Positions 1 through 37,328 of a stretch of DNA of 37,328 nt are shown piece by piece. Position numbers and translations under genes: made by a program. The stretch is from Deltaproteobacteria bacterium (GTDB lineage Bacteria > Desulfobacterota > Syntrophobacteria > BM002). The notes under the pieces were generated by a model. The model had not been told where the DNA came from. It made no database searches and saw only the letters and a program-made list of their open reading frames with translations. Every line of letters begins with the position of its first letter. Within the stretch, counting starts at the first letter, position 1. Where the stretch lies: assembly GCA_019309045.1 (NCBI GenBank), contig JAFDGZ010000028.1, positions 1-37,328 on the forward strand. Reading direction: 5' to 3'.

Positions 1-104
1 ACTACCGCCACAAGCGTTCATGGGAGGAGGTGAGACCGGCAGCGCACAATTTACTGCCCTCAAGCAGTTGGAACCAGTAAAAAAACAAAGAAAGGAGAAC
101 ACAG

Positions 105-320
105 ATGCTTGGAAAAATCAGAAAAAAACTCAATCAGAAGGGTTTCACCCTTATTGAGTTGATGATCGTTATCGCCATCATCGGTATTCTGGCAGCAATC
201 GCCATTCCGCAGTTCGCCTCCTACCGCAAGAAGGCGTACAATGCGGCGGCCCTGAGTGATATGAAAACCGCCAAGACAACCCTGGAGGCCTACTACGCAG
301 ACAACCAGTGGTATCCGTAG
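105..320 (+). CDS. pilA: Short type IV pilin, PilA-N type (Geobacter-like)
   Basis: This encodes a 71-residue prepilin, the structural subunit of a type IV pilus or pseudopilus. A short basic leader (residues 1-13) ends in Gly13; prepilin peptidase would cut before Phe14. The hydrophobic FTLIEL helix follows, with the conserved Glu at mature position 5. The mature protein is only 58 residues, against 120-160 for usual pilins, so the globular C-terminal domain is absent. From memory it aligns without gaps to Geobacter PilA (61 residues mature), with aromatics at mature positions 1, 24, 27, 32, 51 and 57 plus extra ones at 50 and 56. A strong ribosome site (AAAGGAG, 91-97) sets the start. The missing domain seems to be supplied by the next gene, 30 bases downstream. 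The pilin call is very secure; conductivity is not shown by sequence. Confidence 0.95.
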
Positions 321-350
321 ATGGCAATAAGCTCCAAAGGGAGGTTTGTG

Positions 351-743
351 ATGAGAAAAAACATCTTCAGAATATTGGTTATGCTCTTGGCCCTGGCTTT
401 TATGGCCAGTCCATGTCTTGCTGGCTCAGTGACCATATCCCATAGCAACAATGTTGATCAAGATATCACGGGCGGCAACGGCAATCCGCAATGCCGCGTT
501 TCCCTGTCGAAGAACGTCAGCTTTGTATACACCCGAGATGATGACAACTCTGCTTCGGCTCAGACTTATGCTATAGGTGCCCGCCATGATGCCGGCAACA
601 AGGCCTATGGTACTGCTTCCGATACTACCTTGATATACTGGGTTACCATGACCACGGGTGACATAACCGGCAGTGAGATCAGCGTTGCTACCAGTGCTTT
701 CAAAGACAATCAGGTCGGTGGCAAGAACTGGGTGCCAATGTAG
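351..743 (+). CDS. Secreted pilin C-terminal-domain-like protein (split pilin partner)
   Basis: This encodes about 130 residues with a Sec-type signal peptide: MRKN, a hydrophobic stretch, and a likely cut after CLA at about residue 25. I chose the ATG at 351 over the in-frame ATG at 321 because AAAGGGAGG (336-344) sits just upstream and the signal peptide then begins correctly. The exported part is rich in Ser, Thr, Gly and Asn. Its stretch A-x-HDAGNKAYGTASDTT resembles the C-terminal beta region of full-length pilins. In Geobacter a short pilin is followed by such a protein (PilA-C, also called Spc), reported to pair with or stabilise the short pilin. The spacing and order here match that plan, so the two genes probably form one operon. 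The partner role is inferred from context and weak similarity. Confidence 0.7.
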   Translation: MRKNIFRILVMLLALAFMASPCLAGSVTISHSNNVDQDITGGNGNPQCRVSLSKNVSFVYTRDDDNSASAQTYAIGARHDAGNKAYGTASDTTLIYWVTMTTGDITGSEISVATSAFKDNQVGGKNWVPM

Positions 744-804
744 TCTGTAGACTACTTCAGGGCAAGGTCAACTCTATTCCTTACACTGATACGTTTGTGA
801 GCAT

Positions 805-835
805 GGAACGGGGCCGAGATTATCGGCCCCGTTCC
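805..835 (+). terminator. Strong hairpin after the split-pilin genes
   Basis: A perfect 13-bp stem (GGAACGGGGCCGA at 805-817, its complement at 823-835) closes a 5-base loop. It lies 62 bases after the pilin-partner stop and 18 bases before the ABC permease start. There is no T-run after it, so it may be a weak terminator, an attenuator or an mRNA 3'-end stabiliser separating high pilin expression from the ABC genes. Confidence 0.6.
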
Positions 836-852
836 AGCTGCTTGCGGAGTCT

Positions 853-1659
853 ATGCTGAAAACCTATGCCATCATCAAGGTTACCTTTCTAGGAGGGGTG
901 CGAGACCGTACCCTTTTCGGCATTTTTATCCTTGGCTTGCTGCTGCTGGCCACGGTTCCCATTTTCTCGTACTTTTCTATGCGGCAGACCACGGAGGTTG
1001 CCGCCGGATATGCTCTTTCGGTAATTTCGCTCATTGGCTTGCTTCTCACGGTGTTCATGAGCGGCAATCTTATCTCAAAAGATATCGATCGCAAGAGCAT
1101 CCATACTGTTGTGACACTCCCCATATCCCGCAGCCAATACATGGTCGGCAAATTTGTCGGCCTGGCATTGTTGCTTCTAGTATCTCTGAGCATATTATAT
1201 TGCCTGGCAGCCATGCCGATTTACCTGGTTTCACTGCAGTACCCCCCCCTGCAACCACTCAATTGGCAAACGTACTTTCTTGTGGGAGTTTCCGAGTTTT
1301 TCCTCCTCCTGGTGATCAGCGCTGTCTCGGTGCTGTTCAACAGTTTTGCCACCTCCACTTTTCTACCCATGGCCTTGACCCTGGCAGTCTACTGCATCGG
1401 CCAGAGCACTGTGCTGGTAAAAGACTACCTGGCAAAGGCGTCAAACGCCAAAGACGTACCACCGCTTCTAGCATTTGTGGCCAAGGCCAGCTATTACATA
1501 TTCCCCAACCTCTATGCATTCAATCTAAGAAACACTTTTGTCTATTCTCTGCCGGTTAACCTGACGTTTCTCGCAATGGTTCTTCTCTACGGAATTTTTT
1601 ACATCAGTGTAGTGATATGCATGGCAACATTCGTTTTTGACAGAAGAGATCTGCTATGA
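853..1659 (+). CDS. ABC-2 type transporter permease
   Basis: A 268-residue polytopic membrane protein with about six hydrophobic segments (roughly residues 20-42, 55-75, 105-130, 145-170, 170-190 and 235-262). Between the second and third lies the cytoplasmic stretch ISKDIDRKSIHTVVTLPISR, whose KDI-x-RKSI-x-T-x-L-x-P-x-SR pattern is typical of ABC-2 permeases of the NatB/CcmB-like superfamily. It should form the membrane part of an exporter with the ATPase at 2542. The start is the ATG at 853, 18 bases after the hairpin. Its stop overlaps the next gene by four bases (ATGA), so translation is coupled. Substrate is unknown; the neighbouring pilin genes suggest surface-structure biogenesis. Confidence 0.85.
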   Translation: MLKTYAIIKVTFLGGVRDRTLFGIFILGLLLLATVPIFSYFSMRQTTEVAAGYALSVISLIGLLLTVFMSGNLISKDIDRKSIHTVVTLPISRSQYMVGKFVGLALLLLVSLSILYCLAAMPIYLVSLQYPPLQPLNWQTYFLVGVSEFFLLLVISAVSVLFNSFATSTFLPMALTLAVYCIGQSTVLVKDYLAKASNAKDVPPLLAFVAKASYYIFPNLYAFNLRNTFVYSLPVNLTFLAMVLLYGIFYISVVICMATFVFDRRDLL

Positions 1660-2528
1660 AGCGGCTCGTACTGTTTCTCTGCATCTTGACGCTCTGTGCG
1701 GTATTTTTCTATAAAGTAGACCGCATGCGTCACACCCAGCCCATGCCTGTCAAGCTGCTGCTTCTCCCCTCCAAACAGATGACCCGCGTAATTTCCTTCG
1801 GATATCGCTTGCTGGCAAGTCAGCTCATTTTTTACAACTCGATGTTTTTTGTCGGCAGTCTAGATTCTCCCCCTACGGTTCCCACTTATCAGGAGCTCTT
1901 TCATACATTGGACACAGTGACCTACCTGGATCCTTATAACATGGACGGCTATTACTTCGCCCAGGGGCTGCTGAGTTGGAATCGCAGCTTTATTGAGCCT
2001 CTGAATTCTCTCCTGCTGCGGGGAATGTCGTATCGGAAATGGGACTGGTACCTGCCATTCTTTTACGGATTCAACCAATTCTATTTTCTAAAAAATCCCA
2101 AAAAGGCGGCACCATATCTGCGACGAGCCTACAGGCTCAATCCAGAGAACGAATTCTTGCCCACATTGATTGCCAGGCTGTATTACCAGGGAGATGAAAC
2201 CAGAGCAGCCATCGATTACCTGGAAGAGATGAGCCGTACTGCCAGCAGCAAGAATTTGCGCAGGTGGATAAACGTGCGTTTGAGGGCGCTGCGCACGGTT
2301 TTGTTTCTCGAAGAGGCCATGGAGAGATATGAGAAAAGATTTGGCCGAAAACCTGCAAGGCTTGAAGAGTTGATTACTGCAAGGATTCTTAGAGCCATAC
2401 CACCTGATCCATATGGAGGGAAGTTCTATCTGGATGCGAAAGGCAGAGTGCGTACTACCAGCAATTTTGCTTTTTCGCGGCAAGGCTCAGCGAAGAAGAA
2501 GAGATCCTCCGCTTCAATTTTCAAGTAA
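1656..2528 (+). CDS. Membrane-anchored helical-repeat (TPR-like) protein of unknown function
   Basis: A 290-residue protein with one N-terminal membrane segment (about residues 3-19) and the rest predicted outside the cytoplasm. The middle (about 75-215) shows degenerate TPR-like helical pairs, for example A-x-Y-L-R-R-A-Y-R-L-N-P-E-N near residues 151-164. A C-terminal segment carries PPDPYGGKFYLD, a motif I recall from small secreted or anchored proteins of this lineage, followed by a lysine-rich tail. It overlaps the permease gene by four bases and ends 13 bases before the ATPase start, so it is probably an accessory part of the same transporter. I do not recognise a named family and assign no function beyond protein interaction. 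Confidence 0.7.
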   Translation: MKRLVLFLCILTLCAVFFYKVDRMRHTQPMPVKLLLLPSKQMTRVISFGYRLLASQLIFYNSMFFVGSLDSPPTVPTYQELFHTLDTVTYLDPYNMDGYYFAQGLLSWNRSFIEPLNSLLLRGMSYRKWDWYLPFFYGFNQFYFLKNPKKAAPYLRRAYRLNPENEFLPTLIARLYYQGDETRAAIDYLEEMSRTASSKNLRRWINVRLRALRTVLFLEEAMERYEKRFGRKPARLEELITARILRAIPPDPYGGKFYLDAKGRVRTTSNFAFSRQGSAKKKRSSASIFK

Positions 2529-2541
2529 AAAGAGATTTGCA

Positions 2542-3454
2542 ATGACGGCAATTCAGACTGTCAAACTTGGCAAAGTATACACCACAAGGCTCACCAGGAA
2601 AGTTGCAGCGCTGCAAGATCTTGACCTGCAAGTGCAGCGGGGTGAGATATTTGGTTTCCTCGGTCCCAACGGGGCCGGCAAGAGTACGACCATAAAACTT
2701 CTCATGAATCTCATAAGGCCTTCCACGGGTGAAGCCCAGATTCTGGGTGTGCCGGTGACTGAATCCTCGTCGCGTCAGAATGTGGGATATCTACCTGAAA
2801 ACCCGCAATATTATGGCTACCTGACAGGCCAGGAACTGCTGCACATGGTGGGAGAGATCCACGGCATGGCGAAGGAAGATATCCACAAGCGATCCAGTGA
2901 ACTTCTCGAACTTCTGGATTTACCCGTGGAAAAAAAGAGGTACATATCAGGATTTTCAAAAGGGATGATGCAGCGGGTTGGCCTGGCGCAGGCCATAATC
3001 CACAATCCAGAAGTCATAGTGCTCGACGAACCCATGTCCGGCCTCGACCCCCCAGGCCGCAGACTTGTCACCGATCTGATGCTGAGGCTGCGAGACTGTG
3101 GAGGTGATATGTGACCGCATTGGCATCATCACTGGGGGCAGGCTGAGGTTCTGTGGGACTCTGGCAGATGTGATCTCCGAGAGTTTTTCTTCATATGAGG
3201 TGATCTTGCGCAAGGTTTCCAGGGAACAATTGCGGATCCTGGAGGACAAGGGGTTTCGGCCCAGGAGTGTAGAAGACAAGGTAAAGGTGGCAGTTGCCAA
3301 AGAAAACATTGCTGCCTTTGTGGGTGATTTTGTCAATTCCCAAGGGGAACTGGTTGCCATAGAACCGATGCGCTTCACCCTGGAAGATTTTTTTATGGGT
3401 TTCGTGGAGGAGAAGCCCAACTCCCAGGTTGGCAGAAAGAGCCTGGTAGGATAA
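2542..3454 (+). pseudogene. ABC transporter ATP-binding protein, frame broken by internal deletion
   Basis: The first frame (2542-3114, ATG at 2542) has Walker A GPNGAGKST (residues 41-49), a Q-loop region (LPENPQ), signature SGFSKGM and Walker B VIVLDEPMSGLDP, then stops with TGA at 3112 soon after LRLRD. The +1 frame resumes from 3098 as VEVICDRIGIITGGRLRF and runs to the stop at 3452-3454, with a usual ATPase C-terminus. The segment expected between, about 14 residues including the H-loop histidine (G-K-T-V-F-F-S-S-H-I-L type), is absent. One base stands where about 42 are expected, so roughly 41 bases appear missing. Without the switch histidine and in two frames, an active ATPase is unlikely. 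The gene follows the permease and helical-repeat genes. Assembly error in place of a real mutation cannot be excluded. Confidence 0.8.
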
Positions 3455-3464
3455 AGAAGACAAC

Positions 3465-5858
3465 ATGGACAGGAAAAAAAAGCAACTTGATCCTGACTTC
3501 ATATCCCTCCTCTTGCTTCTCTTTCTGGGTCTCCTTGCTTATTCTAATAGCTTTCTAGCAAGCTTCCATTACGATGACATTACTCGCATTGTACAGAATG
3601 ATGCCATCCTTGATATTGGCAATCTAAGACAAATTTATTCATACTGCCCGGAGCGTTTCCTCGTCTACCTAACACTGGCGCTCAACTACAGACTGAGCGG
3701 CTTTGACACTACCAGCTACCATATCGTCAATTTTTTCATCCACTATTTTGCTACAATCTTTCTCTACTTTTTTTGCCTCGAAATCTGGAAAACTCCTGCC
3801 TTGAAAGCAAACGATCAGAAATTTCCCCTTCACGTTATGGCCTTTCTGGTGGCAGGCATTTTTTGTCTCCATCCTCTCCAGACAGAATCGGTAACTTACA
3901 TCATTCAGCGGGCAGAAAGTATGGCAGGTATGTTCTATTGGGGCGCAATGCTTTTTTATATGAAGGCACGGCTGTCTGCCAGTAGCAGAACCGCAATTGG
4001 CTATTATTTAGCCACTTTACTTTGTGGTCTGGGCGCTGCCTTTTCGAAAGAGACTGCTATTACACTGCCCATTATGATAGTGGCGCTTGAAGTGTTGTTT
4101 TTCGAAACTTCCATCAGAGATGTCGCCAAAAACAAGATAATTTTCGCCCTATTTATTCCGATTGGTATCGCAATTGCCTACAAGCTGGCCGCAGTGGTTC
4201 AGAGAGATTTTTATTACGATCCTGACATACCATACACTAGGACGCAGTACTTTTTGACTCAATTCAGTGTGTTGTTGACTTATTTACGACTTTTCTTCTG
4301 GCCGGCCAACCAGAATCTTGACTATGATTATCCTGTAGCTACTTCCTTTATTGATTTCAGGACCGTCTCTGCCTTTGCAGTCTTGTTGCTGTTCTTGACG
4401 CTGGCGATCATCTGTCGTCGAAAATACCGATGCCTCTCTTTTGGCATCATCGGGTTTTTTGTCACCCTGGCGCCTACCTCCAGTGTGATCCCCATCAAAG
4501 ATCTCATTTATGAACACAGAATGTATCTAGCGGTAGGCTTTCTGGCAATGGCAGCCGTAGAAGTGGTTTGGCGCCTCGTTTGCCGTGAAAAAGCCCCAGT
4601 TTCCGCGTTATCAAGAGTTGGCGCTCTCACAGGGATAGCTCTCACACTATTATTGCTGTCGGCTGTCACATACAGCCGGAACAATGTCTGGTTCACTGAT
4701 CTCACTTTATGGCGGGATGTGGTGGCCAAGTCGCCGGGGAAGACTAGACCGCATTTGAACTATGGCATGGCTCTTTACAAGTACTCATTTGGCGATCTGA
4801 AAAACGCCAAAAAGGAGTTTGAAATTGCTAGAGAATTATGTCCGACATGCCCGATGCCTTATCATAATCTTGCCTTTATTCTCTGGAAGGAGGGGGACTA
4901 CCAGGGGGCAGTCAGACTGTACCAACAAGCTCTTCAGCGAGACCCTGCCTATGAAGATTCCCTCTATCAGTTGGGCAGGCTCTATAAGAATCTGGGGCAA
5001 TGGGAAGATGCCCGCAAACAACTGGAGCGATTAATTGGACTTTCTCCAGGTTTTAGGTTCATTCAAGCATATCTTGATCTCATAGAAGTCTATCAGGCAA
5101 CTGATCTCCCTCAAGAAGCTGCCGAGCTCGCCAGTGTTATCAGCCGTATGCCCGATGGGCTACCCCACATTGACTACCACCGAGGACTGGCTTATTTCAA
5201 GCTATATGATTATCAGAAAGCCGAGCAATATCTTGCTGAGGCGGCTACGAAGGACACGGCTTCATCCATAAGAGTTTCCGCCAATCTCCTGCTTGCGCAG
5301 ATCTACTATGAAGAGAATAATTACCAGAAATCTGAAGAAGCATTCTTGCGGGTACTCGACGACAATGCCTGGTCAGTAACTGCCCATTATAATCTAGCCC
5401 TTCTCCTGGAACGTAAGGGACGACTGGCTGAAGCTCGCGAACACCTTGAAAAAATCCTGGTTGTCGACCCGTTCTGCATTGATGCGGCTGTGCAGTTAGT
5501 TGGAATTTATGATCGTTTGGGTGATGCAGTCAGGCGAACTGATATGCTGATAAAATTGCTTGGTCTACGACCTACTTCCAGAGAATACTTTTATTTAAAG
5601 GCCCATGAGAACGCCGATTTCAGAAATACGTTACGTACTTATTCCCAGAAGTTCCTCCTGCTGTATTCTTCCCCACGATCTTTGCGGGCAGGGGCAATTA
5701 TTGCCACACTAGAAGGAGATTATCCGTCAGCTATTAAAAGTTACCAGAGATATCTTCTAGGTGAGAGGAATTCAGTAAGCAGGGAAAGAGTCGGCAAAGA
5801 AATTCAGCGTCTCCAGGAACTGCTTCAAGGCAAGAGTAACCTCAGAAGAGGTGTGTAA
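3465..5858 (+). CDS. TMTC-like GT-C membrane protein with C-terminal TPR repeats
   Basis: A 797-residue protein in two parts. The N-terminal half (about 1-415) has around ten hydrophobic segments. Its first extracytoplasmic loop holds FHYDD (Asp37-Asp38), matching the acidic pair of GT-C glycosyltransferases of the TMTC/PMT-like group; HPLQTESVTYIIQRAE (about 138-153) is another typical stretch. The C-terminal half (about 420-790) is a run of TPR repeats, e.g. Y-H-N-L-A-F-I-L-W-K-E-G-D-Y and A-H-Y-N-L-A-L-L-L-E-R-K-G-R. Proteins of this shape use a polyprenyl-phosphate sugar to modify exported proteins or glycans. It starts 10 bases after the broken ATPase gene and is probably in the pilin-linked operon. 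A paralogue lies at 28045-30039. The ribosome site is weak (AAAGAAG). Acceptor and sugar are unknown. Confidence 0.8.
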   Translation: MDRKKKQLDPDFISLLLLLFLGLLAYSNSFLASFHYDDITRIVQNDAILDIGNLRQIYSYCPERFLVYLTLALNYRLSGFDTTSYHIVNFFIHYFATIFLYFFCLEIWKTPALKANDQKFPLHVMAFLVAGIFCLHPLQTESVTYIIQRAESMAGMFYWGAMLFYMKARLSASSRTAIGYYLATLLCGLGAAFSKETAITLPIMIVALEVLFFETSIRDVAKNKIIFALFIPIGIAIAYKLAAVVQRDFYYDPDIPYTRTQYFLTQFSVLLTYLRLFFWPANQNLDYDYPVATSFIDFRTVSAFAVLLLFLTLAIICRRKYRCLSFGIIGFFVTLAPTSSVIPIKDLIYEHRMYLAVGFLAMAAVEVVWRLVCREKAPVSALSRVGALTGIALTLLLLSAVTYSRNNVWFTDLTLWRDVVAKSPGKTRPHLNYGMALYKYSFGDLKNAKKEFEIARELCPTCPMPYHNLAFILWKEGDYQGAVRLYQQALQRDPAYEDSLYQLGRLYKNLGQWEDARKQLERLIGLSPGFRFIQAYLDLIEVYQATDLPQEAAELASVISRMPDGLPHIDYHRGLAYFKLYDYQKAEQYLAEAATKDTASSIRVSANLLLAQIYYEENNYQKSEEAFLRVLDDNAWSVTAHYNLALLLERKGRLAEAREHLEKILVVDPFCIDAAVQLVGIYDRLGDAVRRTDMLIKLLGLRPTSREYFYLKAHENADFRNTLRTYSQKFLLLYSSPRSLRAGAIIATLEGDYPSAIKSYQRYLLGERNSVSRERVGKEIQRLQELLQGKSNLRRGV

Positions 5859-6188
5859 AGGACGTTAGCCGGTGGTTGCCGGGTTATACCTTTCCAAGAC
5901 GATATCTTTATATTTCTGCAAGCGAATAAAAAACGAGATTGTTTGAGCTAATTAACCTTATCTACTTACCATAGAGCAGGTATTTCAGCGCTTTTATGTA
6001 GAAAAGCTTCGTCTTGTATCCAGGAATCTGCCCCGCAACTTGGCATAGAAGATGCTAGATGGAATACCACGGTAGTGCTTGGTCAAGGAGTAATTTAGAA
6101 TATTCTGTGCCTCTTACGGTCGTAAAACATACCAGGAGATATGATTTGATAAGCATATGTCTCGCTGGTTAACTGTGGAGGAAAAAGA
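5859..6188. other. 330-base intergenic region before the opgB-like gene
   Basis: No convincing ORF. Base composition becomes AT-rich towards the opgB-like gene. It contains a sigma-54-like sequence (listed separately) and, at its 3' end, a strong ribosome site GGAGG at 6177-6181. Confidence 0.6.
6041..6055 (+). promoter_or_regulatory. Possible sigma-54 (RpoN) promoter
   Basis: TGGCAT-N5-ATGC keeps the GG and GC dinucleotides at the 12-base spacing of the -24/-12 consensus TGGCAC-N5-TTGC, with 8 of 10 consensus bases. It lies about 130 bases before the opgB-like start. Matches this good arise by chance, and I saw no clear enhancer site, so it is only a candidate. Confidence 0.25.
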
Positions 6189-8060
6189 GTGAATATTCCA
6201 TTCTATTTCTATTCTTCAGTATTTCTATATGTTATTAGCGTAATCTTATATAAGAAGAAGAGTTCATTCCTGAGCAATGGCTTCTTTTATATTCTTCTTC
6301 TCATTTGTTTTATACTATATTTATTTTATGGCGTTGCTAATTATTTCACCGGACGTGGTATAGATGACTCTGTTATATTCCATCTCAAATATGGTTTACA
6401 GGGTGCAGGATTTTCGGCATATACAACACTTATTATAAAAGTAATCATAATAATTATTTTGACAAGTATATTGCTTGCCGTAGTACTCGGACAGAAGAAA
6501 CATGCTATTTCCCGCTTAATACCTAGCAACAGATTACCGTTTATATTTATTATAACAGCATTAGTTCTAAATCCGGCAACTATAAACATGTTTGATCTAA
6601 CAGTAAATGAAGCAAAGGCAAACAGAATCATAAGACATAGCACTCTTTTCGGGGAAGATAGTATAAATAAGTCTGAATTCGCCAAATATTATCGCAAGCC
6701 ATATTTGAAAAAGGTATCTAAAAAGAATAAAAATTTGGTTCTTATCTATGGAGAAGGCCTAGAGCGCACTTATTTTGATGAAACAGTATTTCCAGAACTA
6801 ATTCAAGGATTGCGACAGCTCGAAGCGAAAAGTACGTACTTTACCAATATAAAAGAGGTAGCAGGAACTGGTTGGACAATTGGCGGCATGGTCGCCAGTC
6901 AATGCGGCTTGCCACTGTTTACACCTTCTCATGGGAACTCCATGTCAGGTATGGATTCCTTTCTTGCTTCCGCAGTTTGCCTTGGTGATTTATTGCATGA
7001 AGAAGGATACGAACTCGTATATTACGGTGGAGCTGATCTTGCCTTTGCCGGGAAAGGTTTATTTTACGGCACTCATAAATTTGATGAGATTTGCGGAAGA
7101 CAGGAATTACTGCCCAGGATCGCAGACCAATCTTACAGGTCAGGATGGGGGCTCTATGATGATTCCCTGTTAGATTTAGCCTTCAAGCGCTTTATGGAAT
7201 TGTCGGCGGTAAAAAAGAAATTTGGCCTCTTTTTGCTTACCTTGGACACCCATCATCCCGAAGGTGATCCCTCACAGAGCTGTAAAAGAAGAATCTACCG
7301 GGATGGCTCCAATCCCATACTCAATGCGGTGAGTTGTTCTGACTACTTACTAACGAAATTTGTAAGCAAAATTATGGAAAGCCCCTATGCAGACAACACT
7401 GTCGTTGTCATTGTTTCAGATCATCTCAGTCTGAGAAATACCGCTTCAGATTTGTTGAACAGGATGGCCCGCAGGAATCTTTTCATGATTCTGGAAAGCG
7501 GTACAAACGAGGCGAGAAAGATAGAAAAATTGGGATCAACTCTCGATATTGGGACGACAATATTGCCTTTCATTGGTTATGAGGGGACAATAGGATTGGG
7601 ACGAAATCTGTTAGGACTAGATGAAACAATGGCAGATATAAAATATATCCAGGATCATCTAACCTCATGGAAGACATACATATCTGAGTTCTGGAATTTT
7701 CCAAAAATTCATGACTTTATCGCAATTGATATTGACCAGAAGAAGCTGACAATTGACGACAGAGTATTTAAAATTCCAATTCTGGTGGAATTCGATGCTG
7801 ACTTACAAACAAACATGAAATTTGAATTTGATATAACAAAAAAAGACAGAAAGTTAATCAATTATGTTCGTGATGTTACAGATGATAAAGGTTTTATTTT
7901 CGTTGACTATTGCGACTACGCTGCTCTTCTTGACAAGAATGTAGGACATAATGGTTACTGTATGGTAATAGGTAGAGGACAAAATTATACTAAAGCATTA
8001 GAATTATACGGTAAGCTTAAGATAACAGCAGAAGACATCCGCAAGTTGGCAGCTTTCTAA
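6189..8060 (+). CDS. opgB: OpgB/MdoB-like phosphoglycerol transferase (sulfatase fold)
   Basis: Phosphoglycerol transferase I moves sn-1-phosphoglycerol from phosphatidylglycerol onto periplasmic glucans. The 623-residue protein has about four N-terminal membrane segments (residues 5-20, 30-50, 78-100, 115-130) and a periplasmic sulfatase-like domain. From memory it matches E. coli OpgB closely: FTGRGIDDSV (53-62), GEGLERTYFD (188-197; Glu189 metal ligand), the Thr nucleophile in GTGWT-IGGMVASQCG (Thr230), TLDTHHP and SDHL (Asp411, His412). It lacks about 140 C-terminal residues of the E. coli enzyme (763). It starts at GTG 6189 behind a strong GGAGG. Its DNA is clearly more AT-rich than its neighbours, suggesting horizontal gain. 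No opgG or opgH is present, so the acceptor may be another polymer, perhaps the polysaccharide made by this cluster. Confidence 0.85.
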   Translation: MNIPFYFYSSVFLYVISVILYKKKSSFLSNGFFYILLLICFILYLFYGVANYFTGRGIDDSVIFHLKYGLQGAGFSAYTTLIIKVIIIIILTSILLAVVLGQKKHAISRLIPSNRLPFIFIITALVLNPATINMFDLTVNEAKANRIIRHSTLFGEDSINKSEFAKYYRKPYLKKVSKKNKNLVLIYGEGLERTYFDETVFPELIQGLRQLEAKSTYFTNIKEVAGTGWTIGGMVASQCGLPLFTPSHGNSMSGMDSFLASAVCLGDLLHEEGYELVYYGGADLAFAGKGLFYGTHKFDEICGRQELLPRIADQSYRSGWGLYDDSLLDLAFKRFMELSAVKKKFGLFLLTLDTHHPEGDPSQSCKRRIYRDGSNPILNAVSCSDYLLTKFVSKIMESPYADNTVVVIVSDHLSLRNTASDLLNRMARRNLFMILESGTNEARKIEKLGSTLDIGTTILPFIGYEGTIGLGRNLLGLDETMADIKYIQDHLTSWKTYISEFWNFPKIHDFIAIDIDQKKLTIDDRVFKIPILVEFDADLQTNMKFEFDITKKDRKLINYVRDVTDDKGFIFVDYCDYAALLDKNVGHNGYCMVIGRGQNYTKALELYGKLKITAEDIRKLAAF

Positions 8061-8266
8061 TTAATAGGACTATATAATAATAGCTTAATACTATTTACTG
8101 CCAGGTATGATGGTGTCTATATTTCTTACATGAGATTTACTATGAGTTGCTGTATATAACAATATTATAATCGACTGGATAAATAGTTGGCAAAACCCAC
8201 GCAATACATATGGTATAGTGGAGTAATGCTTAAAGAAAGCTGTGAATATCTGCACTAATTGTTATA

Positions 8267-8288
8267 GGTTGATGGCAAAATGAAAGTG
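8267..8288 (+). repeat. Left terminal inverted repeat (22 bp)
   Basis: Exact reverse complement of 8486-8507; no mismatch over 22 bases. Confidence 0.85.
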
Positions 8289-8312
8289 CAACCCCTTCAC
8301 CACACATTTGCT

Positions 8313-8336
8313 AGCCGCAACCTCCAGGTTGCGGCT
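8313..8336. repeat. Perfect 11-bp-stem palindrome inside the element
   Basis: AGCCGCAACCT and its complement are separated by only two bases (CC). The stem is GC-rich and could form a cruciform or an RNA hairpin. No T-run follows. Confidence 0.7.
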
Positions 8337-8485
8337 GCGGCCGTCATTACAATGGTGGCATGGCGCCATTGCTTCTTGAGACTGATAGCGATACAGGGAC
8401 AAGGCTAAAGCCTATGGCAAGCAACTCACCGCCGTGCCTCGAATCCCCTGACAAGCCTTGTTAACCGATCTTGGTTGTCTAGGTA

Positions 8486-8507
8486 CACTTTCATTTTGCC
8501 ATCAACC
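8486..8507 (-). repeat. Right terminal inverted repeat (22 bp)
   Basis: Exact reverse complement of 8267-8288. Similarity between the ends falls off just inside the arms, as expected for transposon termini. Confidence 0.85.
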
Positions 8508-8559
8508 GTATGCTTTGTTCATAGCGATACTGATAGTGGTTGCAAGGAAGTGTATTGAG

Positions 8560-10011
8560 ATGTCCAGTATGGTCGACGTATTTGTGCTCAATCCACCAGT
8601 GGCAAAAGATTTTTGCCGTTCAGCTCGCTGGGCCGCCCGCTCGAGAGGACGCGTCCAGCGCCATCCAGACTGGCTGCTGACAGCTGTAGCAGTGCTGGAG
8701 AGAGCCGGCTTTGAAGTTGCTTTCTTGGATGCTGCTGCTATGGGCCTGGATCGGCAAGCAGTGATCGCTGCTGTTGAGGAAAATCCCCCTGGTCTACTGG
8801 TACTGCACACCACAACTCCTTCCATAGACTCAGATCTCGGCTATGCTGCCCTGCTGAAAGACCGCCTTGCAGAATGCCGAACGGTGGCGGTTGGGGCTCA
8901 TGTGACCGCCGAACCAGTGGACACACTCGTGAGGGCTCGAGGAGCGCTGGATGTTGTGGTGAGGGGAGAATATGATTACACTTTGAGAGAACTGGCGGAA
9001 TTGGCTGGTTCTTCTTGGACGATGCCTGGACTGGCTCAAGTGCAAGGAATTTCTTATCTCAACGACGAACAAGAGGTAATACCCTGCCCGGACAGACCGT
9101 TTTTGAACGTAAATGAACTCCCCTTCCCTGCCTGGCGTCATATTGATCCTCGCTGGTACCGTGATGCTGGCAAACGGTTCCCATTCATTACCTTGATTTC
9201 AGGAAGAGGCTGCTTTGGCTCATGCACATTCTGTAGAGATGTTGCCCTCATGGAAGGCAGAAAACTTAGAATGCGGGATCCGCGACTGGTGGTCGACGAA
9301 ATCGAGTATGATCTATCTCTATTTCCATACTTGCGAGAAGTAATGTTCGAGACCGACACCTTTACTGCCTCGTCTTTACACGTCAGTGGTGTCTGTGAGG
9401 AGATTCTCAGAAGAGATCTAAAAATTACCTGGTCGTGTAACTGCCGCACGGATGTAGACCTCAAATTGCTGCCGCTCATGAAAAGAGCAGGATGCCGGAT
9501 GCTTATGGTGGGATTTGAATTTGGTACGCAGACGGCCCTGGATGCAGTAAAAAAGGGCATAACTCTCGAGCAGTCAGTTTGCTTTGCAGAGGAAGCCGCC
9601 AGACTCGGATTTACTTTGCACGGCTGTTTCATGTTTGGAGCTCCCGGTGAAACTAGAGAGTCGGCCATGGAGACTATAGAATTCGCCAAGTCTCTACCCC
9701 TTGATACTGTTCAGTTCTCTGGTATCTGTGCCTACCCGGGTTCAGAGATTTACAGATGGGCCAGGGCGCACGGCTACCTGGTACCTGACACCTGGAGACA
9801 GTGGGTAGATGAGAACTGGGAGCAGGTCACGGTGCTCGACTATCCTCAACTGAGAAAAGAAGAAATCGACGAGTTGATTGACAGGGGGCTGAAGGAGTTT
9901 TATTTGAGGCCAAAACAGATGATCCGCATGGTGAGAGAGATGCAATCCCTGGCTGATATAAAAAGGAAGCTGTACGGTCTGCGGACGTTTTGGCAGAGTC
10001 AAATGATGTAG
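8560..10011 (+). CDS. B12-binding-type radical SAM protein
   Basis: A 483-residue cytoplasmic enzyme. Residues about 1-145 look like a cobalamin-binding Rossmann domain (VDVFVLNPP, then LLVLHTTTPS and TVAVGAHVTAEP); the core radical SAM domain follows, with the cluster motif CFGSCTFC (Cys218, Cys222, Cys225). MLMVGFEFGTQ and FMFGAPGET are typical of the B12-binding radical SAM class that includes methyltransferases and hopanoid enzymes. I chose ATG 8560 because AAGGAAG (8544-8550) lies nine bases upstream; an upstream extension would run into the inverted-repeat element. It precedes the wzm/wzt exporter by about 225 bases, so modification of a glycan or lipid precursor is plausible. Substrate is unknown. 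Confidence 0.85.
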   Translation: MSSMVDVFVLNPPVAKDFCRSARWAARSRGRVQRHPDWLLTAVAVLERAGFEVAFLDAAAMGLDRQAVIAAVEENPPGLLVLHTTTPSIDSDLGYAALLKDRLAECRTVAVGAHVTAEPVDTLVRARGALDVVVRGEYDYTLRELAELAGSSWTMPGLAQVQGISYLNDEQEVIPCPDRPFLNVNELPFPAWRHIDPRWYRDAGKRFPFITLISGRGCFGSCTFCRDVALMEGRKLRMRDPRLVVDEIEYDLSLFPYLREVMFETDTFTASSLHVSGVCEEILRRDLKITWSCNCRTDVDLKLLPLMKRAGCRMLMVGFEFGTQTALDAVKKGITLEQSVCFAEEAARLGFTLHGCFMFGAPGETRESAMETIEFAKSLPLDTVQFSGICAYPGSEIYRWARAHGYLVPDTWRQWVDENWEQVTVLDYPQLRKEEIDELIDRGLKEFYLRPKQMIRMVREMQSLADIKRKLYGLRTFWQSQMM

Positions 10012-10236
10012 GGAAGTGGCATTACCAGGTCAGAAAAGCCCGAGCAATGAGGCGCATACATGTGTGCTGAACTACCTGTTATTTATGGCATATGTGGTCT
10101 GACTGTGGAGGTCCCTGGCTCGGACGTGCCGGATAGGTTTTATTCGTTGCTCCGGGTCAAACGACAAGGTCGTCAGTGAAGTCTATTGCTCCTGGCAGGT
10201 CACCGCCAGGGGCTGCTACGCAGTATTCTGGAGCTT

Positions 10237-11175
10237 ATGTCCATCCAGGAATGTATATTTGCCATTCAACTCGAGCAGCCCAAACAAGAGAGTATCAGCA
10301 ATATTGACATGCAACAGCACGAGAATGATCAGTTGATTGAAATAATCTACAGCGCCGATTCATATCTGAGACGGCCGGCACAGTTGGTACGGAGTATGGT
10401 ACGCGACTTTCTGGCTGCGCGCGAACTTGCCTGGCGCCTGTTTGTGCGTAATGTCAACGCAATGTATCGCCAAACGATTCTTGGGTATATCTGGGCTTTC
10501 TTGCCACCTTTGTTCACTGCCCTTGTCTTTGTGTTCTTGAATTCTCAGAGGATTCTCAATGTGGGAGAAACGCGTCTTCCATATCCAGCATATGCCTTGA
10601 TAGGTACAGTGCTTTGGCAGACATTTACTGACGCACTGAATAGTCCGCTCCGGATGATCAATCAGTCGAAGTCTTTTATCATTAAAATAAATTTTCCTCG
10701 AGAAGCTCTTATCTTAGCTGGCTTGGCAGAGGTTTTCTTCAACTTCACCATCCGTCTAGTTCTGCTGCTATTAGTTTTTTGTTGGTATCGCCTGCCAATT
10801 TCTCCAAGTATTTTATTCGTTCCTCTAGGAGTTATTTCTCTTGTGGCTTTGGGTTTATTTTTCGGAATATTCCTGGTTCCTCTGGGTGTACTTTACCAGG
10901 ATATAGAAAAGGCACTGCCATTGTTCACCTCGATCTGGCTGTTACTTACGCCTGTTGTCTATCCACCGCCTGTGAGTTGGCCAGCTTCTCTGATCTCTAT
11001 CATAAATCCGGTGAGTCCTCTTTTGGTCAATACCCGTGAGATGCTTACCAATGGGAGCTGTACAAATATGTCAGGTTTCTATCTGGTAGTGGGGTTGACA
11101 TTCCTGTTTCTTCTAGTGGGCTGGGTTCTGTATCGGCTGGCTCTACCACATTTGATTGAACGGCTGGGCGCTTGA
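10237..11175 (+). CDS. wzm: O-antigen/polysaccharide ABC exporter permease (Wzm-like)
   Basis: The membrane subunit of an ABC-2 polysaccharide exporter, moving completed lipid-linked glycan across the inner membrane. An N-terminal amphipathic region is followed by the family motif V-R-N-V-N-A-M-Y-R-Q-T-ILGYIWAFLPPL and about six membrane segments, with VPLGVLYQDIEKALPL and LLTPVVYPP in the usual places. The start is uncertain: ATG 10237 has a GGAG too close upstream (three bases); ATG 10309 and a TTG at 10186 are alternatives, and homologues would favour a shorter N-terminus. The ATPase gene wzt starts 88 bases downstream, the usual order for this exporter type. Confidence 0.88.
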   Translation: MSIQECIFAIQLEQPKQESISNIDMQQHENDQLIEIIYSADSYLRRPAQLVRSMVRDFLAARELAWRLFVRNVNAMYRQTILGYIWAFLPPLFTALVFVFLNSQRILNVGETRLPYPAYALIGTVLWQTFTDALNSPLRMINQSKSFIIKINFPREALILAGLAEVFFNFTIRLVLLLLVFCWYRLPISPSILFVPLGVISLVALGLFFGIFLVPLGVLYQDIEKALPLFTSIWLLLTPVVYPPPVSWPASLISIINPVSPLLVNTREMLTNGSCTNMSGFYLVVGLTFLFLLVGWVLYRLALPHLIERLGA

Positions 11176-11263
11176 CGGGGGCAGGTTATGCTTAATGTCG
11201 AAGGCTCAGATCTTTATCCAGCAAAGAAAGCAAGGGCAGCAATAGGTTGGTTTAGGCGACAAA

Positions 11264-12523
11264 ATGGTTCGTGAAAACATAGTCGACGTCAAGGATTTAT
11301 CCAAGAAATTCTGCCGCGATCTCAGAAGATCATTGTGGTATGGGCTTGAGGATATTGCCCGGGAAATGACAGGCCGTCCGCCGGCTGAAATTGGTTTGCG
11401 CCAGCAAGAGTTTTGGGCCCTCAAAGGCATAACTTTTCAGGTAAAGCGAGGCGAATGTCTCGGGTTGATCGGCCGCAACGGTGCCGGAAAGAGTACAATT
11501 TTGAAATTACTCCATGGTCTGATCAAACCCAGTGGAGGACGCATTGCGATCCATGGAAGTGTTGGTGCATTGATCGAATTAGGCGCGGGTTTCAATCCAA
11601 TTCTAACAGGCAGAGAAAATATTTACATTAATGCATCTCTGTTGGGTATTTCCAAGAAAAAAGTAACAAAACTTTTTGATCAAATAGTTGCCTTTGCAGA
11701 AATTGACGACTTCATTGATGCACCTGTCCAAAGTTATAGTTCTGGAATGCAAGTACGGCTCGGATTTGCCATCGCCGCACATATTAATCCTGACTTGCTA
11801 CTCGTTGATGAGGTGCTAGCTGTAGGAGATATAACTTTCCAACGGAAATGTTTACAATATATGACAAGTTACTTAGAGAAAGGAGGCTCAATTATTTTAG
11901 TCTCACATAATATGCACTTGATTCAATCCATTTGTCATAAATGTTTAGTGCTAGATCATGGAAGAGTTAGATTCAACGGCTTAGTAACTGATGCAATATC
12001 TACTTATTATAATATACACTTCTTGTTAGAAAATAATAATTCTGCTATCTCACCAAATAAAATTGCTGACAAACAGTCTATTGTTATTGAAAAAGTGGAT
12101 ATGATTCCTGCTGATGGTGGGCAAGTCAAGACAGGTCAAGACGTTTATCTGACGTTACACTACCAATCGGCTGCAGACCTTGGCGAGATTACCTGGGGAT
12201 TTTCAATCTGGACCGCCGATCAACGGACTCGCATTGCAACGTGCACTGCCAAACATGCGCAGAAAAGTTACAAGCTTTTCAAGGGAAAAGGACAATTGCG
12301 CTGCAAACTACGCTCCCTTCCTCTAGTGGCTGGCTCCTATGTGGTCAAGGCAGGGATATATGATACGAAGACGTCTTGGCCCATTGCTAGAAAAGGATGG
12401 GACGACATACCCGGATATTTTGAAGTAAAACCATCGGGAAGTGAAGTTGATAATCGCAGAATGATAGATGGGGACATTGTGATAATGAATGTTGAATGGA
12501 TCACGCAAAATGGATCTTTTTAA
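11264..12523 (+). CDS. wzt: O-antigen/polysaccharide ABC exporter ATPase with C-terminal Wzt domain
   Basis: The 419-residue ATPase partner of wzm. Residues 1-250 hold the nucleotide-binding domain: Walker A GRNGAGKST (70-78), signature YSSGM (158-162), Walker B LLLVDEVLAVGD (Asp182-Glu183) and H-loop His215 in VSHN. Residues about 275-419 form an extra beta-rich domain (V-D-M-I-P-A-D-G-G-Q-V, later GSYVVKAGIYD) corresponding to Wzt_C, which in known systems binds the modified non-reducing end of the glycan before export. That implies an end-capped polysaccharide in this cluster. Codon use in the region about 11820-12080 is visibly AT-rich compared with the rest of the gene. The call is secure; the recognised cap is unknown. 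Confidence 0.92.
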   Translation: MVRENIVDVKDLSKKFCRDLRRSLWYGLEDIAREMTGRPPAEIGLRQQEFWALKGITFQVKRGECLGLIGRNGAGKSTILKLLHGLIKPSGGRIAIHGSVGALIELGAGFNPILTGRENIYINASLLGISKKKVTKLFDQIVAFAEIDDFIDAPVQSYSSGMQVRLGFAIAAHINPDLLLVDEVLAVGDITFQRKCLQYMTSYLEKGGSIILVSHNMHLIQSICHKCLVLDHGRVRFNGLVTDAISTYYNIHFLLENNNSAISPNKIADKQSIVIEKVDMIPADGGQVKTGQDVYLTLHYQSAADLGEITWGFSIWTADQRTRIATCTAKHAQKSYKLFKGKGQLRCKLRSLPLVAGSYVVKAGIYDTKTSWPIARKGWDDIPGYFEVKPSGSEVDNRRMIDGDIVIMNVEWITQNGSF

Positions 12524-12653
12524 GAATTATTGCTTGGCTTGTAACAGTTCAGATGAAGACTGTGCTTAAGTGTAGATGTCTCCTGGCAAGGTATTTTGAA
12601 GATTAGTTTTTATGAGGTAACAGCAAAAATTTGGAAGGTTATTTACAGCGTTG

Positions 12654-13529
12654 ATGTCAGAAATTGCTATTTTAATTCGTACCTATAATGAAGAGACATT
12701 TTTGCCATATACACTTGAAGCGCTTCTGGCACAAACTGAAAAGGCCTTCGATGTCATATTGGTAGACTCTGGGTCTACCGATAGCACACTGGCAATCGCC
12801 GGCACCTATGAAGATATAAAGATTATTGAAATTCCAAAACAAGAATTTACCTATGGCAGAGCCTTGAATATTGGCATAGCAGCGGTGGTCGACCGGGCAA
12901 AGTATATTGCTATGCTAAGTGCTCATGCAATTCCATGTAACGAGAATTGGTTGAGCGAACTGTTGGTTCCTGTGCGGGAACATTCCCGAGTGGTGGCAGT
13001 GTACGGCAAGCAAATTCCTTTTCCAGGGCACCTGAACAATCCAATTGTCCGTGCGCTGGCTTGTGAGGCATATCCAAAATGTTACGGAGACAAACCTTTC
13101 AGGACCAGCGAGTCGTACTTCTTCTCCAATGTGAACAGTCTGATTACTATTGATAGTTGGCTGAAAAACAAATTTGATGAATCACTTGTGGCATGTGAAG
13201 ACTGGCAGTGGGCCAAGATGGCTGTTGATTGTGGAGGGGTGATTGCCTATCAGCCAGGGGCAGCAGTTTATCATTCACACCTCGATAGTTATGCGAGTTA
13301 TTTTACTCGACTTCGCCGAGAAGCAATGGGGGCCAGGAAGATAGATCCAATTTCTCATCCTCCACTAAGGCGACAGGAATGCTGGCATTTGGTGAAGTAT
13401 GCCTTTCTAGATTATCTGAGACGCAGCAAACAGCGAAGATCACTTGTCGACATACACTGGGATATCTTTCGCTATAAGGTAGTCGCAACGCTGGCTACTT
13501 ATAAAGGACGAAAAGATGCGAGAGTCTGA
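12654..13529 (+). CDS. Family 2 glycosyltransferase
   Basis: A 291-residue GT-A fold enzyme, cytoplasmic, using a nucleotide sugar. It begins with AILIRTYNEE, has VDSGSTDST (about 39-47) as the nucleotide-binding loop, and LSAHAIP in the place of the DxD motif, as in rhamnosyltransferase-like GT2 members. A C-terminal EDWQWAKMA stretch supplies the probable catalytic acid. ATG 12654 follows a TTG in frame; a weak GGAAGG lies about 16 bases upstream. The 3' end overlaps the next gene by 14 bases, indicating coupled expression. Sugar specificity cannot be read from the sequence. Confidence 0.85.
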   Translation: MSEIAILIRTYNEETFLPYTLEALLAQTEKAFDVILVDSGSTDSTLAIAGTYEDIKIIEIPKQEFTYGRALNIGIAAVVDRAKYIAMLSAHAIPCNENWLSELLVPVREHSRVVAVYGKQIPFPGHLNNPIVRALACEAYPKCYGDKPFRTSESYFFSNVNSLITIDSWLKNKFDESLVACEDWQWAKMAVDCGGVIAYQPGAAVYHSHLDSYASYFTRLRREAMGARKIDPISHPPLRRQECWHLVKYAFLDYLRRSKQRRSLVDIHWDIFRYKVVATLATYKGRKDARV

Positions 13530-14823
13530 CCAGAAGGTTCTATTTCTTTTGTTGGACGCCTTTAGGCATGACTACATCAACTCAGTAGACACACCTTTTT
13601 TATATTCCAAAATCTCACAGGGTGTATATGCAAAGAAGTTGAAAAGCGTTGCGGGTTTTACTCAGAGAACAGCTATCTACACAGGAACTACTGGTGTGGA
13701 AAGTGGAATGTTCACCATGTTCACCTTTGACTCGGCAAGATCTCCATTCCGTTTTTTGCAGGGCTCTGCAAAACTAAGGAAGTTCTCGTCAGGGCGCCGT
13801 TGGTGGGATGCACTTCCTGCCTGGCCTGGCTTTGGCTTGCTACGGGAGATCCTGAATCGCTGCTTTCAAAACAGATTGGTAAGTTTTCGGGAGTGGATAG
13901 CAAAAGAAGCCAAAAACTACGCGGCGCACGCACCTCTGGCACAAATTCCTCTATATCTGTTGCCAGAAATAGGGGTCTCCGAGGACAACCTTCCCGTCTA
14001 TCTGCCGGGGGCCTTCAAGCAGGAGAGTATATTTGACGTATTTCAGCAAACAGGCATCCTGTACGAATATCTCATGTATCCGGTTATAGACTGCCAGGAT
14101 GACGATGTCTTGGAAGCGTTCATTCAAAAAAGGGAGTCAGCCTCACACATCCTGCTCGGCCAATTTTCTGACTCAGACATGATTGTCCACCATTGTGGAC
14201 CCGATTCATATGAACGTCGCAAAGTAGCAGGCGAAATTGATCGCAAGTTACGTGAAATCGCCGCCAGTTATGGCAATAATACCACTTGGATTATCGTGGG
14301 TGACCACGGTATGACCGAGGTAAAGGAAGAGATAGACGTTCCTGCCCTGCTTGCCCCGATTGAAAGCAGATTAAATGTTGAGATGGGCCGGGACTACTTG
14401 CTTTTTCTCGATTCAACCATGGCGCGCTTCAGGTGGAAGTCGGAGGCTGGCAAACTCTTTCTTGATGAAGTAAAGAAGCAGGAGCAATTATTAAAGAAGG
14501 GCTTTTTCATTGATGAGAAATTGGCCAATGAATATTCTATTCCCTATCCTGATAAACGGTATGGTGATTTGATTTGGTGGGCAAATAATGGCGTGCTGCT
14601 TTTCCCGGACTATTTTCACGACCGGCACACCCATGTCAAAGGAATGCATGGATATAGGTCAGACCACGATGACATGAAGGGTTTCTTCCTTGCCTTCGGT
14701 CCAGAGATTCAACCAAGGGTAATAGAAGAAGTCAATTTGATTGATGTGTGTCCTTCTATTTGCGCAGCAGTGGCTGTCCGAAGCACGGAAAGTAATAGAG
14801 GTACTTGCCTACTGGTGAGCTGA
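13516..14823 (+). CDS. Alkaline-phosphatase-superfamily phosphodiesterase (type I NPP/sulfatase-like), soluble
   Basis: A 435-residue protein with no signal peptide or membrane segment, so apparently cytoplasmic. It shows the superfamily metal motifs: LLLDAFRHD (Asp14), a Thr-rich nucleophile region GFTQRTAIYTGTTG (Thr49 or Thr52 candidate), FSDSDMIVHHCGP, GDHGMTEV and MHGYRSDHDDMKG near the C-terminus. These order as in type I phosphodiesterase/nucleotide pyrophosphatase proteins (PF01663-like). It overlaps the upstream GT2 by 14 bases and its stop overlaps the start of the nucleotidyltransferase-fold gene (TGATG), so the three are probably translated together. It may cleave or transfer a phospho-linked group on a glycan precursor; that is inference. 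Confidence 0.75.
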   Translation: MRESDQKVLFLLLDAFRHDYINSVDTPFLYSKISQGVYAKKLKSVAGFTQRTAIYTGTTGVESGMFTMFTFDSARSPFRFLQGSAKLRKFSSGRRWWDALPAWPGFGLLREILNRCFQNRLVSFREWIAKEAKNYAAHAPLAQIPLYLLPEIGVSEDNLPVYLPGAFKQESIFDVFQQTGILYEYLMYPVIDCQDDDVLEAFIQKRESASHILLGQFSDSDMIVHHCGPDSYERRKVAGEIDRKLREIAASYGNNTTWIIVGDHGMTEVKEEIDVPALLAPIESRLNVEMGRDYLLFLDSTMARFRWKSEAGKLFLDEVKKQEQLLKKGFFIDEKLANEYSIPYPDKRYGDLIWWANNGVLLFPDYFHDRHTHVKGMHGYRSDHDDMKGFFLAFGPEIQPRVIEEVNLIDVCPSICAAVAVRSTESNRGTCLLVS

Positions 14824-15923
14824 TGCCGAAGTTTACGCTCCACAATCGGGTTGATATTGAAAATGACGTACAGGAGGACTTGAATTTTATTGTTGACAGC
14901 ATCAAAGCGAGTAATCTCGAGTACTCTTCAATATATCTGATCGGAGCGTTTGGTCGCGGCGAAGGTACAGTGAGATTTGATGGCAGTCGCTGGCGTGCTG
15001 TTAATGACTATGACTTGCTGGTAATAGCACCAAATTGCGAAAGAATTGGCCCATTTCTGCAAACTCTTGCTGGCAAACTAGCGCAGTCTCTGAAAGTAGA
15101 CTTTGTAGATCTTGGCTGTGTACAGAGAAGATCACTGCCTTTTCTGCAATGCACCATTCAGAACTATGACTTCAAATATGGCAGTAAGCTGTTGGCGGGT
15201 GAGGACGTGCTCGGCGAGGTCCCGCAATTTCGGCGGGAAGACATTGGCCCCTATGAAATAGTGCGGCTCATCTGTAATCGTGCGGCTGGTCTTCTGTCAG
15301 CTCATCTGCCGGAGAATGTCAGCTCGCGGCAATATTATGCAAATCAATGCATGAAGGCTTGTATTGCTACGGGTGATGCAGCGGTGTACCTGGTTAAGGG
15401 GTATCATCACCTTTACGCAGCTAGACTAGAGATGTTTCGTAGTCTTGCTGCTGGTGCCAAACTTCCTTTTTCCTTGCCGCAAGAAGCGATAGAAGCTGTG
15501 ATTGCAGCATATGAATGGAAACTGAAAGGACTTCATTCCAAGATGTTTTCTATTGATAAAGCACTGATGAAAATTATTATTAGCGAAGTGTATTGTGCGA
15601 TTACGAGGTATTGTACTGGTAAGCACGTGTTCACAGTTGCTCAGGCCGAACGAGAACTTCTAAAATACTTTAAAAATAATAAGAAGTACGGCAACAGTGT
15701 TACGACAGCACCCAAAATCGGCTTCTTGCATAGTATCAATAATGTTTTTGGAGTAAAAAATCGCACTCTATTTTCACAGCCCTTTTTCTATTGTCAGACA
15801 CCTTTGTCCAGGACACAATTTGTAAAAGAGGTTTGCCAAAGATTCTGGATGATTCCTGCAATATTTAGAAATATGAATAATCCCAACATTCCAGTATTAA
15901 TATGGGCTAGATTTCATCACTGA
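14823..15923 (+). CDS. Nucleotidyltransferase-fold protein of unknown substrate
   Basis: A 366-residue protein. The N-terminus has the pol-beta-type minimal pattern: LIGAFGRGEG (41-48 the glycine loop), then NDYDLLVIAP with Asp62 and Asp64, and a third acid in KVDFVDLG (Asp93/Asp96). The C-terminal 200 residues are helical, with Y-x-x-Q-C-M-K-A-C-I-A-T-G-D and basic patches, but I recognise no domain. I chose ATG 14823, which shares bases with the preceding TGA and has GGTGAG just upstream; a TTG 18 bases earlier is less likely. Linked to a phosphodiesterase and the wzm/wzt genes, it could add a nucleotidyl or phospho group to a sugar, lipid or protein. An antitoxin-like or regulatory role is not excluded. 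Confidence 0.65.
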   Translation: MPKFTLHNRVDIENDVQEDLNFIVDSIKASNLEYSSIYLIGAFGRGEGTVRFDGSRWRAVNDYDLLVIAPNCERIGPFLQTLAGKLAQSLKVDFVDLGCVQRRSLPFLQCTIQNYDFKYGSKLLAGEDVLGEVPQFRREDIGPYEIVRLICNRAAGLLSAHLPENVSSRQYYANQCMKACIATGDAAVYLVKGYHHLYAARLEMFRSLAAGAKLPFSLPQEAIEAVIAAYEWKLKGLHSKMFSIDKALMKIIISEVYCAITRYCTGKHVFTVAQAERELLKYFKNNKKYGNSVTTAPKIGFLHSINNVFGVKNRTLFSQPFFYCQTPLSRTQFVKEVCQRFWMIPAIFRNMNNPNIPVLIWARFHH

Positions 15924-15982
15924 TCAGAAATTTGTTTAGATCAGAAAATTTTCTTAGTTAACCTGGGCACATAGTTGCTGCG

Positions 15983-18556
15983 ATGCGGATACTTGTAATT
16001 TCCAATCTTTATCCACCCCACCATGCTGGCGGCTATGAGCTTGCCTGTGAGGAGATGGTTGCAAATCTCAAAGGGCGAGGACACGAAATTATTGTACTTA
16101 CAAGCACTTATGGTGAAGGACGACTGCAAACTGAAGATGATGTCTATCGTTGGTTAATGCTTCGTTTTGAGAGAAGGGTTAACTGGAGAGATGTTCTTCT
16201 CAAAGAGAGGCTCAATCAAGCAGCCTTCAGACATGTCTGTGAAGAGTTCTCGCCCGAGGTCGTTTTTTTTTGGAACATGTCTCACATTTCTATTTCACTG
16301 GCAGCAATAGCAAGAGATATGGGATTGCCGACTTGTTACTATATTTTTGACAACTGGCTGGCAACATGGGAAATGGATCACTGGTTTCAGCTGTGGCGTG
16401 CCAGGGGTAAGGGACTCGACTATTTTCTACACAGATTGTTGTCACGAAAATTTGCCTTGATTGTGCCGCCATTTCTCTGGGATATGTCTTCAGTAGTATT
16501 TGCCAGTAGTTACTTGAAAAGTGTTGCCCTCAGCGTTGGCAAACCTGTCCAAGACGCAGCTGTTGTTCACTGGGGCATCGACATCGACAAATTTCCGTAT
16601 AAGTCAACGGATTCTCCAGTACCTAGCCGGCTTCTCTATGTCGGCCAAATAGTGCCTCACAAGGGCATTGAAACCGTCATTGAAGCTTTGGGGATAACCA
16701 GACAATCACTGGGCGACAGAAGTCTGTCCTTTGATATCGTTGGGGATCATGACGGTGCAAGTACCTACACAGCTTTCTTGAAGGATGTTGCAGGAAGATG
16801 CGACGTTGATGATCGAATTGCCTTTATAGGTGCGGTGTTGCGTGAGAATCTCCCCAATGTATACCAGAGCCACGATATCTTGGTCTTTCCTTCCCTCTGG
16901 GATGAGCCATTCGGCATAACTCAGCTGGAGGCGATGTCATCTGGCCTTGCTGTGATTGGCACAGGTACCGGTGGCAGTGCTGAAATTCTGGAAAGTGAGG
17001 TTAACTGTCTTACCTACTCCAAAGGAGATGCAGCAGGATGTGCTCGACAGATATCTCGCTTACTTGAAAACCGCAGTCTGTTCAGAACATTGCGAAGAAA
17101 TGGCCGAAAGACTGTTGAAAAGAAGTTCCGCATTGATCAGACGGTTGATTTGTTGGAAAAGGCACTTGTTGATGCTCCCAAGGTGCAGAGATCCAATAAG
17201 AAAGTCTGGGAAGTCGCGACAACCAGCAAAAGAGTCAGAAGGCAAGAATTTGCAATTAAGGCGGCAAGCTATAAGAAGCAGCTGAAGCTGGTCAAACTGG
17301 CATGCCAAGCAGCTGAGATTCTCAATCCCTTACGCTGGGCCAAGAATCTGATAATAAGAAGTGAGATTATCCTGGTAGCCTTGGCCCTTGCCTTACTCCG
17401 CAAATCATCTCTTTTGCCGCCTTTGCGGAAGCCTGGCGCCGTTGCCTTTGCGGCGCACAGAATTCAAACTGTTTTGGTCATCCACTTGGCAGGTAAAGAC
17501 AGGGCAGTTCTAATAAGCCCATTTCTGCGCGAGTTGCGGAGATTTTTGCCTCATGCGTGGATTGGCCTTGTTGTAAGACCTGCCACTGCCAATCTTTTTG
17601 AAAAGTGTCCATATATCGATAAAGTCATGGTTTTTGACGGTGGAGGCATGGAGAATGGCGGCAAATCCAAAGATAGTCCGGTCCTTAGCTGGTTAGGGGC
17701 AATTCGTTATGTGATGCGTAATTTCAACAAGGTTCTGGTTGATATGGCCATATTGCCCGGATGGGAGGATGAAAGGGAGTTAACAGCATCACACGCCCTG
17801 ATGCGATTAATTGGCGCGCCATGGCGGCTGGGATACTTGGAGGCTACAGCTACACCAGTGCGACCCCAAAAAATATCATTAGACCAGCCGTTCACATACG
17901 GGCCGCAAAAGGGTATGCCCAGAAATGAAGTGGAGAGCCAGTTGGATATTCTCCGTTTCCTGGGAGCTCACATTGCCAGTACAGATACAGAGGTGTGGCT
18001 CTCTGAAGAAGACTACAGGTACGCAGGACGAGTTATGGCGAACGCAGCCAGTGACTCTGCTGACTTTGTCGTAGCATTGTCTCCTGGAGGGCAATATTCT
18101 GGACTGCAATGGCCTGTGGAGCGATTCATCCGGCTAGGGAGATGGTTGCAGGAGGATTACAATGCGTACATTCTTGTCATTGCCGATGACGCACATCTAG
18201 TGCCTGCATGCCAGATTTACAAGGGTCTTGTGCGAGGGCGTGCCATGTTTATCGGGGATTCGAGTAGGCCGCGACGGATAGCTGCACTTCTCGAGAGGTG
18301 CAAGATGTTTGTCGGCGCCTACTCCGGGCTAATCCACCTGGCAGCGGCAGTGGGCATACCAGTGATAACCATTTTCGGTCCGGAGGATTATAGACGTTTT
18401 AGCCCTAGGGGTGCAGGCCATGAGGTGATACGTTTGCACCTGTTGTGTGATCAATGCGGTGGGGCCTGTCTTTATACTTCTCCGCTGTGTTTGGACGGAA
18501 TCGAAGTAAGTAAGGTCAAGAGACTTGTTGCCGCTAAACTGGAACCCTGTCAATGA
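15983..18556 (+). CDS. GT4-GT9 fusion: two-domain glycosyltransferase
   Basis: An 857-residue protein joining two GT-B enzymes. Residues 1-400 are a family 4 glycosyltransferase: MRILVISNLYPPHHAGGYEL at the start, and the E-x7-E motif DEPFGITQLE (Glu308, Glu316). Residues about 400-490 form a helical, basic linker with a hydrophobic patch (461-473) that may touch the membrane. Residues about 494-857 resemble family 9 heptosyltransferases: VLVIHLAGKDRAVLISPFLREL, then ALSPGGQYSGLQWPVERF and FVGAYSGLIHLAAAVGIPVITIFGP. Two cytoplasmic transfer steps in one chain suggest consecutive additions to the same acceptor. No stop or frameshift lies between the halves, so the fusion is real in this sequence. 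The sugars are unknown; a heptose is possible for the second half. Confidence 0.88.
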   Translation: MRILVISNLYPPHHAGGYELACEEMVANLKGRGHEIIVLTSTYGEGRLQTEDDVYRWLMLRFERRVNWRDVLLKERLNQAAFRHVCEEFSPEVVFFWNMSHISISLAAIARDMGLPTCYYIFDNWLATWEMDHWFQLWRARGKGLDYFLHRLLSRKFALIVPPFLWDMSSVVFASSYLKSVALSVGKPVQDAAVVHWGIDIDKFPYKSTDSPVPSRLLYVGQIVPHKGIETVIEALGITRQSLGDRSLSFDIVGDHDGASTYTAFLKDVAGRCDVDDRIAFIGAVLRENLPNVYQSHDILVFPSLWDEPFGITQLEAMSSGLAVIGTGTGGSAEILESEVNCLTYSKGDAAGCARQISRLLENRSLFRTLRRNGRKTVEKKFRIDQTVDLLEKALVDAPKVQRSNKKVWEVATTSKRVRRQEFAIKAASYKKQLKLVKLACQAAEILNPLRWAKNLIIRSEIILVALALALLRKSSLLPPLRKPGAVAFAAHRIQTVLVIHLAGKDRAVLISPFLRELRRFLPHAWIGLVVRPATANLFEKCPYIDKVMVFDGGGMENGGKSKDSPVLSWLGAIRYVMRNFNKVLVDMAILPGWEDERELTASHALMRLIGAPWRLGYLEATATPVRPQKISLDQPFTYGPQKGMPRNEVESQLDILRFLGAHIASTDTEVWLSEEDYRYAGRVMANAASDSADFVVALSPGGQYSGLQWPVERFIRLGRWLQEDYNAYILVIADDAHLVPACQIYKGLVRGRAMFIGDSSRPRRIAALLERCKMFVGAYSGLIHLAAAVGIPVITIFGPEDYRRFSPRGAGHEVIRLHLLCDQCGGACLYTSPLCLDGIEVSKVKRLVAAKLEPCQ

Positions 18557-18738
18557 TATATTCGCACAATCTTCCTTGTGAAGAGCGCTCAAACCGAAAG
18601 CTAGAGTCAGCTCGCTCGGACCTAGCCGTGGTAAAGCGCAGCCAGGCTTGCTCTTGGGAGAGAATGATCGTTACCTGGCGGCTGCAACATTGTTGCCATA
18701 GCGGGAAATAGATGGGATCAGGTATGGAGTAAGAGAGT

Positions 18739-19938
18739 ATGCTCATCGCTCTAGACGCTAGGTCTTTACTCGAACCTCTCACTGGTGTTGGCTATTACAG
18801 TTATTACCTCTTCTGGCATCTCCTAGAACAAGACAAGCAAAATGACTACCTGCTTCTAGGTCCAGCAGGCCTTCGCCGCAATTTGCTCAAGGCGAGGCTC
18901 CCTAGAGAAGAGAAGATTCACAGGCTACAGCAGGCTGCTGTAGGAGGATTTAGAAAAAGGAGCGCCTATGAACGGCTAAAACTGCTTATGTTTTATGGGC
19001 CGAGTGCTGTTTTTCGAATTTACCATCTCCGCTGGCGAGCCAACCTGTTTTTCGGTCCCAATTTTCTTGGTTTTTTCTCTGCCAATTGTACTACAGTGAT
19101 TACAGTCCATGACGTGAGCTATTTGATCTATCCTGATTGCATTGCCGAGAAAACTCTAAGAATTCTAAGAAAACACATGCCAACACATCTTGCCAGGGCG
19201 GACCATATTATTGCCGTCTCCCAAAATACCCGGAAAGATCTGGTGCGACTCTGCGGTGTGCCAGAGGAGAAAATTGCAGTTATTTACCCCGGCTATAATG
19301 CGGAGCTATTCAAACCACTGCCGATAGAAAATCGTGTACTTTCTGATAAGTTCAATTTGAAGCCGGGCTACATCTTATATGTAGGGACCATCGAGCCTCG
19401 CAAGAATCTCATTACCCTGCTACAAGCTCATCGCCTTCTTTGTCGAAAAGGCATAACCGTTCCTTTGGTGTTCTGTGGAGCTATTGGCTGGAAGAGTGAA
19501 TCCTTTTTCAATACTTTGAGGTCCCTGGAGTCCAAGGATTCAGTTCGGCTTCTAGGCTATGTGGACGAACAGAGCCTCCCTTTGCTTTATAACGGTGCAG
19601 CATGCTTTGCTTTTCCATCCATATACGAAGGGTTTGGTTTACCTTTGGTCGAAGCCATGGCATGCGGCTGTCCGGTGATAAGTTCAAACGTCTCGGCCAT
19701 CCCTGAGGTGGTAGGGGATGCCGGCTTGCTTATAAAGGATCCACTGGATCAGTCTATGTTAGCTGACGCCATTGAACAGGTTATCGGCGACGAAACCCGG
19801 CAACAACAGATGCACCTGAAAGGAATTGAACGAGCAACTCGTTTCAGCTGGAGGAAGACTGCCCGGGAGACCCTGAAGATATTTACTGAACTGCTTGGAG
19901 AAAATGAAACTAACTCATTCGATTCATATGTTCATTGA
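18739..19938 (+). CDS. Family 4 glycosyltransferase
   Basis: A 399-residue GT-B enzyme of the mannosyltransferase-like group. Its N-terminus [22 protein letters not shown] matches the acceptor-side motif of the WbaZ/MtfB type. [21 protein letters not shown] (214-223) and the E-x7-E motif [10 protein letters not shown] (Glu297, Glu305) follow. ATG 18739 has GGAG at about 18726. It ends the + strand run and faces the related GT4 at 20061-21224, with which it shares the same domain plan; the two may be old paralogues. Donor sugar is unknown. Confidence 0.9.
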
Positions 19939-19993
19939 GGACCTATTTACTGAGGACTTGGTGTTGATTGAGCAAATGCTTCGAGGTAAGTCA

Positions 19994-20016
19994 GCAAAAT
20001 ACGTCACTGTATTTGC
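19994..20016. terminator. Hairpin between convergent GT4 genes
   Basis: GCAAAATAC pairs with GTATTTGC across a six-base loop, with one bulged A. It sits in the 122-base gap between two convergent genes, a place expected for a bidirectional terminator, but it has no T-run. Confidence 0.35.
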
Positions 20017-20060
20017 GAACTGAAGCACCAATGAGGAGTCGGCCTGTTAACCTGTGTGGT

Positions 20061-21224
20061 TTAGAAATGGGCGGCCTCACGTGAGCTCAGGAAGAACTCG
20101 AGAGTCTGCCGGGCGGTATTTTCCCAGGTGAACTTATGTGCTCGTGAGAGTGCGGCTTGGCGTAGTCTGTGATGTGTTGCTTCTTCCAGGGCAACTTCAT
20201 CAATGCTTTTTGCCAACAGCACAATGTCATTGGGGTTCACCCTGATTGCTGCATCTCCGACAATCTCTTCTATTGCTGGTATATCTGAAGTGATCACAGG
20301 CACCCCGCAGGCCATAGCCTCCAGAACCGGCAGACCGAATCCCTCGTAAAGCGATGGATAGACAAAGGCTCTTGCCATCGAATAGATGGCTGGCAGATCA
20401 TCATCGTCTACAAACCCGGTGAACATGACCTCGTTGCCGATCCCTAATTGTTTGACAGTCTCAAATATATCGCTGTACAGCCAGCCAGTTTTACCAATGA
20501 TCACGAGTTTCAGGATCTGGCGAGACTTGGCTCTGGCAAAGGCCTTGAGAAGACCGACAATGTTTTTTCTGGGCTCGAGAGTGCCGACAGAAAGGATATA
20601 AAATTCGGGCAAGGTGTACTTTGCCCTTACAGTTGCCCTGCGGAAGGAATCGCTTACTGGCACAAAACGGTCGTCTTTGCCCAGAGCTGTGACGCAAATG
20701 CGGCTGCCACGAATACCGAGTTGCAATTGCAGGTCTTTCTTGGTGGTTTCAGAATTGACAATGAAACCATCGTAGGTTTTCACATTGGTCATCCTGGTCA
20801 GACGGTAATAGAGGACAGAGTGTTTGTAATAGCACTCAGGAAACAACAGAGGAATCACGTCATGGATGAAGACAAACCGGCGCCTGGCAGCTCGGAAAGG
20901 TAGCAGCGGCCATATGCTGCCGGTGTGAAAATATATGTCCAATCTGTGACGCCTGGTTATGTAGGGAAGATAGAACTGCAGCCACAGGGGAATAAGGATG
21001 ACATCGCTGGAGAAAATTCTTGCCAGCGGATTGTGGTCAAAGAGCTGAAGGTTCGGTTGGGCGGTCAATCTCTTGGCGTCTGGCGCTGACAGGGGCGATG
21101 GGCTGAAAAGTGAGTAATGATTTTGGGGGTCTATTCTTGCAAGACTGAGAGCGATGTGAAAACCATACTGGCCGACCCCTGTTTTCTTGCCGTGCAGGTG
21201 CTCGATGGAGATGCCTATATTCAT
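20061..21224 (-). CDS. Family 4 glycosyltransferase
   Basis: About 387 residues, GT-B fold, starting MNIGISIEHLHGKKTGVGQYG, whose G-K-x-T-G-V-G-x-Y matches the N-terminal loop of the GT4 mannosyltransferase group. FIHDVIPLLFPE, SVGTLEPRKN and YEGFGLPVLE (E-x7-E) follow. I place the start at ATG 21224: the open frame continues upstream to 21434 but the added 70 residues look unlike any GT4 N-terminus. GAGGG lies upstream of this ATG. It is alone on the - strand between two + strand blocks, convergent with the GT4 at 18739 and divergent from the GT2 at 21539. A promoter candidate lies at 21406-21434. Confidence 0.88.
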   Translation of the reverse strand: MNIGISIEHLHGKKTGVGQYGFHIALSLARIDPQNHYSLFSPSPLSAPDAKRLTAQPNLQLFDHNPLARIFSSDVILIPLWLQFYLPYITRRHRLDIYFHTGSIWPLLPFRAARRRFVFIHDVIPLLFPECYYKHSVLYYRLTRMTNVKTYDGFIVNSETTKKDLQLQLGIRGSRICVTALGKDDRFVPVSDSFRRATVRAKYTLPEFYILSVGTLEPRKNIVGLLKAFARAKSRQILKLVIIGKTGWLYSDIFETVKQLGIGNEVMFTGFVDDDDLPAIYSMARAFVYPSLYEGFGLPVLEAMACGVPVITSDIPAIEEIVGDAAIRVNPNDIVLLAKSIDEVALEEATHHRLRQAALSRAHKFTWENTARQTLEFFLSSREAAHF

Positions 21225-21538
21225 TTCCGCCAATACCCTCAAAAGTAATTCTGCCATGCAGCTGCAAGACTCGTGCAACATTGATTGTGGTTCTGCATTT
21301 ACCTGGGCACTATAAGGCTTACCCCTCGAGCCAGAGTAATCGGTGTGCGCGATTGCATTCGTCTGGCTGGACCTCTGCAGCAATTCACAATCTTGCCAAT
21401 TATGGTATATATCTTGCGTCTCGGCCATTAGCAAGAAGCTTTAATTCAACAGGGGCCAGGGCCGCGGTTGTGGGAGACAGTTTCTGAACTGCCAGCGAGG
21501 AGGCTGTCAATATTGCAGCGCACTTTTGACCAGCAACC
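21225..21538. other. 314-base divergent intergenic region
   Basis: Separates the divergent GT4 (- strand) and GT2 (+ strand) genes, so it should hold promoters for both. One - strand sigma-70-like candidate is listed; no supported ORF or strong hairpin is seen. Confidence 0.5.
21406..21434 (-). promoter_or_regulatory. Possible sigma-70 promoter for the - strand GT4 gene
   Basis: On the - strand TTGCTA (21434-21429), a 17-base spacer and TATATA (21411-21406) fit the -35/-10 pattern with four of six matches each. It would give a leader of about 175 bases. This is suggestive only. Confidence 0.3.
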
Positions 21539-22543
21539 ATGAGAGTTAGTATTGTCATACCGGCATACAACGCCGCCAGTACCATTGGGCAGACCGTGCA
21601 ATGGAGCCTCGAACAGGCCAACAATGGTTGCGAGCTGGAAGTTATTGTGGTGGACGATGGTTCTACGGATGACACTGCCATAGTGGCAGCAGCCCATGGC
21701 GCCAGGGTGATCAGCCAGGTAAATCAAGGACCAGCTGCGGCTCGCAACAGAGGCTGGCATGAAGCTACCGGCAGCATTGTCTGTTTTACGGATGCAGATT
21801 GCATTCCCTGCAAGAACTGGCTGGCAAACCTACTCCAGGGATTCAGAGACTGGCGGGTTGGCGCAGTGGCAGGTAGCTACCATATTGCCAATGCCGGTTC
21901 CTGGTTGGCTCGTTGGGTGCACCGGGAAATAATTGAACGTCACAACCGCATGCCTGCCACGGTACGCGCCTTTGGTTCTTACAACGTTGCCATGCCACGC
22001 TATATATTAGCAGCAACAGGGGGCTTCAATACTGAATATCCTCAGGCCAGTGGTGAAGATACCGACCTATCGTACAGAATTATCAAGGGAGGCTGGCACA
22101 TTGTTTTCGTTCCAGAGGCCAGGGTTGCGCATTATCATCCTGAAAATCTGTGGCGCTATCTCAAAGAGCAATTTCGGCATGGCTACTGGCGGGCCAAACT
22201 TTACACGGATCATCCAGAGATGATCGCAGGCGACGACTATACCCTTCTCAAAGACCGAGTTGAACCTCTCTTCGTCTTGGCAACCACCGGGCTTTTTCTT
22301 CTTTTTGGCAGTGGCTTTGCTGTCCTGCAGATGCCGCTCTGGCTAACTCTTGTCTGCTATGCTTTCCTGCAGCTGATCTGGCCGCTCAAGTGGGGGATCG
22401 CCGAGCGCAAGCTCGCACCTCTGCCCTATGCCGGAGTTACTTTTGTGCGCGGCTTTGTTCGTACTGGGGGGTTAGCCCTGGGGGCCTTACGGTTCGGCAA
22501 AAAGTTCTTGGTGCCAACTTGGTTTAAAGCAAACCGCCTCTGA
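21539..22543 (+). CDS. Family 2 glycosyltransferase with C-terminal membrane segments
   Basis: A 334-residue enzyme. The GT-A domain (about 1-230) has VSIVIPAYNAAST, VVDDGSTDDT (39-48 region), NQGPAAARNRG, the DxD-type FTDADC and the acid motif SGEDTDLSYRI. The C-terminal 100 residues carry two or three hydrophobic segments (FVLATTGLFLLFGSGF and LTLVCYAFLQLIW), so it is tethered to the inner membrane. The sequence AHYHPENLWRYLKEQFRHGYWRA is typical of membrane-associated GT2 enzymes acting on lipid-linked acceptors. It starts a three-gene + strand unit with the polyprenyl-phosphate GT2 and DUF2304 genes. Substrate is unknown. Confidence 0.88.
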   Translation: MRVSIVIPAYNAASTIGQTVQWSLEQANNGCELEVIVVDDGSTDDTAIVAAAHGARVISQVNQGPAAARNRGWHEATGSIVCFTDADCIPCKNWLANLLQGFRDWRVGAVAGSYHIANAGSWLARWVHREIIERHNRMPATVRAFGSYNVAMPRYILAATGGFNTEYPQASGEDTDLSYRIIKGGWHIVFVPEARVAHYHPENLWRYLKEQFRHGYWRAKLYTDHPEMIAGDDYTLLKDRVEPLFVLATTGLFLLFGSGFAVLQMPLWLTLVCYAFLQLIWPLKWGIAERKLAPLPYAGVTFVRGFVRTGGLALGALRFGKKFLVPTWFKANRL

Positions 22544-22562
22544 TGCTGCTGAGGGTATTGCC

Positions 22563-23261
22563 TTGAAAAAAAAGACCTTGATAATCGTGCCGGCTTTCAA
22601 TGAGGAAGCTAGCATCGCTCAGGTGGTGAAGCAGCTGAAGGAACACATCCCCTGGGGTGATATCTTGGTGGTGGATGACGGCTCCAGGGACAGAACAGCA
22701 AGAAGGGCTCGCGAGAGTGGCGCCATGGTGCTGAGCCTTCCCTATAACATGGGTATAGGCAGCACTGTTCAGAGCGGTTTCCTGTTTGCCAAAGAAAAGG
22801 GTTATCATTTTGCTGTACAGGTGGACGGTGATGGACAGCATCCTGCTGCCGATGTGCCACGGCTGCTGGCAGCACTGGAAGATGGGGCGGACATGGCCAT
22901 TGGTTCTCGTTTCGTGGCACCTACAGGCTACAGAGCGCCACTTTTCAGAAACATAGGCATCAAGATATTTTCTTTGCTGGTGAGCATGATTGTCGGCAAG
23001 AGAGTGTATGATACTACTTCCGGTTTCCGGGCCATAAACCGCCGGGCCATCCTGCTGTTGACCCAGGAGTATCCCCATGATTATCCTGAGGTCGAGGCCT
23101 TGATCACCCTGCATCGTCATGGCATGCGGTTTGTGGAAATTCCTGTGGCAATGAACCACAGGGAGGAGGGAAGATCCTCCATATCCGCTGGCGCTGCCGT
23201 CTATTATATGTTGAAGGTTACTCTGGCGACTCTGGTGGCCAGTATCAAAGGGAGGCAATAG
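22563..23261 (+). CDS. DPM1-type GT2, polyprenyl-phosphate glycosyltransferase
   Basis: A 232-residue enzyme of the dolichol-phosphate mannose synthase type, which loads one sugar onto undecaprenyl phosphate. Motifs: IIVPAFNEEASI, LVVDDGSRDRT, the metal-binding QVDGDGQHP and TTSGFRAINR. The start is TTG 22563, with GAGGG nine bases upstream; no ATG gives the complete N-terminus. Unlike many relatives it has no clear C-terminal membrane pair; the following DUF2304 protein, three bases downstream, likely supplies membrane anchoring, an arrangement seen widely. Its product could feed the TMTC-like GT-C proteins in this window. That link is inference. Confidence 0.88.
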   Translation: MKKKTLIIVPAFNEEASIAQVVKQLKEHIPWGDILVVDDGSRDRTARRARESGAMVLSLPYNMGIGSTVQSGFLFAKEKGYHFAVQVDGDGQHPAADVPRLLAALEDGADMAIGSRFVAPTGYRAPLFRNIGIKIFSLLVSMIVGKRVYDTTSGFRAINRRAILLLTQEYPHDYPEVEALITLHRHGMRFVEIPVAMNHREEGRSSISAGAAVYYMLKVTLATLVASIKGRQ

Positions 23262-23264
23262 GAA

Positions 23265-23663
23265 ATGACTGAAATTGCCCTGCATCTCAGGATCATCATC
23301 GGCATCCTCAGTTTCACTCTGGCTGGAATCATCATCGAGTTGATTCGCCAGGGCCGTCTCAAGGAACACTATGCCATTGTCTGGCTGTTGACGGCGGTAT
23401 GTATTTTCATTTTTGGAATTTGGCCCGATTCACTCAACATCGTCTCGCGCATAGTCCGCCTGCACCATCTCACTACCCTATTCATGGTGGCTTTTCTTTT
23501 TCTACTGGCGATTGTTCTGCATTTCAGTCTGGCGATCAGTCAACTTTTTGAGAGAAATCGCCGCCTGACCCAGGAAGTGGCCTGGCTGAAGTTTGAGCTG
23601 GAACAATTGAAGGAGGCAAAGGTTCGTCAGCGCCGGGTAAAACTGGTGCAATCGCCAGGCTAG
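23265..23663 (+). CDS. DUF2304 family small membrane protein
   Basis: A 132-residue protein with three hydrophobic segments (about residues 8-25, 38-54 and 67-88) and a charged coiled-coil C-terminus (about 95-125, L-x-Q-E-V-A-W-L-K-F-E-L-E-Q-L-K). This is the DUF2304 plan, usually found directly after a DPM1-type GT2, as here. The final stop TAG shares the four bases CTAG with the stop of alaS on the other strand, so the two transcripts end tail-to-tail without a gap. Function is thought to be a partner of the glycosyltransferase; the biochemistry is not known to me. Confidence 0.82.
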   Translation: MTEIALHLRIIIGILSFTLAGIIIELIRQGRLKEHYAIVWLLTAVCIFIFGIWPDSLNIVSRIVRLHHLTTLFMVAFLFLLAIVLHFSLAISQLFERNRRLTQEVAWLKFELEQLKEAKVRQRRVKLVQSPG

Positions 23664-26323
23664 TCACCACGGCTCCGGATCAAGGTGTAGACGTTTTCCA
23701 GGGCTGCCGGCAGCCCATCAACCCTGGGCCCACCGCCCTGAGCCATGTCCGCTCTGCCGCCGCCCCTGCCGCCTACTTGAGCAGCGAGCTCCTTGATGAT
23801 CTCGCCAGCATTGAAGCGGTCGGTGAGATCACTGGTCACTCCACAGATGAGCATTGCCTTGCCGTCTTCCCCTTCGGCACCGAGAACAATTACCGCCGAT
23901 TTCAGCTCCGCCTTGAGATTGTCGAGCATTACCCGCAAATCTTTGGGGCTGTCGACCTGCACCTTGGTACTGAGTACTTTGATTCCATTTACAGTGCGGG
24001 CTTCCTTGCCGCTGGGGGCGAATCGTCGGCTCAAAGCCTGAGCTTTAACCCTTTCCACTTCCTTTTCCAGCTCTTTTTGCTGTGCCAGAAGCTTGCTGAT
24101 TCTATCACGCAAATCTTGGGGTGCGGTTCGCAGCAAGGCGGCTGTTTCTTTCAGGATCCGTTCCTGTTCCTGAACATATTGCACAGCAGTCGGGCCAGTT
24201 AGTGCTTCAATGCGCCGAACTCCGGCCGCCACTGAACTTTCGGAGACGATCTTGAACAAGCCGATGTCTCCAGTATGATGGCTGTGAGTGCCTCCGCAGA
24301 GCTCACTGGAGTAGTCTCCTATTGACACCATGCGCACAGTATCACCATATTTTTCCTCAAAAAGTGCCATGGCACCCTGAGCAATGGCCGTGTCCATATC
24401 TGTGATGCGGGTGGTTAGATCTCTATTTTCCACAATGCGTTCATTTACCTGTCGTTCTATGAGGGCTAGCTGCTCAGGGGTGAGTGCTTCGCTGTGAGAG
24501 AAATCAAAGCGGAGTCGATCCGGGCCCACATAGGAACCTTGCTGCTTTACGTGGTCTCCCAAGACGCTTCGCAACACATGGTGCAGGATGTGGGTGGCAG
24601 TGTGATTCCTCTCCGTGGCCCTCCTCTTTTCTTCATCCACTCTGAGATTGACCTGGTCTCCTACTCTAGCGGCTCCCTTTTCCACCTGGCAGAGATGGAC
24701 AATGAGATCGCCAGGTGTCTTCTGGGCATTTTCCACCTTGAGCACGAAGTTCCTGCCGCTCATGTATCCTGAATCGCCGGTCTGGCCGCCGGCCTCGCCA
24801 TAGAACGGCGTCTTGTCGCACACAACCTCTACCTGTTCACCTTCGCTAACCTCTGATACCGCCCCATTTTTGGTGAGTAGAGCGAGAATCACCCCCTCGT
24901 CTTCGGTGCGGTCATAGCCGGTGAAAGTGGTGGTGATCCCCTGGGCGCTCAGCTGCTTGAGGGCTTCTGAAGTTTCCAGCACGCCGGAAATCTTGAAGGC
25001 GGCCCTGGAACGCTGGCGTTGCTCTGCCATTAGTTTTTCAAAGCCGCTCTCATCCACCTGGAACTGCAAGTCCCGGGCTGTGTCCATTACGATGTCGATG
25101 GGAAAACCATAGGTGTCATAGAGTTTGAAAATCACTTCGCCGGGAAAGACGCGCAGGCCATCCTTTTTCAGTTTTTCCACTTCATCTTGCAGTTTGGCCA
25201 AGCCCCTGTCGAGGGTGGCAGAGAAGGATTTTTCTTCATTACCCAGGGCCATTTTTATATAGCTTGCATTCTGGGCCAATTCAGGATAGGTGTCACTCAT
25301 TGCCGCGATAACCGAGTCGGCAACCTTGTCCAAAAAAGGTTCCTCCACTCCCAGAAGTCTGCCATGGCGTACAGCCCGGCGAATAACGCGGCGCAGCACG
25401 TAACCGCGGCCTTCGTTGCTGGGCAGCACGCCGTCGCAAATGAGGAAGGTAGCGGCCCGGCCGTGATCAGCAATGACCTTGATGGAGACGTCCTTGTCGG
25501 CATCGCGTCCGTGGGCGTGGCCACTTATTGCTTCGATGGCATCAATGATCTGCCGAAACAGATCAATATCATAATTAGTCGGCACTCCTTGCAGGACTGC
25601 TGCTATTCTTTCCAGGCCAGCACCCGTGTCTATGGATGGAGCAGGCAGTGGTTCCATGGAACCGTCGTCTTTGCGATTGAACTGCATGAACACCAGATTC
25701 CAGAGTTCGAGGAAGCGGTCGCAGTCGCAGACGCCCGGGGCACACTCTGGGCCGCAGGCCATGTGTTCTCCCTGGTCTATAATGATTTCTGAACAGGGTC
25801 CGCAAGGTCCGGTATCGCCCATTGCCCAAAAGTTTTCGCTGGTGGGCAGCGTGAGGATTCTTTCTTGCGGCAGGTATCTACTCCATTCTTCCATGGCCTC
25901 CTGATCCACGCCGATACCCATGCTGTCGTCGCCTTCGTGCACTGAGGCATAGAGTTTGTCCTTTTGTAGATTGAGATCTCTGGTGAGGAATTCCCAGCCA
26001 AAATGGATGGCTTCCTTTTTGAAATAGTCACCAAAAGAAAAATTTCCCAGCATTTCAAAGAAGGTGTGGTGGCGAGCTGTTCGTCCCACGTTGCGGAGAT
26101 CATTGTGCTTGCCGCCGGCTCGCATACATTTCTGACATGAGGTGGCGCGTACGTAATCGCGCTTTTCCTCCCCGAGCAGCGGTCTCTTGAACTGAACCAT
26201 GCCGGCGTTGGTGAACAGCAGGGTGGGGTCATCGTGGGGAACCAGCGAAGAACTCTTCACAATGGTATGGCCGTTGGCACGAAAGTATTCGAGGAATGCG
26301 CTTCTGATCTCAGCAGTTTTCAT
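23660..26323 (-). CDS. alaS: Alanyl-tRNA synthetase
   Basis: Charges tRNA-Ala with alanine and edits misacylated Ser/Gly. The 887-residue length is standard. Aminoacylation domain: motif 1 region [12 protein letters not shown] (35-46) and [13 protein letters not shown] (88-100). The editing domain has the zinc/active-site residues HTATH (574-578) and CGGTH (676-680). The C-Ala domain includes a glycine-rich [15 protein letters not shown] (851-865). All key residues are intact. Its ATG overlaps the recA stop by four bases (ATGA), so the two are translated together, without the recX often found between them. The 3' end overlaps the convergent DUF2304 stop. Confidence 0.98.
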
Positions 26324-27357
26324 TGTTCTGTTTTCCTCCCTTCACCAATGTCGCTGATGTGCAAGCCGTAAGCTTCTCTCACCTGACGCTCAATAGCGGT
26401 GCAGACATCAGGATGTTCTTTCAAGAACAGCTTGACGTTTTCGCGGCCTTGCCCCAATCGATCGCCGCCGTAAGAATACCAGGCTCCGCTTTTCTCCACG
26501 ATATTGAGTCCAGTGCCCATGTCCAGGATATCTCCTTCTCTGGAGATGCCCTGGCCATACATGATATCGAATTCAGCTTCTTTGAAGGGAGGCGCCAGCT
26601 TGTTCTTCACTACTTTCACCCTGGTGCGACTTCCTATAATCTCCTGGCCATCTTTTATGGCACTGATGCGCCTGATGTCGAGACGCACGGAAGAGTAAAA
26701 TTTCAGAGCATTTCCTCCAGTGGTGGTTTCCGGATTGCCGAAGAGTACTCCCAGCTTCATGCGGATCTGGTTGATAAAAATAACGGTGGTCCTGGACTTG
26801 CTGATGGCGGCTGTGAGCTTGCGCAGTGCCTGAGACATGAGGCGCGCCTGCAAGCCCATGTGGGAGTCTCCCATTTCTCCCTCTATTTCGGCCCGCGGCA
26901 CCAGTGCTGCCACAGAATCGATGACAACCGCATCCATGGCACCGCTGCGCACCAACACCTCAGTAATTTCCAGCGCTTGTTCACCCGTATCCGGCTGAGA
27001 GATGAGCAGGTCGTCCACATTTACCCCAAGTTTACGGGCGTACGAGAGATCAAGGGCATGTTCAGCATCAATAAAGGCGGCAATGCCATTGCGCTTCTGG
27101 GCTTCTGCTACTATATGCAGAGCCAGGGTAGTCTTGCCGGATGATTCGGGGCCGAAGATTTCAACAACGCGACCACGCGGCACGCCGCCTAGACCCAGGG
27201 CCAGGTCGAGCGACAGAGAACCCGTAGGTATGACCGGTATATCTGCAACCGCCTGTTCACTGCCCAGTCGCATTATTGCTCCCTTGCCAAATTGACGTTC
27301 TATTTGACTCATGGCAAGGTCAATGGCTCGTTGTCTTTCATCACTCTCTTTTGCCAT
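26320..27357 (-). CDS. recA: Recombinase A
   Basis: The strand-exchange and SOS co-protease filament protein. The 345 residues include Walker A GPESSGKT (69-76), the Walker B region [11 protein letters not shown], loop L1 [24 protein letters not shown], split over the expected place, and L2 [16 protein letters not shown]. The C-terminus is short and acidic-basic mixed ([12 protein letters not shown]). AGGGGAA lies just before the ATG. I see no E. coli-type LexA box in the 92 bases to thpR, but deltaproteobacterial LexA sites differ. recA may be transcribed both from a local promoter in this gap and by read-through from the polysaccharide genes upstream. Confidence 0.99.
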
Positions 27358-27449
27358 GTTGTTCCCCTAATGTGTAAGTTGCCAAGCAGCAGTCCCACAT
27401 GTCGGCCTGGGGCGATGCCAGGTTCGATACTGCCGTGGTAAGTAAGGGT

Positions 27450-28025
27450 TTACCTCGATGCGGGAGCAGCAAGCGGTATGTGTCGAAGTTCCGTGTAGAT
27501 CGCCCCGGTCGGTCTGAGATCACTTTTATACAATATTATTTCCTGGACGTCAAAAGGATTGAACTCAGTCAGAGGGATAGCTGCCACCAGCTGGGACAAA
27601 TCCTGCTGACTGCGGCGATCTCTAATACGGCCTATGGTGAGATGGGGTTTGAAAGGTCTTTTTTCTCTGGGAAAACCAATTGATTCCAGTTCGTCTTCCA
27701 GGCGAGCCTGAAGGCGCAGAAGCGGTACAATTTCTCCCTGGAGTCCCAGCCAAATTACCCGCGGTTTGCGAAGGTTGGGAAAACCTCCCAGGGTGGTGGC
27801 TCGCAGAGTGAACACTGCTTCCCCGGAGGTGGCCTGATTTATGGCGGCAGCAATGTCATCCACCTGCTCTGGCTGGATGTTTCCCAGGAACTTGAGGGTA
27901 AGGTGAATGCTGTGGGGTTTCACCCAGCGCACTCGAGCACCATGGGCTCGCAACGCTTGTTGAACTGCAGCAATGGCCTCTCTAGTTTGTTCAGGTATCC
28001 GGATGGCTATGAAGGTACGGATCAT
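27450..28025 (-). CDS. thpR: RNA 2',3'-cyclic phosphodiesterase (LigT/ThpR)
   Basis: A 191-residue 2H phosphoesterase, which opens 2',3'-cyclic phosphates on RNA and can ligate 2'-5' ends in vitro. Both His motifs are present: HLTLKFLG (about residues 41-48) and HLTIGRI (about 126-132). I chose ATG 28025, behind GAAGAG nine bases upstream; a TTG at 28034 would add three residues. thpR beside recA is a recurrent arrangement in this lineage. It starts 19 bases after the TPR gene, so it is probably co-transcribed with it. Confidence 0.93.
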   Translation of the reverse strand: MIRTFIAIRIPEQTREAIAAVQQALRAHGARVRWVKPHSIHLTLKFLGNIQPEQVDDIAAAINQATSGEAVFTLRATTLGGFPNLRKPRVIWLGLQGEIVPLLRLQARLEDELESIGFPREKRPFKPHLTIGRIRDRRSQQDLSQLVAAIPLTEFNPFDVQEIILYKSDLRPTGAIYTELRHIPLAAPASR

Positions 28026-28044
28026 AGTTTTCAACTCTTCAGGG

Positions 28045-30039
28045 CTAGGGATTTTTTTGGGCGGCGTCGTGGGCTTTGCCTATTTCTTCCCGAGCAATTG
28101 CCAGATTCTTTCTTGCCTGGGCAAATTCTGGCTTGAGATGAAGGGCCTGTTGAAAGTGGCTGATGGCCTGTTCCAGTTTCCCCTGCCGGGCCAGGGCAAC
28201 GCCAAGGTTGTTGTGAGCTTTGGCGTAATTCGGCTTCAAGGCCAGGGCCTTTGCATAAGCAGCCACAGCGGCGCCGAGATTGCCCTTGCGGCTGAGTACA
28301 TTGCCAAGATTGTTGTAGGCCTCGGCATACTCGGGGTCGATTTCTATGGCCTTTGCATAGTGAGTAATTGCCTGCTGCAGCTGGCCCGTGTGTTCGAGCA
28401 GCACTCCCAGATTGTTATGAGCTTGTGCAGATTCAGGATTGAGCTGCACCGCAGCATAGTAGTGCTCTGTGGCTTGCTTGATCTTTCCCTGCTGCAGGAG
28501 GGCAACCGCCAGGTTGTTGTGAGCTTCGGCAAAGCCAGGCAGCAGTTGCAGGGCCTTATTGAAATGGGCGATCGCCTGGTCCAGCTTTCCCTGTTGCAGC
28601 AGGGCATTTGCCAGATTATTGTGTGCCTCGGCATAGTTTGGATACAGTCGCAAGGCTTCCTGGTAATGGGCCATGGCCTCCTCGAGACGGCCCTCATCCC
28701 CCAGGGCCTGTCCAAGGTTTAGATGCGCAGTACGGTTGTTCGGTGTCTTGCTGAGGCTGTCAGACCAGAGGCTTACCGAATTTTGCCAAACTTTGTTGCG
28801 TTCAATACTCAAATATGACAAGGAAGTCAACAAGATGACGGCGGCAGTTGATACGGCAAATGTCCTTAGTCTTTTTGCCGGGTGAGTGTAGAGGAAATTC
28901 TCTAGAATCAGTGAAAACCAGAGAAACAGACCAATGCCCGGCAAGTAAAGATAACGGTCCGCTATCTTGGTTGAGATAGGGATAATATTTGTGACCGGCA
29001 GGAGAGTGATAAAGAACCAGCCGAAACAGAACAGGGGCAACCTTTGCCACTTTTTGGGACGGACGGTTACATAGATAATTAAACTTAATAAAATACAGGC
29101 GGCTATAATGATCTTATAAACAGGAAAGTCATAGGAGATATTTTCAAGATACCAGTTGTTGAGCCAGAATGGCAAAAGCATATTTCTAAAATAGTCATAG
29201 AGCGCCCACAACATAAGCAAGAGAGTATAGAGAGGATTGTTATGGTAGTGGCTTTTTATAGCAGCACCTGTGCCGGTTGCTACTAAATTGAGAAGCAATA
29301 TTGTTTGAACAATGCTGAGGAAAAGATAAGGTAGATAATATAGGAATTTCTTTCGCAAGATATAAAAGAAATTTAAGTCTGTGTGACGACAATAGTCGTA
29401 GAGATATAATACTGCTGGCAGTGTCACACTGAAGGGGCTGGAAAGTAACGCCAGCAGATATACTACGATGGAGAGAATGTAACAAGAAAATGAGGTTTTC
29501 TCTCTTTCTGCCTCTACATAGAGATAGAAAGCGAGGATATAGAAAAGCGCAAGCAGTACATATTTTCTGGAAGAAATCCAGGCGACCGCCTCAACGTTTA
29601 CTGGATGCATTACAAAGAGCAGGGCAGTACACAAAGCAACCATTCTGTTCGAGCCGTCATACTCTTCACCTCGCAATCGCTTCAACACCGCCGTAAGCAG
29701 TAAATAAAGAATGATTGCCGAGAGCCCGTGCAGAGCGGTATTGCTAATGTGGTAACCCAGAGGATTCAAATTCCACAGGCGATAGTCTATAGCATAGCTC
29801 AACACTCTGACAGGCTGGTAAGTCTTGCCCTTTTTCGGGGTGAATATTTTAACAATATTCTTGCTGTCAAGAGATCTTATGGAGACGTTTTTCACCACAA
29901 GCTCAGTGTCGTCCCAGTTGGTAAAATCATTGTGCAGGGAATTGCCATAAACTATGGCAGTTGAAACCAGTATCAGTAAGACTGCAAAGATGAAGAATTT
30001 TTTTTCGGAAATGCTCTTGAAAGATATGGATGATGCCAT
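28045..30039 (-). CDS. TMTC-like GT-C membrane protein with TPR repeats (second copy)
   Basis: About 664 residues. The N-terminal part (1-410) is polytopic with some ten hydrophobic segments; the first loop has FTNWDD (Asp43-Asp44), the GT-C acidic pair, and HPVNVEAVAWISSRKYVL is typical of TMTC proteins. The C-terminal part (about 410-650) has seven near-perfect 34-residue TPRs, each with the A-x-A-H-N-N-L-x-x-x-L pattern. I chose ATG 30039 rather than the frame's first ATG at 30078: AGGA (30051-30048) lies eight bases upstream, and the start then follows the wecB stop by one base. The protein probably transfers a sugar from a polyprenyl carrier to an exported acceptor. It shares the plan of 3465-5858, but its repeats are far more regular. 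Confidence 0.85.
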   Translation of the reverse strand: MASSISFKSISEKKFFIFAVLLILVSTAIVYGNSLHNDFTNWDDTELVVKNVSIRSLDSKNIVKIFTPKKGKTYQPVRVLSYAIDYRLWNLNPLGYHISNTALHGLSAIILYLLLTAVLKRLRGEEYDGSNRMVALCTALLFVMHPVNVEAVAWISSRKYVLLALFYILAFYLYVEAEREKTSFSCYILSIVVYLLALLSSPFSVTLPAVLYLYDYCRHTDLNFFYILRKKFLYYLPYLFLSIVQTILLLNLVATGTGAAIKSHYHNNPLYTLLLMLWALYDYFRNMLLPFWLNNWYLENISYDFPVYKIIIAACILLSLIIYVTVRPKKWQRLPLFCFGWFFITLLPVTNIIPISTKIADRYLYLPGIGLFLWFSLILENFLYTHPAKRLRTFAVSTAAVILLTSLSYLSIERNKVWQNSVSLWSDSLSKTPNNRTAHLNLGQALGDEGRLEEAMAHYQEALRLYPNYAEAHNNLANALLQQGKLDQAIAHFNKALQLLPGFAEAHNNLAVALLQQGKIKQATEHYYAAVQLNPESAQAHNNLGVLLEHTGQLQQAITHYAKAIEIDPEYAEAYNNLGNVLSRKGNLGAAVAAYAKALALKPNYAKAHNNLGVALARQGKLEQAISHFQQALHLKPEFAQARKNLAIAREEIGKAHDAAQKNP

Positions 30040-30040
30040 G

Positions 30041-31156
30041 CTATAGTTCCTGGGAATCGGTACTTTTTCTAGCAGCATGCCCTCGAAGCTCCGAGAGAAT
30101 AGCCACTATTCTCTCTGCAGCTCTGCCATCACCAAAGGCATCTCGGCGTGTTTTTCCCGGGCAGGCTTTGTCTACAGCTCTGATGATAAGATGGTCCTCA
30201 CAACCTACCAGAACATTCCATCCAGAGGCCACTGTTTCCAGCCATTCGGTTTCTGTTCTGAGAGTGACGCAGGGCACGCCCAGCCAGTAGGCTTCCTTTT
30301 GCACTCCTCCCGAGTCTGTGACAATCACTCGCGCATGTTTCTCTAGGGCGAGCATGTCGAGATAAGATACAGGTTTGAGCAGTTGCAGTCTGACAGGAGC
30401 TATCCCTAGAAGCTGCAAAGCTTTTGAGGTGCGGGGGTGAGCAGGCATGACTACCCGCAGACCGTTTGCCGCGATTTTCTCGAAGGTCTGGAAAAGAGCT
30501 TGCAGTCTGCCTCTCTTTTCAGTGATATCTGCCCGATGTACTGTTACCAGAGCATATTGTCCCGGTTCGAGCCGGAGTTTCGGCAGGATGCGGGAATGGG
30601 CTTCTGCCAATGTCAAGTTTTTGACTATTGAGTCGTGCATCAAGTCTCCTACCTGATAGACACCCCGCACAATGCCTTCTTTTTTCAAATTACTTACTGC
30701 TGTGTGGCTCGGACAAAAGAGCAAATCTGAGAGATGGTCTGTTACCACCCGGTTGTGTTCTTCCGGCATTTGTCGATTATATGATCTGAGTCCTGCTTCG
30801 ATGTGGACGAGGGGAAGGTGCAATTTGCAAGCTGCCAGAGCTCCGGCCAGTGTGGAATTGGTGTCGCCGTAGACCACCAGGTAATCGGCTGGCTGCGACA
30901 GCAGAATTTCTTCAATTCCAGCGAGCATCTGTGCTGTCTGCCAACCATGAGGACCGGAGCCTACTTCCAGGTTCACGTCCGGCTCCGGTATAGGGAGCTC
31001 GTCAAAGAAGACTCTTGACATCTCGAGATCGTAGTGTTGGCCGGTATGGATGAGAAATTCTTCATGCCCAGCCCGTTTCAGGGCTTCACTGAGCTGGGCA
31101 GCCTTGATAAATTGCGGTCTAGCTCCCACGATGGTGATTACCTGCAGTGCTGTCAT
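30041..31156 (-). CDS. wecB: UDP-N-acetylglucosamine 2-epimerase (non-hydrolysing)
   Basis: Interconverts UDP-GlcNAc and UDP-ManNAc, or the 2,3-diacetamido-uronic acid analogue in WbpI-type enzymes. The 371 residues have the family hallmarks: [15 protein letters not shown] at the start, [47 protein letters not shown] and [21 protein letters not shown]. The ATG overlaps the stop of the upstream fusion gene (ATGA), so both are coupled. Next to a WlbA/WlbB-like fusion, a WbpI-like role on a diacetamido sugar is at least as likely as the plain GlcNAc reaction. Confidence 0.94.
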
Positions 31157-32787
31157 GATGAGCCAACCTTGAAGATCTTGTTACCCTGTCGATGGTATTT
31201 CAGAGCGCAAGCGGGGCAAGAGGCTTCGCTTGCAGCAAAGGTCAGTTTCTCTCCACATTTGCAAACCCAGCCAACAATTCTGGCGGGTACGCCGACTACC
31301 AGGGCGTGGTCCGGCACATCTCTGGTCACCACAGCCCCGGCCCCCACAAAGGCATGACGGCCTATGGTGGTGCCGCAGATTACCGTGCAGTTGGCGCCCA
31401 GAGTAGCCCCCTTTTTCACCAGAGTGGGCCGCAGTTCATGACGTCTGGGGATGTGAGCCCGTGGATTGTACACGTTGGTGAAGACCACAGAAGGTCCTAG
31501 AAACACTTCATCCTCTACAGTAACACCCTGGTAGACGGAGACATTATTTTGAATCTTGCAGCCGCTGCCAATGGTGACTCTGGGGCCAATCATGACGTTT
31601 TGGCCGATGGTGCAATTGCCGCCTATTCTGGAGCCTGCAAGTATATGGCAGAAGTGCCAGATTTTTGTTGCTGGGCCTATAGTCACCCCCTCGTCCACAT
31701 ATGCTGACTCATGTATAAACGGCTGGGCAGCAGCAACTTCAGAGGCATCTTTTGCTCTGGCAATGGGGGAACTTGCTGCCTCGGTGGCCAACGCCTTGCT
31801 TTGCTCCAGAGACACCTGGCTGCTGTTTTGGTTGAGGGATTCCTGAGAGGCTTCGAGCACGCGCAGGACTCGCAGCCCCTCTCTGCCGTCCGTACGTGCA
31901 GGTCTGCCGTTAGCGATGCAGTCCAGAAAATGGCGGCATTCCACAGCAAGAGGCTCTTGCATGTCCAGCGGCACGGCCTCGGCTTCTCCTTTGGCAGCAA
32001 CGGGAAGCCGCTTTACCCACTTTATCTGATGTGGGTACAGGAGGAGCTTTTCTTCGCTGAGATCATCAAATACGGCCATTTTCCTGTCTCCGACAACAAC
32101 CAGCTTCTGTTCCTTGAAGGGGTGCAGCCAGGAGACAAAAATGTGCGCCTTGACCCCTGTGCGAAAATCGAGTGTGGTCAGTGTGGTGTCTGGTATCTTC
32201 TCCTGCAAGTAGCTGCCTCCTGTAGCATGCACCGTGGCCGGCATTTCGTCCAGGAGCATGAGAATGACCGAAATGTCGTGAGGGGCAAAGCTCCACAGGA
32301 TGTTTTCTTCTGCTCTGATCTTGCCTATATTCAGTCTCATGGAATAGAGATACTGAATCTTTCCCAGTTCCCCTGCATCAACCAGTTCTTTGAGTCTGAC
32401 AACCGCCGGGTGATATTGCAGTACATGGCCAACCATGAGAATCAATTGTTTTTGCTCGGCAAGAACCACCAGCTGCCGGCCGTGTTCAGCGGTGAGCGAC
32501 AGAGGTTTCTCCACCAGCACATGCTTGCCGGCCTTGAGGCCTTGGAGCGCCAGTTCGTAGTGAGTCTCTGCTGGAGAGGCGATCACCAGCGCGTCGACAT
32601 GGTGGTTGCCATCAGAGAGGAGATCTCTGAAGTCGCGAACAGTATAAATTGAGGGGTACTTTTGTTGAAATTCGGTTAACACCTCTGGGTCAGAATCACA
32701 TATGATAGTGAGAGCTCCAAGATTGTGAAAATTGCGGACGAGATTCTTGCCCCAGTAACCTGATCCAACAACTGCTACCCTGATCAT
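31153..32787 (-). CDS. Fusion of sugar-nucleotide dehydrogenase (Gfo/Idh/MocA) and hexapeptide N-acetyltransferase
   Basis: A 544-residue bifunctional protein. Residues about 1-320 are a Gfo/Idh/MocA oxidoreductase: VGSGYWGKN (7-15) binds NAD, EKP (93-95) is the catalytic motif. Residues about 360-505 form a left-handed beta-helix acetyltransferase (repeats such as [36 protein letters not shown]). The last 36 residues hold Cys509, Cys511, Cys524 and Cys527, a probable zinc ribbon. The two halves resemble WlbA/WbpB (UDP-GlcNAcA 3-dehydrogenase) and WlbB/WbpD (3-amino N-acetyltransferase) of the diacetamido-uronic acid pathway. The aminotransferase and UDP-GlcNAc 6-dehydrogenase of that route are not in the window. 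AGAGGA lies five bases before the ATG. Confidence 0.85.
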
Positions 32788-33002
32788 AGCGTTCCTCTGA
32801 GAACTGCTGCAAAATATAGAGACAGTGCTATTTGCTAAAAAGCATTTTTTTTTGATTGCGGTGGGGCGTATCTGCCTATAGTCAACCTATCTGCTGCTAA
32901 ATTTGCTGTATTCACCAGAGTCATGTTGCGCCTGCCGAAGTAAAACGCCTCGCATGATATCTATTCTTGTTCGATCAATATTCTTCAGGGCTCTGCAAGG
33001 TA

Positions 33003-33983
33003 CTACAGCCTGTCTGGCTTCAATTCGCTCTTCGCTGATTTCAGCACTTCATTGATCCCCAGGTGCCAAGCTGCCAGCAGCCCCAGACACAGAGGGATGG
33101 CGGACCACACCAACCGGTCAATGGCGACAAATGCCACACAAACCGAGGCCGGCGTATCCAGGCGACCGAGCAAGCCAATGAGGGATGCATCTTTGATGCC
33201 AATGCCCATTGGCACAAAAGACAGGAGGCCGGCCAGATGTGAAGCACAGTAGACAAAGGTCATCTCGGCCATGTTGACAGTGGTTCCCAAGGCATGCAGG
33301 ACAACCCAGGCAGTGAGCGGCAGAAGCAGGGTCTTGATTGCAGAGATAAGAATGGCCGCCAACATTGACAGCAGTGACAGCTTTCCAAGGTACGACAGAA
33401 AATTAGCAAGCCAGGCGGGACGTCCTGGACACAGTGATGACAGCTGCCTTGAAAGCGCGACGAGCATGGCAAAGCAAATAATGACGACAGAGCCGAGTAT
33501 GAGCCCGAGGGAAGCAGAAAAATAGATAGCACCAGAGAGCGTCACAATTATAACGGCCATAACAAAGACATCTAGGCCCGTTGTAAGAACCACGCTGGCG
33601 GTACCAGCCGGGTAGGGAATTGCCAGGATACGCTTGAAAAGGTAGATTCTGAGAGGCATGCCGAGTTTCAACGGTCCGGCGTAATTGACAGAGTAAGAAG
33701 CGAACATTACTTGGCACAGCCTGAATAGGGATTTAACGGGGGCCATTTTGCTGATGATCAGATTAAAATAATAGATAGTAAGTAGTTGTACTAGGAGAAA
33801 CAGGCAGAGTATCAATGACCATTTGTTTAATGAAACGAGTGCAAAGATATTTAAATCAAAGCTCGGCAAGAACTGGGCAATATAGATAGAAGCAGCGAGG
33901 AACAGAATGGCAGCAATTCCTATTCTTATAAGAGTATTCCAGTTGCGCACGTCTATAATGTCCGTAGTAGTCGGTAACGTCAT
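33003..33983 (-). CDS. Flippase-like membrane protein (UPF0104/lysylphosphatidylglycerol synthase TM region)
   Basis: A 326-residue protein with seven or eight membrane segments. It has the family signatures Y-S-V-N-Y-A-G-P-L-K-L-G-x-P-L-R (about residues 97-112) and FVPMGIGIKDASLIGLL (about 261-277). This family is often found in glycan loci and is suspected to move or bind lipid-linked intermediates, though the activity is not settled. It lies between the GT4 upstream and the sugar dehydrogenase fusion downstream, with gaps of 112 and 215 bases, looser than the rest of the run. Confidence 0.82.
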   Translation of the reverse strand: MTLPTTTDIIDVRNWNTLIRIGIAAILFLAASIYIAQFLPSFDLNIFALVSLNKWSLILCLFLLVQLLTIYYFNLIISKMAPVKSLFRLCQVMFASYSVNYAGPLKLGMPLRIYLFKRILAIPYPAGTASVVLTTGLDVFVMAVIIVTLSGAIYFSASLGLILGSVVIICFAMLVALSRQLSSLCPGRPAWLANFLSYLGKLSLLSMLAAILISAIKTLLLPLTAWVVLHALGTTVNMAEMTFVYCASHLAGLLSFVPMGIGIKDASLIGLLGRLDTPASVCVAFVAIDRLVWSAIPLCLGLLAAWHLGINEVLKSAKSELKPDRL

Positions 33984-34078
33984 CTGGCCACCTACATAAT
34001 TTCTCCACTACGATTGAGATCTAGCCATGAAAAATTGATTTTTTGAAGGTAGGTGACTGTATTTTTCCTGTTGGCAAC

Positions 34079-34097
34079 GAGATTGGTTGACAATCTC
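34079..34097 (-). terminator. Small hairpin at the end of the GT4 gene
   Basis: A 7-bp perfect stem (GAGATTG / CAATCTC) with a five-base loop overlaps the GT4 stop codon. There is no T-run on the - strand after it, so a terminator role is weakly supported. Confidence 0.3.
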
Positions 34098-35352
34098 ACA
34101 ACACATTGCTAACATCCATATCCTGTTTGTCGAACAGAGAATCCTGCGCTTGTGCTGACAGCAGGCCTAAATTACTATATACATCAACTACGACGTCAAT
34201 TTCTTGCTGAATCCTTCCTTTCTCGAGGATGGTCTGACGACCATTTTTTTTGAAACGTTGCCGTAAATCTTCGCTGCCAAGCAACATGGCAATTTTTTCC
34301 CCCAAATCAGATGCATCGCCTGTGTTGCTCAGTAGTCCATTGTGGCCGTCTTTGATTATTTCGGGCATGCCACCTGCTCGAGAAACTACTGCCGGTACAC
34401 CACAACTGAGGGCTTCCAGCAAGGATACTGGCGTTCCCTCCCTCAGGCTGGGCAGCACGAATATGTCAGCCGCATTGTACCATAGGGGCATCTGCTGGTT
34501 TTCTTTGTGCCCCACGAAATGTACGGTCTTCTCTATGCCCAGGCGACGAGCTCTTGCCCGCAGCTCCTTTTGCAAGGGCCCGTCGCCCACCACATAGAGC
34601 TTGAGACTGGCATGATGATCTTTGACCCTTTTAAAGGCAGAGAGCAGCAGGTCAACTCCCTTCCAGCGACTGAGGGAGCCGACAAAAAGTGCAATAGTGT
34701 CATGACAGGGTAAGCCAAGTTGTTTTCGTGCCTCCCTCCGGGGGAGTGGTCTGAAATATTCCGTGTCCACACTGCAATTTCTCACAGTTATTTTCTCAGA
34801 AGGCACCTGAAACTCTTCCCTTAGAATCTTCGAGAGTTCATCGCTTACTGCGATGATATGGTCGGCTGCTCCGGTAGTCAAGGTGGTCAGCCAGTGCAGC
34901 CATGGCTCGAGGCGGGCATATCTTGTCATGTCAGAACCATGAGCGTGTATGACCACGGGGATTCGAAGAAGGCGGCCAACAACAGCACCAATCAGCCCTG
35001 TGGGAAGTACAAAATGTGCGTGTATCATCTGGGAACTGTTCTTACGTGCTACAAGCAGACAGGCCACCAGGGCAGAACACATATATGTAACCATACGCGC
35101 CATGGGGATCTTGTCATATTCGATCAGGAGTTTTTCCTCGGAGAGAAAAGGGAAGCGATATACTGGCACCCCGGCAAATACTTCGCAGCGTTTGCTTCTC
35201 TTGAACAGTCTTGGGGTCACCACCTTGACTCGATACCCACGTTCCATCAGTTTTTGGGCGGCACGCCAGACGAAAATCCCTCGATAGCTGCCTTGGTAGT
35301 CCGGAAAACTGCTAGTCAGAAAGCAGATATGGGGTTGCGTGGAGCGCTTCAT
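34096..35352 (-). CDS. Family 4 glycosyltransferase
   Basis: A 418-residue GT-B enzyme. The N-terminus ICFLTSSFPDYQGSYRGIFV, IHAHFVLPTGLIGAVVG, VIHAHGSD, LFVGSLSRWKGVDLLL and the E-x7-E motif REGTPVSLLE show the usual GT4 order. The last 30 residues (after KGRIQQEIDVVVDVY) are an unusual tail, AQDSLFDKQDMDVSNVL, of unknown meaning. It lies 23 bases after the GT2 gene and probably in the same transcript. Donor and acceptor are unknown. Confidence 0.9.
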   Translation of the reverse strand: MKRSTQPHICFLTSSFPDYQGSYRGIFVWRAAQKLMERGYRVKVVTPRLFKRSKRCEVFAGVPVYRFPFLSEEKLLIEYDKIPMARMVTYMCSALVACLLVARKNSSQMIHAHFVLPTGLIGAVVGRLLRIPVVIHAHGSDMTRYARLEPWLHWLTTLTTGAADHIIAVSDELSKILREEFQVPSEKITVRNCSVDTEYFRPLPRREARKQLGLPCHDTIALFVGSLSRWKGVDLLLSAFKRVKDHHASLKLYVVGDGPLQKELRARARRLGIEKTVHFVGHKENQQMPLWYNAADIFVLPSLREGTPVSLLEALSCGVPAVVSRAGGMPEIIKDGHNGLLSNTGDASDLGEKIAMLLGSEDLRQRFKKNGRQTILEKGRIQQEIDVVVDVYSNLGLLSAQAQDSLFDKQDMDVSNVL

Positions 35353-35375
35353 GTCAAGTTTCCGGTAGGCACCCC

Positions 35376-36401
35376 TCAGGAGTGATGCTGTGACTCATTT
35401 CTTTTTTTCATAGTTAGCAAGTTTATCTGTCGCTGCAGCCTGTATATCTCATTTCTCAGGTGGTTGTTCTGGGCGGCCACAAAGGCAAATGAAAAGAACT
35501 GGCTACCCATTATGAGCAAGATTAGCATCAGTGGTATAAGAGGTCTTCCTGGGTTCAGGGTCCCAGCATACCTGAGCCAGACGATGTAGATGCCAATGGC
35601 AAGTCCGAGGAGGGTAAGGAGGACTCCCACCAGGCCGAAGACAAGCAGGGGTTTTTCGAAAACTGAGAAGACGAGATGGGAAGCAGAGGTCTTCCTCAGT
35701 TTGAACTTTGAGTGCCCGCTCTTGCGGTTTTGCAGGGTTGCGGGTATTTCCTTTACCATGAAACCGAGGGCGCACACTTTGGAAAGAATTTCCAGATGAA
35801 TTTCTTTGCCGTTAGACTCGAGTTCGAGAGCCTCGAGCACCTGCCGGCGATAACCCCGGAGAATGCAGGTGCTCGTCTTGAATGGCTGGGGAAAGGTGTA
35901 TTCTAGAATCTTGTTTCCCAACCTGCTGATGAAAACACGCCAGGGGTTCACGCCAACCACTCTGCCCTCTGCCATGTAGGCGCTGCCGAGGACAACATCA
36001 TTCATCTGCTCGGGATCGGCGAGTTCTTCATAGATGCGCAAAATATGTTCGGGGCTGTAACTCAGATCAAAATCAATGGTAATAACGTATTTGCCGCGAG
36101 CGTGCTCGAAGCCGGTCCGAAGAGCCTTGCCGCGGCCGCAATTGACAGGGTATGAAATAATCCGCAGGTTAGGGAACTGCTTGGCTAGCTCCTGGACGAT
36201 TTCCAGGGTGTTGTCAGAACTGCCGTCGTTTACCAGGAGAAGTTCCCACGATCTGCCAAATTGTGACAGGGCTTCGTTGATGGTAGTGACTGTGGCAACA
36301 ATGTTGTCAGCTTCGTTGTACATGGGAGCCAGCACAGTAAGCTCGAGTGCCTCCTCAGGGCAGTCATTCTGACATTCGTGTATGGCAGCCAAACTACTCA
36401 T
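35376..36401 (-). CDS. GT2 polyprenyl-phosphate-type glycosyltransferase with C-terminal membrane pair
   Basis: A 341-residue enzyme. Residues about 20-250 form a DPM1-like GT2 domain: LTVLAPMYNEADNI, LVNDGSSDNT, NCGRGKALRTGFEHA, the metal motif TIDFDLSYSP (an altered DxD), and TSTCILRGYRR. Two hydrophobic segments (about 250-275 and 287-310) anchor it, and a short coiled coil (NNHLRNEIYRLQRQINLL) ends the protein. AAGGAG lies six bases before the ATG. It is the first gene of the - strand polysaccharide/recA run, so its promoter should lie within 36402-36979. Confidence 0.88.
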   Translation of the reverse strand: MSSLAAIHECQNDCPEEALELTVLAPMYNEADNIVATVTTINEALSQFGRSWELLLVNDGSSDNTLEIVQELAKQFPNLRIISYPVNCGRGKALRTGFEHARGKYVITIDFDLSYSPEHILRIYEELADPEQMNDVVLGSAYMAEGRVVGVNPWRVFISRLGNKILEYTFPQPFKTSTCILRGYRRQVLEALELESNGKEIHLEILSKVCALGFMVKEIPATLQNRKSGHSKFKLRKTSASHLVFSVFEKPLLVFGLVGVLLTLLGLAIGIYIVWLRYAGTLNPGRPLIPLMLILLIMGSQFFSFAFVAAQNNHLRNEIYRLQRQINLLTMKKRNESQHHS

Positions 36402-36979
36402 CCTTTATCTCCTTTTCTGCAGACTGAGGGGCCTAACTTCAGAACATTCTGCGTATTTCTGTTTTTTGAAGCAGGCGATGCCCCTTCCCTCTGCTCCCCC
36501 CGAAGTCAATATAACCTGGCAGGCATCTTTCATTGGCCACACTCCAATAGAGTAATCTATATAACAGAACGGCTAATATCTCACCATCTTCTGAGTTGTG
36601 AGTCAATATTTGCACCTTCTTCTCTCGAGATGGGTTTGTTCTGCTCCAGCAGCAATAAACCCGGCAACTATTGAACAAAGGGGGTGGTGAGCAAGATCGA
36701 TGCCAACAAACAAGAAACCATAGCTTTCGGCTTGATTTGTTCCAGGCCTTGCCAGTTGCCTCATTGAGCAGGAGGCGAATCTGGCGTTGTCAATGCCGGG
36801 GAAATTGCCTAATATAAAATCTATGGCAGTGAACGGCATGGTTCAACATGGTCTGCAGATTGAACCCCAGGGCTCCACTGGGGGGCATAAAGCTTCTCTG
36901 GAGATTCCGCGCCACAGGAAGTGTGGAAGCATGCTCCGAGAGAGATTCTGCCACTGCTATCCTGTCTTTGCAGGGGCTA
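36402..36979. other. 578-base intergenic region between the GT2 gene and the intron
   Basis: No supported ORF on either strand. It must hold the promoter of the - strand run; I could not identify one with confidence. A modest hairpin (CCCCAG...CTGGGG near 36870) lies about 100 bases before the intron. Whether this is the remnant of a gene cannot be told. Confidence 0.45.
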
Positions 36980-37328
36980 GTGCGCCTGTGAGCAGGCGCG
37001 GTCTGAGAGGTGAAAGTCCTTTTCCAGGAGATGCCCGCTCCTGGTAGCTGAAAGTAACTGCGTCGCCGTGAGGCGGGGTGGGGAGCAAGATAACGAACAC
37101 GATTCGGCTGGGCGTAGCGGCGAGCTTGCTAGCCGGTGGCGAAGCCCAGACCGGAACCAGAGGGATTCCGGAAGCCCATCACGCTGGGCGGGCAGCGGAG
37201 AAGCGATGATGGGGCGCGTCAGGTGGTTGGTGACGGAATGCATGGAAGGCCGCGTCATGTGGACCAGGGAGACCTGTCCGGCACAAGGCAGGCTGTGAGC
37301 CTGTCGGGCAGGAGTCAGAGCGCCCATA
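36980..37328 (+). mobile_element. Group II intron, 5' part (continues past the window)
   Basis: The intron starts with the conserved GTGCG at 36980. A perfect 7-bp hairpin follows at once (GCGCCTG 36982-36988 with CAGGCGC 36993-36999), then GGTC and GTGAAAGTCC, and further GCGTCGCCGTGAGGCGGGG, all familiar from the domain I region of bacterial group II introns. The 349 visible bases are ribozyme sequence; the reverse transcriptase/maturase gene is expected just downstream. A possible EBS1 (TAGCC, 37130-37134) pairs with the last five exon bases (GGCTA, 36975-36979). A possible EBS2 (GCAAG, 37085-37089) pairs, with one G-T wobble, with 36967-36971. Insertion is in non-coding DNA. The short ORFs in this stretch are not genes. 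Confidence 0.85.

Follow-up and report, generated by a model that had tools for sequence, protein, structure and literature searches.

Introduction

In E. coli O9a, WbdD is responsible for a methyl-phosphate cap that is read by the carbohydrate-binding domain of Wzt (PMC3482155). For the phosphodiester glycans of C. difficile type A and P. aeruginosa b-type flagellins (cd0241-0244 and pa1088-1091), a CDP-activated route has been proposed (PMC11833859). ANT-type enzymes, for their part, transfer AMP from ATP to ring hydroxyls of aminoglycosides and spectinomycin (PMC4631478). Here, we analyzed a 37,328-nucleotide stretch of DNA (the window) in which the genes for a phosphodiesterase (PDE) and a nucleotidyltransferase (NTase) overlap within a glycan export cluster. 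Because the two are nearly always found together across distant bacteria and are sometimes fused, they probably constitute one machine, one that probably adds a phosphate-containing group to glycans. Our literature search for the PDE-NTase pair found no description of it, in line with the original prediction made on this window, which had called the device undescribed.

Results

Organization of the window cluster

The PDE gene (positions 13516 to 14823, + strand) encodes a 435-residue, predicted cytosolic NPP-type phosphodiesterase of the alkaline phosphatase superfamily. It is followed by the NTase gene (14823 to 15923, + strand; 366 residues counted from the ATG), whose product is a predicted pol-beta-type nucleotidyltransferase with C-terminal helices. 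At the junction, CTGATGCCG, stop and start codons overlap as TGATG (14821 to 14825, + strand, read from the sequence). The start of the PDE gene is in turn overlapped over 14 bases by an upstream GT2 glycosyltransferase gene (12654 to 13529, + strand; PF00535, E 1.7e-20), the third member of the module. Coordinates and sequence thus agree with the shared TGATG junction and the GT2 overlap originally described. Among the GT2s that we compared, the window GT2 is the nearest to the one overlapping the NTase in genome G155 (28% over 257 aa, E 8e-30).

The surrounding genes encode a Wzm-like ABC exporter permease (10186 to 11175, + strand; NF050109 galactan_ABC_perm, E 7e-6, under the cut-off), a Wzt ABC exporter ATPase (11264 to 12523, + strand; ABC_tran, E 3e-21) with a C-terminal Wzt_C domain (31.4 bits against a cut-off of 30.4), a GT4-GT9 fusion glycosyltransferase (15983 to 18556, + strand; PF00534 and PF01075) and further glycosyltransferases. 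The cluster also comprises an HpnJ-like B12 radical SAM protein (8458 to 10011), a type of protein shared with the Dehalococcoidia cluster discussed below (L001:2023-3459). Upstream of the exporter lies an MdoB-like phosphoglycerol transferase (6189 to 8060; NF003000, 455 bits, below the cut-off of 574), a second phospho-enzyme of the alkaline phosphatase superfamily. None of the window ORFs that we scanned was recognized as a methyltransferase.

The PDE has an NPP fold and invariant metal ligands

The PDE matched PF01663 in Pfam with 72 bits against a cut-off of 23 (E 9e-20); all 15 homologues belong to this family as well. Its structural model (pLDDT 84.8) displayed an NPP fold, the best PDB matches being NPP5 (5vem, E 1.5e-17), Xac NPP and ENPP6. 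All six metal ligands (D14, D221, H225, D263, H264 and H378) are invariant across the 15 homologues. The candidate nucleophile, aligned as T49 in the window, is Ser in most homologues and Gln/Glu in the fusion proteins of G317, G551 and G655. These GT2-fused PDEs (L051:10139-12736, L052:7056-9650 and the PDE region of L011) keep the metal ligands, with Gln/Glu replacing Ser/Thr. Since no 19-residue stretch of either protein is hydrophobic enough for a membrane span (maximal mean hydropathy of 1.24 for the PDE and 1.48 for the NTase), the original description of a soluble alkaline-phosphatase-superfamily protein is fair. A second, distinct PF01663 protein from outside the pair family is encoded in the G358 glycan cluster (L012:4525-6141).

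The NTase is recognized at the level of its fold

The NTase had no Pfam or NCBIfam family above cut-off or at a useful score, no PADLOC match at E 0.1 and, in a profile search against PDB sequences, a best match of E 0.08, which is below significance. The family libraries could not place it; its assignment is supported by the structural model and by Foldseek. The model reached a pLDDT of 74 overall and roughly 90 or higher across the catalytic domain, being confident across most of the first 150 residues and poor in the C-terminal third. The best Foldseek matches were AAD(9) (6xz0, E 7.7e-5), ANT, KNTase, HalB and LinB. The protein carries the motif GAFGRGEG at residues 41 to 48, D62-Y-D64 and D96. 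In the model, D62 stands just before the strand 63-69, D64 within it and D96 in the strand 95-101, so that the acidic triad, a point fixed in advance by the original prediction, is complete in the predicted structure. These predicted features support a pol-beta-type nucleotidyltransferase, as first proposed, that is ANT-like at the level of the fold only. An HMM of the LicD family found no match in 16 NTase members. In the NTase of G348 (L030:9296-10549), N-x-E and Gly occupy the positions of the acidic triad, and this copy is possibly inactive.

PDE and NTase occur together in two phyla

Because a single-sequence search of the order and class of the window returned the window itself as sole match, a profile search was needed, which covered 395 genomes from its phylum. 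The NTase was found in 12 genomes and the PDE in 12, with both in 11 (Fisher p 1.8e-19, a value that ignores relatedness, the 11 pair genomes representing seven family codes). In all 11, the two genes share a contig and lie no more than about 15 kb apart. The second phylum, to which the Dehalococcoidia genome belongs, had the NTase in 4 of 301 genomes, each time with the PDE within a few kb; at the Dehalococcoidia locus, seen in the first scan, the two genes overlap by ATGA. Joint conservation, the other point set beforehand, was therefore observed in both phyla. The exceptions were G339, which has the NTase only, and G209, with a PDE fragment at the end of a contig and no NTase. A plasmid collection searched with three NTases gave no match. 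Overall, the distribution of the pair is patchy (about 3% of the genomes).

Gene order varies, PDE-NTase in some loci and NTase-PDE in others, and overlaps occur in both orders. Pairwise distances within the two families are correlated (r 0.67, permutation p 5e-5, 12 genomes). The main split is the same in the PDE and NTase trees, with the exception of G155, where the two proteins fall into different subgroups; many of the forks are weak.

Additionally, in G317 the NTase and the PDE form a single polypeptide that continues into GT2, TPR and radical SAM regions (the last two recognized by eye), near flagellin genes. The giant ORFs of this genome (L011:9496-19320 and 3260-9499, - strand; 3274+ and 2079 aa) join NTase, PDE, GT2, TPR-like repeat, SPASM-like radical SAM and methyltransferase-like regions and adjoin the flagellin genes. 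In G551 and G655, a PDE-GT2 fusion is overlapped by the NTase, outside any glycan cluster. Given the Gln/Glu at the nucleophile position of the fusion clade and the degenerate triad of G348, some copies may act in another way or be inactive.

Genomic contexts of the pair

The pair was found in exosortase/O-ligase-type exopolysaccharide clusters, in a flagellin neighborhood, next to ABC export and in loci outside glycan clusters. We checked the exosortase-type proteins of G418 and G198; comparable neighbors were seen again in G383, G348 and the G200 group. Among the loci read, ABC export, and with it a Wzm/Wzt with carbohydrate-binding domain as in a WbdD-like system, stood beside the pair in the window only, and none of the Wzm/Wzt-type families recurred at three or more other loci of the pair. 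In G418 (L013:10261-11058) and G383 (L016:3904-4713), related methyltransferase genes directly adjoin the NTase or the PDE, a placement recalling the phosphorylate-then-methylate logic of WbdD.

A uridine kinase (PF00485) was present in 17 of the 395 genomes, 4 of them among the 11 pair genomes and 13 among the 384 others (p 0.00065). The association is post hoc and concerns four genomes; most pair genomes, including that of the window, have no uridine kinase. In the four (L012:14744-15376, L013:17367-18047, L065 and L072), the gene is the single genomic copy, located on the same contig 1 to 15 kb from a gene of the pair, with glycan genes on its flanks. The uridine kinase equivalog was above cut-off in G358, and in G418 for one of two models. 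We also considered whether the link merely reflects the common occurrence of this enzyme; in the 13 carriers lacking the pair, it mostly lies next to genes of housekeeping type (short flanks, judged by eye).

Discussion

In our judgment, there is an even chance that the PDE and the NTase form a cytosolic two-enzyme module, or a three-enzyme one with the GT2, that decorates a sugar or a nascent glycan with a substituent containing phosphorus, by the following steps. The NTase would take a nucleoside monophosphate (NMP), perhaps of a pyrimidine, from an NTP and attach it to a hydroxyl group on the sugar placed by its partner GT2, and the NPP-type PDE would then hydrolyze the resulting phosphodiester. 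In the relay that we prefer, the PDE would release the nucleoside while the phosphate stays on the glycan, and the uridine kinase, where its gene is present, would recycle that nucleoside. Alternatively, the PDE would release the NMP, which would make the pair a reversible cap. The analysis establishes the conserved pairing, the fusions, the predicted folds, the metal-site residues and the glycan context, and the correlated distances and the uridine kinase association also count in favor of the module. The substrates, the order of the steps and the P-O bond cut are put forward as a proposal; sequence cannot tell "add/remove" from "add, then trim to phosphate," and the association with the uridine kinase leans weakly to the latter. 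Classical NPPs release NMP, a precedent that favors the NMP-releasing version and counts against the preferred relay, since such release would reverse the NTase reaction instead of leaving a phosphate. Also speaking against the module as proposed are the one NTase found without a PDE, in G339, the lack of a uridine kinase in most pair genomes, the Gln/Glu and degenerate-triad copies, and a sequence similarity to ANTs that falls short of significance.

The original prediction had seen an add/remove pair beside an exporter whose Wzt has a cap-reading domain. What stands is that the two families act as a pair linked to glycan assembly and that their chemistries, nucleotidyl addition and phosphodiester cleavage, look opposite; the Wzt link is not supported as a generality, since contexts differ and, among the loci read, ABC export accompanies the pair in the window only. 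We therefore reject a Wzt-read cap as the general function, although an end cap may operate in the window cluster. We consider it rather unlikely that the NTase caps the glycan end with an NMP that the PDE removes for proofreading or length control, the cap being read in the window by the C-terminal domain of Wzt. The window does carry a Wzm/Wzt with a Wzt_C domain and, among its scanned ORFs, no methyltransferase, the ANT and NPP chemistries are opposite, and WbdD provides a precedent (PMC3482155); however, the exporter is not common to the other pair loci, and the release of an NMP would make a uridine kinase needless. Kinases encoded close to the pair, as in G155 (APH fold) and G434 (PfkB), among others, would suit a different, LicD-like scheme, in which the NTase-fold protein uses CDP-X as the donor of phospho-X for the glycan and the PDE corrects errors or breaks down surplus CDP-X. 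LicD uses this fold class. Nevertheless, this scheme seems improbable to us: Pfam gave no LicD-family match, Foldseek yielded ANTs and no LicD/FKRP-type protein among the matches listed, and no cytidylyltransferase partner was noted among the loci read.

It is also conceivable, if quite improbable, that the target is a protein. The NTase would then nucleotidylate either its partner glycosyltransferase or some other protein of the assembly, with the PDE removing the nucleotide, in the manner of GlnE or MNT-type control. The weak similarity to HalB and DrrA among the fold matches and the direct glycosyltransferase fusions, which would deliver both activities to that enzyme, are compatible with such a switch, but neither a HEPN nor a known target partner was seen, PADLOC was silent, and co-occurrence mostly follows glycan clusters rather than a single glycosyltransferase family. 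The lack of PADLOC matches and HEPN partners, together with the glycan-gene neighbors of most loci, likewise led us to reject a defense or toxin-antitoxin function. Finally, the patchy distribution could suggest unrelated accessory enzymes traveling together in mobile glycan clusters. We disfavor this as highly improbable in view of the NTase-PDE fusion, the overlaps in both gene orders, the correlated distances and the presence of both genes away from any glycan cluster in G551 and G655.

Returning to the preferred relay, it may tentatively represent a new route to phosphorylated glycans, in which ANT-fold nucleotidyl transfer is followed by removal of the nucleoside by an NPP-type PDE and, in some genomes, by salvage through uridine kinase; we regard this as possible, though doubtful. 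If true, this route would require neither a sugar kinase nor a CDP-activated donor and would be common to exopolysaccharide, flagellin-associated and ABC-exported glycans. At any rate, an unnamed NTase family is linked almost one-to-one to a PDE, often together with a glycosyltransferase, in at least two phyla. If confirmed, the module would account for phosphate or nucleotide groups that some bacteria attach to surface glycans or glycoproteins independently of the kinase and CDP-donor routes already known, and would offer a testable handle on the little-understood exosortase-linked glycans.

Comparison with known systems

The PDE shares with NPP5, Xac NPP and ENPP6 the fold, the six metal ligands and membership in PF01663. 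Unlike these NPPs, it has no signal peptide or membrane span that we could see, its nucleophile position is variable (Ser, Thr, Gln or Glu), with a nucleophile loop shorter by two residues in the window, and it is paired with or fused to an NTase and a GT2. The NTase, like AAD(9), AadA, KNTase and ANT(4'), the type of its top Foldseek hits, consists of a pol-beta domain with an acidic triad followed by a helical domain. However, it is longer, has no significant sequence similarity to them, has an inserted hairpin that separates the G-G/S motif from the D-x-D, and is accompanied by a PDE in glycan clusters. As for WbdD and Wzt of E. coli O9a, these are likewise cytosolic enzymes positioned to phosphorylate a Wzm/Wzt-exported glycan (PMC3482155), but the folds and chemistry of the pair differ, and the pair is not confined to ABC-exported glycans. 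The flagellin gene sets cd0241-0244 and pa1088-1091, for which, unlike for the pair, a CDP-activated route was proposed (PMC11833859), resemble it by description: in both cases, a small gene set would place a phosphate-linked substituent on a glycan.
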